From an uncultured Bdellovibrionales bacterium (GTDB taxonomy: Bacteria; Bdellovibrionota; Bdellovibrionia; Bdellovibrionales; Bdellovibrionaceae): a DNA stretch of 64,000 nucleotides. The stretch covers positions 186,001-250,000 of the forward strand of contig CAIYID010000031.1 of the NCBI GenBank assembly GCA_903926205.1, in the 5' to 3' direction. Below are positions 1 to 64,000 of the stretch, piece by piece. The notes beneath the pieces are model-generated. The model saw only the letters and a program-made list of their open reading frames with translations, searched no databases and had not been told where the DNA came from. Positions within the stretch are counted from its first letter, which is position 1, and every line of letters starts with the position of its first letter. Both the position numbers and the translations under genes were made by a program.

Positions 1-2446
1 TTGAGGCCGCAACGGAACTTGTTCGTTGTAAATCAATATCATGACGACCAACTAAATATCTTTGCGCACGTTTCAATTCAGCCTCAGGCACAATGTTATT
101 TGCAAGAAGATCAAACTGCTCTTTCATCATTGCTAAAGCCTTCGTCACCTTTTCTGGCGAACATCCAATGTGGGCACCAAAATAACCTGCATCAATTCCT
201 TCCATTCTCATCGGCGCTACGGAATAGGCTAGCGAGTTTTTATCGCGAAGCTCGATAAACAATCGTCCGCCTTGACCAGCGAGAATCGACTGAATGATAT
301 GCAAGGTGTATCGCTTTTCATCTGTCAGAGAAAGTCCACGGAAACCATAGATCACATGACTTTGTTCTTTTTTGCTTTTTTCAAATCCAGATATATTTTC
401 TTTCAGCTCGGCCAATTTAAATTGAGAAAGCTGTCTTTGACCTGTTGGAATTTTTTCTGTTTCTTCTTCTATTTTTTCTAGCCATAACTTTTTATCAAAA
501 TTTCCACAAAGCGAGATCGTGAGATTTTTTGAGCCACAAGTTTTTTCCCAATAATTTGTCAAACTCTTATGATCGTGAGCTCTTATTGACTCTTCCGTTC
601 CTAGCATGTCTTTACTGTAAGGGTGTCCAGAAAAAATATCTTTTAAAAATAGGCGAGAACAACATTGCCCTGGGTTATCCGCTTTACTTTTGATTTGCTC
701 TAATTGTACGAGTTTTTCTCTTTCGACCGCTTCGGTTGGAAAAATGGGGTTAAGCAACACGTCCAAAAAAAGTTCTGACCCACGTTTTTGAAATCCCGCC
801 AAAATATCCTGGCCAAGTCCAATGGAGTTTCTACCAACGATGGGGCCAATGCCGGAAGCCATTGATTCAATTTCAGCTGAAATTTCTTCTTCGCTTCTAT
901 TTTTTGTTCCGCAGCTCCAAGTTCGTCCCAATAATTCCGTGAGACCGGCTTGCTGATCAGGTTCAATACGCACACCACCCAAGAAAGCGGCTTTTGCTGA
1001 AATAACCTCTGTCTCTGAAGATGGTCGCAAAAGAACCGTCACTCCATTCTTCAGAATCACTTTTTCAGTTTCATTTTGAGCGGCATTTTTTCCGAGAGCT
1101 TTTATCTTTTCATGTGAAACTTTTTTATTTTTAAATTTCACCGGTGTGGATTTCTTTAGGCTCATTAAAAATTGCTTTTGCCACGTAAGAATTTCTTTTT
1201 CCACTTTTTTTACTTCATCATTAGTAACCACACTAATGGATAAGGTTTGTGGAATAAGATATTTTCTTGCGACTTTTATTATGTCCTGCGAGGTGAGTTT
1301 TCTGAGAGCTCGTATGTATTTGTCTTGGGCCGTTAAATCTTTAAAATAAAATTCCAAAGATCCCATTCGGCGCGAAAGTCCATCGACAGTTTCCATTCCG
1401 TAGAATTCTTCGCTCTCCAAATTAAGAACGGCTTTTTGAATTTCTGCTGCCACCACGGGCTGGCTTAAAATTTCCAGTAAAACCTCTTGAATTCCGTTCA
1501 GCGCCGTTAAAAGTTTTTCTTTATTATAGCCAATAGAAACAGCAAAAAGGCCATCATCCATCGGAGTGTAAGAACTTGCGCCGACGGAATTAACCACGGC
1601 GGATTGAATTCGCAATTTTTGGACTAGGCGCGAACTTTCCCCCTGACCTAAAATAAACCCCAAGACATCGAGCGCTGGAATGTCCTTATGTTTAATGGAC
1701 GGAATCTTCCAAGATAAATAGGCAATCGATTGCTCAAAGGCGCCTTTTTCAACAGAAAGCCTGGGTTTTGTTTGCTTGGGCTCTTTCGTGCGACTGACTT
1801 TTTTAATTTTGTAGTCTTTAATCTCACCAAAATACTGGTTTGCTTTTTTCTTCATCTCCACAGAGTTGAAGTCGCCTGAAATCAATAAAAACATATTTTT
1901 CGGGGCATACCGAGAATTATAAAATTGGACGATTTTTTTTGCGCTCATTTGATTAATATTTTTTTCATAACCGATCACAGGAATCCCATAGGGATGCTTC
2001 TTGTAATTAGTTGAAAAGAGGTTCTCGCTCGCTTGACGACCTAGACTGTCTTTTCCTCGTTTTATTTCTTCAATAACAACTTCACGTTCATTATCAATTT
2101 CTTTCGGGTCGAAAGTGGGAAAGCCCATCATCTCAGAAATAGCCACTAAACCCACATCAGTGAAGTGTTTCGAAATTGTGACGTAAAAAACAGTCTGGTC
2201 AAAAGAAGTATAGGCATTCAGCTCTCCGCCAGCGCCCTCAATAATTGCGGCAATTTCCCCCACCTTGAATTGTCGCGTCCCTTTGAAGACCAAATGCTCA
2301 ATAAAGTGAGAAATCCCCTCTTCCTTCTTTTTTTCATCTGCGCTGCCGGTCCGCACCCACATCTGAACAGAGACCACCGGAGATTTATGACTCTCTGTAA
2401 GAATCACGCTTAAGCCATTTTTAAGTTGAAATTTTGTTGTCTTCAT
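1..2446 (-). CDS. M16 family zinc metallopeptidase, two-domain, C-terminus cut by window edge
   Basis: Reading from the ATG at 2446, 815 codons run in one frame off the left edge, so the last part of the protein is missing. The N-terminal half has the inverted zinc motif HFIEH (residues about 46-50) and, about 75 residues on, the NEREVVIEE segment that supplies the third zinc ligand in M16 peptidases (pitrilysin/PqqL/processing-peptidase type). A second M16-like half begins near residue 460 (ILKNGVTVLLRP), but its motif position reads AGLTELLG with no zinc ligands, so it is probably a non-catalytic partner domain. No signal peptide is visible. The start lies 13 bp from the divergent hemW start, so any promoters must overlap the two genes. 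The family is secure; the substrate is unknown. Confidence 0.9.
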   Translation of the reverse strand, partial: MKTTKFQLKNGLSVILTESHKSPVVSVQMWVRTGSADEKKKEEGISHFIEHLVFKGTRQFKVGEIAAIIEGAGGELNAYTSFDQTVFYVTISKHFTDVGLVAISEMMGFPTFDPKEIDNEREVVIEEIKRGKDSLGRQASENLFSTNYKKHPYGIPVIGYEKNINQMSAKKIVQFYNSRYAPKNMFLLISGDFNSVEMKKKANQYFGEIKDYKIKKVSRTKEPKQTKPRLSVEKGAFEQSIAYLSWKIPSIKHKDIPALDVLGFILGQGESSRLVQKLRIQSAVVNSVGASSYTPMDDGLFAVSIGYNKEKLLTALNGIQEVLLEILSQPVVAAEIQKAVLNLESEEFYGMETVDGLSRRMGSLEFYFKDLTAQDKYIRALRKLTSQDIIKVARKYLIPQTLSISVVTNDEVKKVEKEILTWQKQFLMSLKKSTPVKFKNKKVSHEKIKALGKNAAQNETEKVILKNGVTVLLRPSSETEVISAKAAFLGGVRIEPDQQAGLTELLGRTWSCGTKNRSEEEISAEIESMASGIGPIVGRNSIGLGQDILAGFQKRGSELFLDVLLNPIFPTEAVEREKLVQLEQIKSKADNPGQCCSRLFLKDIFSGHPYSKDMLGTEESIRAHDHKSLTNYWEKTCGSKNLTISLCGNFDKKLWLEKIEEETEKIPTGQRQLSQFKLAELKENISGFEKSKKEQSHVIYGFRGLSLTDEKRYTLHIIQSILAGQGGRLFIELRDKNSLAYSVAPMRMEGIDAGYFGAHIGCSPEKVTKALAMMKEQFDLLANNIVPEAELKRAQRYLVGRHDIDLQRTSSVAAS

Positions 2447-2459
2447 TTAAACCACTTTC

Positions 2460-3638
2460 ATGTCTTTTGGGGTATATATCCACATTCCATATTGTTTACA
2501 GCGTTGCTCCTACTGCGATTTTGCTACTTATGAACAATCGCAGATTCTGCCACCAGCTCAGTATTTTGACCTTCTCGCTGAGGAAATCAGCCAAAAGGCT
2601 TCCGCTTTTACGGAAAAACGGCTGTCCACCATATATTTTGGCGGTGGCACTCCTAGTCTCGTACCAGCTCATCATATTGTATCGGTTCTCGAGCAACTGA
2701 CAAGGCATGGTTTAATTCAAGACCGAGCGACTGAAGTCACCATTGAAATTAATCCTGCAACTATTGATCCAAAAAAAATGGACCAATATCTGAAGGCCGG
2801 AGTGAATCGATTCAGCGTTGGAGCACAGACTTTTAACGACACTTTACTAAGGTCTGTGCGTCGAGAGCATAATTCCGCTCAAACTTTCGAAACAATAAAA
2901 CTGTTGAAATCTTTTGGAGTGAATTTTTCTCTCGACCTGCTTTTTGCTTTGCCCGGTCAAAGTTTGGAAATTTTAGAAAACGACCTTGCGCAAATTTTGA
3001 AGGCGGAACCTTTTCATATCAGCCCATACTGCTTGACTGTGCCAGAAGGACATATTTTAAGCGCAACCCGACCCGATGAAGAAGTTCAACTCAAAATGTT
3101 TGAAATGATCCGAAAGGCTTTGGTCGATGCTGGCTTTGTTCGCTACGAAATTTCTAATTTTGCAAAGCCTGGATATGAATCAAAACATAACTCACTTTAT
3201 TGGGATGATGAAAGCTACTGGGGTCTTGGCTCAAGCGCACACTCTTACGATTCTCGCAAAAACTGGGGAACTCGGTATTGGAATGCTAATGCCGTGGGTC
3301 TCTATGAAAAACAAATCTTAGCTCACCAAGGAAAAAAATTCGACTGTCCAGAAGGAGCCTTGCCCGCAGAACAGGTGGAGTCTTTGTTAAAATACCAATC
3401 TTTGACTGACTTCTGTCACACCTCTTTGCGTCGCAAAAAAGGCTTACTGAGCTCGACTCTTGAAAAAAAATTTGGCGCGGAGGCTCTTTCTTTACTTACT
3501 GGGCCCTTAGCACATCTAGTCGAGCAAGGCCTGTTGGAAATCTTGTCAGACTCTTCTGGTTGGACACTCACAGAACAAGGACTTCTTCTTTCAAATCAGG
3601 TGTTTGGAGCCCTCACCTTTTTGGCCGGAGAAATTTAG
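2460..3638 (+). CDS. hemW: Radical SAM heme chaperone HemW (HemN-like)
   Basis: The protein has 392 residues. The N-terminus carries the radical-SAM cluster motif IPYCLQRCSYCDF (CxxxCxxC), followed by GGGTPSL, the EINPATI strand and the GVNRFSVGAQTF segment typical of the HemN/HemW family. HemW proteins are cytoplasmic heme-binding radical SAM proteins thought to deliver heme to respiratory enzymes. They are often mis-annotated as oxygen-independent coproporphyrinogen oxidase. The length (about 380-390) and the lack of the longer HemN N-terminal extension favour HemW. The ATG at 2460 sits almost back to back with the M16 gene and has no clear Shine-Dalgarno, so the transcript may be nearly leaderless. 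Confidence 0.88.
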   Translation: MSFGVYIHIPYCLQRCSYCDFATYEQSQILPPAQYFDLLAEEISQKASAFTEKRLSTIYFGGGTPSLVPAHHIVSVLEQLTRHGLIQDRATEVTIEINPATIDPKKMDQYLKAGVNRFSVGAQTFNDTLLRSVRREHNSAQTFETIKLLKSFGVNFSLDLLFALPGQSLEILENDLAQILKAEPFHISPYCLTVPEGHILSATRPDEEVQLKMFEMIRKALVDAGFVRYEISNFAKPGYESKHNSLYWDDESYWGLGSSAHSYDSRKNWGTRYWNANAVGLYEKQILAHQGKKFDCPEGALPAEQVESLLKYQSLTDFCHTSLRRKKGLLSSTLEKKFGAEALSLLTGPLAHLVEQGLLEILSDSSGWTLTEQGLLLSNQVFGALTFLAGEI

Positions 3639-3735
3639 AGCAGCTCCCAACAGGTTGCCTTGACTTTTTCTTGTCCGGACACAGTCTTTAGCATAGATTT
3701 AATGATTCTTTTCAATAACTTGGCCGGAGGAATTT

Positions 3736-4386
3736 GTGGCTGATAATCGTGGTGCTGATAAAAATTCGGACAAACAGAATAACGCGAAGTCCTCGTTTAA
3801 CCCTAACCAACACCAAGGGCAATCGCAGAACCAAAATCTCCATTCTGTTGATGAAAAAAATCACCCAGACTCTTCTGATCAAGGTCAAAATCAGGGAAAT
3901 CCAGGGTCAGTTACTTCCGCCGAAGATGAGAAAATCGAAGAACTTAAGGCTCTGGCAGAAAAAAATTTAAAGGATTTTTTGTATTTGCGAGCTGATTTTG
4001 AAAATTACAAAAAACACGCGATCAAGGAACGCTCTGAATATTTAAAATATGGTTCCGAACGCTTGATCGTGGATCTTTTGGGGGTTCTTGATAATTTCGA
4101 GCGCGCTCTAGAAACAAAGATCACTCAGGAAAATTTTGCCAACTTCGTAAAAGGCGTTGAAATGACGGGGCAAGAGTTTCGTACTGTGCTGCAAAAATTT
4201 GGTGTTAATGAAATCGCAGCCCAGGGTAAAGCGTTCGACCCAACTCTTCACGAGGCCCTTGGAAGTGAAGAGTCAAAAGAGGTTGAGCCCGGAAATATTC
4301 TTCGAGTTTTCAAAAAGCCTTATAAGCTTCATGAGAAAATGATTCGACCAGGCCAGGTGATTGTTGCAAAACAATCGCCTCAGTAA
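3736..4386 (+). CDS. grpE: GrpE nucleotide exchange factor
   Basis: The protein has 216 residues and starts with GTG, placed by a GGAGG at 3726-3730. The first 60 or so residues are low-complexity and rich in Asn, Gln, Asp and Ser. A long helix follows ([27 protein letters not shown]) and then the GrpE beta domain with the family signature around FDPTLHEAL and the end VIRPGQVIV-like [11 protein letters not shown]. GrpE releases ADP from DnaK. It overlaps or abuts a dnaJ-type gene, forming a chaperone pair, but dnaK and hrcA are not in the window. The leader holds a perfect 10-bp palindrome, TGTCCGGACA (3672-3681). No CIRCE element was seen. Confidence 0.95.
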
Positions 4387-4409
4387 TGACAGCAGTTGTG
4401 AGGAATGAA

Positions 4410-5396
4410 ATGTCAAAAAAAGATTTTTATTCTACATTAGGAGTCTCTCGCTCTGCAGATGCAGATGAGATCAAAAAGTCTTATCGCAAATTGGCGATGA
4501 AGTTTCATCCAGACAAAAATCCTGGCGATAAAAAATCTGAGGATAAATTTAAAGAGATCACTGAAGCTTACGAAGTTCTTGGCGATACAAAAAAGAGGGA
4601 ACTTTACGATCAATTCGGATTCGCTGGAGCCAATCAAGGTTTTGGCGGCGGCGCCGGTGGCCCTGGACCAGGAGCTGGTTTTGGTGGTAGTTATTCCGGT
4701 GGCCAAGAGGGCTTTAATGATCTTTTCGGGGATATCTTTGGAGATATTTTTGGAGCTGGTGGCGGTCGCCCTGGTACTGGTGGCCCTCGTGCTCAACGAA
4801 GACAACGGGGCGCTGATCTTCGTTACACACTCAATATCGCAATGGAAGAGGCGGCCTTGGGTGCTGAGCGCACAATTGCCTTTGTTCGAAGCCGTAATAA
4901 TCGTGAAGAAAACGCTAAACTCTCAGTAAAAATTCCTGCTGGCGTTGCTCAAGGTCAGCGCTTAAAACTTGCCAATGAAGGTGATGGAAGCCAGATGGGC
5001 GGTCCCAGTGGCGATTTGTACGTAATTATAAATATTCAAGAGCACTCCCTTTTTAAACGCGAAGAGGATGACGTTCTTCTTGATCTTCCCATTGCGTATA
5101 CAGAGGCAATACTCGGAATAATGGCAGAGGTTCCAACTCTGACTAATAAAATTTCATTAAAAATTCCACCAGGAACTCATTCTGGTCAGGTCTTTCGAAT
5201 CAAAGGTAAAGGCTTCCCAAAAATGGGCGGCTTTGGCACTGGCGATATGTTAGTGCGAGTTATCGTCGACATTCCTATGAATGTTTCTGGTCGACAAAAA
5301 GAATTAGTAGAAGAGTTATCCAAAGCCCCAAGCGAAACTCCTTTAGTTAAAGCCTTCAAAGAGAAGGTCCAGCAAGCAATGAAGAACAAGAGGTAA
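4410..5396 (+). CDS. DnaJ-type co-chaperone lacking the zinc-finger domain (type II/CbpA-like)
   Basis: About 328 residues. The ATG at 4410 is preferred over the in-frame ATG at 4386 because a GTGAGG ribosome site lies 6 bases before it and the J-domain begins at once ([11 protein letters not shown]). The J-domain carries the essential HPD ([10 protein letters not shown]). A Gly/Phe-rich linker (about residues 70-130) and two C-terminal substrate-binding beta domains follow. The four CxxCxGxG repeats of classical DnaJ are absent; the protein goes straight from the linker to the C-terminal domain. It is therefore a class B J-protein coupled to grpE. It may be the main DnaJ, or a second copy may exist elsewhere. 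Confidence 0.9.
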
Positions 5397-5404
5397 TACT
5401 AAAG

Positions 5405-7276
5405 ATGGGTTTGATTAATGATTCATATTCTTTGGTCTTTAGCTCCTGCTGTTTATCCCTTGTTCTTTCCGCCTGTTCGACTTTAAGTGAAGCCCCAGTC
5501 GTCCATAAACCTCAACACAAAGTTCCTTCTAAAGTTGAAACAAAGTCCGAGGTAGTAACTCGGTCTTCAAAAGCAACGAAAGCGAGTGCTGCCGGAAAAA
5601 ACTCTCGTCCCGTTTCCGGTGAAATCACTTCTCCTTCAGAGGCAGGCATGCTTTCTTTTCGACAGGATTTGCTCATAAGAAATTATCCCGCCGCCTTGGC
5701 AGATTCAGATATTATGCTTCAAAGCCCTGGCCTTAGCGCGATGAATTTTTTGGAACTCTTTCAAGGTCGCGTGATTTCTCACGAGGCTCTGGGTGACCTG
5801 CCGGGCTCAATTTTAGATGCTCAAACAGTTATTTTAAATCCTATTTTAATTAAAGAATCTGAGGCGGTTAAAAATCACGCCATTGAGACAATTGAAGGAC
5901 GAATGAATCAAGAACAACTTGAGAAAATGGAAGGCTTGCTCAGTGCTAATTCTCTAAAAACTCAAGTGCTGTTTCGCTTAGGTCAATTCAGCCTAGACAC
6001 TAAAGACCATGAAAAAGCGCAAAAATATTTTGCAAGATTAATTAATATTGAGCCCAACTCTGATCTTGGGCACCGGGCGCAGGAGTTATTAACTCAATTA
6101 GAGGCCGCCCGTCGGGTAGAGCCAAAAACAATTGGAGTGGTTTTGCCTCTGACAGGTAAACATGCTTCTATTGCTCAAAAAACTCTGCGCGGCGTGCAGA
6201 TGGGTCTTGGACTTTATGGAAGAAATATTTCCACCTTCAAGTTGGCTGTTGTTGATAGCGAAGGAAATCCAGACACTGCTCGAAAAGGTGTTGAGCGCTT
6301 AGTAAAAGAAGATAATGTGATTTCAATTATCGGTAGTGTTTTAAGTAAGACGGCCTCTGGGGTTGCCTCTAAAAGCGCAGAACTCGGGGTTCCCAGCATT
6401 ACTTTGTCACAAAAATCTGGCTTGACGGAGTTGGGCCCAAATGTTTTTAGAAATGCCCTCACCAGTGAAATGCAGGTTCGTTATTTAGCTAAGGTTGCAG
6501 TCGATGATCTTGGGCTTAAAAGGTTTGCCGTTCTTTATCCCAACGATCAATACGGCGTGGAATACACAAATATTTTTTGGGACGAAGTTTTAGCTCGTGG
6601 TGGATCAATTACCTCGGCACAAGTTTATTCCCCCAAAGAGACTGATTTTCGTTTAGTGATTCAACGTTTAATTGGAACTTTTTATTTAGAAGATCGCGCA
6701 GAAGAATACAAAGCACGGCTGAAAGACTGGTCTGAACAGCAAAGCAAGCGCTCTGGCCGCAATACCCCTCCTGAGGATTTATTGCCCCCAGTGGTCGATT
6801 TTGACGCTATTTTTATTCCTGACAGCGCAAAATCACTTGGCCAGGTGGCTGCGATGCTCGCCTATAGCAACGTTCACGGTGTTAAATTATTAGGAACAAA
6901 TTTGTGGAATGTTCCAGGCCTTGCTAAACGCGCAGGAAATTCGGCGAAAGATATCGTTTTTGTGGATAGCTTTTCCTCTTCTGATCCAGCTTTTCAAAAC
7001 TCAAGCTTTGTCCGCGAATACAAATCGTTATTTGGTGAGGAGCCCGGCGTTTTTGAAATTCAGGGATATGATTCTGCGTTGATACTTCGCCAGCTCATTG
7101 CCGCCGGAAATACCTCGCGCGAAAGCTTGTCACAAGCTCTGAATAAATTACAAAATTTTTCCACAGCACTGGGGAAAGTTTCTGTGACTCCAGAGCGCGA
7201 AATTCTTCGTCCGCTCGGCGCTTTAACCTTAGAAAATAATGAAATTGTTCCTCTTAGAACTCGCGGAACTCCCTAA
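5405..7276 (+). CDS. Lipoprotein with TPR-like region and periplasmic ligand-binding fold (LppC/LpoA- or amino-acid-binding-like)
   Basis: The protein has 623 residues. A lipoprotein signal ends in the lipobox LSAC (Cys about 24). Residues about 75-230 are helical and TPR-like (FRLGQFSLDTKDHEKAQKYF). From about residue 238 (IGVVLPLTGKHASIAQ) there is a type 1 periplasmic-binding fold of the Leu/Ile/Val-binding class, with segments such as VVDSEGNPDTARKGVERL and FAVLYPNDQYGVEY. TPR plus this fold resembles LpoA/LppC activators of penicillin-binding protein 1A, but also branched-chain amino-acid receptors. No transporter genes lie beside it, which mildly favours an envelope-assembly role. It follows dnaJ by 8 bp, so it is probably co-transcribed. 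Exact function unknown. Confidence 0.8.
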   Translation: MGLINDSYSLVFSSCCLSLVLSACSTLSEAPVVHKPQHKVPSKVETKSEVVTRSSKATKASAAGKNSRPVSGEITSPSEAGMLSFRQDLLIRNYPAALADSDIMLQSPGLSAMNFLELFQGRVISHEALGDLPGSILDAQTVILNPILIKESEAVKNHAIETIEGRMNQEQLEKMEGLLSANSLKTQVLFRLGQFSLDTKDHEKAQKYFARLINIEPNSDLGHRAQELLTQLEAARRVEPKTIGVVLPLTGKHASIAQKTLRGVQMGLGLYGRNISTFKLAVVDSEGNPDTARKGVERLVKEDNVISIIGSVLSKTASGVASKSAELGVPSITLSQKSGLTELGPNVFRNALTSEMQVRYLAKVAVDDLGLKRFAVLYPNDQYGVEYTNIFWDEVLARGGSITSAQVYSPKETDFRLVIQRLIGTFYLEDRAEEYKARLKDWSEQQSKRSGRNTPPEDLLPPVVDFDAIFIPDSAKSLGQVAAMLAYSNVHGVKLLGTNLWNVPGLAKRAGNSAKDIVFVDSFSSSDPAFQNSSFVREYKSLFGEEPGVFEIQGYDSALILRQLIAAGNTSRESLSQALNKLQNFSTALGKVSVTPEREILRPLGALTLENNEIVPLRTRGTP

Positions 7277-7447
7277 TCTATAAGCCCTTTAGAGCAACTC
7301 TTGATATCGCTATAGTTAGTATAAGAACATTCCATGGCATATTCGCTAACCGACTTCCCTACGTCTTTGGTCTGAATACCCGAATGTCGCAAATAAGAAC
7401 TGCGGCAGGAAAAGTAAACAGGTTCAATAACGAAAGGACACCGTCAA

Positions 7448-7825
7448 ATGAAAAGCCAAATCGTTAACATTGAAATCGTAAAGGAATGCAGAAAAAAATT
7501 GATTTTACTACGCGAAGATCTTCTGAATCGCATGCGTGGCGCTGTTCTGGAGGTTTCTGCTTACGATAAAATGGCTGGCGATGAGGTTGACCAAACCGTG
7601 GCTCAAGCTTTTGAAAATGAGTTTGCTATGAGACAAACTCGAACTCGTAATCAATTGCTCGAAGTAGAAAATGCTCTCGCTCGAATTCAACGAGGAGAAT
7701 TTGGTTTATGCGAAGAAACTCATGAGCCCATCGAAACTCCGCGATTATTGGCCCTTCCTTACACGCGCTTAAGCCTCGAGGGAGCAGAAATTCGAGAATC
7801 AATTCAAAAGAGATTTGCACGATAA
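7448..7825 (+). CDS. DksA/TraR-family regulator with degenerate zinc finger
   Basis: 125 residues, with AAAGGA before the ATG. The N-terminal two thirds is a helical coiled-coil hairpin whose tip holds an acidic DEVDQT stretch, reminiscent of the DxxDxA tip by which DksA acts in the RNA polymerase secondary channel. The C-terminal globular part aligns with DksA (GEFGLCEETHEPIETPRLLALPYTRL), but only one cysteine remains, so zinc is unlikely to bind as in E. coli DksA. Cysteine-poor DksA homologues are known. A second, zinc-finger-complete family member follows about 200 bp downstream. Family membership is firm; which promoters it affects cannot be read from sequence. Confidence 0.85.
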   Translation: MKSQIVNIEIVKECRKKLILLREDLLNRMRGAVLEVSAYDKMAGDEVDQTVAQAFENEFAMRQTRTRNQLLEVENALARIQRGEFGLCEETHEPIETPRLLALPYTRLSLEGAEIRESIQKRFAR

Positions 7826-7851
7826 TTATTAAAAACTTAAATTTTGATGTG

Positions 7852-7912
7852 GAAAACTTAAGTGCTCGGCGTTAGAAAATCGGCTTAAGTTTTCAGCACT
7901 TACGCTTTTTTT
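7852..7912 (+). promoter_or_regulatory. Two mutually exclusive hairpins ending in a T-run (attenuator-like)
   Basis: A perfect 11-bp stem can form between GAAAACTTAAG (7852-7862) and CTTAAGTTTTC (7884-7894). An alternative 8-bp stem pairs TAAGTGCT (7859-7866) with AGCACTTA (7895-7902) and is followed within a few bases by seven Ts (7906-7912). The two stems share bases 7859-7862, so they cannot form together. The second looks like a rho-independent terminator and the first like an anti-terminator. It lies between two DksA-family genes. The pairing is read directly from the sequence; regulation is inferred. No leader peptide is evident. Confidence 0.5.
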
Positions 7913-8024
7913 AATGACTCTTAAGATTCCATCCCTCATATCAACCTCCACAACAGCAAGGTATGAGAGTCGCTCCTAGAGGCTTCTTTGAGCGAATGAT
8001 CGAAATCATCCAAGGGGGAATTTG

Positions 8025-8384
8025 ATGAGCGAGGTCGATTTTTCTTTTTTCAGATCATTTTTGATTGGGCAAAAAAGTTCTATTTTGAATAAAACTCAAG
8101 AATTCAAAGCGCAGCATCTCGGTGAAAGCCTACAGGTCGCAGATGATGCCGAAGTTGCCTCAAATGATTTTTCGATGAACATGTCAATTCACCTTCATGA
8201 GAGAGATCGAATGGCGCTTGTTCAAATCGAACGTGCGCTCGCTAAGATCTCTGCTGGAACCTTTGGCCAGTGCGAGTCCTGCGGCGATGGAATCGAGTCT
8301 AAACGTTTGCAGGCTCGACCTTTTGCTGCTCTTTGCATTGATTGCATGGAAGAACAGGAAGATCCACGCCATTTTCTCAACTGA
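8025..8384 (+). CDS. DksA/TraR-family zinc-finger protein
   Basis: 119 residues. The ATG at 8025 is preceded by a strong AAGGGGGA (8012-8019); a TTG just upstream is less likely. The N-terminal half is helical, and the C-terminal half has a complete four-cysteine finger (CESCGDGIE ... LCIDCMEEQ) in the DksA/TraR arrangement with the typical RLQARPFAALC core. Such proteins bind RNA polymerase through the secondary channel and modulate initiation, often with ppGpp. The coiled-coil tip is less acidic than in the upstream paralogue. A terminator-like hairpin follows the stop, separating it from lon. Confidence 0.87.
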   Translation: MSEVDFSFFRSFLIGQKSSILNKTQEFKAQHLGESLQVADDAEVASNDFSMNMSIHLHERDRMALVQIERALAKISAGTFGQCESCGDGIESKRLQARPFAALCIDCMEEQEDPRHFLN

Positions 8385-8419
8385 TGTCTTGTTTTTTTTA
8401 GTTCTCGACATGGATGTCA

Positions 8420-8449
8420 GTCCGGACTTTCATTTCCGGACCATTTTTT
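8420..8449 (+). terminator. Rho-independent terminator after the second DksA-family gene
   Basis: A 7-bp perfect GC-rich stem, GTCCGGA (8420-8426) with TCCGGAC (8435-8441), has an 8-base loop and is followed by CATTTTTTC. It lies 35 bp after the stop codon and 90 bp before the lon start. Confidence 0.7.
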
Positions 8450-8538
8450 CACCAAGTTCTTATTAAGCTTCTAGAATTTCTGTCCGAAAGAATTCATACA
8501 ACAATGTGATTTTCCCGCCAGCGATGCGGAGGAGCTGT

Positions 8539-10983
8539 ATGAGTTTTGACGACAAAGTATTAGAAATCCCAGCCACACTACCTATGTTGCCAGTCAGAGA
8601 CATCGTCGTGTTTCCTTACATGATTTTGCCTTTGTTCGTCGGCAGAGAAGCTTCAATCCGATCAGTAGAAGATGCTTTAGCTAAAAATCGTTTGATTTTT
8701 TTAGCTTCGCAAAAAGAAATCGCGGAAGAAAATCCTTCTGCGGATTCGATCTACACAATTGGAACGATTGCGATGATCATGAGAATGCGCAAGCTTTCAG
8801 ATGGTCGTGTGAAAATTTTAATTCAAGGCGTGGCAAAAGGTCGCGTAAAAAACTTTGTGAAGTCGTCGCCTAGTTTTGAAGTTGAAGTAGAAAAAATCGA
8901 AGAGCTTCCGGTTGCAACTCCGAGTGTTGAATGTGAAGCGCTCATTCGAACCGCTAAAGAAAAAATTGAAAAAATTATTGCTCTTGGTCGTGTGCTTTCT
9001 CCAGATATCTTATTAGTACTGGATGATGTCACTGATCCAGGTCGCTTGGCTGATTTGATCGCCAGCAACCTTGGTGTCAAAGTACAAGATGCTCAAAAAG
9101 TTTTGGAAACGGCGGATCACAAAGAGCGCCTTAAATTAGTTAATGAAATTTTGACTAATGAGCTCGAAGTGCTTCAGGCTCAAACAAAAATGCGAACTGG
9201 CACTAATGCTGGTAATAATGGCAATCCAAAAGATGATGCTTCTAAATCTCAACGCGAATATTTTTTGCGGGAACAAATGCGGCAAATTAAATCTGAGTTA
9301 GGAGAAAATGATTCTAAGTCAGAGGAAATGGAAGAGCTTCGCGAAAAAGTTATGGCCGCAGGAATGCCTCCGACCGTTGAGACTGAAGCCTTGAAACAAC
9401 TTCATCGTTTGGAGCGCATGCATCCAGACGCATCAGAAGCTTCCATGGTTAGAACTTATCTTGATTGGATGGTTGATCTTCCTTGGAATAAAAAATCAGA
9501 AGATTGTCTTGATTTAGTTAACGCAAAAAGAATTTTGGACGAAGACCATTATGATCTTCAAAAGGCAAAAGATCGTGTTCTTGAATTTTTAGCAGTAAGA
9601 AAATTAAAAACATCGATCAAAGGTCCTATCTTGTGTTTTGTTGGCCCTCCAGGGGTTGGAAAAACCTCTATGGGTAAATCGATCGCTCGCTCAATGGGTC
9701 GTGAATATTTCCGAATCGCACTTGGTGGCGTGAAAGATGAGGCCGAAATTCGTGGACATCGCAGAACCTACGTTGGCGCGATGCCCGGAAAAGTGATTCA
9801 AGCTTTGCGACAAATCAAAACGAACAATCCTGTGATTGTTTTGGATGAGATTGATAAATTAGGCTCTGATTTCCGTGGTGACCCAAGCGCCGCCATGTTG
9901 GAAGTTTTGGATCCGGAACAAAATCATTCATTCCGTGACAATTACCTGAATGTTGATTTCGACTTAAGCAACGCTTTGTTTATCGCAACAGCAAACGTGT
10001 TGGAAAATATTCCACCAGCATTGCGCGATCGAATGGAAGTGATTCAGCTTTCTGGTTACACAGAAAATGATAAACTTCTTATCACTAAGGCACACTTAAT
10101 TGATCGACAAATTGAAGCTAATGGTATCACCAAAGAAAATATTCGATTCACCGATGAAGGAATTCAATTCTTAATCGCTCACTATACTCGTGAAGCTGGT
10201 TTACGAAACCTTGAGCGCGAAGTCGGCGGTGTTTGTCGAAAAGTGGCTAAAATGGTCGTGATGGAAGAAGCTTCTTTTGTCGAAGTGACTGGAAAAAATC
10301 TTCCGGATCTTCTTGGCCCGCCTCGCTTCTTAAGAGATGAAAAATTACAAGACTCTCAAATTGGTGTTGTTACTGGTTTAGCTTGGACACAAGCCGGAGG
10401 AGAAGTCTTATTGGTAGAGGCCCTAAAATATAAAGGAAAAGGTGGATTAGTACTAACTGGTCAATTGGGTGATGTGATGAAAGAGTCTGCTCATGCCGCG
10501 ATGACTTATGCACGCGCCCACACTGAAGAGTTAGGAATTCCAGAAGACTTCTTTGATCGATGGGATATTCATATTCATCTTCCTGCGGGAGCAATTCCTA
10601 AGGATGGCCCTAGTGCTGGAGTGACGCTTTCAACCGCTCTGTTGAGCTTGATGACGGATATGCCAGTACGACATGATATCGCAATGACTGGTGAAGTGAC
10701 TCTGCAAGGAAGAGTTTTACCTGTCGGCGGAATTCGTGAAAAATGTTTGGCCGCTTTGAGCCAAGGAATCACTGACGTGATCATACCTTTGCCAAACCAA
10801 AAAGACTTGGCGGACATTCCAAAAGAGTTTAAAGAAAAAATGAATTTTATTTTAGTGGAGAATTTGGACGAGGTTTTTGCAGTGGCTTTCGATAAAAACA
10901 GCAAAGGCACAAAAAAATCTGGCAGTTCAAAAAATAATAAAAAGGGTAAAGGCGGCGGCGCCGCTGCCGCTAGCGCAGCCTAA
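8539..10983 (+). CDS. lon: ATP-dependent protease Lon
   Basis: About 814 residues. The ATG at 8539 follows GCGGAGGAG with good spacing; the longer in-frame extension from 8506 lacks a site. Domains in order: LON substrate-binding N-terminal domain (LPMLPVRDIVVFPYMILPL), helical linker, AAA+ module with Walker A GPPGVGKT and Walker B VIVLDEIDK, then the S16 peptidase domain with the catalytic serine in PKDGPSAG and a downstream lysine in the REKCLAAL region. Cytoplasmic hexameric protease for misfolded and regulatory proteins. The last 25 or so residues form a low-complexity Lys/Gly/Ser tail ending in an Ala run, beyond the usual end of Lon. A single-gene unit preceded by a terminator. Confidence 0.97.
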   Translation: MSFDDKVLEIPATLPMLPVRDIVVFPYMILPLFVGREASIRSVEDALAKNRLIFLASQKEIAEENPSADSIYTIGTIAMIMRMRKLSDGRVKILIQGVAKGRVKNFVKSSPSFEVEVEKIEELPVATPSVECEALIRTAKEKIEKIIALGRVLSPDILLVLDDVTDPGRLADLIASNLGVKVQDAQKVLETADHKERLKLVNEILTNELEVLQAQTKMRTGTNAGNNGNPKDDASKSQREYFLREQMRQIKSELGENDSKSEEMEELREKVMAAGMPPTVETEALKQLHRLERMHPDASEASMVRTYLDWMVDLPWNKKSEDCLDLVNAKRILDEDHYDLQKAKDRVLEFLAVRKLKTSIKGPILCFVGPPGVGKTSMGKSIARSMGREYFRIALGGVKDEAEIRGHRRTYVGAMPGKVIQALRQIKTNNPVIVLDEIDKLGSDFRGDPSAAMLEVLDPEQNHSFRDNYLNVDFDLSNALFIATANVLENIPPALRDRMEVIQLSGYTENDKLLITKAHLIDRQIEANGITKENIRFTDEGIQFLIAHYTREAGLRNLEREVGGVCRKVAKMVVMEEASFVEVTGKNLPDLLGPPRFLRDEKLQDSQIGVVTGLAWTQAGGEVLLVEALKYKGKGGLVLTGQLGDVMKESAHAAMTYARAHTEELGIPEDFFDRWDIHIHLPAGAIPKDGPSAGVTLSTALLSLMTDMPVRHDIAMTGEVTLQGRVLPVGGIREKCLAALSQGITDVIIPLPNQKDLADIPKEFKEKMNFILVENLDEVFAVAFDKNSKGTKKSGSSKNNKKGKGGGAAAASAA

Positions 10984-11031
10984 GTCTTAGCTCTTTATAA
11001 ACACGAAAGATTTTAAGTAAAAGTTAAATGC

Positions 11032-11061
11032 AAGAAAGGTCATCGAGAGAGGGCCTTTCTT
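11032..11061. terminator. Weak candidate terminator between convergent lon and phosphoesterase genes
   Basis: AAGAAAGG (11032-11039) can pair with CCTTTCTT (11054-11061) across a 14-base loop between two convergent genes. The stem is AT-leaning and the T-run is short on either strand, so this is weakly supported. Confidence 0.35.
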
Positions 11062-12230
11062 TAGTCAACTAACGTGAGTGACGTAATTTCGCTAAAGGTA
11101 CCTAGCCGGTCAGGCGGCCCCCAGTATCCAGTCCCGCGGTTCACGTACAATTTCATCGAACCCAATTGATAAAGACCCATCGTGTATTTCTGAAACAAAC
11201 GGATCATTAAACTCCAAGGAATAAACTGTCCGCCATGAGTGTGACCTGAAAGTTGTAAATCAAATTTATAGTGTCGTGCTTCGTCTGCCGTTTTTGGATG
11301 GTGAGAAAGCACAAGTTTAAAATCACAGTTTTCAACTCCATGAATGGCTTTTTCGAAACTTGGCCCTTCCAGAGAAAAATATTTAGCCGCCAAGTCGGTG
11401 ACTCCACAAACAGCAAAACTGGCCGAACCAATTTGAATTTTTTCGTTGGAATTGAGCAGTACTGAAATACCAAGATTTCTAATTTTTTCTATAATTGGAT
11501 GAAAACCCCAATAGTATTCATGATTGCCGGGAACATAAAAAACCCCGTACTTGGCTTTGAGTTTTCGTAAATCATTGATTTCTTCACTAAACCAATGATC
11601 GAGATGGTCAACAATATCCCCTGTCAGAGCAATAATATCTGGTTCCAATCGATTTGTTTGTTTAATTATACTATTTATTTTCGCACGAGAAACTCCGGGG
11701 CCAATGTGAATATCACTGAGTTGTACAATTCGAAGGCCTTGTAAGTCTTTTTTCAAATGCGGCTTTCTTATTTTTATTCGTCGGTTAAATGGGCCGAGGA
11801 ACACCATTAGGCGCCCTAAAAACATCAATATTGGAGGTGCCGCCAGTATAAAAAACGCTTCTGCTTGATTATATATAAAGATTTCCCTGCCGATTAAATA
11901 CGCAAAAAAAGAAGCAACATCGCGAAAAAAGACAAAGGTGAATAAGTAGCTAAAGTAGCCTTGCGCAAAATTTCCAGCCTGCTGCAACTTCACCGCAATT
12001 TTTGATTCGTGGTAATTTGGATTTAGCCAAAAATAGAGAACTACAAATAAAATCCAAAAAACGACAAAAAAGACCCAGGCCACCGCCGCCAATAAAATAA
12101 GTGGAGGAAGATTCGCAAACCGAAATAACTGATTACTAAGATAGACAGCAAAGACTGTACAAAAAATCGGACCAACCACACGCAAGAAAAAACTGCGCTT
12201 TTCTGTTACTTTTGAATTACGTTGTGCCAT
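11061..12230 (-). CDS. Membrane-anchored calcineurin-like metallophosphoesterase (YkuE/YaeI type)
   Basis: 389 residues. The first 160 or so hold several hydrophobic segments (for example around LPPLILLAAVAWVFFVVFW and FFILAAPPILMFLG), so the enzyme is membrane-bound. The C-terminal domain has the full metallophosphoesterase motif series: DIHIGPG, GDIVDH, GNHEYYWG, LSHHP and GHTHGG. Relatives such as YkuE, YaeI and LpxH-like proteins act on phosphoesters at membranes, but the substrate cannot be told here. It is convergent with lon and lies 12 bp downstream of the small HTH gene on the same strand, so the two are probably co-transcribed. Confidence 0.88.
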   Translation of the reverse strand: MAQRNSKVTEKRSFFLRVVGPIFCTVFAVYLSNQLFRFANLPPLILLAAVAWVFFVVFWILFVVLYFWLNPNYHESKIAVKLQQAGNFAQGYFSYLFTFVFFRDVASFFAYLIGREIFIYNQAEAFFILAAPPILMFLGRLMVFLGPFNRRIKIRKPHLKKDLQGLRIVQLSDIHIGPGVSRAKINSIIKQTNRLEPDIIALTGDIVDHLDHWFSEEINDLRKLKAKYGVFYVPGNHEYYWGFHPIIEKIRNLGISVLLNSNEKIQIGSASFAVCGVTDLAAKYFSLEGPSFEKAIHGVENCDFKLVLSHHPKTADEARHYKFDLQLSGHTHGGQFIPWSLMIRLFQKYTMGLYQLGSMKLYVNRGTGYWGPPDRLGTFSEITSLTLVD

Positions 12231-12242
12231 GGAACGGGATTA

Positions 12243-12752
12243 TTATTTTTGTTGACGGTTCAGTCTATCATTTTCTGATTCAAGCACACGCACAAGTGTC
12301 TTTAAATCGAGCAACTCTTCTTTAAGATGTAAGATTTGCTCTTCTTTTTCATGCAGGATTTGTGAATAGGCTTTTTTAAGCTCTGTTAGTAATCGACTGG
12401 CGACCTCCAACACGGGCTCATCTAACGCCCCCGCGGCCGGCGACGTTGATGACGCCACGGACGCGGGTTCTGTAAACGCAGAAGTTTGGGGACCCCCATG
12501 TTGTGCGCTTTGCATTCCGAACATGGGAGCCGACTCGCGAACGGTATGAGCACTCATCAAAGTCTCTTCGCTTATATTTGGGGAGGGGCGATGGACTCGC
12601 TGATGAGTTCCCATAGGATCGTCTTGGATGAAATATTTTCCATCTTCAAAGACGAATCTAATATCTTCCGACTTAATCCTTCGTCGAAGGGTACTGATAC
12701 TCACCCTATACTTGGATGAGTATTCAGCTAGTGGTAGATATTGAGCTGTCAT
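12243..12752 (-). CDS. Small HTH protein with C-terminal coiled coil, function unknown
   Basis: 169 residues. The N-terminal 50 or so (LAEYSSKYRVSISTLRRRIKSEDIRFVFEDGKYFI) look like a MerR/excisionase-type winged helix-turn-helix: a helix-turn-helix with RRR in the recognition position, then a wing ending in YFI. The middle (about 50-115) is low-complexity, rich in Ser, Pro, Ala and His. The last 50 residues form a strong coiled coil (LLTELKKAYSQILHEKEEQ ... LESENDRLNRQ). This fits a dimeric DNA-binding regulator or DNA-structuring protein. A pair of GTCACT half-sites one helical turn apart lies 16 bp before its start codon and could be an autoregulatory site. No specific family recognised. 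Confidence 0.7.
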   Translation of the reverse strand: MTAQYLPLAEYSSKYRVSISTLRRRIKSEDIRFVFEDGKYFIQDDPMGTHQRVHRPSPNISEETLMSAHTVRESAPMFGMQSAQHGGPQTSAFTEPASVASSTSPAAGALDEPVLEVASRLLTELKKAYSQILHEKEEQILHLKEELLDLKTLVRVLESENDRLNRQQK

Positions 12753-12767
12753 TTTCGAACTCCTGTG

Positions 12768-12784
12768 GTCACTAACTAGTCACT
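12768..12784. promoter_or_regulatory. Direct-repeat candidate operator upstream of the HTH gene
   Basis: GTCACT occurs twice at an 11-bp period (12768-12773 and 12779-12784), within the longer imperfect repeats GTCACTAAC and GTCACTTAAC. It lies in the 184-bp divergent region between the HTH gene and the patatin gene, close to the HTH start. Tandem sites on one face of the helix suit a dimeric regulator. No binding evidence; nothing else recognisable was seen in the rest of this gap. Confidence 0.35.
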
Positions 12785-12936
12785 TAACCAAAATTTCTCA
12801 ACGAACTGTTTTGGCTTCTGGATAAGCATAACAAGAAGCATTCATGTGTCAAATTTGTTATTCATTTATTTTTTTGGCTATTCTTTTTCTAGCATAAGGT
12901 CTGGTTAATCACCCATTTTCGTGAAATAGTTAAGGT

Positions 12937-14142
12937 ATGGCGATACGACTTAAAAACAAGAAAAAGATCGGTTTAGTGCTCAGTGGAGGCGGAATTAAGG
13001 CCGCTGCTTTTCATCTTGGTGTTTGTATGGCTCTTAAGGAAAAAGGCTTCCGTTTTGCCGGAGGAACCAAAGACCAGGTTGCACGATCCTTTCCAGATGA
13101 TGATCCAAAGACTATTCGAATTTACGTAGGCTCTTCAGCGGGCTCTTTTGTTGCTTCTATTTTGGCTGCTGGCTATTCAGTTGAGTCTTTAATTGGTGCT
13201 TTTGAGGTCGGAGCTGGTCAAAAACCACATTATTTGGATGAATTGAATAGTCATTTAAAGCCAATCAGCTATCGTGATCTTTTTCATTTAAATAGCAAAA
13301 GCCTTCTTTTTTCTCTTCCAAATGCCTTGCGCGCAAAATCTTTAATTTCTGGTGGATTTGAAGCTCTTTTAAAAGAGAAGTTTAAAGTGAACGGTCTTTT
13401 TACGACAAAACGAATTGAGAAATATCTTCGCCAGCATGCGTTAACGCATAACGAGTTTTCTCAGCTTGGAGTAGAGCTTTTTATTGTCAGCACTCAGCTG
13501 AACCAGGCACGAAAAGTGATTTTTGGTAATTTTGCAGAAACGACAAAAACAGAGCATGTAAAATTCGTTAATTATGCCAAAATTTCCGATGCTGTCGCGG
13601 CATCCACAAGTCTTCCTCCTGTTTACTCTCCTTATGGAATTCGTCGCCCCGATGGGAAACAGATGTTCTTTTTTGACGGAGAGATCCGCGACACTCTTTC
13701 GACCCATGTTGCGGCCGACCATGGTGCTGACCTTGTTATCTCTAGCTACTCCGTCCAGCCTTATGAATACACCGATGAGATCGGAAGTTTGGACAAATAT
13801 GGAATTCCAGCAATCATCAACCAAGCTTTGTATCAAGTTTTGCAGCAAAAGATTGATCGACATATCATTCATCAACAAGACATGAAGGCGATTTATTCAG
13901 CCATCGACGGTTACTTCAAGCAAAACAATCTACCAGACCAACATCGGGAAAAAGTATTAGAGATTATTCGTCAGCGCGTGAATTACAAACCAGACGTTGA
14001 TTACATTTATATTCATCCTCGCGGACAAAATTATGAAATGTTCTTTGCTGATCATTTCAGTCTAAATCCAGCAACGCTTGAAAAGATTCTGCGCATCGGG
14101 TTTCGATCGGGAATCAATGTTCTTAGGCGTTACGATTTTTAA
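12937..14142 (+). CDS. Patatin-like phospholipase
   Basis: 401 residues with no signal peptide. The oxyanion-hole glycine loop (GLVLSGGGIKAAAFHLGV) is followed by the nucleophile elbow GSSAG (about residues 67-71) and, about 180 residues on, the aspartate of the Ser-Asp dyad in FFDGEIRD. These are the marks of patatin-family lipid acyl hydrolases. In predatory or pathogenic bacteria such enzymes can act on host membranes, but with no export signal this one may act on the cell's own lipids. It stands alone: divergent from the HTH gene and convergent with nuoN, with 3 bp between stops. The ATG at 12937 has AAGG just before it, close to the start codon. Confidence 0.9.
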   Translation: MAIRLKNKKKIGLVLSGGGIKAAAFHLGVCMALKEKGFRFAGGTKDQVARSFPDDDPKTIRIYVGSSAGSFVASILAAGYSVESLIGAFEVGAGQKPHYLDELNSHLKPISYRDLFHLNSKSLLFSLPNALRAKSLISGGFEALLKEKFKVNGLFTTKRIEKYLRQHALTHNEFSQLGVELFIVSTQLNQARKVIFGNFAETTKTEHVKFVNYAKISDAVAASTSLPPVYSPYGIRRPDGKQMFFFDGEIRDTLSTHVAADHGADLVISSYSVQPYEYTDEIGSLDKYGIPAIINQALYQVLQQKIDRHIIHQQDMKAIYSAIDGYFKQNNLPDQHREKVLEIIRQRVNYKPDVDYIYIHPRGQNYEMFFADHFSLNPATLEKILRIGFRSGINVLRRYDF

Positions 14143-14145
14143 GTT

Positions 14146-15621
14146 TTATGACAGCGCTTTTTCTACAAGGGTATAAATAGGTCCGGAAAAAATACCCAAA
14201 AGAACAACAAAGACCGCCGAAGCAAACACGGCAAACCTTGTGGCGCCCATTTCTAAATTAGCATCCCCTGCCTCACCCTCTTTCATATACATCACGACAA
14301 TAGGACGAAGGTAATAGTAGGCGCTAATCACTGAATTAAGAACACCCCAAAGAGCTAACCAAATCAGTCCTTCACCGATGGCAGAGGTAAATAAATAAAA
14401 TTTACCGAAAAACCCAATTGTGGGCGGAACTCCTGCTAAGGATAAAAGAAAAATGGTTAAACAAAGAGCCATTACGGGATTCTTTTTGGAATAGCCTGCT
14501 AAATCGTCAATTTGAATTTTAGAGTTTTCATTTTTTTCAAAAAGCGAAACCACAGCAAAGGCACCCAAAGTCATCAATGAGTAGCCGATCAAATAGAAGA
14601 TGACTCCTGAAGCGCCAAAGCTTGTCCGCTCACTAACGCCAACGGTAATAATTCCCACCAAAATATATCCAGAATGAGCAATGCTTGAGTAAGCCAGCAT
14701 TCTCTTGAAATTATTTTGAATTATTGCGGCTACGTTGCCGATGATCATCGTGAGAACTGCCAACCACTGTAAAAAATTAAAAAGATTTTCAGATCCTACC
14801 AATGATTTTGTCGTAATAATTCGCAAGAAAGCCGCGAAGGAAACTGCCTTTACCGCTGTTGCCATCAGGGCCGTATGTGGTGTCGGAGCACCTTGATAAA
14901 CATCCGGAGTCCATGCGTGAAATGGGGCAATGGAAACTTTGAAACAAAAGCCGACGATCACTAAAACAATTCCAATTAAAAACAATCGATTGGTCGAAAT
15001 CAACTGACCTGTTTGTTGAACAATTTCTGGAATGTATGTGCTTCCTGTTGTTCCAAACAAGAAAGAAATCCCATATAAAAACAAAGCCGAGGCAAATGAA
15101 CCTAAAATAAAATATTTAAATGCGGCCTCTTTGGAAAGTTTTTGCTCGTGAGACATGGCAATCATTAAATAAAGCGCCAAAGACATGGTTTCTAAACCGA
15201 TAAAAAGAATGAGTAAATCTGCCGCTGAAACCAAAATCAGCATTCCTAACACACTTGAAAGCGTTAAAAATACTAGTTCTGAAAATTGCTCTCCATTTGT
15301 TGAAGGATTGTCGTGCATCAACATTAAAGCCACAGCTGATGCGATCAGCGCCGTTAATCCAACCCAAAAGGAAACTCCATCAATAACTAAAGCATTTGCA
15401 AAAATCATTGGATTTGAACTGTGCTCGAGGGCCATATAAACAGTCATATGCAAAATGGCTGCGGCCATCAGGCCACCAAGACCTTGAAATAAGGTTGCTT
15501 CAGAAGATTGTTCACGATTTCCTCGAAGAACCTTTATGGTTATTGGAATTAAGCTCGCTAAAAACAAAACGATCATTGGCGATATTCGAATTATGTCAGC
15601 TAATCCAATATTGAAATTCAT
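14146..15621 (-). CDS. nuoN: NADH-quinone oxidoreductase subunit N
   Basis: 491 residues, almost entirely membrane helices, in the Mrp-antiporter-like family of complex I proton channels. Recognisable segments are GLETMSLALY, KYFILGSFASALFLYG, the lysine-bearing KVSIAPFHAWTPDVYQGAPTP and KRMLAYSSIAHSGYIL. It couples quinone reduction to proton pumping in the cytoplasmic membrane. Its ATG overlaps the nuoM stop by 4 bp (ATGA), so the two are translationally coupled. Last gene of the membrane-arm cluster. Confidence 0.96.
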   Translation of the reverse strand: MNFNIGLADIIRISPMIVLFLASLIPITIKVLRGNREQSSEATLFQGLGGLMAAAILHMTVYMALEHSSNPMIFANALVIDGVSFWVGLTALIASAVALMLMHDNPSTNGEQFSELVFLTLSSVLGMLILVSAADLLILFIGLETMSLALYLMIAMSHEQKLSKEAAFKYFILGSFASALFLYGISFLFGTTGSTYIPEIVQQTGQLISTNRLFLIGIVLVIVGFCFKVSIAPFHAWTPDVYQGAPTPHTALMATAVKAVSFAAFLRIITTKSLVGSENLFNFLQWLAVLTMIIGNVAAIIQNNFKRMLAYSSIAHSGYILVGIITVGVSERTSFGASGVIFYLIGYSLMTLGAFAVVSLFEKNENSKIQIDDLAGYSKKNPVMALCLTIFLLSLAGVPPTIGFFGKFYLFTSAIGEGLIWLALWGVLNSVISAYYYLRPIVVMYMKEGEAGDANLEMGATRFAVFASAVFVVLLGIFSGPIYTLVEKALS

Positions 15622-17198
15622 TGAGCGTCTCCAGTTTTTTGGGTGCTGATTGCGGCGGTTTTTGTTTCTGGCCCTAAATCATTTTGGCCTTTAATAACCA
15701 ATTGATAGTTCGTTCGATCATTAACCAAGTGATCTATGCTGGCTTTCGAAAGATCTAGAAATTGATTTGGAAATAATCCCATCCAAAAAACCATCAAAAC
15801 CATTGGCGCTAAAACACACAGTTCGCGTAAACTTAAATCATGCAGAGGATGATGCTCATCTTTAACAAGTTCACCTTTTTCACCAAAAAAGACTCGTTTA
15901 AACATCCATAACATATAGACAGCACCAAGAATTACACCTGTGACTGCGACATAAGCGAAAGCGGGCTCTGCCTTAAAGCTTCCAAGTAAAATAAGGAATT
16001 CTCCAATAAAGCCATTGGTCATTGGAACCGCAATACTAGAAAGCGTGATCACAAAAAAAGCGATTGTAAAAAGTGGTAATACTGAAGCTAAACCGCCATA
16101 TTTTGAAATTTCGCGTGAGTGCGTTCGCTCATAAATCATTCCAACCAATAAGAAGAGAGCCCCTGTGCTTACGCCATGATTCAACATTTGGTACAAACTT
16201 CCAGACATCCCAAAATGATTAAAAGTAAATAATCCAAGCAAAATATAGCCCATGTGAGAAACTGAAGAATATGCGACTAGTTTTTTTATGTCTGGCTGAA
16301 CCATTGCAACCAATGCTCCATAAACAATACCAACCACTCCGACAGTCATAAAGAGCCAGGCCCAATATTCGGAGGCCTCTGGAAAAAGAGGAATCGTCCA
16401 CCGCATAAATCCGTAGGTCCCCATTTTCAACATCACGCCGGCAAGAATCACAGATCCTGGTGTTGGCGCTTCTACGTGGGCATCGGGCAACCAGGTGTGA
16501 AAAGGAAAAACGGGAACCTTGATTGCAAAAGCCAGGGCAAAGGCAAAAAAGAGAAGTGTTTGTAGAGTGAAAAATTGACCGCCGACAAAGGGAATTTTTA
16601 ATTTGTAGAAATCAAGTATACTTGCACTCATTGTTCCCAAAGTTTCTTGGGTAAGAAACATAAGGTAAATAATTGCAATCAACATCAAAACAGAGCCAAA
16701 CATCGTGTAAATAAAAAACTTCACCGTGGCGTAGATTCGACGTTGACCGCCCCAAATCCCGATCATGAAATACATCGGGACCAACGAGAGTTCCCAAAAT
16801 AAATAGAAAAAGATCGCATCCATCGCCAAAAAAGTACCGATCATCGCTGTTTGTAGAACAAAAACAGAGATGAGAAATCCTTTCACGCGATTTTCAATAG
16901 CATTCCAAGCTCCTAATAAAACAATTGGCATAATGAAAGTTGTTAAAAGCACGAGCCATAAAGACAAACCATCGAGACCTAAAAAGTAACTAATTCCAAA
17001 GCGCTCAATCCAAGGAAACTTTTCAACCATTTGGAGGGCCGCCGTTGAGGAATCAAATTGCGCAAGCATTGCCAAGCTTGCGAGAAATTCGATAACAGCA
17101 AAACCTAGAGCCAAATGCCGAAGCGTTCTTTCGTTGGGCCAAAAAGCTAAAGCCAAAGCGAAAATAAGGGGTAAAAATGTTACAGCAGAAAGAATCAT
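15618..17198 (-). CDS. nuoM: NADH-quinone oxidoreductase subunit M
   Basis: 526 residues with about 14 membrane helices. The antiporter-like core is clear: LFWELSLVPMYFMIGIWGG, with the conserved Glu in a membrane helix; KVPVFPFHTWLPDAHVEAPTPGSV; and KKLVAYSSVSHMGYILLG with the channel lysines. The C-terminal 40 residues are hydrophilic and extend beyond the last helix. The start is supported by GAGG seven bases before the ATG. It lies 4 bp after nuoL and overlaps nuoN. Confidence 0.97.
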   Translation of the reverse strand: MILSAVTFLPLIFALALAFWPNERTLRHLALGFAVIEFLASLAMLAQFDSSTAALQMVEKFPWIERFGISYFLGLDGLSLWLVLLTTFIMPIVLLGAWNAIENRVKGFLISVFVLQTAMIGTFLAMDAIFFYLFWELSLVPMYFMIGIWGGQRRIYATVKFFIYTMFGSVLMLIAIIYLMFLTQETLGTMSASILDFYKLKIPFVGGQFFTLQTLLFFAFALAFAIKVPVFPFHTWLPDAHVEAPTPGSVILAGVMLKMGTYGFMRWTIPLFPEASEYWAWLFMTVGVVGIVYGALVAMVQPDIKKLVAYSSVSHMGYILLGLFTFNHFGMSGSLYQMLNHGVSTGALFLLVGMIYERTHSREISKYGGLASVLPLFTIAFFVITLSSIAVPMTNGFIGEFLILLGSFKAEPAFAYVAVTGVILGAVYMLWMFKRVFFGEKGELVKDEHHPLHDLSLRELCVLAPMVLMVFWMGLFPNQFLDLSKASIDHLVNDRTNYQLVIKGQNDLGPETKTAAISTQKTGDAQ

Positions 17199-17202
17199 GA
17201 TA

Positions 17203-19137
17203 TTACCTCATCAATACATATGTCATCGTCGCCACGACTCCGAGTCCGATATACATGGCGTACTGTTGAATATTTCCGTTTTGAATTCCTCGAACAAACA
17301 AGCCACTGCCTCGAACTAAATCAGAAATTACGTAGGTGGTTTTATCAATAAAGTTCACATCGATGTAAAACCAAATACCCTTGCTGAGCCGAACGAGTGG
17401 ATTGATGATCCCGCAAAAATAACCCTCATCAACATAGTATTTATTATAAACAACGTCGTAAAGTTTTCCCAAAGATGCTGCAATTTTTTTCGGCTTACTT
17501 GGGTCTTTCACATAGAAATGATATGCTGTCATTGCTGAAATTGCCGCCAGCATCACGGAAATTCCCATCAATCCCCACTCGAGCGAGGGCTCTGCATGTT
17601 CAGTTCCTGGGACGGTCTTGATCATAGGCTCGAGCCAAGTTTCCAAAAAGTTTCCAGGCTGACCTGGCAAGATTTCACTAATCACGTGAGGAATGCCTAT
17701 CCAACCACCAATCGCTGACAAGATCGCTAGTACAAACAAGGGAATAAGCATAATCATTGGTGATTCATGTGGATGAATCTTTTTTGAGAATCGGCTTTCT
17801 CCCCAGAAAGTAAGCGCCATTAATCGGGTCATGTAAAATGCCGTCATCACTGCGCCAAGAGCTCCCATGGCCCAAAAGACCCAGTGCCCCCGAGGACTAT
17901 GAAAGGCTTGCCACAAAATTTCATCCTTAGAAAAGAATCCGGCAAATGGCGGAACACCGATAATCGCGAGCCATCCTATTAAAAAGGTTAAATACGTGTG
18001 TGGAAGATATTTTTTTAAGCCGCCCATTTTACGAATATCTTGTTCTTCGTGCATGGCATGAATCACACTCCCTGAGCCCAAGAACATCAGCGCTTTAAAA
18101 AAGGCATGAGTCATTAGGTGAAAAAGAGCTGCACCAAAAGCGCCCACTCCGCACGCTAGGAACATATATCCCAACTGTGAAACAGTGGAATAGGCTAAAA
18201 CTTTTTTAATATCCCACTGTGTAAGGCCGATACTTGCTGCCATCACTGCGGTCAAGCCTCCGATTGTCGCAATAATCATCATGGTATTTGGAGCTGCCAT
18301 GAAGAGTGGGTTAAGTCGAACGATCATGTAAACACCCGCAGTTACCATTGTTGCGGCATGGATCAGTGCGGACACCGGAGTTGGGCCTGCCATCGCATCA
18401 GGTAACCAAACATAGAGTGGAATTTGCGCTGATTTTCCAGTGGCTCCGATAAATAAAAATAATGTTCCCATGGTGATGGGCGCCAGCCAGGTAAGTTCTG
18501 AGGTCAAAGGAACCAAGTGATTGATTTCTTGAAAATTCAAGGTCCCAAACGTGAGGAATAAAACAAACATTCCTAATAAAAAAGCCGCATCTCCTACGCG
18601 ATTGGTAATAAAGGCTTTCATTCCTGCGGTGGCTTTTTGTTTATCTGTAAACCAAAAGCCTATAAGTAGATAAGAGCAAAGCCCCACGCCTTCCCATCCA
18701 ACAAACATCACTAAGAGGTTGTCGCCAAGGATCAACAGCAACATATTGAATAAGAATAAATTCAAATAGGCAAAATATTTAGCGACACCCTCGTCGTGGT
18801 GCATGTAACCAATACTAAAAAGATGAATTAAAGACCCCACGCCGGTAACCACTAAGACCATGATGGCGCTAATTTGATCAATGGTAAATCCAGCAACCAC
18901 TTTTAACTTTTCAATCGTTATCCAATCGAAAAATTGCACGGAGATTCGACGCTCTTCAGCCGGAAGACCGATAAGATCAATCACCATCAAAAGCGCAGAG
19001 ATAAAGGAAATAACCGCGGCTCCTGTTGCAATTGTTCCAGCAACCTCAGCTGAATGTTTTTTATAGCGAAAACCATTGATAAAAAATCCCACCAACGGTG
19101 CAAAAATCAAAATAGCCATCAATGTTTGTTGTGACAT
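17203..19137 (-). CDS. nuoL: NADH-quinone oxidoreductase subunit L
   Basis: About 644 residues. The ATG at 19137 is chosen over the GTG at 19146 because the strong GAGGGGG site abuts the GTG but is correctly spaced for the ATG. The antiporter core has VGWEGVGLCSYLLIGFW, KSAQIPLYVWLPDAMAGPTPVSALIHAATMV and KKVLAYSTVSQLGYM. The long C-terminal region (YYVDEGYFCGIINPLVRLSKG ...) is the lateral helix and anchor that spans NuoM and NuoN. Most distal proton channel of complex I. Confidence 0.97.
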   Translation of the reverse strand: MSQQTLMAILIFAPLVGFFINGFRYKKHSAEVAGTIATGAAVISFISALLMVIDLIGLPAEERRISVQFFDWITIEKLKVVAGFTIDQISAIMVLVVTGVGSLIHLFSIGYMHHDEGVAKYFAYLNLFLFNMLLLILGDNLLVMFVGWEGVGLCSYLLIGFWFTDKQKATAGMKAFITNRVGDAAFLLGMFVLFLTFGTLNFQEINHLVPLTSELTWLAPITMGTLFLFIGATGKSAQIPLYVWLPDAMAGPTPVSALIHAATMVTAGVYMIVRLNPLFMAAPNTMMIIATIGGLTAVMAASIGLTQWDIKKVLAYSTVSQLGYMFLACGVGAFGAALFHLMTHAFFKALMFLGSGSVIHAMHEEQDIRKMGGLKKYLPHTYLTFLIGWLAIIGVPPFAGFFSKDEILWQAFHSPRGHWVFWAMGALGAVMTAFYMTRLMALTFWGESRFSKKIHPHESPMIMLIPLFVLAILSAIGGWIGIPHVISEILPGQPGNFLETWLEPMIKTVPGTEHAEPSLEWGLMGISVMLAAISAMTAYHFYVKDPSKPKKIAASLGKLYDVVYNKYYVDEGYFCGIINPLVRLSKGIWFYIDVNFIDKTTYVISDLVRGSGLFVRGIQNGNIQQYAMYIGLGVVATMTYVLMR

Positions 19138-19153
19138 GAAGTTCACGCCCCCT

Positions 19154-19480
19154 CTAACCTTTTAAGTGCTCAAAAAAGCGAACGTTGATTTCTTTATAGC
19201 GTTTAAAAATTGAAACTAAAATTGCCAGACCTACCGACACTTCCGCAGCAGCAATCGTCATAACAAAAAATACCATGACTTGCCCGTCCATTTGTCCAAG
19301 GTAATGGCTGAACGCCACAAAGCTTAAGTTGACTGCATTTAGCATCAACTCGACAGACATCAAAATAACGATAGCATTTCGTCGTAACAACACCCCTGCC
19401 ATTCCAGCGACAAAAAGCAAGGCAGAGAGAATTAAATAATGAGTTAAGCCTATCTCACCAATCAGTTCACTATTTTGCAT
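19154..19480 (-). CDS. nuoK: NADH-quinone oxidoreductase subunit K
   Basis: 108 residues with three membrane helices. The start at 19480 is fixed by AAGGGAGG six bases upstream, inside the 3' end of nuoJ; the longer frame to 19525 is overlap only. Conserved features are the two membrane glutamates, in [12 protein letters not shown] and [11 protein letters not shown], which belong to the E-channel of complex I. It overlaps nuoJ by 11 bp. Confidence 0.95.
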
Positions 19481-20000
19481 GTGTACCTCCCTTAGAACGG
19501 GCCAAGGCAACTGCGCCGATCGCAACGATCAAGAGCAAGACACCCAGGGCTTCGAATCCAAAAATGTATTTAGAAAATAAAATAGTTCCAAGTGCTTTTG
19601 TTGTGTCTCCTCCGATAACGGCCTCCGGAGCCCCTCCTGATTTTGAGAAGACATCAGAAGTTATCAACACAGAGCCCACAATAAGGCCTGCGAACAAAGC
19701 CACAAGTCCGGCCTTTACTAAACCAGAAATTTTTCCTCGCGTGAAGGTAATGAGCTCATGTTTCAAATCAAACATCATTAGAACCATCACAAAAAGAACC
19801 GTCACGGCTCCTGCGTAAACAATCAACTGCACTCCGGCTAAAAAATATGCATTCAAACTCACAAACAATGCAGAAACACCGATCATCGTGAAGGCCAAAG
19901 AAAGTGCCGAGTAAATCGGGTTAGTAACCAAAACGGTCGTTAGTCCTCCCGCCAAAGTGAGGATTGCTAAAAACCAAAATAAAAAAACATCTGCGCTCAT
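19470..20000 (-). CDS. nuoJ: NADH-quinone oxidoreductase subunit J
   Basis: 176 residues and five membrane helices, with the family core [25 protein letters not shown] and [19 protein letters not shown]. That segment contains the pi-bulge helix with the conserved tyrosine that moves during coupling. The C-terminus ends in a short basic tail that overlaps the nuoK start. A membrane subunit of the E-channel region, between nuoH and nuoK. Confidence 0.95.
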
Positions 20001-20011
20001 ATTTATTCCCC

Positions 20012-21133
20012 TTATAGGTGAGCTAAGTAAACAAAGGTCGCTGTTAAAACCGTGTTAAAAAGAGCCCATGGAAGCATTGTTTTCCATCCAAGATCCATTA
20101 ATTGGTCGTAACGAAAGCGTGGCAACGTCCATCGCACTTGAATAAAGATCCACAAGAAAATCGAAAGCTTGATGAAAAAACAAACGAAAGTCAGTAATCC
20201 TGCCAATAAACTCGCTGCATTTGCACTGGCCGTGTGATCCGCGGTCCACTGATTTAAATCTGCGAGCGAAATTCCAGGGATTGCATAGCCCCCGAAATAG
20301 AAAAGAACCATGAGCGCGGAAGCCACAATCATATGTCCGTATTCACCAATGAAAAATAGCAGCATTTTAAAACCACCATATTCAATGTGGAAGCCGGCCA
20401 CAAGCTCAGCCTCTCCTTCCGCTAAATCAAAGGGCAACCGATTTGATTCAGCAAAAGAGGCTGCAAAAAAGATGATAGCACCCAACGGTTGATAGAAAAT
20501 TCCCCAAGCAGGTAAAAAATTGAGTGGCAGGGTGAAGCCTAAAAGAGAGTAACTCAGTGGCGCCTGCTGCGCTTGAATCATTTCAGTGAGATTAAATGTT
20601 CCATAAATCAAGATCATGCCAACAATGGATAAGCCGAGGGCTAGTTCATAACTGATGACTTGTGCACTCGCACGAAGAGCTCCCATAAGGGCATATTTAT
20701 TTCCAGATCCCCAGCCTGCTATCAAAATAGAATAAGGCGCTAAAGAGGAAACCGCTAAAACAAAAACGATTCCAACGTTAATTTCATATCCCTGAAGTCG
20801 AAAAAGATATTCATTCCATTGAACTGGTTGCCCCAGAGGAATGGCTGCAAAAGCCAGCGTCGCAGGAATCAAAGCAATGACCGGGGCGGCATAATACAAA
20901 AGTTTAACTGCATTGGCTGGTACAAACTCCTCTTTAAAGAAAAACTTCACGGCATCTGCTGCTAACTGAAGTAAACCAAATGGACCAATACGATTTGGGC
21001 CAAGGCGGTTTTGAATGAAAGCGCTTCCTCGACGCTCAAGCCAAACCAAGACAGGAACGGCTTGAACAATAAGAAGAAAAACGACGATAAGCTTAATGGC
21101 GTTGATGCTGATCTCAAAAATGTCGTGACCCAT
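20012..21133 (-). CDS. nuoH: NADH-quinone oxidoreductase subunit H
   Basis: 373 residues, eight or so membrane helices. Signature regions are ERRGSAFIQNRLGPNRIGPFG in the first cytoplasmic loop, the ESNRLPFDLAEGEAELVAGFHIEYGG quinone-site loop and the late RWTLPRFRYDQLMDLGWK segment. NuoH joins the membrane arm to the quinone-reducing module, which in this genome must be encoded elsewhere because nuoB, C, D and I are not adjacent. It follows nuoA by 3 bp. Confidence 0.96.
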   Translation of the reverse strand: MGHDIFEISINAIKLIVVFLLIVQAVPVLVWLERRGSAFIQNRLGPNRIGPFGLLQLAADAVKFFFKEEFVPANAVKLLYYAAPVIALIPATLAFAAIPLGQPVQWNEYLFRLQGYEINVGIVFVLAVSSLAPYSILIAGWGSGNKYALMGALRASAQVISYELALGLSIVGMILIYGTFNLTEMIQAQQAPLSYSLLGFTLPLNFLPAWGIFYQPLGAIIFFAASFAESNRLPFDLAEGEAELVAGFHIEYGGFKMLLFFIGEYGHMIVASALMVLFYFGGYAIPGISLADLNQWTADHTASANAASLLAGLLTFVCFFIKLSIFLWIFIQVRWTLPRFRYDQLMDLGWKTMLPWALFNTVLTATFVYLAHL

Positions 21134-21136
21134 GAA

Positions 21137-21502
21137 TTATTCCCACTCCAAGGCTTTAGATTTTACTTCCCAAAATAAACCGAAAATGAAAATGGCGATA
21201 AAAATTAACATCGAAAAAAAGACATAGCCACCATTTCCGGATTTAATAAAATCACGGAAAGTCGTGGCCCAGGGGTACATAAAAATAATTTCAATATCGA
21301 AAAGAATAAATAAAATTGCCGTCAAATAAAATTTAACAGAAATCTTTGTATCCTTTTTTTCTTGAACAGGAATTCCACACTCATAGGATTCAAATTTTAC
21401 TGGATCGTATTTGCGCGTACCGAAACGTGATGCCGCAAAAAGAATGACGATGCCAAAGACAGCGACAAAGATGGCGATAAAAATAACTCCGCCCAACGGC
21501 AT
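21137..21502 (-). CDS. nuoA: NADH-quinone oxidoreductase subunit A
   Basis: 121 residues. The ATG at 21502 is selected because GGGAGG lies six bases before it and it gives the family length; longer in-frame starts up to 21568 lack a site. The family pattern is complete: first helix, the conserved loop KYDPVKFESYECGIP with the Cys that shifts during the active/deactive transition in homologues, then the FDIEIIFMYPWA helix. First gene of the cluster, directly followed by nuoH. Confidence 0.94.
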   Translation of the reverse strand: MPLGGVIFIAIFVAVFGIVILFAASRFGTRKYDPVKFESYECGIPVQEKKDTKISVKFYLTAILFILFDIEIIFMYPWATTFRDFIKSGNGGYVFFSMLIFIAIFIFGLFWEVKSKALEWE

Positions 21503-21617
21503 AGAGCCTCCCATAGTTAAACATCTCGTGAACGCAAAGATCATACTCAGAGCTTTCGTGTTTTCCAAGAATTATGAATTGGAAAGATGAACTAAATAGT
21601 GGCAAGATCAGCGAAAT

Positions 21618-24600
21618 ATGAAGTTTGAAAATATTCATTCTCGGCTTGAATCAATTTTAGACCGAGAATTTTTACTGGGACGCAAAAATTTAAAGCTTGT
21701 TGGAAGCTCTTCATCAACAGCCCTTGCTATGCTTTTGTCTAACAACTCTAGTAAAAATATCAGTAGCTTGCCGCATCTTGTTGTATTTCCGAGATCCGCA
21801 GATGCTCTTCGTTTTGCACAAACATTAAGCTTCTTTAATTCTCAGCGTCAAGCTGTTGTTCTCCCCCATTTTGATGTCTCACCCTACGGTGGACTTTATC
21901 CAAAGCAACAAACTCTTGCTGAACGAATTCGTTTCTTGTTTCAAGCACAAAGCGCAAAACCTGGGCAGATTTTTGCTTCCTCTATAGGCTCTCTTTTACA
22001 AAAAACCTTGCCCTTTAAAGCCTTGGCCGAAAATAGCTTTAAATTGTCTATTGATTCTGATTTGCGAGAAGACTTTATCCCGTATTTACAGAAGCTTGGA
22101 TATCAAGCCACTCCTATGGTTGAGGATGTTGGCCAGTTTTCTCAGCGCGGCGGAATTTTTGATATTTTTTCGCCGGCACACGATCTGCCTGTTCGTATGG
22201 AGCTTTTTGGCGACACAATTGAGACCTTGCGACACTTCAATCCTGCAGATCAAACTTCGCTCGATCCGATCACTTCCTTTGATGTCATTCCTGCAAGAGA
22301 AATTTTGTGGATAGAGGAAAATCAAGATTCACTGATTGACCGATTTCGCAATTCTATTCAGGGAAGAAATATTGATCAATCAGAATTCGAAGAGGCGATT
22401 CGTTCATTGTCGCGAAACACTCCCTTTGAGGGTATCGATTTTTTAATTCCCTATTTTTATAAAAAACTCGAAGGAGTAACAGATCACTTTTCATCGGAAG
22501 TTTGTTTGTGGATGGTTGACCCGATCGAAATTTCGCGTCACGCAGATCTTTTACATCAGGAAATGAAGGAAGAGCACTCCGTCTCTTCACGACAACTGAT
22601 TCGTCCTGCGGTCAGTGATCTTTATTATGATTTAGATGAAGTTCCGTGGCCTCCTGATGGACGAAAAATTGAGCTCACCTCCATTGATTTAGAAGAAGCC
22701 ACTCCTCAAGAGGCTCCAGAAGAGCCCACTTTTTCTGTGGAATATCGAACTTCCAACGTACTTGATATTTCGAATGTTCTTTCAAGCTTAACACCTGGAA
22801 ATGATTCCTGGTTGACGGCTCTTAAAAGCAAACTCACTACGTGGACTAATGAAGATTATCGTATATTTGTTGCCATGAAAAATCGCTCCCAAGCAGAGCG
22901 TTTACGTTTGCTTTTAGAAAAAGCTGATTGGTCAGCTCATATAGCGGAGGGATCCGAAGAACGCTGGGATACATGGCTGACAGAGCAAAGCGAAGCTCTC
23001 CATAAAGGGAAAAGGATTTTACATTTAATCCCGCGCTTTTTAGGAGAAAGCATTCGACTAACAGAAGAAAAAATTATTTTTCTTCGTGACGAAGATTTGT
23101 TTGGAAAAAAGGTACGACAAGTCGCCGTCAAGGCCACAGATGAGTTTTCAAAACAAGCGCGAAGGCTTAGTTTCGGTGATCTTAAACCTGGCGACTGCGT
23201 CGTTCATATTCAACATGGTATTGGAATTTATGAAGGTCTGCGAGTCATGAATATCGGAGGCGCCGATAGTGAGTTCATTCAGATTTCCTACAAAGAAAAA
23301 GACAAGCTTTATCTTCCCGTTTATCGAGTCGGACAATTACAAAAATACTCCGGGGCTGCGGCAACAACGATTCTTGATAAATTAGGCGGTACCGGCTGGG
23401 AAAAAACAAAAACAAAAGTCCGTAGCCATTTACGTGATATTGCCAGCGAACTTTTGCAACTCTACGCTCAACGTTCAGAACTACAACGTCCTGCGTTTAC
23501 TTTGCCTGAAAATGATTTCGTCGCTTTTCAAACTTCTTTTCCTTATGAAGAAACCGACGATCAATTACGCGCTATCAATGATCTTGTTAAGGATATGACC
23601 AGTACAAAACCGATGGATCGCCTTATTTGTGGTGATGTCGGTTTTGGAAAAACAGAGGTGGCGATGCGAGCTGCTTTTATTGCTGCGAGCAATAAACGAC
23701 AAGTCGCTGTGTTGGCTCCTACAACGGTTTTGTCTTTTCAGCATTTTGAAACTTTTAAAAAGAGATTTGCAGGTTGGAATTTTGAAATTCGCGAGCTCAA
23801 TCGCTTTGTTTCTCCAGCTGATGTGAAAAAAACACTGAAAGAAACTCGCGAAGGAAAAGTTGATATCTTGATTGGTACTCATCGAGTGCTCAGTAAAGAT
23901 GTACAATTTAAAGAGCTCGGACTTTTAATCGTCGATGAGGAACAAAAGTTTGGTGTCGCCCATAAAGAAAGAGTACGAAAGTTAAAAACCGAAGTCGATA
24001 CCTTGACCATGTCTGCGACACCAATACCACGAACCTTAAATATGAGTTTATTTGGAATTCGTGATTTAAGTTTAATCAATACAGCTCCGGTTGATCGCAT
24101 GCCGACACGAACTTTTATTTTGAAATGGGATTCGGAAACTATTCGTAAAGCTATCTTAGGAGAGGTTAGTCGCGGTGGACAGGTTTACTTTATTCACAAT
24201 CGTGTACAAAGTATTTATGGTCTTGCAGATGAATTAAAAGCGATTGTACCAGAGGTACGAATTAAAGTGGGGCATGGTCAAATGGATGAAGAACTTCTTG
24301 AGAAAACCATGGTTCAGTTTTTCAATCATGAAATTGATGTTCTTCTTTGTACGACCATTGTAGAAAGCGGAATGGATGTGCCTCGGGCAAATACTATGTT
24401 TATTGATCAAGCTCAGATGATGGGACTCAGTCAACTCTATCAACTTCGTGGTCGTGTTGGTCGAAGCAAACAACGCGCTTACTGTTATCTCTTATTGCCC
24501 CGAACAAAAAAACTAGAAAAAGATGCGCAAGAACGTCTTAAGATGATTCAGGAAAACTCAGCGCTTGGTTCGGGAATTCGTATTGCTCAATATGACCTTG

Positions 24601-25160
24601 AACTTCGCGGCGCGGGAAACCTTTTAGGTGAAGAGCAGTCCGGACATATTGATACCGTCGGTTATGAGCTTTATATGGATCTACTCAATGAGGCAATTCA
24701 CCAGCTTCGTGGGGAACCCATTGACGATGCCATTGAACCTGAAATTAATTTACGGGTGCCCGCTCTTATTCCAGACTCTTATATCGCCGATATTCGTTTG
24801 CGCTTATCTTTTTATAAGGCGCTTGCGGATATACAATCCTCTGAAGATTTAGAAAAAATTGAGTCTGAGTTGAAAGATCAGTTTGGTGAACCACCAGAAC
24901 CAACTCAAAATTTGATGGGATTAATGCTCATCCGTTCTCAATGTAAAACGTTGGGGATAAAAGATTTAAGCGCGGGCCTAAAAAGTGTTTCTTTGTTGTT
25001 TTCTGAAAAAACAAAATTAAAAACAGAAACAGTCATTAGTCTCGCGATGAGGCAAAATAAAAAATACAGCATCACTCCAGATAATCGACTCAACATTCGC
25101 TTAAATCAGATCACTTGGCCCGCCGTCTACGAGGAACTAGAGTACCTGCTTCGTTTGTAA
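21618..25160 (+). CDS. mfd: Transcription-repair coupling factor Mfd
   Basis: 1180 residues, the normal length. The N-terminal UvrB-homology region has FSQRGGIFDIFSP and MELFGDTIE. The RNA polymerase-interacting domain follows (LSFGDLKPGDCVVHIQHGIGIYEGL). The RecG-like translocase has Walker A GDVGFGKTE, DEEQ box VDEEQKFGV, TMSATPIPRTL and QLRGRVGRS, and a C-terminal TRCF domain closes the protein. Mfd pushes stalled RNA polymerase off lesions and recruits UvrA. Divergent from nuoA, with a 115-bp gap showing no clear promoter. It converges on the small outer-membrane gene with 7 bp between stops. Confidence 0.97.
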   Translation: MKFENIHSRLESILDREFLLGRKNLKLVGSSSSTALAMLLSNNSSKNISSLPHLVVFPRSADALRFAQTLSFFNSQRQAVVLPHFDVSPYGGLYPKQQTLAERIRFLFQAQSAKPGQIFASSIGSLLQKTLPFKALAENSFKLSIDSDLREDFIPYLQKLGYQATPMVEDVGQFSQRGGIFDIFSPAHDLPVRMELFGDTIETLRHFNPADQTSLDPITSFDVIPAREILWIEENQDSLIDRFRNSIQGRNIDQSEFEEAIRSLSRNTPFEGIDFLIPYFYKKLEGVTDHFSSEVCLWMVDPIEISRHADLLHQEMKEEHSVSSRQLIRPAVSDLYYDLDEVPWPPDGRKIELTSIDLEEATPQEAPEEPTFSVEYRTSNVLDISNVLSSLTPGNDSWLTALKSKLTTWTNEDYRIFVAMKNRSQAERLRLLLEKADWSAHIAEGSEERWDTWLTEQSEALHKGKRILHLIPRFLGESIRLTEEKIIFLRDEDLFGKKVRQVAVKATDEFSKQARRLSFGDLKPGDCVVHIQHGIGIYEGLRVMNIGGADSEFIQISYKEKDKLYLPVYRVGQLQKYSGAAATTILDKLGGTGWEKTKTKVRSHLRDIASELLQLYAQRSELQRPAFTLPENDFVAFQTSFPYEETDDQLRAINDLVKDMTSTKPMDRLICGDVGFGKTEVAMRAAFIAASNKRQVAVLAPTTVLSFQHFETFKKRFAGWNFEIRELNRFVSPADVKKTLKETREGKVDILIGTHRVLSKDVQFKELGLLIVDEEQKFGVAHKERVRKLKTEVDTLTMSATPIPRTLNMSLFGIRDLSLINTAPVDRMPTRTFILKWDSETIRKAILGEVSRGGQVYFIHNRVQSIYGLADELKAIVPEVRIKVGHGQMDEELLEKTMVQFFNHEIDVLLCTTIVESGMDVPRANTMFIDQAQMMGLSQLYQLRGRVGRSKQRAYCYLLLPRTKKLEKDAQERLKMIQENSALGSGIRIAQYDLELRGAGNLLGEEQSGHIDTVGYELYMDLLNEAIHQLRGEPIDDAIEPEINLRVPALIPDSYIADIRLRLSFYKALADIQSSEDLEKIESELKDQFGEPPEPTQNLMGLMLIRSQCKTLGIKDLSAGLKSVSLLFSEKTKLKTETVISLAMRQNKKYSITPDNRLNIRLNQITWPAVYEELEYLLRL

Positions 25161-25167
25161 TTTTTTA

Positions 25168-25932
25168 TTAGAATTCGAAATGAAATCCGGCGCCAAAATT
25201 CATCTCTGTTTGCAAATCAGGATCAGACGCGTTGCCTGACGTATTATATTGAACTCCGTAAATATCTAAAAAAGTATTTTTCATTCCATAGCTCATGTAC
25301 GCGTCTCGCGCGGCATCTTGATCGATTTTATTTAAATGAATCGAAACCCCAGCAATTAATCCTGTGGTGATCGCTGTTGTTCCACCCTTTGTTCCTGTGG
25401 CTGCCGATTCAAGCCAATTAAAGCTAACAACTTGTCCAGCAATATAGGGGCTTGCCCATGGATCTTTCACAAGTGCATCGAGCATAAAGCCGATTGTTGC
25501 TCCGTACTTGCTGATTTTTAATAAATCTGCAGACCCTTTGCCTGCGGCAATCGAGCCCGCTCCATACTGACCATCTAAATAAATGGCTCCATTTTTTGTA
25601 TTGTATTGCGCTCCAAAACTTCCTGTTAGTATTGAACCTTGATTACTTCCAAAAATTGTTTTGTAGCTTGCTTGGTCGAGTGGAGAAATATAGGAATCAG
25701 GAGAAAATGCCTCATAAGAAGAGCTAAATCTCCAAGACCAGTTTGTTTTTTTCTCTACGTAAGCAGCATTTGGGTCCGCTTTCAAATGAACTTCTACAAG
25801 TGAGTTTGGATCATATGTTTCGCTATATTCATCATAGTCTGTAGCTGCCGCTGCTGTGAGCGAAGCCAAAATAATTGTCGCGAGGGCAACAAGACAAGGG
25901 TCGAAATTTAGTCTAACTTTTATCTTCAACAT
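25168..25932 (-). CDS. Putative outer-membrane or periplasmic protein, family not recognised
   Basis: 254 residues. An N-terminal signal peptide (hydrophobic CLVALATIILASLTAAAA, cleavage likely near AAA-TDY) leads into a body of alternating, aromatic-rich stretches such as NWSWRFSSSYEAF, GSFGAQYNTKNGAIYLDGQYG and ATIGFMLDAL. It ends in GAGFHFEF, with a terminal Phe as in beta-barrel outer-membrane proteins recognised by BamA. A small beta-barrel of 8-12 strands is the most likely fold. No enzyme motif and no known family recognised. Convergent with mfd, divergent from the GH3 gene. Confidence 0.65.
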   Translation of the reverse strand: MLKIKVRLNFDPCLVALATIILASLTAAAATDYDEYSETYDPNSLVEVHLKADPNAAYVEKKTNWSWRFSSSYEAFSPDSYISPLDQASYKTIFGSNQGSILTGSFGAQYNTKNGAIYLDGQYGAGSIAAGKGSADLLKISKYGATIGFMLDALVKDPWASPYIAGQVVSFNWLESAATGTKGGTTAITTGLIAGVSIHLNKIDQDAARDAYMSYGMKNTFLDIYGVQYNTSGNASDPDLQTEMNFGAGFHFEF

Positions 25933-25966
25933 ATTTTGCGCAGTTCTTTACCGCTAAACTTATTCT

Positions 25967-27577
25967 ATGAGAATCTCATGCCGAAGCATAATCTTCCTTA
26001 TCGCCTCGCTACTATTTCTAAACCTTCATAGAGCCTGGGCCGAGCCTAACGTCCAAATGACTCTAGACCAAAAAGTCGGTCAACTTCTTTTTATAGGAAT
26101 TTCAGACACACAAATAAGCAATCGAACGGCCAAAGACCTTCGCGAGCTTCAGCCCGGCGCTATCATTCTTTTCAAAAGAAATATTCTTGGTCTTCGTCAA
26201 ACGGCTCGCCTTACTTCGTCTTTAAAATTAATTAGTAAGGAGTCTTCTTCTTTGCCACTTTTAATTGCCACCGATCAAGAAGGCGGCCGAGTTGCTCGCG
26301 TTGAATTCACTCCTGCTATGCCAAGCCCACTTGCGCTTGGAATGACGAAAGATCCAAAAATTGTCGAGGCCGTTTCCTTCGAGGCAGGAAAATTTCTTCG
26401 CTACTTAGGTTTCAATATGAACCTTGCTCCAGTTTTAGACGTTTTGTCCGAGCGAGGTTCTTCCTTTATTGGTGAGCGCTCTTTTGGCTCATCACCCAAA
26501 TTAGTCAGTGATCTTGGGTTAGCTTTTGCGCAAGGACAGTTGCGTGCGGGAATTATTCCCACCTCAAAACATTTTCCAGGGGCGGGCTTACTCACTAAAG
26601 ACCCACATGTTGAAACCGTGTCAGTGGATGAATATTCAAAATCCTTACTTTTCCCTTTCATTCAGTTTGCTCAGGTTTTTCCAAGTGCAGTCATGTTGTC
26701 ACACTCTTCCTATCCGAAAATTGACCCTTCGGGTGTTCCTGCGACCTTCTCGAAAAAAATTATTTCAAATCTTCTTATTCAAGAGTTGGGTTATAAAGGC
26801 TTGATTATCACAGATGATTTACAAATGGGCGCCGCTAAAAACACTGCCCGGAATGTTGGTCTCTTGTCTCGTATTGGACAAAATGCTGTACGCTCTTTTT
26901 TAGCAGGTGCTGACTTAATAATGATTACATGGAGCCCAAAAGAGCAAAAGTTGGCAAAAAAAGCACTTATCGATGCTGTTAAAAGTGGTCAGATTTCTAT
27001 GTCAGATCTTGATGCGCGAGTTAATAAAATTAATCAGATAAAAAATTTAGTGGCCCCGCAACTTCGTATTCCATCGAGTGCTGATAATGAAAACCTCTTT
27101 GAATCAAAAGGCCTTGCTGTTTTAGATGACAGGATTTTAAATATTAATCTCTCGAGAGAATTTAGACTTATTGAGAAGCCCTCCACACATGAGCGCTTTG
27201 TTGTAATTTCTAAACTACCACAATTTCGTTGGAGCTTCGAACGGGCACTTGGAAAATCAGTGGATTCTCTCACTAATCAAGAATTTTTAGGACTTACCGA
27301 TAGCTCTTCGGAGGAACGCTCTTTTTTATCGCGCTATGATTGTGTTATTTTTCCTATTTACTCTAAAAAAGATGCGCTTTTTTTAAACTCAATGAGCCGA
27401 CTTATTCGAAAGCGAACGATCGCCCTTAATTTTACATCCCCTGGCTTAATAAATGCTGCCCATCTTCGGGGTGTACTTAATTTATTCCACCCTCACATTC
27501 ATGCTGGCAAGTTTTTAGGCGAATTAGTTCGTGGTCACGATGAGCAAATTGAAAATTCGTTAAATAGAAAACTTTAA
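25967..27577 (+). CDS. Exported glycoside hydrolase family 3, beta-N-acetylhexosaminidase-like (NagZ type)
   Basis: 536 residues with a signal peptide (ending HRAWA-EP). The N-terminal 340 residues form the GH3 barrel: DQKVGQLLFIGI, ATDQEGGRVARVEFTPAMPSPLALG, NLAPVLDV, KHFPGAG with KDPH downstream, and the nucleophile loop ITDDLQMGA. In NagZ enzymes the loop reads KHFPGHG followed by a D-x-H dyad. Here the His of GHG is Ala, but the D-P-H dyad and the nucleophile Asp remain. The C-terminal 180 residues resemble the second domain of two-domain NagZ proteins. Likely removes N-acetylglucosamine from peptidoglycan fragments outside the cytoplasm, unlike cytoplasmic E. coli NagZ. Confidence 0.85.
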   Translation: MRISCRSIIFLIASLLFLNLHRAWAEPNVQMTLDQKVGQLLFIGISDTQISNRTAKDLRELQPGAIILFKRNILGLRQTARLTSSLKLISKESSSLPLLIATDQEGGRVARVEFTPAMPSPLALGMTKDPKIVEAVSFEAGKFLRYLGFNMNLAPVLDVLSERGSSFIGERSFGSSPKLVSDLGLAFAQGQLRAGIIPTSKHFPGAGLLTKDPHVETVSVDEYSKSLLFPFIQFAQVFPSAVMLSHSSYPKIDPSGVPATFSKKIISNLLIQELGYKGLIITDDLQMGAAKNTARNVGLLSRIGQNAVRSFLAGADLIMITWSPKEQKLAKKALIDAVKSGQISMSDLDARVNKINQIKNLVAPQLRIPSSADNENLFESKGLAVLDDRILNINLSREFRLIEKPSTHERFVVISKLPQFRWSFERALGKSVDSLTNQEFLGLTDSSSEERSFLSRYDCVIFPIYSKKDALFLNSMSRLIRKRTIALNFTSPGLINAAHLRGVLNLFHPHIHAGKFLGELVRGHDEQIENSLNRKL

Positions 27578-27596
27578 AGAGAACCCTTACTGATGA

Positions 27597-28007
27597 CTAG
27601 TGACTTCTCTCAGAAAGCAGCTCTAGTTCCGCGCGCAAACGAGAAATTTCATGCTGTGCTTTTTGCCACTCATTATCGTCAAGCGTTTCATTTAAGAGTA
27701 AATTTTCATTCTTTTTCAAATGTTGCTCGATGGATTTTATGTCAATCTCTTGACCGCTAACCGCAGTTTCGGCCAGAACCGTTACACCGTCGGAACTTAT
27801 TTGACAGTAACCCCAGGAAATCGCCATCTTTTGTGATTCGCCTGTTTTCAATTTGAAGCGCAAAATCCCTGCATCAAGAGTCGTCATTAGTGGCGCATGG
27901 CCTGGTAAAATATGAAGCTCTCCTGCGAAAGCTGGAAGAGTGATCTCTTCCAGGTCAGCGTCAGTTACAACTTTTTTATCTGGCGTAGCAAAAAACAATT
28001 TAAACAT
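27597..28007 (-). CDS. atpC: ATP synthase epsilon subunit
   Basis: 136 residues. The N-terminal beta sandwich (TPDKKVVTDADLEEITLPAFAGELHILPGHAPLMTTLDAGIL) is diagnostic. A C-terminal two-helix domain follows, which in homologues inhibits ATP hydrolysis. Part of the F1 central stalk. Last gene of the F1 cluster, 49 bp after atpD; convergent with the GH3 gene. Confidence 0.95.
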   Translation of the reverse strand: MFKLFFATPDKKVVTDADLEEITLPAFAGELHILPGHAPLMTTLDAGILRFKLKTGESQKMAISWGYCQISSDGVTVLAETAVSGQEIDIKSIEQHLKKNENLLLNETLDDNEWQKAQHEISRLRAELELLSERSH

Positions 28008-28056
28008 ACCCTCACCTGACGTCGCCTTGCTGGCGACATATAATTACGCTGCTAAA

Positions 28057-29502
<1,446 letters not shown>

Positions 29503-29571
29503 TTTACTTAAGCGGTCCCATTAAAGGTCCCGTCTAAAAATTGTTATTTCAAAACTCTGACGCCTCTAAAT

Positions 29572-30453
29572 TTAGAGCGCCTCCGCACCACTAACGATCT
29601 CAATAAGTTCCGTCGTAATTTTTTCTTGACGAAGTTTGTTGTAAAACAAAGTAAGACGGCTCAATACATCTTTTGCATTGTTCGTCGCATTTTCCATCGC
29701 GGTCATGCGCGCGCCATGCTCGGCGGCAACGCTTTCTGACATACATCGATATACTTGCACGCTAAAATGCTTCACTAACAACTGATCAATAATTTTTTCT
29801 GGACGTGGCTCAAAAATCATATCCACGGCAAAGCCGGACACATGGCCTTCTGTTGCCGTTAATGTTTCCTTTTCTAAATCCACGGGTAATAAGGTTTCAC
29901 AAACAACAGCTTGGGAAATTGCGGATTTAAATTCATTGTAGATCAATCGAATTTCATCGTATTGACCATCCAAATAAAAGTGCATGACCTTTTCAGCGAC
30001 TTTGGAGGCCAAGGCATAAGAAATGTCTTTATCTAAACGCTGCATTGATTCGATGACTTTTAGTTTTCTTTTTGAAAAAAAGTCTGAAGCTCGTCGACCA
30101 ATAAAAATAAAATCAATGGCTTCGTATTTGTCTTTATTGTTTTTGATGTATTGATCTGTGAATTTATTTATTTGCGCATTAAACCCACCGCAAAGCCCAC
30201 GATCACTGGATAAAACAAGAAGTAAAACTTTTTTTACCTCTTGTTTTGGCGTTATTAGCGGATGGTTCACTCGCTCTGTTATCGCAATATTCGCAATCAC
30301 TTTCAAAAGCGAGTGCGCATAAGGACGCATATTCACAATCTGATGCTGCGCCTTTCGAAGCTTCGCTGCAGACACAAGCTTCATCGCTTTTGTGATCTGC
30401 TGCGTATTCTTCGTTGATTCAATCCGCATTCGGATATCTTTTAAACTAGCCAC
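29572..30453 (-). CDS. atpG: ATP synthase gamma subunit
   Basis: 293 residues, starting with GTG after TGGAG. The N-terminal helix (SLKDIRMRIESTKNTQQITKAMKLVSAAKLRKAQ) and the C-terminal helix (MTAMENATNNAKDVLSRLTLFYNKLRQEKITTELIEIVSGAEAL) form the rotating coiled coil. The central LVLSSDRGLCGGFNAQI segment is also typical. Central rotor of F1, between atpA and atpD. Confidence 0.97.
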   Translation of the reverse strand: MASLKDIRMRIESTKNTQQITKAMKLVSAAKLRKAQHQIVNMRPYAHSLLKVIANIAITERVNHPLITPKQEVKKVLLLVLSSDRGLCGGFNAQINKFTDQYIKNNKDKYEAIDFIFIGRRASDFFSKRKLKVIESMQRLDKDISYALASKVAEKVMHFYLDGQYDEIRLIYNEFKSAISQAVVCETLLPVDLEKETLTATEGHVSGFAVDMIFEPRPEKIIDQLLVKHFSVQVYRCMSESVAAEHGARMTAMENATNNAKDVLSRLTLFYNKLRQEKITTELIEIVSGAEAL

Positions 30454-30470
30454 AAATTACTCCAGCTTTT

Positions 30471-31985
30471 TTAGGCCTTGAAGATTGATTTAAATTCATC
30501 AAAAGCGGCTTTTAGTTGCCCCTTTGTATCATCTGCAATTTGTTTTTTTTCTGCGATATTTTTCAAAATATGGCTGTATTTCGTTTTCAAAAACTCTAAG
30601 AGCTCTACTTCATAACGTTTTACTTCTGATTCTGCGATAGAATCCACATAGCCATTTGTTGCAGCCCAAATAATTGCAATTTGGTCTTCTACCTTGAATG
30701 GTTGATATTGATTCTGTTTTAAAATCTCAACCAAACGTTTTCCACGAGCCAGCTGCATTTGAGAAGCTTTGTCTAAGTCAGAAGCAAAGGCTGCGAAAGC
30801 CTCAAGAGCGCGAAACTGAGCAAGCTCAAGTTTGATTGTTCCTGCTACTTGTTTCATTGCTTTAATTTGAGCATTACCACCCACCCGAGAAACCGATTTA
30901 CCGACAGAAATCGCTGGTCGAACACCTTTATAGAATAAGTCTGTTTCAAGGAAAATTTGTCCATCTGTGATTGAAATTACATTCGTCGGAATATAGGCAG
31001 AAATATCTCCGGCTTGAGTTTCAATGATTGGTAGTGCTGTTAAAGAACCTCCACCTTGATCATCAGAAAGTTTCGCCGCGCGCTCCAATAGTCGAGAGTG
31101 AAGATAAAATACGTCTCCGGGATAGGCTTCACGACCAGGAGGTCTGCGCAACAAAAGGGACATTTGTCGATACGCTTGGGCTTGCTTTGTCAAATCATCG
31201 TAAATAATCAAAGCATGACGACCGGTATCGCGGAAATACTCTGCCATTGCTGTTCCTGAATACACAGATAAGAACTGCATAGGAGCTGGATCTGATGCGC
31301 CAGCAGAAATAACTGTGGTGTATTCCATTGCTCCTGCTTGACGAAGTTTTTCTACCACAAGAGCCACTGTTGATTGCTTTTGACCAATGGCCACGTAGAA
31401 ACAATGAACGTTTTGGCCTTTTTGATTAATGATCGTATCAATAGCAATTGCCGTTTTTCCCGTTTGACGATCTCCAATGATTAACTCCCGTTGACCACGC
31501 CCAATCGGAATCATTGCATCGATTGATTTAATACCAGTTTGCATAGGTTCGCTGACAGGCTGCCGTTTTACAATTCCCGGGGCTTTTAATTCAACAGCCC
31601 GAGTATGAGGAGTGCTGATGGCGCCTTTACCGTCGATCGGCCGACCAAGTCCGTCTACCACACGGTTTAAAAGTGCCTCGCCAACTGGAACTTGCACGAT
31701 TTTTTTCGTTCTTTTTACAAGATCGCCTTCTTTAATTTGACGATCTTCTCCGAAAATAACGACCCCAACGTGGGAATCTTCAAGATTCAAAACCATTCCC
31801 ATAATTTCACCAGGGAACTCAACGAGCTCTCCTGCCATCGCATTTTCTAATCCATAAACACGAGCAACCCCGTCACCCACAGCAAGCACGCTTCCTGTTT
31901 CGCTAATTTCAATGCGCTTTGCGTATTGGCTAATCTGTTCTTTTAGAACGCGGCTGATTTCATCTGCGCGAATTGTTGTTTCCAT
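30471..31985 (-). CDS. atpA: ATP synthase alpha subunit
   Basis: 504 residues. Walker [40 protein letters not shown] and the alpha signature [14 protein letters not shown] with the arginine finger (SVSR) are all present. Non-catalytic nucleotide-binding F1 subunit. It follows atpH by 3 bp and precedes atpG by 17 bp. Confidence 0.98.
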
Positions 31986-31988
31986 CGA

Positions 31989-32528
31989 CTAAACTCTCCT
32001 ATTTAATTCTTCACCTAAGCGAACAAGGTGTGATTGTAAGCTATCATCAAAGGTCCAACCTCCGACTTGAGCTACAAGACCACCCATAATTGTTTTATCT
32101 TCTTCGTAATTTAAAATGACCTTTTTCTTGGTAATTTCTGCTACGGTGTTTTCTATTTTTTTTCGGCTATCTTCATTTAAAGAAGAGGCCGATTTAACTA
32201 TTCCACGGGTCACGCCATTTGCTTCATCAGCAATTGAAGAAAACGCCAATGCGACCTGCGAAAGAATATCTAGCCGGTTTTTTTCAATCAAAAGACCGGT
32301 TAAATTTAAAATCTCTTCTGCGGCTTGATCCCCAAGAGCTTTTTTCAACGCCGTCATTTTCTCTTGGCCCGTCACAATTGGTGAGCAAATAAATTCACGG
32401 ATTTTAACGTCTCCATCTAAAGCCTTAGCAATTTCTGATAACTGACTTGTCACCAATTCAATTTTTTTTGAGTCTCTAGCATAAGCAAAAAGTGCGCGCG
32501 CATAGCGCTTTGATACTTCTGAAATCAT
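31989..32528 (-). CDS. atpH: ATP synthase delta subunit
   Basis: 179 residues. N-terminal helical domain (EVSKRYARALFAYARDSKK) that binds the tip of alpha, then the OSCP-like C-terminal domain ending in IMGGLVAQVGGWTFDDSLQSHLVRLGEEL, close to the family signature. Links the peripheral stalk to F1. Its start overlaps the end of the b subunit gene by 4 bp. Confidence 0.94.
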   Translation of the reverse strand: MISEVSKRYARALFAYARDSKKIELVTSQLSEIAKALDGDVKIREFICSPIVTGQEKMTALKKALGDQAAEEILNLTGLLIEKNRLDILSQVALAFSSIADEANGVTRGIVKSASSLNEDSRKKIENTVAEITKKKVILNYEEDKTIMGGLVAQVGGWTFDDSLQSHLVRLGEELNRRV

Positions 32529-33103
32529 TGTCGCACCGCCCGAATGTGCTCAATAAACTCGCCTTGCAATCTTTTCTGATCATCTTGGTTGAGTTTTTCT
32601 GTCATCAATTTTGCTGCAATTATTGCCGCCTCTTTAATCATTTGTTCTCGTAAAATATTTTTTGCTTTTTCTGTTTCTAACTTTGCTGCCGCCGCCGCTT
32701 CTTCATGAATTCTTTTCGAAAGGCTGTGTGCCTCTGCGATGAGGGCTTTTTTCATATCTGCCGCTTCTGCGCGCGCGCGAGAAAGACTTTCATCAGCGGT
32801 ACCTTCTAGTCTAGAGAGTTTTATTTGAATTTCTTCGCGCTCTTTTTCTGCTGTTTTTCTAAGAGCCAAAGCTCTTTCTGCCGTCGCTTCAAACGCCTTC
32901 TTTTTGTTTTTAAAAAATTCTTTGACAGGATGGCGCAAAAAGTAAAGTAAGCCTGCAATTAAAATAGTTACATTAATGCTTTGGTAAATAATTGTTTTAA
33001 TTGTGTGTTCATCTAGGCCATGAGGCACGCCATGCTCTGACCCTAATGCATAGCTAGTTATTAATAGAGAGCCCACCATCAAAGATAATTGACTTAATCT
33101 CAT
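32525..33103 (-). CDS. atpF: ATP synthase subunit b (peripheral stalk) with signal-like N-terminus
   Basis: 192 residues. Begins with a signal-peptide-like stretch (SLMVGSLLITSYALGS), then one membrane helix (SINVTILIAGLLYFLRHPVKEFF) and a long charged helix running to the C-terminus, as in b subunits. An extra hydrophobic segment before the usual single helix is also seen in some deltaproteobacterial b subunits. It overlaps the b' gene by one base (TAATG) and atpH by four. Confidence 0.9.
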   Translation of the reverse strand: MRLSQLSLMVGSLLITSYALGSEHGVPHGLDEHTIKTIIYQSINVTILIAGLLYFLRHPVKEFFKNKKKAFEATAERALALRKTAEKEREEIQIKLSRLEGTADESLSRARAEAADMKKALIAEAHSLSKRIHEEAAAAAKLETEKAKNILREQMIKEAAIIAAKLMTEKLNQDDQKRLQGEFIEHIRAVRQ

Positions 33104-33555
33104 TAGCCTCTCTCCGAATGTTCTTTTGATAATAATCGTGACGTCATCGCCTGCGCGACAAGTGGGGCCTCTTCTTTTAGTTTTTTTGCAGCATCACCAA
33201 TTTCAACAGAAAGTCGATGACGCGACTCTTCAACCAACTTGCTCGATTCTCCGCGTGCTTTTGACACAATTTTTTCAAATTCTGCATTGGCCTCTTCGCG
33301 GTACGAATCGAAAATTGTTTTAATACCACCACTCACTGCACGAGCTTTTTCTTCATAATTTCGATGAAGATCTGCTGATTTTTGTTGTTCTTCTAATGCA
33401 ATATCTTCGCTGCCTTTGGTCTGTTTTTCGCGCTTCTCAAGAAGTTCTGCAAAATCTTTAAACACGTGTTGCGACAAGATAAATAGGCTGAAAATAAATA
33501 TGGCAAGTTGAATAAAGTACGTCTTATTTACGCCGAGTTGTACGAGCATATCCAT
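33103..33555 (-). CDS. ATP synthase subunit b' (second peripheral stalk subunit)
   Basis: 150 residues. A single N-terminal membrane helix (KTYFIQLAIFIFSLFILSQHVF) is followed by a continuous amphipathic charged helix with several Ala/Glu/Lys heptads. Two different b-type genes in a row indicate a heterodimeric b/b' peripheral stalk, as in cyanobacteria, alphaproteobacteria and several deltaproteobacteria. First gene of the F1/stalk cluster. A 79-bp gap separates it from the bactofilin gene. Confidence 0.88.
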   Translation of the reverse strand: MDMLVQLGVNKTYFIQLAIFIFSLFILSQHVFKDFAELLEKREKQTKGSEDIALEEQQKSADLHRNYEEKARAVSGGIKTIFDSYREEANAEFEKIVSKARGESSKLVEESRHRLSVEIGDAAKKLKEEAPLVAQAMTSRLLSKEHSERG

Positions 33556-33634
33556 GAATGTAATTTCTCACTTGTAAAAGTGATCGTGAAGTAACATTCA
33601 TTTTTTATTAAGGTCAAGATTTTTGGTTTTGAGC

Positions 33635-33997
33635 TTATTTTTTGGGCATATAAGATGCCCCCTCAAAAACGACGCCTTCATCTATTCTCAAGCTTGGAGA
33701 AGTTACCGTGCCCTTAAAAATTGCTGGTGGGTGCATTATGACGCGTCTGCGCGCAAAAAGATTTCCTTCTACTTTTCCGCTTATAACAATTGTGTCGGCT
33801 TCGATCTCAGCAAAAACGAGAGCTCCTTCATTAACAATTAAAGTGTCTTTCGTAAAAATTTCACCTCGAAACTCTCCGCCAATTTGAACCGCACCTTCAA
33901 AGGTGAGTTTTCCTTCAAAAGTTGCGCCCTGATCAAGAATTGCCGAAACTTGCCCCGCAGCTTCTCTATCAAATTGTGGCTCTACTTGCTCTCTCAT
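33635..33997 (-). CDS. Bactofilin (polymer-forming cytoskeletal protein)
   Basis: 120 residues. The ATG at 33997 is used; a GTG lies just before it. The body is a right-handed beta-helix of short repeats with glycines and small hydrophobics (AILDQGATFEGKLTFEGAVQIGGEFRGEIFTKDTLIVNEGA ... VISGKVEGNLFA), the bactofilin (DUF583) pattern, with short unstructured ends. Bactofilins polymerise without nucleotide. In Myxococcus xanthus, bactofilins linked to parABC position the chromosome segregation machinery. Here the gene is 8 bp after parB, so a similar partnership is plausible but inferred. Confidence 0.88.
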   Translation of the reverse strand: MREQVEPQFDREAAGQVSAILDQGATFEGKLTFEGAVQIGGEFRGEIFTKDTLIVNEGALVFAEIEADTIVISGKVEGNLFARRRVIMHPPAIFKGTVTSPSLRIDEGVVFEGASYMPKK

Positions 33998-34005
33998 CAC
34001 CGTAC

Positions 34006-35049
34006 TCAGTTCTCGCTTCCGCGCTTAATCTTCTCAACAAGCTCATTCAACTCGTCATCAGAATAAAAGTTGAAGCTCATTTTCCCTTTTCCCTTTTTAT
34101 AGTCAATCGAGACCCTTGTTCCTAAAATCTTCTGCAGTTGCTCTTGAAGGTTCACCACCGCTCGATTTTTTTCCATTTCTAAGGGTGTTGCTGATTGAAG
34201 GGTGGTTTCTTCTCTTTTTTGTTCTTTAACTCTTACGAGTTCTTGCTCCAATTTTCTCACTGACAGTTGTTGTGCCACTGATTTTTTTGCTAATTGAGAG
34301 ATCATGACTTTGTCTTCTAGCCCCAGGAGAACTTTGCAATGTCCTGCCGACAAATGTCCTGTCTTAACAAGCTCTTTTGTGTCCTCAGGAAGAGTTAAAA
34401 GTCGAAGCGCATTAGCTACAGTCGCCCTTTCTTTCCCAACTTTCTCAGCGACTAGCTGTTGAGTAAGACTAAACTCATTCATCAGTCGTTGATAAGCCTC
34501 TGCCTCCTCGAGGGGACTAAGATCTTCTCGTTGAATATTTTCGATAATAGCCAACTCAAGAGTCTCTTTATTACTCAATGTCTTAATAATAACAGGAACC
34601 TCATAAAGTCCCGCCATTTGAGCCGCTCGCCAGCGTCGCTCTCCAGCAATGATTTCAAAAGCCCCTGAGCTCAGTTTTCTTGCGGCGATTGGCTGAAGAA
34701 TTCCGTGTTGTTTAATTGAAGCGGCAAGCTCCTCGAGTTTCTCTTTTTCAAAAGTTGTTCTAGGTTGAAGTTTTGATGCCACCAATTTTTCGACTTGGAT
34801 TTGCCATACTCGCGCTTCGATTGGAATCGATTGCATGACTGGAGCCGAGACCATCGGTTGTGTGACAGTTGAGCTCTCTGATAAAGTGGCCGCCTTCGTA
34901 TTGGTATTATTTTGCATACCCAGACCAGCACTTAGTCCTGAAGAAAAAGCTGACGTTTGATTTCCTAATAAAGAACCAAGACCTCGGCCTAGTCTCGGTT
35001 TTTTGTTTTGATTATCTTTAATTAAATCAGACATTTGCATATCCATCAT
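34006..35049 (-). CDS. parB: Chromosome partitioning protein ParB
   Basis: Up to 347 residues. Alternative in-frame ATGs at 35046, 35040 and 35034 (MSDLIKDNQ) lie just downstream; none has a good ribosome site, and all overlap the parA 3' end, so the exact start is open. Domains: N-terminal PRLGRGLGSLLG tail with the arginine that stimulates ParA, CTP-binding/sliding-clamp region with GERRWRAAQ and ENIQREDLSPLEEA, helix-turn-helix (TQQLVAEKVGKERATVANALRLL), and a C-terminal dimer domain. ParB loads at parS and spreads. Two parS sites lie within 1.5 kb. Confidence 0.95.
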   Translation of the reverse strand: MMDMQMSDLIKDNQNKKPRLGRGLGSLLGNQTSAFSSGLSAGLGMQNNTNTKAATLSESSTVTQPMVSAPVMQSIPIEARVWQIQVEKLVASKLQPRTTFEKEKLEELAASIKQHGILQPIAARKLSSGAFEIIAGERRWRAAQMAGLYEVPVIIKTLSNKETLELAIIENIQREDLSPLEEAEAYQRLMNEFSLTQQLVAEKVGKERATVANALRLLTLPEDTKELVKTGHLSAGHCKVLLGLEDKVMISQLAKKSVAQQLSVRKLEQELVRVKEQKREETTLQSATPLEMEKNRAVVNLQEQLQKILGTRVSIDYKKGKGKMSFNFYSDDELNELVEKIKRGSEN

Positions 35050-35857
35050 TGTTTAAATTGTTTTTATTACTATGTGTTTCTGCGCGCTCATAAGTGTTTC
35101 TCTGTACAACTTCTTGGGCTAATTCTAAGTATTTTTGTGCACCAATTGATTTAGCATCATATCCGAAAATACTTTGTCCGTGGCTTGGCGCCTCGCTCAA
35201 TCGAACATTTCTGGGAATTATTGCCTGAAACACCTTGTCTCCAAAATGTGACTTAATTTCAGAAACAACCTGATGACTTAAATTATTTCGAGTATCAAAC
35301 ATAGTAAGAACAATTCCCTCTATATGTAGATTAGGATTTAAATTCTTTTTGATAAGTCCCGCGGTATTTAAAAGCTGGCTTAAACCCTCAAGAGCATAGT
35401 ATTCACATTGAAGAGGAACTAAAAAACTATCCGCTGCTGTTAAGGCATTGAGAGTTAATAGGCCGAGTGAGGGCGGGCAATCAATCAAGACATAATCAAA
35501 AGCATTTTGTATTGTTTGAAGGGCTGATTTTAATCGGTATTCACGTTGAGTAAGGTCTACGAGCTCAATTTCAGCTCCTACAAGATCTGGAGTTGCAGGA
35601 ATAATCTTTAAATATTCAAATTGAGTATTTTGAATAGTCTCTTGGATATTCTTTTCGCCAATAATAACATGATAAATATTACTTTCTTGATAATCTTGAC
35701 GTTTTAATCCTAATCCACTTGAGGCATTTCCTTGCGGATCCATATCTAAAAGTAAAACTTTTTTATTTAAAGAAATCAAAGCAGAGGCAAGGTTTACAGA
35801 CGTTGTTGTCTTTCCTACTCCGCCTTTTTGATTCGCGATACAAATAACTTTCGCCAT
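35027..35857 (-). CDS. parA: Chromosome partitioning ATPase ParA
   Basis: 276 residues. Deviant Walker A KGGVGKTTTSVNLA at the very N-terminus, DMDPQGNASSGLG and DYVLIDCPPSLGLL (Walker B) make this a chromosomal ParA/Soj. No N-terminal HTH, so it is the type that does not itself repress its promoter. A strong AGGAGGAAAT site precedes the ATG. The promoter region contains a perfect TATAAT and a parS site just upstream of the -35 position. Confidence 0.96.
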   Translation of the reverse strand: MAKVICIANQKGGVGKTTTSVNLASALISLNKKVLLLDMDPQGNASSGLGLKRQDYQESNIYHVIIGEKNIQETIQNTQFEYLKIIPATPDLVGAEIELVDLTQREYRLKSALQTIQNAFDYVLIDCPPSLGLLTLNALTAADSFLVPLQCEYYALEGLSQLLNTAGLIKKNLNPNLHIEGIVLTMFDTRNNLSHQVVSEIKSHFGDKVFQAIIPRNVRLSEAPSHGQSIFGYDAKSIGAQKYLELAQEVVQRNTYERAETHSNKNNLNNDGYANV

Positions 35858-35905
35858 GAGATTTCCTCCTGCGTTTAAATTGATGTTTAAAATGATTTAT
35901 TTTTT

Positions 35906-35934
35906 ATTATAATTCAAGATATTTGCTGTTTTGA
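35906..35934 (-). promoter_or_regulatory. Candidate parA promoter with a bidirectional -10 element
   Basis: On the minus strand TATAAT (35906-35911) lies 17 bp from a poor -35 (TCAAAA, 35929-35934). The 8-bp palindrome ATTATAAT (35906-35913) also gives TATAAT on the plus strand (35908-35913), facing the lipoprotein gene. The -35 ends 4 bp from parS. Read from sequence; activity is inferred. Confidence 0.45.
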
Positions 35935-35938
35935 CCGA

Positions 35939-35954
35939 TGTTCCACGTGGAACA
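35939..35954. promoter_or_regulatory. parS site 1
   Basis: A perfect 16-bp palindrome, TGTTCCACGTGGAACA (18 bp with flanking A/T), matching the bacterial parS consensus (TGTTNCACGTGNAACA). It lies between divergent parA and the lipoprotein gene, ending 3 bp before the latter's ATG, so bound ParB would cover its ribosome-binding region. Confidence 0.93.
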
Positions 35955-35957
35955 TTT

Positions 35958-36479
35958 ATGAATATTATTTTTTCACTTCTATTTTTATTGGTTTCTCTTC
36001 TGTTTATTGGCTGCGACAAACCAAATCCTACGCCCGAAGTTCTTGATCCTATATATATAGACTTATCAAAACAAGCTGATGAGGCGAAAAAATTAATTCC
36101 TGAAGCTAAAATTGCTGTTTCTGAAGCTGAAAAAGAGCTGACTTTAGTAAAACCACAGACGGGACAGATTGAGTATGCAAAAAAAAGACTAAGGGAAGCC
36201 AATCAAAGATTAGTTCAAACTACGCAAATTGCTAAATACCTGGAGATTCATTCTAAATCTCGATTGGATTATGATAGGGAAAGCTATCTTGTTGCATGGA
36301 AGCAAAAAAAACAGTGGCCCGATCCAGCAGAATATAAAGAATTTAAGGATGCTGAGAAAGCTCAATCCGCGCGAACAAACTGGAATGTGAAAGATCGCAT
36401 GAAAGAGGCTGGAGTTCCTGCAACAGAGCAAAAACAGCCTAAAAAAGAAAGTGAATCAGAAAAGAAAGAAGAGCATTAA
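35958..36479 (+). CDS. Small lipoprotein bracketed by two parS sites, function unknown
   Basis: 173 residues from the ATG at 35958. A lipoprotein signal (NIIFSLLFLLVSLLFIGC, Cys 19) is followed directly by Asp, the +2 residue that in E. coli keeps lipoproteins in the inner membrane. The mature part is mostly helical and highly charged: a coiled-coil region (about 35-95, KQADEAKKLIPEAKIAVSEAEKE), a Trp/Tyr-containing middle, and a Lys/Glu tail. No Shine-Dalgarno is possible in the usual place because parS fills it. Convergent with rsmG. Family not recognised. Confidence 0.75.
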   Translation: MNIIFSLLFLLVSLLFIGCDKPNPTPEVLDPIYIDLSKQADEAKKLIPEAKIAVSEAEKELTLVKPQTGQIEYAKKRLREANQRLVQTTQIAKYLEIHSKSRLDYDRESYLVAWKQKKQWPDPAEYKEFKDAEKAQSARTNWNVKDRMKEAGVPATEQKQPKKESESEKKEEH

Positions 36480-36487
36480 TAAGAAAA

Positions 36488-36503
36488 TGTTCCACGTGGA
36501 ACA
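36488..36503. promoter_or_regulatory. parS site 2
   Basis: A second perfect copy of TGTTCCACGTGGAACA, identical to site 1 including the flanking A and T, 549 bp away. It lies in the 24-bp gap between the convergent lipoprotein and rsmG stops. No other full match was noticed in the window. Confidence 0.93.
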
Positions 36504-37226
36504 TTAGTCTGAAATCTTATCCGTTTTAACAACAGCAAATTTAACCTCACCAACAGGAAGTTTGTACTCTGAAACCAATCCTGGAGTCCAAAACGAACAC
36601 AATTGGGTTGGAATGGCAGAAATCTCACTTACCCACTCTTCGCTCTTCAAATGAAAATACTTGCCACCACGAGCAAAGACTTTGCGCGTCATTAAAATTG
36701 ACTTTGATATTGATGCAAGACCCCTAGACATACCTACTTTAACTGAAGCATTTGGCAGGGTCTCAATGGCTCGCACCATAACATCAGCATTTACTATTTT
36801 AAGCTTACTTATTGCTGTTTTCAGATATTCAGCTTTTCTTAGATCTAACTCAACCAAGTGAACTTTCACTTTTGGGTATAAAATCGCAAAGACCAATCCA
36901 GGAAAACCATTCCCACTGCCAAAATCAAAGATTTCATCAAATTTTCCTGAGTTAAAAATCGCTTTTGATGCCAAAATACTGTCTGCAAAATGAATCGCAT
37001 CAGCCTGGCCAATTGTTTTTACTGAAATTAAATTTACACTTTTATTCGCCTCCAGAAGCTCTGCATGAAGGCCCTTCAACTGCACTCTGGTTTCCAAACT
37101 AAGGTCAGCGAACCAAGTGTCAATACGCCACTGTGTACTTAAACCCTCTGCTCGTGGGACAGCCTTATTAGCATGAGTAGTTTTATCCGTTTTGCTACCA
37201 TCTTTAGGTTTTTCAGATCTATACAA
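36504..37226 (-). CDS. rsmG: 16S rRNA (guanine-527-N7) methyltransferase RsmG
   Basis: 240 residues. The TTG start at 37226 is well supported by AGGAGG six bases upstream, inside the end of mnmG, giving an 8-bp overlap. The first 30 residues are a non-conserved extension rich in Lys and Thr. Then come the conserved helix (LHAELLEANKSVNLIS), the SAM-binding FDFGSGNGFPGL motif, HLVELDLRKAEYL, and MSRGLASISK. It modifies G527 of 16S rRNA near the decoding site. Part of the classical mnmG-rsmG-parAB neighbourhood. Confidence 0.93.
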   Translation of the reverse strand: MYRSEKPKDGSKTDKTTHANKAVPRAEGLSTQWRIDTWFADLSLETRVQLKGLHAELLEANKSVNLISVKTIGQADAIHFADSILASKAIFNSGKFDEIFDFGSGNGFPGLVFAILYPKVKVHLVELDLRKAEYLKTAISKLKIVNADVMVRAIETLPNASVKVGMSRGLASISKSILMTRKVFARGGKYFHLKSEEWVSEISAIPTQLCSFWTPGLVSEYKLPVGEVKFAVVKTDKISD

Positions 37227-39105
37227 ATCCAGCCTCCTGCCGAGATTTCTTACTCTTCAAAAATACCATTATAGCTTGAATTGCAGATGGATTAACACCA
37301 CTAATGCGCTGAGCCTGTCCTAAGGTGCGAGGTCTGACTCGACAAAGTTTTTCAACTTCTTCTCGGGATAAACCACGTATATCTGAATAGAGAAGGTCTA
37401 GAGGAAGTAATAGTTCTTCAAACTTTTTTGCTTGGGCAATCAACTCATTTTGTCTTTTAATATAGCCCTCATATTTAATAGCAATTTCAACCGGCTCGAA
37501 AATCAAAGGATCGTTAAAAAATTCAATTCCAAAAGACTGCAAATGAAAAACATTAACCTCTGCACGACGGAGGAGATCTGCTAAACTAACTGATTTAGTT
37601 AATGCTGAAGTTGGTATAGCGGCTAGCTTAAAAAGAGTCTCTTGATTCGGATAGATTTTTGTTTCATTAATATTTATATATAGTTCGCTTCTTGCGTTAA
37701 CTATTTCTGTTGATTTATCTTGGTCTGTTTTAGATAAAATTCCAATGCGTTCAGAGTCTATTTTTAAGCGTTCGATTGTATTATCTTCGCGAAGTGCTAA
37801 ACGATGCTCTGCTCGTGATGTGAACATTCGATAAGGCTCTAGAGTTCCCTTAGTAATAAGATCGTCGATCAAAACGCCAATGTATGCTTGATCCCTGCCA
37901 AGTACAAACTCTGGTCGCCCTAAAACCAAATGAGCCGCATTAACTCCAGCTATAAAGCCTTGAGCGGCAGCTTCCTCATAGCCACTTGTTCCATTAATTT
38001 GTCCTGCCAAGAAAAGGCGTCCTATATTTCGAGTCTCTAAACGATGCCAAATCTGGGTTGGTTCAATAAAATCATATTCAACGGCATAACCATATTTCAA
38101 AATTTTTACATTTTCCAAACCCGGCATTGTGCGTAAAAATAAATCTTGTACAGATTCAGGAAGGCTTGTGGATATTCCTTGAAGATAAATTGAGTTTGTA
38201 TTCAGTCCTTCTGGCTCCAAAAATGTTTGGTGACTGTCTCGATCAGCAAATCGGACAATTTTATCTTCAATACTTGGGCAGTATCTAGGGCCTATGCCTT
38301 CTATGATCCCAGAATACATGGGTGATAAATGTAAATTATCCCGTATAATTTGATGAGTTTTTGCCGTTGTTCTAGAAAGGTAACAAGCAATTTGTGGAAG
38401 AGGTAAAACTTTGGGCGAACGAAAGCTAAAGGGAAAAACTTTTTCATCACCATACTGTGCTGTCGTTTTTGACCAATCAATAGAGTCTTTATCTAAACGT
38501 GCTGGCGTTCCTGTTTTTAAACGTAGAATTGAAAATCCAAACTCTGCTAATTGGTTTGATATTCCAACTGTTGAATCGTCACCTATTCGACCACCAGGAA
38601 CTTGTCTTAAACCGAAATGCATGACTGCATTCATAAAAGTTCCGGTTGTAATGATAACAGCTCGAGCTCTCAATTGAGATCCATCACTAAGAACAACGCC
38701 CTCACAGCACGACTTATTTAAAATTAATTTTTTAACTTCACCTTTTATAATTGAAAGAGCTGGTTCATTTCTTAAGCGATCACACATGTAGGCACTGTAT
38801 TTATGTTTATCACTCTGCACGCGAGTTCCACGCACGGCTGGGCCTTTTCCAGAGTTCAATCTTTTATATTGAATACAAGTGGCATCTGCGGCGAGTCCCA
38901 TTTCTCCGCCCAACACATCAATCTCACGAACCATGTGTCCTTTGGCAAGACCACCAATTGAAGGGTTACAGCTCATATAACCAATTCTATCAATATTTGT
39001 TGTTACAATTGCTGTTTTTAGTCCAAGGCGAGCTGGTGCCAAACAAGCCTCAATGCCAGCGTGGCCCGCTCCTACAACAATGACATCAAAATCAAATCCG
39101 CTCAT
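37219..39105 (-). CDS. mnmG: tRNA uridine 5-carboxymethylaminomethyl modification enzyme MnmG (GidA)
   Basis: 628 residues, the family length. FAD-binding GAGHAGIEAC at the N-terminus, MSCNPSIGGLAKGHMVREIDVLGGEMG, the GPRYCPSIEDK signature with the conserved catalytic-loop Cys, GTSGYEEAAAQGFIAG, and the C-terminal helical domain with LDLLYSDIRGLSREEVEKL and RPRTLGQAQRISGV. With MnmE it makes the cmnm5 group at the wobble uridine of certain tRNAs. It overlaps rsmG and follows mnmE by 6 bp. Confidence 0.97.
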   Translation of the reverse strand: MSGFDFDVIVVGAGHAGIEACLAPARLGLKTAIVTTNIDRIGYMSCNPSIGGLAKGHMVREIDVLGGEMGLAADATCIQYKRLNSGKGPAVRGTRVQSDKHKYSAYMCDRLRNEPALSIIKGEVKKLILNKSCCEGVVLSDGSQLRARAVIITTGTFMNAVMHFGLRQVPGGRIGDDSTVGISNQLAEFGFSILRLKTGTPARLDKDSIDWSKTTAQYGDEKVFPFSFRSPKVLPLPQIACYLSRTTAKTHQIIRDNLHLSPMYSGIIEGIGPRYCPSIEDKIVRFADRDSHQTFLEPEGLNTNSIYLQGISTSLPESVQDLFLRTMPGLENVKILKYGYAVEYDFIEPTQIWHRLETRNIGRLFLAGQINGTSGYEEAAAQGFIAGVNAAHLVLGRPEFVLGRDQAYIGVLIDDLITKGTLEPYRMFTSRAEHRLALREDNTIERLKIDSERIGILSKTDQDKSTEIVNARSELYININETKIYPNQETLFKLAAIPTSALTKSVSLADLLRRAEVNVFHLQSFGIEFFNDPLIFEPVEIAIKYEGYIKRQNELIAQAKKFEELLLPLDLLYSDIRGLSREEVEKLCRVRPRTLGQAQRISGVNPSAIQAIMVFLKSKKSRQEAGFV

Positions 39106-39111
39106 TCGGTC

Positions 39112-40581
39112 TTATTTCCCAATACAAAATTGTTTGAATACAAAATCCATGATTTGATCATCAAATCGCTCGCCGAGAGTTTCCTGAATACATATCAACG
39201 CAGCTTTAAAATCCAAGGCCACAAACTCAGCGTCTGCTCCATGACTAATAGCCTCATTGCCTTGTTTTATAAAATCAGCAGCGCGGGAAAGATTCTCAAA
39301 ATGTCGTGCTTGTGAGATCACGGCCTCATCTTCTAATTGATTATTCGTCAGATGTTCTCTCAAAGAGTTCAACACAATCTCTCTGGATTTATTTTCTTTT
39401 GTAGAAATAAATAAAACCTTTTTTTGTACAAAGAGGTCGAGTTCATTTTGATTTAAAAATAAATCTGACTTCTTAAGCACTGCTTTAAGTTTGTTACGTC
39501 GTTGATCCTCTGACTCTAAAAAAAGATCAATTTTATTTCCAAGAATTAATACTTTCTTTAAATCCAATCCCCGAAGAATTTCAACATCAGCTGAAGAGAA
39601 TAAACGGCTTCCATCAAAAAGAAAAAAAATAACGTCTGCTTTAGATTGAGATTCGCGACTTTTTTGAACTCCGATTTTTTCAACGCTATCGCCAGACTCT
39701 CTAATTCCTGCGGTATCAAAGAAAGCGACCCTCACTCCGTCCAATAAAAGAATTGATTCAACGACGTCTCTGGTTGTTCCAGGAATTTCTGTCACTATAG
39801 AGCGCGCTTCCTCCAACAATAAATTAAATAAACTTGATTTCCCTACATTCGGCGCACCAAAAAGAACAACCTGCAGTCCTTCAATTAAAAGCCGACCGTG
39901 TTCGTATGTTGAAAGTAGTATCCCAAGAGTTTCTTCTGCTCTTTTTGTTCGAGCGAAAAGAGTCTCTTTGTTAAGAACCTCAATATCCTCTGTAGAAAAA
40001 TCAATAGCGGCCTCAATATTGGCAAGAACATATAAAAGATCTGACTGAATATTTTTTAATTTGAGAGAAAGCCCGCCCTTAAGTTGCCTTAAGCCTTGTT
40101 GAATGGCTCGCTTGCTTTGGCTTTCGACTAACTCCAAAACACCTTCAGCCTGCACCAGATCAATTTTTCCATTAATAAACGCTCGGTAAGAAAATTCACC
40201 GCGATCTGCTATTCGGGCTCCTGCAGAAACTAATTCTTGCAAAATCCACTGTGTGATTGCGGGGCTTCCATGACAGGAAATTTCTACTGTTTCTTCTCCG
40301 GAATAAGACTTTCCTTGATGAAACGTAGAGACTAAAACCTCATCAATCGCGGTCTTTTCAATAAACGAATTAAGGGTTCCAAAATAAATTTTATGGGTTT
40401 CTGGTTCTTCTGGTAAAAAATGAACTATTTTTCGGCTTATTTCAAAAGACTGCGGACCGCTTATTCTGATAACCGCGATTCCACCAAAGCCAGGAGGAGT
40501 AGAAACAGCACAAATAGTTTCGTTATCTTTAAATCCTTTTACTTTGTGCTTATCTTGTTCTTGAGCTCCTCCGTAACCCAT
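39112..40581 (-). CDS. mnmE: tRNA modification GTPase MnmE (TrmE)
   Basis: 489 residues. N-terminal formyl-THF-binding domain (ICAVSTPPGFGGIAVIRISGP), helical domain, inserted G domain with GAPNVGKSSLFN, the ETTR-type loop (IPGTTRDVV), DTAG and NKID, and the conserved C-terminal CIGK with the catalytic cysteine. The first 20 residues (rich in Gln, Lys and Asp) are not conserved, and the start is uncertain: the only ribosome-like GGAGGAG lies just after the chosen ATG. Partner of MnmG, encoded next to it. Confidence 0.96.
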   Translation of the reverse strand: MGYGGAQEQDKHKVKGFKDNETICAVSTPPGFGGIAVIRISGPQSFEISRKIVHFLPEEPETHKIYFGTLNSFIEKTAIDEVLVSTFHQGKSYSGEETVEISCHGSPAITQWILQELVSAGARIADRGEFSYRAFINGKIDLVQAEGVLELVESQSKRAIQQGLRQLKGGLSLKLKNIQSDLLYVLANIEAAIDFSTEDIEVLNKETLFARTKRAEETLGILLSTYEHGRLLIEGLQVVLFGAPNVGKSSLFNLLLEEARSIVTEIPGTTRDVVESILLLDGVRVAFFDTAGIRESGDSVEKIGVQKSRESQSKADVIFFLFDGSRLFSSADVEILRGLDLKKVLILGNKIDLFLESEDQRRNKLKAVLKKSDLFLNQNELDLFVQKKVLFISTKENKSREIVLNSLREHLTNNQLEDEAVISQARHFENLSRAADFIKQGNEAISHGADAEFVALDFKAALICIQETLGERFDDQIMDFVFKQFCIGK

Positions 40582-40583
40582 AT

Positions 40584-41135
40584 CTAATTTGTTGAAGAAG
40601 CGGAGTCTTTATCGCCGCTTTTAATAGGGTAAATTTTAATCTTTTTATACAGGCCATCACCTATCGAGCGGCTTTTTACTCTCTCATCATTTGCTAAGTA
40701 TTGGTGAATGATTTTTCTGTCCTTTGGAGGAAGAGCGCGGAAATAAACGGACTTTCCTTTTTCCAAGGCTATGCCTTTTAATTTTTCCGCTAACTCAACC
40801 AATGCCTGGCTGCTCTCTTCAAGGTAGCCGCCGCAATCAATAGTAATTTTTGTTTTATCTTCTGGGAAATGGTGCTGAACCGCTCGTTGAACAAAAAGTT
40901 GAAGTGCATCGATCATTTGGCCTTCTTTATCTCTAACAAGCTCTTGATCGTCGCCAGAAAGCTCGATAGTGATTGTCGCTTCGCCAGCTTCAGTTGTACC
41001 TGAATTTAGTTCAAAACTAAGATCAAATCCACCGCGTTGAATAAGGGTACCTAATGTCTCATAAACTAAATCTTCGACGTCTCCGCCTTCAGATTTTTTC
41101 TTTCCTCCGAAAAGTTTGCTAAAAAATCCTGACAT
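40584..41135 (-). CDS. khpB: KhpB/Jag-type RNA-binding protein (KH and R3H domains)
   Basis: 183 residues. The N-terminus is a short basic stretch (FFSKLFGGKKK) rather than a full Jag-N domain. A KH-like domain (about 30-110, including the DKEGQMIDALQLFVQRAV helix) and an R3H domain with the RxxxH motif (ALPPKDRKIIHQYL) follow, and the C-terminus is charged. KhpB proteins bind RNA with KhpA and influence cell division and elongation in Gram-positives. The link to yidC (spoIIIJ-jag) is conserved across bacteria and is seen here, 11 bp from yidC. Confidence 0.88.
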   Translation of the reverse strand: MSGFFSKLFGGKKKSEGGDVEDLVYETLGTLIQRGGFDLSFELNSGTTEAGEATITIELSGDDQELVRDKEGQMIDALQLFVQRAVQHHFPEDKTKITIDCGGYLEESSQALVELAEKLKGIALEKGKSVYFRALPPKDRKIIHQYLANDERVKSRSIGDGLYKKIKIYPIKSGDKDSASSTN

Positions 41136-41146
41136 AATATCTCCTT

Positions 41147-42778
41147 TTAGGCCTTGGCTTCTCTTGCTTTAACAACCAAATGTCGATCTCGCATAAAGAA
41201 GCGTTGTTGTAGAATTCCAAACAGCGTGCTGATGAATGTATAGAGGGTCAATCCGCTGGGTAATGAAATCATAAAAAATGTAAACATAATTGGCATGAAC
41301 TGCATCACTTTGGCTTGCTGAGGATCCATGGTAGAGGGAGTGATTTTTTGTTGAATAAAAAGAGTGATGCCCATGAGTGCAGGCAACACATAATAAGGAT
41401 CCTTCATGCTAAGATCATGAATCCACCAGATGAACGGGGCTTGATAAAGATCAATGCTTTGTCCGAGTGTTCTAAATAACGCAAAAAAGATTGGCATCTG
41501 CAATAACATCGGAAGACAGCCACCCAAAGGGTTAACTTTTTCTGACTTCATCAATGCCATGGTTTCTTTTTGTTGAGTGGCAGGATCGTCTTTGTATCGC
41601 TCACGCACTGCTTGCATCATGGGTTGAATTTTCTGCATTTTCTTCATTGATTTATAGCTAGCCACATTGAATGGCATAACAAGAGCTCGCACCAAAAGAG
41701 TTAGTGCAATAATAGAGTAACCCCAATTACCTAAAAAACTATTGAACCACTTTAAAATAACCAATAAAATTCTTCCGATGACGCCAAAAAAACCAAGATC
41801 TATAATTCCACCTAAATCAGGGTCTGCTTTTTCAAGAATCTCATGAGATTTAGGCCCTGAGTAGGCGACAAAAGTAAAATCCATTTTCTCTTTAATAGAA
41901 CTAATTTTATAAGACAAAATACCTTGGAAAAAGGTCTCTCCCGTTTTTGCTAAAAGGTGTGCTTCTGGGGCAATTTCTGATTTATCAATCACAGCAGAGG
42001 CAAAATATTGTGAAGACACGCTTAAAATTGAAACAAGTCCTTGGGTCTTGTCTATTCCCTCTTTCGAAGAAGTGACATTCGTCGAATCTACCTTATTACC
42101 GTCATGAGAAATTAAAAACTCTTGATGCTCTACATTTCCTGCGAGGAAGCTTCCGCTGGATGCGCTTGTTTCAATTTTTTCTGGTATAATAATAGAGAGC
42201 CCTTTGAAGGACGCATCGGCACCAAGGATAGAAACGGTGTTTTTAAATGAAAAAGTCTCTGGTGTGTAAACCAATGTGCGAGAAATTTTCATATTTCCAA
42301 CTTGTGCTGTACCAATAAAGGTGTTTTCTCCTGCTGGTTCTATATGAAAATTAATTGGATGTGGATCATCTAAAAGATGCAACTCAAAAAGACCCTGCTC
42401 TAAACCCTTCGCAAACTCGATATGAGATTGATCCCTGCGCGTGTATTTAATTAATTTTAAATTTTTAATTCCCATTCCATATGAGGAAATTTCAAAGTTT
42501 CCTTCTGGGGAGGATACAATTTGTTTTTTTTCATCAGTCGTAGCCGCAATGAGAACTGTTGTGCCAGTTCCTTGTTTCATTGTGTTTACTGCTTCCGAGT
42601 TTTTTGAAGGCACGAGCTGGCCCGCGGTGGGAGTTGTCTCTGTTGATTGGCTTTTTACTACATTCGCCTGTGGATATTTTTTTGTAAGGTAGCTTTGCCA
42701 CCCAAACCACAAGCCGGCAACTAAGACCACTGCGATCAATGTTTTTGGATCTAGAAAACTGTTTTCATTTTTATTCAT
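41147..42778 (-). CDS. yidC: Membrane protein insertase YidC
   Basis: 543 residues from the ATG at 42778; a longer frame upstream lies inside yidD and is unlikely to be coding. First membrane helix (PKTLIAVVLVAGLWFGWQSYL), a large periplasmic beta domain (about 60-330), then the conserved five-helix core: GNWGYSIIALTLLVRALVMPFNVASYKSMKKMQ (with the hydrophilic-groove Arg), MPIFFALFRTL and MQFMPIMFTFFMISLPSGLTLY. Gram-negative type with the periplasmic domain. Inserts proteins into the inner membrane with or without SecYEG, including F0 c and a subunits in other species. Confidence 0.96.
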   Translation of the reverse strand: MNKNENSFLDPKTLIAVVLVAGLWFGWQSYLTKKYPQANVVKSQSTETTPTAGQLVPSKNSEAVNTMKQGTGTTVLIAATTDEKKQIVSSPEGNFEISSYGMGIKNLKLIKYTRRDQSHIEFAKGLEQGLFELHLLDDPHPINFHIEPAGENTFIGTAQVGNMKISRTLVYTPETFSFKNTVSILGADASFKGLSIIIPEKIETSASSGSFLAGNVEHQEFLISHDGNKVDSTNVTSSKEGIDKTQGLVSILSVSSQYFASAVIDKSEIAPEAHLLAKTGETFFQGILSYKISSIKEKMDFTFVAYSGPKSHEILEKADPDLGGIIDLGFFGVIGRILLVILKWFNSFLGNWGYSIIALTLLVRALVMPFNVASYKSMKKMQKIQPMMQAVRERYKDDPATQQKETMALMKSEKVNPLGGCLPMLLQMPIFFALFRTLGQSIDLYQAPFIWWIHDLSMKDPYYVLPALMGITLFIQQKITPSTMDPQQAKVMQFMPIMFTFFMISLPSGLTLYTFISTLFGILQQRFFMRDRHLVVKAREAKA

Positions 42779-43103
42779 AATGACACCCACACTTTTGAAC
42801 AGGGTCTGGACCATAGGGCCCGCCCGGACGGCATTTAAGGATACGTTGAACAATTTGTTTTACTGCTAATTTAAGCGATAATTCTTTTAATGCTTGTTCG
42901 GCATAAACTGAACAGGAGGGCTCAAAACGGCAGAATCCACCTAAATAGGGAGATAAAACAACACGATAAAAAGCCACTAAAAGTAAAAGAAATCCCCTTA
43001 AAAAACTTTTAAGGACTCCTAAAAAAAAGGTCCAAAGCGCAGTTAACTTCTTTGTGCTCGATTTTTCGATAAAATTCGTCTGAAACTGGTCTAAAAACGA
43101 CAT
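42771..43103 (-). CDS. yidD: Membrane protein insertion efficiency factor YidD
   Basis: About 110 residues with the ATG at 43103, but the start is uncertain. The conserved part begins only at about residue 30 (FYRVVLSPYLGGFCRFEPSCSVYAEQAL ... KCRPGGPYGPDPV), which is the whole YidD family domain with its cysteines and an amphipathic N-terminal helix. The AUG used here lies inside rnpA (95-bp overlap). A GTG at the start of the conserved part would give a much shorter protein. It overlaps yidC by 8 bp. Assists YidC-dependent insertion. Confidence 0.82.
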   Translation of the reverse strand: MSFLDQFQTNFIEKSSTKKLTALWTFFLGVLKSFLRGFLLLLVAFYRVVLSPYLGGFCRFEPSCSVYAEQALKELSLKLAVKQIVQRILKCRPGGPYGPDPVQKCGCHYE

Positions 43104-43359
43104 TAACGTCCAATCCACGATCCGTCCCATCAACAAGCTTTCGAAAATATTCTCGGCACCATCTTTTAAGTCGATTTCTGGTGACCGAATTTCCGACTTT
43201 TCCGCTGATTGTGACTCCAAAACGCAAATATCCATTCACGTTTTTTCCATAATTCAAAATCAACCATTTTGTTGGGGAATATCGTCTGCCTGTTCGCTTC
43301 AAATTTTCAAAATCTGATTTTCGACGGAGAACACGTTTATTAATGTTATTTTCCGCCAA
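43009..43359 (-). CDS. rnpA: Ribonuclease P protein component RnpA
   Basis: 116 residues, starting at TTG, 14 bp inside the end of rpmH; no ATG or GTG is available before the conserved region. Typical features: an [19 protein letters not shown] stretch near the start and the RNA-binding RNR-type motif [18 protein letters not shown]. With the RNase P RNA (not in the window) it trims tRNA 5' ends. The rpmH-rnpA overlap and order are conserved in most bacteria. Confidence 0.9.
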
Positions 43360-43495
43360 CTTTAACTGTCAGACTTTTACGTCGTTTTGCGCGACGGCGG
43401 TTGAGAACTTCTCTTCCATCTTTTGTTTTCATGCGAGCGCGAAATCCATGAGTAGCTTTTCTTCTTTTATTTCGCGGTTGGTACGTACGTTTCAT
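43346..43495 (-). CDS. rpmH: Large ribosomal subunit protein bL34
   Basis: 49 residues, a very basic protein that begins [20 protein letters not shown] and contains [19 protein letters not shown], the L34 signature. It ends KVGGK. AGGAGTG precedes the ATG with good spacing. First gene of the leftward cluster from the origin. A sigma70-like promoter can be seen 100-130 bp upstream. Confidence 0.97.
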
Positions 43496-43542
43496 CTTTC
43501 ACTCCTACGATAAATATATTAATCATTTCACGGCTTACGACT

Positions 43543-43571
43543 TTATCACGTCATTTTTAAGCGCCTATAAA
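43543..43571 (+). promoter_or_regulatory. Candidate dnaA promoter
   Basis: TTATCA (43543-43548), 17-bp spacer, TATAAA (43566-43571), directed at dnaA 69 bp downstream. Moderate match to a sigma70-type consensus; no DnaA box is seen in it. Confidence 0.4.
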
Positions 43572-43597
43572 AATAGATCCCGATTAACCGGTGCCGC

Positions 43598-43626
43598 AAT
43601 AAAGCACATCGCAGCATTTAGGTCAA
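43598..43626 (-). promoter_or_regulatory. Candidate rpmH promoter
   Basis: On the minus strand TTGACC (43621-43626), 17-bp spacer and TTTATT (43598-43603), pointing at rpmH. A strong -35 with a weak -10, typical for ribosomal genes. It lies downstream of the dnaA promoter candidate, so the two transcripts would overlap antisense. Confidence 0.45.
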
Positions 43627-43639
43627 CTGTTGAAAAGAG

Positions 43640-45124
43640 ATGCAATCAAGTGATACCAGAGCGGCCGGGGGACCTGTGGAAATAAATGAATCTTTTTGGA
43701 ATCAGATCAAAAACCAAATTAAAGCTCGAAATACTGAAAACAAATCCCTAGAAACGTGGTTGAATCCAGTCTCTTTCGTAGAGGTTTCTGGTTCTTCAGA
43801 TCTTCCACGTTTGATTTTAGGCGTTCCTAATGACCTTTCGCAATATTTTGTTGTGGAAAACTTATTAGAAAAAATTTACTGTGAAATCTCTGCTGCTTTC
43901 CGTCAACCTTTTGAAGTTGATGTTATTGTTAAACGCCAGGCAGTAGCTGAAATTCCGGTTATTTCTGCTCCTACTTATACAGAAAACCAATTTGAACTTT
44001 CGAGAAGTTCTCAGCCTATTAATGCAAACTCACAGACACCGTTCTCTCAAAATTCCATGAGTAATCAAACTCGCCCACAGGAAATTTTTAATAGAGACTC
44101 TTTAAATCAAGAGTACTCTTTTAATACCTTCGTTGTCGGCCGTAATACTGAATTCGCTCATGCTGCTTCTTTTAATGTTGCAAGAAATCCTGGTATGGAT
44201 GGTTATAATCCTCTTTTTATCTGCGGACCTGTTGGAATGGGTAAAACGCATTTATTACATGCCGTAGGGAACCATATAAAAGGTAATATTCCTCATTTAC
44301 GAATCCAATATATTAGTGCCGAACGATTTTTAAATGAGTTTTTATCTGCACTTCGTCGAGAAGAAACGGAAAAATTCAGAAATAAATATAGAGATGGATC
44401 AGACGTTCTTCTTGTTGATGATGTTCAAATGATCGGCAAAGGACAAGCAACACAGGACGAGTTTTTTCACGTTATTAATTCGTTTTTGGAACGAAAAAAA
44501 CAAGTGGTTCTCGCGAGCGATCGAATGCCAAAAGATATTATCAATCTTGAGGATCGAAATAGGTCTCGACTCGAGTGGGGTCTTATCGCCGATATTTCGA
44601 TGCCTGACTTTGAAACCCGCGTCGCTATATTGCGTTATAAGGCTGAAAGATTTTCTGTTCGTCTTAATGAAGAGGTTATCCATTACATAGCCAGGATATC
44701 CAAACGTTCAATTCGTGAAATAGAAGGAAATATTAAGAAAATCAAGATGTTCTCTGAATTATCAGGTGTTCAAATTGATATTAATTTGGCTAAGCAAGTG
44801 CTTGCTCATCATGAAACACAAACGACAATATCCATAGAGGATATCCAAAAATTAGTAGGTGATCATTTTAAAGTACGAATCTCTGATTTAAAATCAACAA
44901 CTCGCGCTAAGCAGATTGTTGTTCCAAGACAAATCTCTATGTATTTGATTAAACGTCATCTTGATAAGTCTCTTGTTGATATTGGCCGCGCTTTTGGCGG
45001 TAAGGATCATACAACAGTAATGAATGCTTTAGAGCGAGTTGAACATCTACAGAACATAGATATGGATATTAAGAATGATGTCGAGGAGTTAACAACTAGA
45101 ATCCACAATATCACTGGCTTGTGA
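43640..45124 (+). CDS. dnaA: Chromosomal replication initiator DnaA
   Basis: 494 residues. Domain I (about 15-90), a long Ser/Gln/Asn-rich linker (domain II, to about 155), AAA+ domain III with Walker A GPVGMGKT (about 196-203), the DDVQMIGKG Walker B/sensor stretch and SRLEWG (box VII-type arginine finger), and domain IV with the DnaA signature (RQISMYLIKRHLDKSLVDIGRAFGGKDHTTVMNAL). Walker A and DDVQMIGKG differ slightly from the usual GGVGLGKT and DDIQFLAGK. It binds DnaA boxes and unwinds oriC, which lies directly downstream. Confidence 0.97.
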   Translation: MQSSDTRAAGGPVEINESFWNQIKNQIKARNTENKSLETWLNPVSFVEVSGSSDLPRLILGVPNDLSQYFVVENLLEKIYCEISAAFRQPFEVDVIVKRQAVAEIPVISAPTYTENQFELSRSSQPINANSQTPFSQNSMSNQTRPQEIFNRDSLNQEYSFNTFVVGRNTEFAHAASFNVARNPGMDGYNPLFICGPVGMGKTHLLHAVGNHIKGNIPHLRIQYISAERFLNEFLSALRREETEKFRNKYRDGSDVLLVDDVQMIGKGQATQDEFFHVINSFLERKKQVVLASDRMPKDIINLEDRNRSRLEWGLIADISMPDFETRVAILRYKAERFSVRLNEEVIHYIARISKRSIREIEGNIKKIKMFSELSGVQIDINLAKQVLAHHETQTTISIEDIQKLVGDHFKVRISDLKSTTRAKQIVVPRQISMYLIKRHLDKSLVDIGRAFGGKDHTTVMNALERVEHLQNIDMDIKNDVEELTTRIHNITGL

Positions 45125-45144
45125 ATGTGGACTTGGGAAAAGCC

Positions 45145-45153
45145 TGTGGATAA
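45145..45153 (-). promoter_or_regulatory. DnaA box, perfect consensus
   Basis: TGTGGATAA on the plus strand is TTATCCACA on the minus strand, the exact high-affinity DnaA box. It is 21 bp after the dnaA stop. A weaker candidate, ATCTCCACA, follows at 45181-45189 on the plus strand. Confidence 0.85.
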
Positions 45154-45225
45154 ATCTGAGTACTTAACTGTGCGTCAGAGATCTCCACAGAAAATGGATG
45201 GTATGCAGTCATTTTTTATAACGCG

Positions 45226-45234
45226 TTTTCCACA
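45226..45234 (+). promoter_or_regulatory. DnaA box, near-consensus
   Basis: TTTTCCACA differs from TTATCCACA at one base. It is in the opposite orientation to the perfect box and 43 bp before the box that abuts the trio tract. Confidence 0.6.
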
Positions 45235-45276
45235 TTCTTTTTTTAATATTTACAAGAGCTTAAGTGGTTTGCTAGC

Positions 45277-45303
45277 TTTTCCACGCTACTACTACTACTA
45301 CTG
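45277..45303 (+). promoter_or_regulatory. Basal unwinding element: DnaA box followed by a DnaA-trio tract
   Basis: TTTTCCACG (45277-45285), a near-consensus box, is joined without spacer to five CTA triplets and one CTG (45286-45303). On the complementary strand these read 3'-GAT repeats, the DnaA-trio motif that guides DnaA onto single-stranded DNA (known from Bacillus subtilis). The AT-rich unwinding stretch follows at once. Confidence 0.8.
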
Positions 45304-45358
45304 TATTTATATATATAAAAAGAAGTAAATATAGAGGTCCATATTTTTGGGGTTTTTA

Positions 45359-46462
45359 ATGAAAATAGAAATTGAGAAAAAAGATCTCATAAATTTGATC
45401 GGTAAAACACAAAACATCGTAGAAAAAAGAAATACGATGCCGATCTTAGTAAATATATTACTTGAAGCCGATAATAACGAGCTTAAAGTTTTTGCAACAG
45501 ATCTTGAAGTGAGTTTAACAGACGCTTGTTCAGTTAAAATAATTGTTCCTGGAAAAGTTGCAGTTAGCGCAAAAAATCTTTATGAAATTACAAAAGAATT
45601 ATCTGAAGGAATTATCCAGCTACATAAAAAAGAAAATAATTGGCTAGAAATTAAACAAGGAAAATATTTATCAAAAATTGTTGGAATCAGTGCAGATGAA
45701 TATCCAATATTTCCAAGTTATTCTGGCGATGGCTTTATTCAAATTGAATCACAAGTTTTGAAGGATATGATAGATAAAACAATCTACAGTGTTTCGAATG
45801 ATGAAACCCGTTATCACTTAAACGGTGTCTATTTCGAACAACAAACAGAAGGTTATATCATGGTGGCAACAGATGGTCACCGGATGAGTTTAATTAAGCG
45901 TGCAATAAGCTCAGATAAGCCATTTATAAATCACGGAGTTATTATTCCAAGAAAAGGACTCTTTGAAGTAAAAAAACTTTTAGAAACACTAGGTGGAAAT
46001 TTTGAAATTGCCATTGATGGTGCTCAGTTAATAGTTCGTCATGAAAAAACGACTTTAATGATTCGTTTGATAGAGGGAAAATATCCAAATTATTCACAAT
46101 TTATTCCACAAAAACTATCACAAAAAATAAAAATTAATCGTGAAGCATTTTTACAATCATTGAAACGAGTTTCATTACTAGCAAATCATAAATCAAAAGC
46201 AGTTACTTTAGCTTTTTCTCAAGGAAAAATGGAAATAACATCGAATAATCCAGAATTCGGTGATGCAAAAGAAGAATTAGAAATTAATTATACTGGAAAA
46301 GAAATGAAGATCGGATTTAACGCAAAATACATTCAAGACGTTTTGCAAGTGATACAAGACGAGGATATAGACCTTGAGTTAAATGATCAACTATCACCAG
46401 GACTCATGCGACCGCACAATGATAAAAATTATACTTGTGTTGTAATGCCAATGCGAATTTGA
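45359..46462 (+). CDS. dnaN: DNA polymerase III beta subunit (sliding clamp)
   Basis: 367 residues from the ATG at 45359. Three repeated clamp domains; recognisable are NTMPILVNILLEA, LYEITKELSEG, GVYFE and TDGHRMS, and the C-terminal end YTCVVMPMRI (VxPMRL-like). Ring-shaped processivity factor. First gene after oriC on the right. The upstream AGAGGTCC and the G-run before the ATG are only modest ribosome-site matches. Confidence 0.97.
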   Translation: MKIEIEKKDLINLIGKTQNIVEKRNTMPILVNILLEADNNELKVFATDLEVSLTDACSVKIIVPGKVAVSAKNLYEITKELSEGIIQLHKKENNWLEIKQGKYLSKIVGISADEYPIFPSYSGDGFIQIESQVLKDMIDKTIYSVSNDETRYHLNGVYFEQQTEGYIMVATDGHRMSLIKRAISSDKPFINHGVIIPRKGLFEVKKLLETLGGNFEIAIDGAQLIVRHEKTTLMIRLIEGKYPNYSQFIPQKLSQKIKINREAFLQSLKRVSLLANHKSKAVTLAFSQGKMEITSNNPEFGDAKEELEINYTGKEMKIGFNAKYIQDVLQVIQDEDIDLELNDQLSPGLMRPHNDKNYTCVVMPMRI

Positions 46463-46492
46463 CAAAAATTTTCAAAAAAGAGAATCTAATTT

Positions 46493-47626
46493 TTGATTTA
46501 CCAAAAAGTTGCTTTTCATAACTTTAGAAATTTTTCTGATTTTAAAATGGATTTTCATCCAGGAATAAATATTTTTATTGGTCAAAATGGCCAAGGGAAA
46601 ACAAATCTTCTTGAGGGACTATTTCTACTCACTCAAGGAGAAAGTTTTCGCTACGGAGATAATGAAACTTTTATTTATAATCAATCTCAAGAAGCGATTC
46701 TTCGAACACAGATAAAAAAAGATGATTTAATTTGGGATATAAAGCTACAAGTTTTGAAATCAAGAAAAAATCATTTTGCTAATGAAAAAAAAATTACAGC
46801 TTCTACATGTTCAGAAAAATTTCCTGTGATTATCTTTAGTCCCGAAAGTCTATCTGCTATCAAAGAGGGGGATGATCAGCGGCGTCAATTAGTTGATGCT
46901 CTTTTGATCACAACTCATCCAGGAATGTCTGAAACTATCTCTGACTATCGAAGGGTCTTAAAGAGTAGAAATAAACTGCTTAAGAACCATTTAGAAGGTT
47001 TAAACAGTGAATCAGAAACAAGAGTACTCCTAGAAAGTATCAATCCTATTTTTTTGCAATGCGCGACAGCTTTGACGCTTGCCAGAATTGAAGCTCTAAA
47101 TGTTATAACACCAGATCTAAATTTTGCGATGAAATCAATAACCAGCGAAAATAATGTGGATATCTCTGTGGAATATGTGATTTCAGGTCAGAGTGCCAAG
47201 AATTATAATCGCCAAATGGTCTACGACTCACTACATAAACGAATTCAAGAATTATCCTCTGCGGAGCTTGCCTCAGGAAATACTTTAACAGGACCTCACA
47301 AGCACGATATCAAATTTCTATATAACCAAAATGATTCAAGATTTTTTTGTTCGCAAGGACAACAAAGAGTGCTCATATTATCTTTCAAAATGGCTCAAAT
47401 AGTGTATCATCGCAGGGTTCACAAAAGTGATCCCGTTTTGATGTTAGATGATGTTCTATCAGAGCTTGATTTTCAGAAACGATCAGCTCTGATCTCTTTC
47501 TTAAAAGGAATTGGAACGCAAATATTTATTTCAACAACGGAGATGAATTTGCCTGCAGAAATGCGCGCGAAAGAATTAGCGGTTTATCAAATCGCTCAGG
47601 GGAAGATTATTGAAAGTTGTTATTAA
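46493..47626 (+). CDS. recF: DNA replication and repair protein RecF
   Basis: 377 residues, TTG start at 46493 with GAGAA a few bases upstream. Walker A GQNGQGKTNLLEG, the ABC-type signature CSQGQQRVLI and Walker B VLMLDDVLSELD show an intact RecF ATPase. It loads RecA at gaps with RecO and RecR. The dnaA-dnaN-recF-gyrB order is the ancestral bacterial one. Confidence 0.95.
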   Translation: MIYQKVAFHNFRNFSDFKMDFHPGINIFIGQNGQGKTNLLEGLFLLTQGESFRYGDNETFIYNQSQEAILRTQIKKDDLIWDIKLQVLKSRKNHFANEKKITASTCSEKFPVIIFSPESLSAIKEGDDQRRQLVDALLITTHPGMSETISDYRRVLKSRNKLLKNHLEGLNSESETRVLLESINPIFLQCATALTLARIEALNVITPDLNFAMKSITSENNVDISVEYVISGQSAKNYNRQMVYDSLHKRIQELSSAELASGNTLTGPHKHDIKFLYNQNDSRFFCSQGQQRVLILSFKMAQIVYHRRVHKSDPVLMLDDVLSELDFQKRSALISFLKGIGTQIFISTTEMNLPAEMRAKELAVYQIAQGKIIESCY

Positions 47627-50071
<2,445 letters not shown>

Positions 50072-50130
50072 ACCCAGTGTAGATTCAGGATTCGACGACT
50101 GCGCGATTCACAAACCAGAAGGACCGTTTT

Positions 50131-52611
50131 ATGGAAAATGTACAAAAAGGTATTAAGAATGTAGATATCAACAAAGAAATGCGCGACGCCTATTTGCAAT
50201 ACTCTATGAGTGTCATCGTTGGTCGCGCTCTTCCTGATGTTCGTGATGGATTGAAACCAGTTCACCGTCGGGTTCTTTTTGCTCAAAACGAAATGGGAAA
50301 TCTGCCAGGAAAACCATATTTGAAATCTGCTCGCGTGGTCGGTGATGTTATAGGTAAGTATCATCCTCATGGTGATAGTGCGGTCTACGATACGATGGTT
50401 CGTATGGCGCAGGATTTTTCCATGCGCTACACACTCGAAGATGGCCAAGGAAACTTTGGCTCTATCGACGGAGATTCTGCGGCAGCCATGCGTTATACAG
50501 AAGTAAGAATGACGAAGCTCGCGCAAGAGTTGTTACTAGATATCGAAAAAGAAACAGTTCCTTTTGGACCAAACTATGATGACTCTCTGGAAATTCCTCT
50601 AGTTTTACCAGCAAAATATCCAAATCTTTTAGTGAACGGAAGCTCGGGTATTGCGGTCGGAATGGCTACAAATATTCCTCCGCATAATTTATCTGAAGTC
50701 ATTGATGGCTGTATTCATATTATTAATAATCCAGAATGTACTATTGATGAACTTATGCAGCATATTCCAGGTCCAGATTTTCCATCTTCGGGAATTATTG
50801 CTGGAACTCAAGGAATTCACCAAGCCTATAAAAAAGGTAAAGGTATAATTACACTTAAAGCAGTGGCAGAAATCGAGACCAAAAAAGATGGTCGCGAAGA
50901 AATTATTGTTCATCAAATTCCATACCAAGTAAATAAAGCCCGTCTGATTGAAAGCATGGCGGACTTAGTTCGCGATAAGCAAATCGAAGGCATTAGTGAT
51001 ATTCGTGACGAGTCTTCTCGTGAAGGCATGCGAATCGTCATCATGATCAAGAAAAATGAAAATGCTGGTGTGATTTTGAATCGCCTGTATAAATTCACCC
51101 AATTGCAAGTGAGCTTTGGAATTATCATGCTTGCACTGGATGCGAAAAACCAGCCAATCACCTTTGATCTTAAGCGAATGTTACAAGCCTTTGTTGATCA
51201 TCGTCGTGACGTAGTGACGAAACGATGTATTTTTGAATTAAAGAAAGCACAAGACCGCGCCCATATTTTGGAAGGCTTGAAGCGTGCTCTTGATCAAATT
51301 GATGCTGTGATTAAAACAATTCGCGCATCTAAAGAAGCAAAAATTGCTCAAGAAGCCCTAATGACAACATTTGGGTTTTCTGAAAAACAAGCTGTGGCTA
51401 TTTTGGAAATGCGCTTGCAACGACTCACTGGACTTGAGAGAGAAAAAATCGAGAATGAACTTCTTGAGCTTCAAAAAACAATTGAATGGTTAAAATTTGT
51501 ATTAGCAGATGTCCACGAAGTTTATAAAATTATTACAGAAGAACTGCTTGATATTAAAAAACGTTTTGGTGATCCTCGACGAACACAGATCGCAGGAGAT
51601 TCAACCGATATTGAAGATGAAGATTTAATTGCGGATGAAGACGTTATCGTTACTATCACCAGCACGGGATATATCAAGCGCATTTCGACAGATGAATATC
51701 GATTACAACGAAGGGGTGGAAAAGGACTAAAGGGAATGGAGACTCGCGAAGAGGACCATGTCACAGATATTTTTCCTACATCAACGAAGACAACCCTTTT
51801 AGTATTTACTGATAAAGGAAAAGTATATTGGACTAAAGTTCATCGCTTACCTTTAGGAAGCCGAACCTCCAAAGGGAAGGCAATTGCAAATGTTCTCAAT
51901 CTTGGAAGTAATGAAAAAGTGATGGCCGTTCTACCTGTCGAGGAGTTTACTGAAAGTAGATTTGTCGTGATGCTGACGAAAAATGGAATTATTAAAAAAA
52001 CCCCTCTTGATGCGTTCTCTAATCAACGCCAAGCTGGAATTATCGCTTTGACAACAGACCTGGATGATAACGTCATTGATGCAAAAATCAGTGATGGTCA
52101 AAGCGATATATTTATTGCCACCAAAGAGGGAATGTCTATTCGTTTTAACGAAGATGATGTGCGCCCAATGGGACGCTCAGCTCGCGGAGTAAAGGGCATT
52201 ACCTTGTCAAAAGAAGATATTGTGATCGGAATGGAGATCATTCAAAAAGACAGCAAAGACACGATTTTGATTGTAACCGAAGGTGGCTATGGAAAACGAT
52301 CCGATGTCAGTGAATATCGAATACAGGGTCGCGGCGGCGTCGGAATTATCACTCAAAAAACAACAGACAAAGTGGGTCTTGTTGTCGGTGCCCGCAAAGT
52401 GATTGATAAACATGACTTAATTATCACGACAGATAATGGCCAGAATATTCGCATGAAAGTATCTGACATCTCTATTCTTGGTCGAAACACCCAAGGGGTT
52501 CGTTTGATAAATCTTGAAGGTAAAGATGAGCTGGTTACTGGATTTGCGGTTATTGAAGAGCATGCGGTTGAGGCGCTGGGAGATCCAGGTGGGCCAGAGG
52601 GAATTCATTAA
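50131..52611 (+). CDS. gyrA: DNA gyrase subunit A
   Basis: 826 residues. RALPDVRDGLKPVHRRVLF, the quinolone-region KYHPHGDSAVYDTMVRMAQ with the usual Ser and Asp (no resistance substitution), catalytic tyrosine in AMRYTEVRM, and a C-terminal beta-pinwheel containing the GyrA box QRRGGKG, which confirms gyrase rather than topoisomerase IV. AAGGACC precedes the ATG. Followed by the TPR lipoprotein gene after 7 bp, so the operon probably continues. Confidence 0.98.
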   Translation: MENVQKGIKNVDINKEMRDAYLQYSMSVIVGRALPDVRDGLKPVHRRVLFAQNEMGNLPGKPYLKSARVVGDVIGKYHPHGDSAVYDTMVRMAQDFSMRYTLEDGQGNFGSIDGDSAAAMRYTEVRMTKLAQELLLDIEKETVPFGPNYDDSLEIPLVLPAKYPNLLVNGSSGIAVGMATNIPPHNLSEVIDGCIHIINNPECTIDELMQHIPGPDFPSSGIIAGTQGIHQAYKKGKGIITLKAVAEIETKKDGREEIIVHQIPYQVNKARLIESMADLVRDKQIEGISDIRDESSREGMRIVIMIKKNENAGVILNRLYKFTQLQVSFGIIMLALDAKNQPITFDLKRMLQAFVDHRRDVVTKRCIFELKKAQDRAHILEGLKRALDQIDAVIKTIRASKEAKIAQEALMTTFGFSEKQAVAILEMRLQRLTGLEREKIENELLELQKTIEWLKFVLADVHEVYKIITEELLDIKKRFGDPRRTQIAGDSTDIEDEDLIADEDVIVTITSTGYIKRISTDEYRLQRRGGKGLKGMETREEDHVTDIFPTSTKTTLLVFTDKGKVYWTKVHRLPLGSRTSKGKAIANVLNLGSNEKVMAVLPVEEFTESRFVVMLTKNGIIKKTPLDAFSNQRQAGIIALTTDLDDNVIDAKISDGQSDIFIATKEGMSIRFNEDDVRPMGRSARGVKGITLSKEDIVIGMEIIQKDSKDTILIVTEGGYGKRSDVSEYRIQGRGGVGIITQKTTDKVGLVVGARKVIDKHDLIITTDNGQNIRMKVSDISILGRNTQGVRLINLEGKDELVTGFAVIEEHAVEALGDPGGPEGIH

Positions 52612-52618
52612 CAGGCAG

Positions 52619-53455
52619 TTGAAAATATTTTTTCTGCAGAAGGCTGACTTCGCTCGTTTTCTTTTAGGGCTATTTGTTGTCGTTGTATGTTTATGCGGCT
52701 GTGAATCTCAAGAGGAGCGGGAATTTTCACGCGGACTATCTTTTGAAAAAAATAAGGATTTTAAGTCCGCAATTTCTGCGTTTAGCAGAACAATTCTACG
52801 CAATCCTCAAAGTCCATCTGCAATTGCCGCTGCAAAAGAGGGTGCAAAAATAGCTTTGCTAGAGCTTAAGGATTTCAAGAAGGCCACGGAATTTTATGAA
52901 ACCATTGTTATTCAGTCTAATGATGTAACAGACAGAGTCACAGCTCAAAAACAGCTGGCCACCGTCTACTTTGATCAACTGGCTGATTACTCTAATGCGA
53001 TTAAAGAACTTAATAAACTCCTAGCCACGAATTTAGATCCAAAAGAAAAAGTGCAATTTCGAATAAAACTCGCAAAAGCCTATTATTTTTCAAATAATTT
53101 TCTTCAAGCGGAGAGCGAAGTGAAGGACTTCTTAAAAAGCGAAAAAGATGATGACGCTACTTTTCAAATGATGGTGCTCAAAGGAAATATTTATTTAGCT
53201 AAAAAGGACCAGCAAAAAGCGATAGAGGCGTTCAAAGATATTCTAAATACCTTTCCAGAGCGAGCTGTTAAAGAAAATGCGGCAATGACTCTTGCTGTTG
53301 CTTATGAAGAATTGAAAGATTACAAAAATGCGGTTGCGGTTATGGAGCAGATGAAAAAATATCATTCAATGCCGGAATATATCGATTTACGAATAAAAAA
53401 ATTATTGGCGAATCAAAAAAACCAACCTGGCGCCAAAGGAATTCATCGAAAATGA
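52619..53455 (+). CDS. TPR-repeat lipoprotein
   Basis: 278 residues from a TTG at 52619, just after the gyrA stop; the in-frame extension upstream overlaps gyrA and is not needed. Lipoprotein signal with lipobox LCGC (Cys about 28) and Glu at +2. The rest is about seven degenerate TPR or SEL-type helical pairs (FEKNKDFKSAISAFSRTILRN, LKDFKKATEFYETIV, YSNAIKELNKLL ...). Such proteins scaffold envelope complexes. Sits between gyrA and ATP synthase genes, overlapping atpZ by 4 bp. Role unknown. Confidence 0.85.
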   Translation: MKIFFLQKADFARFLLGLFVVVVCLCGCESQEEREFSRGLSFEKNKDFKSAISAFSRTILRNPQSPSAIAAAKEGAKIALLELKDFKKATEFYETIVIQSNDVTDRVTAQKQLATVYFDQLADYSNAIKELNKLLATNLDPKEKVQFRIKLAKAYYFSNNFLQAESEVKDFLKSEKDDDATFQMMVLKGNIYLAKKDQQKAIEAFKDILNTFPERAVKENAAMTLAVAYEELKDYKNAVAVMEQMKKYHSMPEYIDLRIKKLLANQKNQPGAKGIHRK

Positions 53456-53661
53456 AAACAAATAAATACATCGTATTCACGGCGATGGGATTTGAGCTTG
53501 TTGGGCTTATTTTAGGCTCGGTATATGTTGGTCAAATTCTGGATTCAAAATACGAACTAAAAGGCCTAGGAATGGTAGGACTTTCGATGTTGGCCCTAGC
53601 GGGATGGATTTTTCACATTGTTCAGCTAGCAAAAAAATTAGAAAACTCAAAAGACCAATGA
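53452..53661 (+). CDS. atpZ: AtpZ-like F0F1 ATP synthase accessory protein
   Basis: 69 residues with two membrane helices (FTAMGFELVGLILGSVYVGQIL and GMVGLSMLALAGWIFHIVQLA) separated by a short loop, matching the AtpZ (ATPase gene 1) pattern. AtpZ and AtpI help F0 assembly and cation handling. Its start overlaps the lipoprotein stop, and its stop overlaps the next start. Confidence 0.8.
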   Translation: MKTNKYIVFTAMGFELVGLILGSVYVGQILDSKYELKGLGMVGLSMLALAGWIFHIVQLAKKLENSKDQ

Positions 53662-54014
53662 AAAAAGTCATTTTGATTCAACTCACTGTGACCATTATTG
53701 GATCGATATTGCTAAAAACCTTAATATCAACGCATGGGGCTATTTCATATCTTGAAGGAGCTCTCCTGGTTCTTTTGAACCTTTCCTTGCTCACCTGGGC
53801 CTGGTCCAAAATTCTAAGTAAAAAAATCATTGCCCTTGCCGTCTCCGTCATTGTATTTAAATACGCGATTTTTGCCCTTATTATTTACAAGATTCTAACT
53901 GATCCTGGCACAGAAAAGCTTTGGTTTGGAGCGGGTCTTAGTACACTTATGATTACTGTCTGTTCATTTGCCTTATTCAGAAATCTGGAAAAGGACGATG
54001 TGGAAAATGGATAG
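53658..54014 (+). CDS. atpI: AtpI-like ATP synthase assembly protein
   Basis: 118 residues from the ATG at 53658, which overlaps the atpZ stop (ATGA). Four hydrophobic segments (VILIQLTVTIIGSILLKTLI, ISYLEGALLVLLNLSLLTWAW, IIALAVSVIVFKYAIFALIIY, LWFGAGLSTLMITVCSFALF) match ATP synthase I, a chaperone for c-ring assembly. Sequence conservation is low in this family, so the call leans partly on position before atpB. Confidence 0.75.
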   Translation: MKKVILIQLTVTIIGSILLKTLISTHGAISYLEGALLVLLNLSLLTWAWSKILSKKIIALAVSVIVFKYAIFALIIYKILTDPGTEKLWFGAGLSTLMITVCSFALFRNLEKDDVENG

Positions 54015-54026
54015 GATCGGAGAAAT

Positions 54027-54716
54027 ATGTCCTTCAATTTGACATCATTAATTCCTGGCGTTGGCGAAGCCTACGAACATGTTGCGACCTATGGCGCTGT
54101 TGCAACTTTACTTATTTTTACTGGTGTTGCATCAAAGTCAGGAATGAAAAAAAAGGGCGAAGGCGCTGTAACTCCAGATGGACATCTCTCCTCGCGCGGT
54201 CTTTTCGAAATGATTGTTGAGTTTATCCAGGGTCTTGTTGATATGGTTATTGGTCATCACGGACGCAAATTCATTCCAATGTTCTCTGCAATTTTTCTGA
54301 TAGTTTTTGCTAATAATTTAGTCGGCGTTCTTCCTGGAATGACTCCTGCGACTGAGCAAATAAATACCACGCTTGCCATGGGTACATTTATGTTTCTGAC
54401 TTATAATTTTCTTGGAATTAAAGAAAACGGAATGGCCTATTTGAAGCATTTTTTAGGCCCTTTATTGTGGTTGGCTCCTCTGATGGTTGTGATTGAACTC
54501 ATTTCACATATTGTTCGCCCACTCAGCTTGGGACTGCGTTTAGCAAATGTTATGACCGGAGATCACACAGTGGTAGGAATCTTTACGGACCTTGTTCCGC
54601 TAATTTTACCAATTCCCTTTTATTTATTAGGAATGTTTGTTTGTTTTGTTCAAGCCTTTGTATTCACTTTACTCTCAATGGTGTACATCTCATTGGCTAC
54701 CGCTCACGAACACTAA
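54027..54716 (+). CDS. atpB: ATP synthase subunit a
   Basis: 229 residues with five or six membrane helices. The essential arginine is in RPLSLGLRLANVMTGDH, and the C-terminal helix has the QAFVFTLLSMVYISLA pattern. Forms the ion half-channels against the c-ring. GGAG precedes the ATG. The region between the first helices is short and the N-terminus lies in the periplasm. Confidence 0.96.
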   Translation: MSFNLTSLIPGVGEAYEHVATYGAVATLLIFTGVASKSGMKKKGEGAVTPDGHLSSRGLFEMIVEFIQGLVDMVIGHHGRKFIPMFSAIFLIVFANNLVGVLPGMTPATEQINTTLAMGTFMFLTYNFLGIKENGMAYLKHFLGPLLWLAPLMVVIELISHIVRPLSLGLRLANVMTGDHTVVGIFTDLVPLILPIPFYLLGMFVCFVQAFVFTLLSMVYISLATAHEH

Positions 54717-54768
54717 ATTTAATTTTGGTCCCAAGTTGTTTTAACAGAAGAAGAAGGAGAAATTCTCA

Positions 54769-55089
54769 ATGAAAAAAACAGCACAAAAAATCCTGGTTGC
54801 AATTGCAACAACTCTTTTCGCACAAGCTGCATTGGCTGAAGAAGCCGTTCATGCCGCTGGAAGCGATAAAGGTTTGATTGCTCTTGGAGCAGGTCTTGCT
54901 ATTGGTATTGCAGCTCTTGGCGGAGCTCTTGGCCAAGCAAAAACAGCAGCGTCTGCTCTTGAGGGGATTGCTCGCAATCCAGCGGCTCAAGGCAAAATCT
55001 TCACACCGATGATCATCGGTTTGGCTCTTATTGAGTCATTGGTGATCTACGCATTCGTTATTGCGTTCTTCTTGAACGGTCACATCTAA
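54769..55089 (+). CDS. atpE: ATP synthase subunit c with N-terminal signal peptide
   Basis: 106 residues, longer than the usual 75-85 because of a signal-peptide-like N-terminus ([24 protein letters not shown]). Two membrane helices with the polar loop [12 protein letters not shown], and the ion-binding Glu in ALIESLVIY of helix 2. Helix 1 has a Gln (GALGQAK) in the position of the Na-ring Gln, and a Ser follows the Glu, but the Thr after it is replaced by Leu, so ion specificity is unclear. A strong AAGGAG precedes the ATG. Last gene of this operon. Confidence 0.95.
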
Positions 55090-55137
55090 TTTTTAGATGA
55101 AATAATGAAGGGACTTTCCAAATTTGGAGAATCCACT

Positions 55138-55169
55138 AAAAAAGCCGAGGGATCACCTTCGGCTTTTTT
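55138..55169. terminator. Rho-independent terminator after atpE, probably bidirectional
   Basis: AAAAAAGCCGAGG (55138-55150) faces CCTTCGGCTTTTTT (55156-55169) across GATCA, with one bulged base. It is flanked by an A-run and a T-run, so it can stop transcripts from atpE and from the convergent sugar-phosphate mutase gene. Confidence 0.9.
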
Positions 55170-55206
55170 AGTTTAAAATGTGAATCGAAAAATAAGTACG
55201 GCTGGT

Positions 55207-56574
55207 CTAGAGATACTTATTAACAATCACTTCAAATTGATTGCGGATTCGATCAAGCCCCGCCTGAGTCGTGCTTTCATAGCGAAGCACCAATACCGGT
55301 TGGGTATTAGAAGCACGCGCAAGCGCCCACCCATCTTTAAAGGAAACGCGAATTCCATCGAGCAAATTTACTTTATACTCATTGGTTGATTGAGAAAATG
55401 CGGCACGAAGCTTCTCAACGATAAGAGTTTTCTTTTCCTCGGTCGTGTCGACGCGAAGTTCAGGCGTGTTGAATGATGGAGGAAGGCCTTCCAAAAGCTG
55501 AGAAATCGTTTTTCCTGTCTGAGATAAAATTTCACACACACGAAGACCAGCATAAAGAGCATCATCGTACCCATAGTTGCGGTCTGCGAAGAAAATATGA
55601 CCACTCATTTCACCACCAAAAGGTGCGTGTTCAATCTTAATTTTTTCTTTGATCAACGAGTGACCTGTTTTCCACATCACAGGCTCGCCACCGTTTTTCT
55701 TGATGTCGTCATACATGCGATCAGAGCACTTCACGTCACCAATAATTTTTGCACCTTTAGTTTTACTAAGTACAAAACGACTGATTAATACCATCAGCTC
55801 ATCGCCATAAATCATTTTACCGGTATGATCCACGATGCCGATGCGATCAGCGTCTCCATCGAAGCCAATTCCAACGACGGCGCCTTGTTTTTTTACTTCT
55901 GCCACAAGCGCAATAAGATTTTTTTCCACAGTTGGATCTGGATGATGATTAGGGAATAAACCATCAGGCTTTTCAAAAATTATTGTTGGCGTAAGCCCCG
56001 CGCCTTCAAAAAGTTTTCTCATGATACAGCCGGCCGCGCCGTTTCCTCCATCAAGTACAACTTTAATTGGCGCCATTGTTCCAAACTCTTTTTTATAACG
56101 GGCCAAGTACTGAGGGAAAAGATCCAGGATTTCTTCTTTGCCTTCGCCTTTTGGAAAATCAGCAACTTGAATTATTTTTAATAGAGACTGAATCTCTTCG
56201 CCAAAAATAGTTTGCTTTCCAGCACAGACTTTGAAGCCATTGTAGTCTGGAGGATTATGACTTCCTGTGATCATTAAGGCCCCATCGACACCGGGCACTT
56301 CAAAAGTAGAAAAATAACAAATCGGAGAAGTGACAAGCCCAATATACACAACATCTGCACCAGAATCGCGAAGGCCCTGAGAAACAGAAGCTTTAATTTC
56401 AGGTCCGGAAAGACGAGCATCGTGACCCAAGGAAATTTTCAACTTTTTCTTTCCTGTTTTTCCTTGCAGGTATTGAACAAAGCCCCGCCCAAGTAAATAG
56501 CCAAAATCCTTATCGAACTGCTTTTCATAAATTCCTCGAATGTCGTACTCCCGAAAAATAACTGGATCAAACAT
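55207..56574 (-). CDS. Phosphomannomutase/phosphoglucomutase
   Basis: 455 residues from the ATG at 56574, placed by GGAAAGGAA. The alpha-D-phosphohexomutase family is shown by REYDIRGIYEK, the phosphoserine loop TGSHNPPDYNG, the metal loop DGDADRIG, the sugar-binding GGEMSGH and the phosphate-binding RASNTQPVLVLRYE near the end. The ManB/AlgC type converts mannose- or glucose-6-phosphate to 1-phosphates for LPS and exopolysaccharide. Its start overlaps the pdxA end by 8 bp. Confidence 0.95.
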   Translation of the reverse strand: MFDPVIFREYDIRGIYEKQFDKDFGYLLGRGFVQYLQGKTGKKKLKISLGHDARLSGPEIKASVSQGLRDSGADVVYIGLVTSPICYFSTFEVPGVDGALMITGSHNPPDYNGFKVCAGKQTIFGEEIQSLLKIIQVADFPKGEGKEEILDLFPQYLARYKKEFGTMAPIKVVLDGGNGAAGCIMRKLFEGAGLTPTIIFEKPDGLFPNHHPDPTVEKNLIALVAEVKKQGAVVGIGFDGDADRIGIVDHTGKMIYGDELMVLISRFVLSKTKGAKIIGDVKCSDRMYDDIKKNGGEPVMWKTGHSLIKEKIKIEHAPFGGEMSGHIFFADRNYGYDDALYAGLRVCEILSQTGKTISQLLEGLPPSFNTPELRVDTTEEKKTLIVEKLRAAFSQSTNEYKVNLLDGIRVSFKDGWALARASNTQPVLVLRYESTTQAGLDRIRNQFEVIVNKYL

Positions 56575-57565
56575 GTGTATTTCCTTTCCAACCGCCTGCA
56601 CGTGCTAATTTTATAGCCCACAGCAAAGCGTCATTCATAGAGCCTGGGTCAGCTTGATTTTTACCGTAAAGATCCTTGGCTGTTCCATGGTCCACAGATG
56701 TTCTGCAAATAGGTAATCCTAAAGTCAAGTGAACACCGGAGTTAAACCCGTGTATCAATTTAAAAGGGATGAGACCCTGGTCATGATAAAGCGCCAAGTA
56801 AAAGGAAAAACGTTTCCAATTTGAAGGATGAAAGGCAACATCAGGAACCAGTGGTGCTGAAGTCTTAATTCCTTCTTTACTTAAAGAGATTAACAATGGT
56901 GAGAGGAGGTTTTTCTCGAAATCTCCGATCAAGCCGTTGTCTCCGGCGTGCGGATTTAAACTTAATATTCCAAGCGGCTTTTCACGCAAGGCTGGAGCTA
57001 AATACGAGCGCATAAAATCAGCATTTTTTATTGCAAAGCGAAGATTGTTTTCATTTAAAAGAGAAGGCACTTTCGACAAAGCCTGATGGCCAGAGGCCAA
57101 AACAACATTGAAGCTATTTCCAATAAAACACATATTAGCGTTTTTGACGCCACAAATTCGTTTCAATATTTCAGTGTGACCAAGATCTTGAAGACCCGAC
57201 TGTTTAATTCCAGGTTTAGAGAGAGGGCCAGTGCAAAGGACCGCGACTTTCCCAACCAAACAGGCATAAGCCGATTCCTCCACCCAATAAGCCGGTGCAG
57301 ACTTGCAGCACACAAGCAAAAGTTGAGTAGATATTGATTTGTCAGCAAGAGCCTCATCTAAGGAAGAAAATGTCTTACAGATAAATTTAATTTCTAATTT
57401 TTTGATGAGCAAAGCATCTGTACGACAAATCTTACGAGCAGAATAAAATAAAACAAAGCGGATATTTTTTTTTGGACCAATTTTAAATAAAGCTTTTGTG
57501 GAAACCTCTAGGCCAATCCCGTCAGAGTCACCAGAAGTAATGCAAACAACTTTTCCTTGGCTCAT
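56567..57565 (-). CDS. pdxA: 4-hydroxythreonine-4-phosphate dehydrogenase PdxA
   Basis: 332 residues. ITSGDSDGIGLEV at the N-terminus, TGPLSKPGIKQSG, GHTEIL, LNPHAGDNGLIG, YHDQGLIPFK and RTSVDHGTAKDL supply the metal-binding histidines and the active site. Fourth step of DXP-dependent pyridoxal phosphate synthesis. As in E. coli, pdxA lies beside surA (10 bp here). Compared with other PdxA proteins the region between residues 35 and 95 is divergent and hydrophobic/cysteine-rich, but the key motifs are intact. Confidence 0.93.
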   Translation of the reverse strand: MSQGKVVCITSGDSDGIGLEVSTKALFKIGPKKNIRFVLFYSARKICRTDALLIKKLEIKFICKTFSSLDEALADKSISTQLLLVCCKSAPAYWVEESAYACLVGKVAVLCTGPLSKPGIKQSGLQDLGHTEILKRICGVKNANMCFIGNSFNVVLASGHQALSKVPSLLNENNLRFAIKNADFMRSYLAPALREKPLGILSLNPHAGDNGLIGDFEKNLLSPLLISLSKEGIKTSAPLVPDVAFHPSNWKRFSFYLALYHDQGLIPFKLIHGFNSGVHLTLGLPICRTSVDHGTAKDLYGKNQADPGSMNDALLWAIKLARAGGWKGNTHV

Positions 57566-57574
57566 ATCAATTAA

Positions 57575-58534
57575 TTACTTGTTAATTCGAATAAAAGATT
57601 CTTCGCGCTTTGCCTCAAGCCAAAGTTTAAATTGCATTTGAAATGATTTTTCAAAAAGCTGCGATCGAATTTTGTCCTTTTCTTTTTCAAAACGCGAGTC
57701 GGAAACAATTTTTTTTCCTAACAGCTTTAAAACATGAAAATTGCCCTTGAGCTTAACGACACCCGTTGTTTCCCCAGGATTAATTTTAGAGACAGCCTCT
57801 TCCATTTCTTTAGAAAATTCACCCGCACGGAAAGAGCCAAGAATGCCACCTGGGGAAAAATTGGAGTCTTCACTGTGTTGCTCCGCAAGAACCTCAAAAG
57901 ATTCTCCGGCACGAAGTTTCTTTACAACCGACTCTGCACGATCACGAGCCGCCTCTGGGCCACCTTTTTTAGAGTTTATGAAAATATGAGCAATATTATA
58001 TTCATAAACACCTGCCGCCGCAGAAGGATAATTACGAGAGTATTGAGCTAAAACATCTTCATCAGAAACTCGAATTTTCGAAGTGATTTCAGACTCGATC
58101 AACGATTGTCTCTCCACTTTTGATTTAATAAAACCCTGGTACTCAGAAACCGTTACCCCTTGACCGGAAACAGCCCCGATTAATTCATTTCGATTCATTC
58201 CATTTCGTTTGGCGATTTCACGAATCTCTTGCTCGACGCGCTCAATGGTCACGCTTAAATTTAAGCGTTTCACTTCTGAATCCAATAACCGTTCGCTAAT
58301 TAAATAATTAAGCTGATCCGCTGAGCTCTTTTTCAAATCTGCGGCTGTTTTTCCAAACAACAAAAGATCATCTAAAAAATTATTTCGATCGAGTTTTTTG
58401 CCAAAAGAAATTACATCAGACTGGGTGATGACCTCATTGTTCACAATGGCAACAGCACGTTCAACAATTTCCGCAGACACGGTAGAGCTTAAAATAAAAC
58501 AAAAAACCGCAAGAAAGCTTTTAAAAAATCTCAT
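57575..58534 (-). CDS. SurA-like periplasmic peptidyl-prolyl isomerase/chaperone
   Basis: 319 residues. Signal peptide (FLAVFCFILSSTVSA-EI), a SurA N-terminal chaperone domain (ERAVAIVNNEVITQSDVISF ... LLDSEVKRLNLSV), one parvulin domain (about 185-285: YNIAHIFINSKKGGPEAARDRAES ... EQHSEDSNFSPGGILGSFRAGEF) and a short C-terminal helix. Classical SurA has two parvulin domains; this has one. Likely escorts outer-membrane proteins to Bam. Adjacent to pdxA as in E. coli, and joined to the next isomerase gene by a TAATG overlap. Confidence 0.87.
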   Translation of the reverse strand: MRFFKSFLAVFCFILSSTVSAEIVERAVAIVNNEVITQSDVISFGKKLDRNNFLDDLLLFGKTAADLKKSSADQLNYLISERLLDSEVKRLNLSVTIERVEQEIREIAKRNGMNRNELIGAVSGQGVTVSEYQGFIKSKVERQSLIESEITSKIRVSDEDVLAQYSRNYPSAAAGVYEYNIAHIFINSKKGGPEAARDRAESVVKKLRAGESFEVLAEQHSEDSNFSPGGILGSFRAGEFSKEMEEAVSKINPGETTGVVKLKGNFHVLKLLGKKIVSDSRFEKEKDKIRSQLFEKSFQMQFKLWLEAKREESFIRINK

Positions 58535-59538
58535 TATTTCTGTCCTCTCGTTTCAACATTGATAGCTTGAATAAGCTCGGCATTTTTTAACACACGAACT
58601 GATCGTAATTGTTTATCCAGCCAACCCATGAATTCTATTTGTTCCTTCTGGGCTTGCAACAAATCAATAATTTGCGGACGCACCTCATCTAAAGACGCGA
58701 TACCTGAGGCTGCGCGGCGCTCAGTTTTAAAAATATGAAAACCATAGGCGCTCTCTAAAACCTGACTCACTCCACCCAAAGGCAATTGAAAAGCCTTGTC
58801 GAAAATATCTACCGAGCCGCGCTCGATCCATCCGACAACACCACCTTGCTTGCCTTCGGGAGAAACTGAGTATTTTTTGGCGAGCTCAGAAAAATCTTTT
58901 TTTTTCGCAACTTCTTCTCGAACCGTTTGAGCTTTGGTTAAGTCATCCAAAACGATTTGTCTCAAGAAAATACGGTCTTTTCGCCGATAGTGCTCTTTGT
59001 TTTTTTCAAAATAACTTCGAATTTCCACATCAGTCGGCTTTTTTATTTTTTCGCCAACTTTTAGAAAAACTTTTTTTGATAATAAAGAAGTGCTGATTTC
59101 ATCACGCCAGTCATTGAGGGATAAATTTTCTTGCGCCAGCTCCCGCCGAAAAGACAGGTCATCAGGATAAGTGGCACGCGTGGCATTCACCTCGGCATCG
59201 ATTTCAGCATCACTCACAACAATTCCAAAGCTTTTTGCGTAGTCTTTGCTGATGGAATTTATAATAAAGGTTCTAACAATTTCCTCTTTAGCGCGACTTA
59301 AGTTTATTGGATCTTTGGCCGCGAGTGCATCAAGGCTTTTTAGTTGCCGCGCCAACAGTTCGGCCATTTTTTTTGTTGTTAATTTGTGCTCATTCACTTG
59401 CACGACGACGGCGTTCGTAAAACGACCGTTGCCAGTGCAGCCAGGTAAGAAAACCATGGCGAAAAAAAGACTAGCGATAAAATAAAAAAACCCCGATTTC
59501 ACGGGGTTCTTTATATCATCTCTGATGAAAGAGTCCAT
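58534..59538 (-). CDS. Parvulin-type peptidyl-prolyl isomerase lipoprotein (PrsA/SurA-like)
   Basis: 334 residues. Membrane anchor and lipobox LPGC (Cys about 34), with an unusually long charged stretch before the hydrophobic core. A SurA-type N-terminal domain (VVQVNEHKLTTKKMAELLARQLK) and a parvulin domain (about 190-285: DRIFLRQIVLDDLTKAQTVREE ... YSVSPEGKQGGVVGWIERG) follow. Middle gene of a three-isomerase set with one-base stop/start overlaps. Lipid anchoring suggests folding at a membrane surface, as with PrsA. Confidence 0.85.
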   Translation of the reverse strand: MDSFIRDDIKNPVKSGFFYFIASLFFAMVFLPGCTGNGRFTNAVVVQVNEHKLTTKKMAELLARQLKSLDALAAKDPINLSRAKEEIVRTFIINSISKDYAKSFGIVVSDAEIDAEVNATRATYPDDLSFRRELAQENLSLNDWRDEISTSLLSKKVFLKVGEKIKKPTDVEIRSYFEKNKEHYRRKDRIFLRQIVLDDLTKAQTVREEVAKKKDFSELAKKYSVSPEGKQGGVVGWIERGSVDIFDKAFQLPLGGVSQVLESAYGFHIFKTERRAASGIASLDEVRPQIIDLLQAQKEQIEFMGWLDKQLRSVRVLKNAELIQAINVETRGQK

Positions 59539-60368
59539 TACTCAATTAAATTGGGGAAGGACTTAATAGAGTAAGATTTTTTTAATTTATCGAAGTAGTC
59601 GTTAAAGATTTCTTTACGTTTTTCATCGAAAACCGCAGCACGTAAAGCTCGTTTGTTTGAGTTTTCAAAAGATCGTCGTCCAGTCACTTTAATAATTTGA
59701 TATCCATAAGGAACTTCAATTAATCCTTTGATCTCTGCGACCTTCATTGAGTTGATGGCATCGTAAACATTCGGAGGAACTGTCACTCGACTTTGCCAGC
59801 CAGCATCACCACCGCTTTGTTTAGTCAGAGTGTCATCAGAGTAAAGTTTCACGAGCTCTTCAAATGGTCGTTTACTCTTTTTTACCTCTTCATAAATTTC
59901 TCCGGCTCGTTTTTTTGCTTCAGCTTTTTGCTCAGCCGTCGCGCCGGGTTTCAAGTCTATGAGGATGTAGGACAAGCGAATTTCTGGATTGAGTTTGTAG
60001 TAAGCTTCCATTTCCTTGTCAGAAACTTGAATCTTTTCAACTTTTTGAGTGAGCTCTTTTTCAAGAAGAGCTTTATAAACTTCTTCTTTCATTCGCTCTT
60101 GAACGAGTGGGTCTTTTTCTAAATTTTTCTTTTCAGCCTCTTGAAGACCGATTTCAAAACGAATGAGATCTTCAAGAAATTGCGGTTTTGAAGGTGGGTT
60201 GATCGCCCGACTTTTCACCAAGTCATATTTTTTATTAAAATCATCAAGGGTGATTTTTTTAACACCGACAACAGCAACAACAGTGTCTTTGCCGGCCACA
60301 GCGTTTGAAGTTGTTGAGATAAAAAACGGTACCAAGGCGCTAATAACTAAAGCTGAGATTTTCTTCAT
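59538..60368 (-). CDS. Periplasmic parvulin-type peptidyl-prolyl isomerase
   Basis: 276 residues. Signal peptide (ALVISALVPFFISTTSNAVA), N-terminal SurA-like helices (VAVVGVKKITLDDFNKKYDLVK) and a parvulin domain (about 130-235: LSYILIDLKPGATAEQKAEAKKRAGEIYEEV ... YSDDTLTKQSGGDAGWQSRV). First of three consecutive isomerase genes. The three are diverged from each other, so the set is old or has specialised. Precise clients unknown. Confidence 0.86.
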   Translation of the reverse strand: MKKISALVISALVPFFISTTSNAVAGKDTVVAVVGVKKITLDDFNKKYDLVKSRAINPPSKPQFLEDLIRFEIGLQEAEKKNLEKDPLVQERMKEEVYKALLEKELTQKVEKIQVSDKEMEAYYKLNPEIRLSYILIDLKPGATAEQKAEAKKRAGEIYEEVKKSKRPFEELVKLYSDDTLTKQSGGDAGWQSRVTVPPNVYDAINSMKVAEIKGLIEVPYGYQIIKVTGRRSFENSNKRALRAAVFDEKRKEIFNDYFDKLKKSYSIKSFPNLIE

Positions 60369-60418
60369 CTTTTCCTCTTCCTTAAGGTTGATCTACCCAT
60401 AAAGGCTAACACTTGCCT

Positions 60419-61069
60419 TTACTTGGTCGCAATTTGTTTGCTTGCGAGACACCTAGCATTATGCAGCGCATCCTCAAGGGTCTTGATTGTTTCTGGTGCG
60501 CGAGGATCTTGGTCTTTAGAAATCGCCGGAAGAGTAAGGGTCCAAGAAATATAGACTCGAGAAAATGGCTTGGGAAAGAAAGTTTTGTTCCAAGACTTTT
60601 CAAAACGCCAGGCTCTATCACAGGAAACCCCAGCAGAATAAATAGGAGCCTTGGCTAAACGGCTTAATTCAAAAACCCCGGGCTTAGCATGGTAAATTGG
60701 ACCCTTTGGTCCATCTACGGCAAAACTGCAGTTTCTCCCCTCATTTACAACTAAACGGATGAGTCCCTTAAGGGCCCCGACGGCCCCACGCGTGCTGGAA
60801 CCACGAGACGTTTTTCCACCAACGAGGTGAATAAGGGTATTCATCATTTCCCCATCCTTACTTGTGGAGGCAATCGTAGCGATTCGATATTTTCCGATCA
60901 AAGAGAGCAGCACGATTTCATCACCATGCCAGTGAGCAAAAACAACAGGCTGTCTGTTTTTTAAACGCGACTTAAGATCCTCTGGCTCAATAAGAACAAC
61001 ACGCCAAGTTAATGAAATAACTCGGTAAATCACCCAAATAAGCCCACTAAGAAAATATTTTCTAAACAC
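60419..61069 (-). CDS. DUF374 family lysophospholipid/lipid A acyltransferase-like protein
   Basis: 216 residues. An N-terminal membrane-associated helix precedes VFAHWHGDEIVLLSL, the acyltransferase-type HxxxxD-like motif of DUF374. Then come ASTSKDGEMMNTLI, RGSSTRGAVGAL and FAVDGPKGPIYHAKPGVFELSRLAKAPIYSAGV, all typical of this family. Related to LpxL and PlsC acyltransferases; likely modifies lipid A or another envelope lipid, but donor and acceptor are not known. Upstream of the isomerase genes; 5 bp after etfA. Confidence 0.85.
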   Translation of the reverse strand: MFRKYFLSGLIWVIYRVISLTWRVVLIEPEDLKSRLKNRQPVVFAHWHGDEIVLLSLIGKYRIATIASTSKDGEMMNTLIHLVGGKTSRGSSTRGAVGALKGLIRLVVNEGRNCSFAVDGPKGPIYHAKPGVFELSRLAKAPIYSAGVSCDRAWRFEKSWNKTFFPKPFSRVYISWTLTLPAISKDQDPRAPETIKTLEDALHNARCLASKQIATK

Positions 61070-61074
61070 TAATT

Positions 61075-62040
61075 CTAGGCCATTGCTCGTTTAAACTCTT
61101 CGGTCAGTTTTGGAAGAACGTCTGCAAAATCGCCCACGATTCCGTAGGTTGCTTTTTGGAAAATTGGAGCATTAGCATCAGTATTAATTGCGACAATGAC
61201 CTTGCTTCCACTCATTCCAGCTAAATGCTGAATGGCGCCTGAAATACCAACCGCGATATATAAAGAGGGAGCTACGGTTTTACCCGTTTGTCCGACTTGC
61301 AAATCATGAGTGACCCAACCTGCATCAACAACAGCACGAGAGGCTCCAACTGTTGCGCCCAACACATCAGCCAATTGTTCGAGAAATTTAAAATTTCCAG
61401 CCTCTTTCATGCCTCGACCACCTGAAACAATAATATTTGCCTCAGTGAGATCCAATTTTTCCGACGTCCCTTTGACAACCTCTTTAATAAGAGTACGCAA
61501 AGAAGGAGCATTAACAGAATGAGCAATCACGTTAGTCGTCGCGGAAGCATTTGGTACAGAAATAGGTAATTGGTTTGGTCGCATCAACACGATTTTTATG
61601 GGACAGTTTTCAAAAGTTACTTTTGAAAAGCATTTTCCTGAGTAAATCGGCCGCTTCGCAGTGACGTTATCACCAGAAATTTTCAATTCTATGCAATCGG
61701 ATAGAATTCCAGCGTCTAACCTTGCCGCAACTCGGGGAAATAAATCTTTTCCTAATGCTGAAGCTGTGGCCAAAACAAGGGAGGCCTCAGATTTTTTTAT
61801 TATTTCAGTTAAGCCTAAAGTGAATAATTCCGGATTGTATTTATCAAAAGTCGTTTCCTTAATCACATAAATATCGGTTGCTCCGTACTGAGAGGCCTCT
61901 TTTGAAATACCTTCTGCCAGAGAACCAACAGCGGCCGCGACCACCGTTTGACCGCTGGATTGAGCCGCGGAAAGGAGCTCCAAAGAACTGCGTTTAAGTT
62001 GACCATGATTAAACTCGACAAAAACTAATATTTTTCCCAT
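61075..62040 (-). CDS. etfA: Electron transfer flavoprotein alpha subunit
   Basis: 321 residues. The N-terminal nucleotide-fold domain is followed by the C-terminal FAD-binding domain with VSGGRGMKEAGNF, GASRAVVDAGWVTHDLQVGQTGKTVAPSLYIAVGISGAIQHLAGM and NTDANAPIF, the EtfA signature. With EtfB it carries electrons from acyl-CoA dehydrogenases to ETF-quinone oxidoreductase. Its ATG overlaps the etfB stop by one base. Confidence 0.96.
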   Translation of the reverse strand: MGKILVFVEFNHGQLKRSSLELLSAAQSSGQTVVAAAVGSLAEGISKEASQYGATDIYVIKETTFDKYNPELFTLGLTEIIKKSEASLVLATASALGKDLFPRVAARLDAGILSDCIELKISGDNVTAKRPIYSGKCFSKVTFENCPIKIVLMRPNQLPISVPNASATTNVIAHSVNAPSLRTLIKEVVKGTSEKLDLTEANIIVSGGRGMKEAGNFKFLEQLADVLGATVGASRAVVDAGWVTHDLQVGQTGKTVAPSLYIAVGISGAIQHLAGMSGSKVIVAINTDANAPIFQKATYGIVGDFADVLPKLTEEFKRAMA

Positions 62041-62810
62041 TACAACACCTTCGCTTCGTCACGTAATAGTTGAACCAAAGAAGAGACCTGCGCAGAAATT
62101 TCTCCTGACATCAATTTAACAGGCGGCTTTTCTGCAGGAAGCTCAAGGGCCAATGTTTTAGTTTTTGCCACCAAAGAGAAGCCTAAGGAGTCGATGGAAA
62201 CTTCCTTCAACACCTTTTTCTTCGCCTTCATAATTCCTGGTAAACTGGCATACCTTGGCATATTCAAACCTTTGTTTGCAGCAACAACAGCGGGAGTTGC
62301 CATCTGCACAACTTCACATTGGCCGCCCTCAGCTTCTCTTTCGACTGTCACATTTTCTGAATCCATTGAAAACTTAGAAACCACCGTAGTGTGAGGAAAA
62401 TTTGAAAATTCTGCCAACATCTGACTTACAGAAGAGGCGTTATCATCAATAGCTAAGCGACCTGTGAAGACCACTTTTGCTCCACCCTCTTGCTGAATGA
62501 CTAAAGACAAAGCCTTCGCAGTAATTTGGGGTTCAAGGTTTGCGGGGGCATCAATCAAGATGCCCTCATCAGCGCCCATGGCTAAAGCTGTGCGTAAAGC
62601 TTCAGCAGTGCGGGCCTTTGGTCCGACAGTAACAACCCAAACCTGTGAGCCAGGATTTTTTTCTCTTTGTTTAATCGCTTCTTCAATAGCATATTCATCA
62701 TAAGGATTCATAACCCACTTCACGCCAGCGGGATCGATCTGTTGATCAGCCCCCACCTTGATCTTTGTCTCGGTGTCTGGAACTTGTTTGATGCAAACAA
62801 AAAATTTCAT
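62040..62810 (-). CDS. etfB: Electron transfer flavoprotein beta subunit
   Basis: 256 residues from the ATG at 62810, placed by GAGGGAG; a longer frame to 62840 lacks a site. CIKQVPDTETKIKV, NPYDEYAIEEAIKQRE, ALAMGADEGILID and the EtfB C-terminal recognition segment (VAANKGLNMPRYASLPGIMKAKKK) with its conserved dehydrogenase-docking Leu. AMP-binding partner of EtfA; cytoplasmic. Divergent from sdhC over a 231-bp gap. Confidence 0.96.
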   Translation of the reverse strand: MKFFVCIKQVPDTETKIKVGADQQIDPAGVKWVMNPYDEYAIEEAIKQREKNPGSQVWVVTVGPKARTAEALRTALAMGADEGILIDAPANLEPQITAKALSLVIQQEGGAKVVFTGRLAIDDNASSVSQMLAEFSNFPHTTVVSKFSMDSENVTVEREAEGGQCEVVQMATPAVVAANKGLNMPRYASLPGIMKAKKKVLKEVSIDSLGFSLVAKTKTLALELPAEKPPVKLMSGEISAQVSSLVQLLRDEAKVL

Positions 62811-62947
62811 TTTCACTCCCTCAAAATATTCTGACCGCATTTTATTCTATGGATTTGCTGCGGGTGTAACGGAATATTGAACAAATTATTCGCCGAAGCA
62901 AAGATTTAAGAGGGATATAACACCTTGCAATGTTTGAGAGAATCAGT

Positions 62948-62969
62948 CCTCCGGACTAGACATCCGAGG
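62948..62969 (+). other. Hairpin in the sdhC leader
   Basis: CCTCCGGA (62948-62955) can pair with TCCGAGG (62963-62969), with one bulge. It lies 72 bp before the sdhC start in the divergent gap with etfB. No T-run follows, so it is not a terminator; it could be a leader structure. Nothing else firm was seen in the gap. Confidence 0.3.
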
Positions 62970-63041
62970 TAGAGATTACTAAATTAACGCTTTAATATTT
63001 ATCAACGTTCCAATGATTTGAACTTCTGCGAGGTTTTACAC

Positions 63042-63725
63042 ATGTCAGCGACGATAGAGCGACCCTATTTATTAACAAGTGTTGGAAAGAAAATGGTGAT
63101 GGGAATCACCGGGCTTATTTGGGCTGGTTTTGTTTTCAGTCACATGGCTGGCAATATGTTAATTCTTGTTAGCCCTGAAGCTTACAATACTTATGGTCAT
63201 ATGATCACAAGCGGTGTGATTGTATATCCAGCTGAATTTATTTTAGTTTTATCTTTTCTTCTTCATGTTGGTTGTGCGGTTTCTCTCGTGAGAGGAAATA
63301 TGTCAGCACGCGGAGGCCAAAGATATGCGATGCCAACGAATGGTGAAAAAGCAGTCACGCCGGCCTCTAAAACAATGGCAATTCATGGGTCTCTAATTCT
63401 TGCTTTTATTATTAGCCATATAGCTACGTTCAAGTATGGAATTTATTATGAAACGACCGCCCACGGAGTTGTTATGCGCGACCTCCATCGTCTTGTGATG
63501 GAAGTTTTTAGACAACCTGGGTTTTTATTTTGGTATTTGCTGTGTTTAATTCTTCTTGGTTTTCACTTAAGTCACGGGGTTGGCTCGATTTTCCAATCTT
63601 TAGGAATCCGAAATGATCGCATGGCACCAGTGATAAATAAAGTGAGCGTTCTTTATGGTTTGATCGTGGCACTCGGATTTATTGTTCAACCTCTTTATGT
63701 GTTTTTCACACTCGGAAATCGGTAG
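63042..63725 (+). CDS. sdhC: Succinate dehydrogenase/fumarate reductase cytochrome b subunit
   Basis: 227 residues from the ATG at 63042, with GCGAGG upstream; a longer frame lacks a site. Five membrane helices with histidines in [25 protein letters not shown] and FHLSHGVGS that could be di-heme ligands. This is the single-polypeptide, Wolinella/Bacteroidetes/deltaproteobacterial type of membrane anchor, not the E. coli SdhC/SdhD pair. Followed by sdhA after 17 bp. Confidence 0.9.
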
Positions 63726-63742
63726 AAATAGGCGGGAAATTT

Positions 63743-64000
63743 ATGGCTGGAAAATTAGACTCTAAAATACCAAGTGGTGCTGTTGAAGATAAATGGGATG
63801 ACCACAAGTTTCATTCGAAATTAGTGAATCCTGCGAATCGAAGAAAACACACAGTGATTGTTGTTGGCACCGGGCTCGCCGGCGCAAGTGCGGCCGCTTC
63901 TTTGGGCGAAATGGGCTATAATGTAAAATCTTTTTGTGTTCACGAAAGTCCACGAAGGGCTCACTCTGTAGCGGCTCAAGGCGGAATTAACGCAGCAAAA
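63743..64000 (+). CDS. sdhA: Succinate dehydrogenase/fumarate reductase flavoprotein subunit, partial
   Basis: The first 86 codons only; the gene runs off the right edge. FAD-binding [22 protein letters not shown] and [16 protein letters not shown], whose His is the covalent FAD attachment residue. The N-terminal 35 residues are longer than in E. coli and include a charged stretch. GGCGGG lies a few bases before the ATG. Catalytic subunit of complex II. Confidence 0.92.

Follow-up and report, generated by a model that had tools for sequence, protein, structure and literature searches.

The left half of the Escherichia coli oriC contains the DUE, box R1, an IHF site and the next box. In Bacillus subtilis, tests of the register of the DnaA-trios and of their deletion have already been published (PMC6669920), and in the structure the two pairs just ahead of trio 1 (G19:C24 and G20:C23) are unpaired, the contacts described there being backbone contacts (PMC10721633). 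Trios have also been described at the oriC of Bdellovibrio bacteriovorus, where DnaA opens the DNA beside the trios, close to DnaA box 1; four trios were reported, with a short GC-rich region between trios and box (PMC5124646).

The sequence analyzed here, called the window, is a stretch of 64,000 nucleotides from an uncultured Bdellovibrionales bacterium. It carries in order dnaA, dnaN, recF, gyrB and gyrA, with rnpA/yidC-type genes upstream on the opposite strand; dnaA was recognized by the profile TIGR00362 and the other gene names were taken from ORF translations. The tract under study lies inside the 234-bp gap between dnaA and dnaN, with the following features:

43640-45124, plus strand: dnaA, 494 aa (TIGR00362, 457 bits against a cut-off of 343.9)
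45145-45153, minus strand: inverted DnaA box TGTGGATAA, perfect consensus
45181-45189, plus strand: DnaA box ATCTCCACA, 2 mismatches
45226-45234, plus strand: DnaA box TTTTCCACA, 1 mismatch, upstream partner 51 bp ahead of the trio-proximal box
45250-45262, plus strand: putative IHF-like site TTACAAGAGCTTA, 2 mismatches to WATCAANNNNTTR, weak in the window and proposed from relatives
45277-45285, plus strand: trio-proximal DnaA box TTTTCCACG, 2 mismatches, the commonest form within the family
45286-45288, plus strand: CTA occupying the conserved 3-nt spacer slot, by slot homology with relatives
45289-45303, minus strand: five DnaA-trio slots, CTA four times then CTG on the plus strand, i.e. 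3'-GAT four times then GAC-5' on the trio strand
45304-45333, no strand: A/T-rich unwinding stretch, the weakest duplex of the window, from sequence and stability
45359-46462, plus strand: dnaN, right-hand flank

Read directly, 45277-45326 is TTTTCCACG-CTACTACTACTACTACTG-TATTTATATATATAAAAAGAAGT, i.e. a box, five CTA and one CTG, and an A/T stretch, letter for letter as in the preliminary description. By letter, (CTA)5CTG abuts the box, which carries a G at position 9. The middle base of all six triplets is T, hence A on the trio strand. That all trios are 3'-GAT, as had been proposed, is correct for the five CTA; the last triplet, CTG, is 3'-GAC-5'. It might be read as CTA plus G minus one base, by comparison with relatives that have CTAGTATTT. 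No second DnaA box in tandem is obvious, the adjacent upstream 9-mer TTTGCTAGC having 5 mismatches.

The tract is more than a chance occurrence: allowing up to 2 mismatches, chance predicts 0.02 matches to CTACTACTACTACTA over the window, and the only match lies here. The weakest 27-bp and 100-bp duplexes of the whole 64 kb begin at 45306 and 45296 respectively. The minimum of the cumulative GC skew, calculated at the level of the whole 299-kb contig, falls at window position 44169, which is some 1.1 kb away. A dnaN promoter of the form TTTACA...TGnTAnnnT was also considered and was ruled out, a consensus scan having found none.

These data bear out the earlier proposal of a DnaA-trio tract at oriC: it lies in the dnaA-dnaN gap, has conserved slots and adjoins a weak duplex near the skew minimum. 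We regard it as very probable that the tract forms the DnaA-trio portion of a basal unwinding system (BUS), with five trios functional by homology. A published definition of the BUS asks for at least three consecutive 3'-NAN-5' trios and for a DnaA box with at most 2 mismatches, correctly oriented and 0-16 bp from the trios (PMC8287927). The window has six such trios in a row at 45286-45303 and a box with 2 mismatches, 0 bp away by letter and 3 bp away by homology, and both the trinucleotide register and the number of slots are conserved. A second tandem box, absent here, is usual (57%) and not required, and the published set admits single boxes.

To compare relatives, dnaA was searched in 60 genomes, with a match in 59, and at a stricter threshold in 369 genomes of the phylum, with a match in 307. 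The tract was tabulated in 128 extracted origins, 114 of them from genomes of the order of the window; the statistics omit the far families f15, f16, f18 and f19, which deviate in their gaps and in the position of the tract. In the nearest genome with dnaA, the DnaA is about 70% identical to that of the window, and the sole genome of the same genus (54% complete) gave no dnaA match.

Over the 114 genomes of the order the layout is constant: a box-like 9-mer, a GC-rich spacer of 3 nt, five triplet slots and an A/T tract, the tract starting 160-174 nt past the dnaA stop. Slot 1 is CTA in 110 of 111 genomes. The information content is high up to slot 5 and collapses from slot 6, and both the A/T tract and the box are less conserved than the trio slots. 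The slot anchor was picked with a score favoring C, T and A at the three positions, which biases the table towards a tract; this score did not include the emptiness of the sixth slot or the conservation of the spacer base described below. CTA fills all five slots in 57 of the 114 genomes (40 of 62 within the family), which is the commonest state. Thus a regular tract is normal, and the "unusually regular" character first attributed to it does not hold. Neither a CTA at slot 6 nor a run of more than five CTA was found in the 114 genomes, and changes in relatives are substitutions that keep the register rather than indels. At the depth of the order, the tract is therefore not a freely drifting microsatellite. 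The copy-number check by comparison of the gaps, which had been put forward as a test, thus came out in favor of the tract, five slots being kept in this comparison between genomes of the order.

In two of the far families, f15 and f19 (loci L138-L142 and L146), the spacer that follows a TCCACA box has 4 nt, against 3 nt in the order of the window. Their tracts are TCCACAGGTA(CTA)n or TCCACAGGCA(CTA)n, and their dnaA-dnaN gaps are longer, about 550 bp where measured.

The window departs from this layout in its spacer. In the comparison the spacer slot is CCC in 62 cases, CTC in 9, CTG in 1 and CTA in 3; it contains three G/C bases in 83 genomes and two in 24. The nearest relatives of the window have CTC, CCC, CTC, CTC and CTG, i.e. 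one or two substitutions from CTA. Of 111 genomes, 103 have C as the base preceding slot 1, a position that changes only seven times on the tree and is A in the window. The distance from box to slot 1 is the same as in relatives. The three genomes with a CTA spacer (the window, and G245 and G246 of another family) represent two changes on the DnaA tree; the CTA spacer is a small, recurrent change. In loci L114 and L109 (family f4, genus g40) the spacer slot became CTA independently of the window, which provides additional natural tracts that lack a spacer. As the window is known from one assembly only, a sequencing error in the spacer is possible.

The absence of a GC spacer noted in the preliminary description is therefore true by letter and not by homology, since the first CTA sits in the conserved spacer slot. 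Likewise, the six trios set directly against the box would most simply be five ancestral trios and a mutated spacer, in an unchanged register. Five functional trios with a converted spacer appear the likeliest reading of these alignments. With A:T pairs replacing GC pairs before trio 1, the first opening step should cost less, and the converted spacer might still serve as a spacer while making the initial base pairs easier to open.

Alternatively all six trios could be functional, the loss of the spacer letting the filament start at the box with one extra protomer and open the DNA earlier. The spacer slot does read 3'-GAT-5' on the trio strand, the conserved C ahead of slot 1 is lost, B. subtilis uses six trios (PMC10721633) and spacers down to 0 bp are permitted in the published BUS search (PMC8287927). 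But the box-to-slot-1 distance has not changed, the geometry of the box-bound protomer is expected to set the first trio captured, and the change amounts to a substitution of one or a few bases that adds no trio. We consider six functional trios possible but rather unlikely.

The central base of the trios was then compared among relatives. Parsimony on a 116-row DnaA tree gives, on the plus strand, 25 T>G, 9 T>A and 1 T>C changes, i.e. on the trio strand 25 changes of A to C, 9 to T and 1 to G. The control, fourfold-degenerate dnaA sites on the same tree, gives 259:320:334 (Fisher p = 3e-7 for the excess of plus-strand G and 5e-6 for the deficit of plus-strand C). These values are to be read knowing that neighboring slots may be non-independent, that many branches are weakly supported and that the control sites are near saturation; lineages counted by eye (about 14:8:1) give p = 0.001 and 0.0004. 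When the central adenine is replaced, cytosine thus appears strongly preferred. In B. subtilis the central adenine can be replaced by cytosine and not by G or T, cytosine being tolerated because Asn187 needs an amine (PMC10721633). The natural spectrum is as predicted from this biochemistry and fits the A-or-C rule of that work (PMC10721633). We found no published precedent for this comparative point, although one may still exist.

Twenty relatives, L007, L011, L147 and L155 among them, carry C-centered trios (CGA on the plus strand) in the dnaA-dnaN gap. Such trios have evolved repeatedly, at a level well beyond the neutral spectrum, and guanine is nearly absent.

Asn187 is kept in 120 of 127 DnaAs, including that of the window. 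At the B. subtilis 8btg residues named in PMC10721633 (N187, I190, I193, R202, E228 and R264) the window DnaA has N, L, L, R, E and R; the residues that capture the trio bases and the arginine finger are present. A test for a link between DnaA residue 189 and C-centered trios led to its rejection. Eight genomes (among them L004, L007, L011, L012, L015, L157 and L158) have Met at residue 193 in B. subtilis numbering, a position flanking the third trio base, and C-centered trios occur in seven of the eight; this residue was chosen post hoc and the independent pairs are too few for a test. At 4418-5713 (G000:C93, minus strand), L060 encodes a second protein resembling DnaA, 431 aa long and with 31% identity to DnaA. 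It scores 312 bits with TIGR00362, under the cut-off of 343.9, and has His at the Ile190 position; G031 has a paralogue resembling it.

Upstream of the tract, 95 of the 114 genomes have a DnaA box (at most 2 mismatches) 63 or 64 nt ahead of slot 1, which places it 51-52 bp from the trio-proximal box. Between these boxes, 23 genomes have a match to WATCAANNNNTTR (at most 1 mismatch) at -39 or -40; just three have one at any other offset. The exact motif occurs in eight relatives from three families, always at -39; these eight copies, among 107 unique inter-box sequences, compare with about 0.1% expected from shuffles. The copy of the window, with its 2 mismatches, is also at -39. Relatives with the site at -39 include L019, L116 and L153. 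The genome encodes IHF-alpha, which passes the TIGR00987 cut-off and lies beside a PheT-like frame, as well as a beta-like protein that scores below cut-off. From these positions we infer a box pair that would be bent by IHF beside the trios. The literature search found no IHF-like site described in a review and a paper on Bdellovibrio origins.

Such a site, together with the encoded IHF subunits and the weakest duplex directly past the tract, would suit an origin of the E. coli type, in which the A/T stretch opens alone while DnaA sits on duplex boxes and IHF bends the DNA, and in which the trios are incidental. This seems very unlikely: neither the A/T tract nor the box equals the slots in conservation, and central changes of A to C raise duplex stability, which selection for melting alone would not favor. 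A functionless, slippage-prone microsatellite would account for the perfect triplet repetition of the window. We hold it to be extremely improbable given the limit of five CTA and the empty sixth slot in the order, the substitutions in place of indels, the strongly non-neutral central-base spectrum, and the presence of (CTA)4 at a single other place in the 3.34-Mb genome. Least credible of all is a short protein-coding gene, for although a 67-codon open frame (45125-45328) spans the tract, the distance from dnaA stop to tract does not keep to one frame, relatives being spread over all three (47, 36 and 31), which excludes it.

In the reading that we retain, a BUS with five functional trios, DnaA domain IV would bind the duplex box at 45277-45285 and the AAA+ domains would extend along the bottom strand, one protomer per trinucleotide, each 3'-GAT-5' setting its G and A into a pocket between neighboring protomers. 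The bottom strand would be stripped from its partner and the A/T tract 45304-45333 would open for helicase loading. The functional trios would be the five slots of 45289-45303, and 45286-45288 the ancestral GC-rich spacer, turned into CTA by one or a few substitutions with the register intact. DnaA binding, filament growth and strand opening are proposed here by analogy with B. subtilis and B. bacteriovorus. A broader scheme, in which Bdellovibrionales origins combine an IHF-bent box pair of fixed spacing with a five-slot trio track whose A-or-C central base is read by DnaA, and in which the window is a natural variant whose GC clamp between the duplex and single-strand sites has become a sixth trio, so that the filament could nucleate one step earlier, is offered only tentatively and is probably not correct as a whole.

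The tract itself is an element of a known kind, and the comparative by-products (the A-to-C bias and the IHF-like site) may matter more; the group around it offers natural experiments on open questions. The three genomes with a trio-like spacer are a natural test of whether the role of the spacer lies in its distance or in its G-C content. The recurrent change of A to C at the trio center gives evolutionary support to the base-capture rule of B. subtilis. The position-locked IHF-like site suggests a union of E. coli-type bending with B. subtilis-type trios.

Compared with the known systems, the locus shares with the oriC of B. bacteriovorus the gene order, the gap size (232 bp there, 234 here) and GAT trios by box 1 beside the unwinding element, but the spacer that is GC-rich there is CTA in the window. 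With the BUS of B. subtilis (DnaA-boxes 6/7 and trios) it has in common the dnaA-dnaN position, the trio-binding residues, the trinucleotide register and a box beside 3'-GAT-5' trios with an A/T tract beyond. It differs by one obvious weak box in place of a tandem pair, by five conserved slots in place of six, by a 3-nt spacer turned into CTA, by the putative IHF-like site upstream, and in that no DnaD requirement is known here. The putative IHF-like site, known here from sequence only, separates the unwinding-proximal box from a second one, an arrangement that recalls E. coli oriC; unlike E. coli, the window has strong, conserved trios in its dnaA-dnaN gap.
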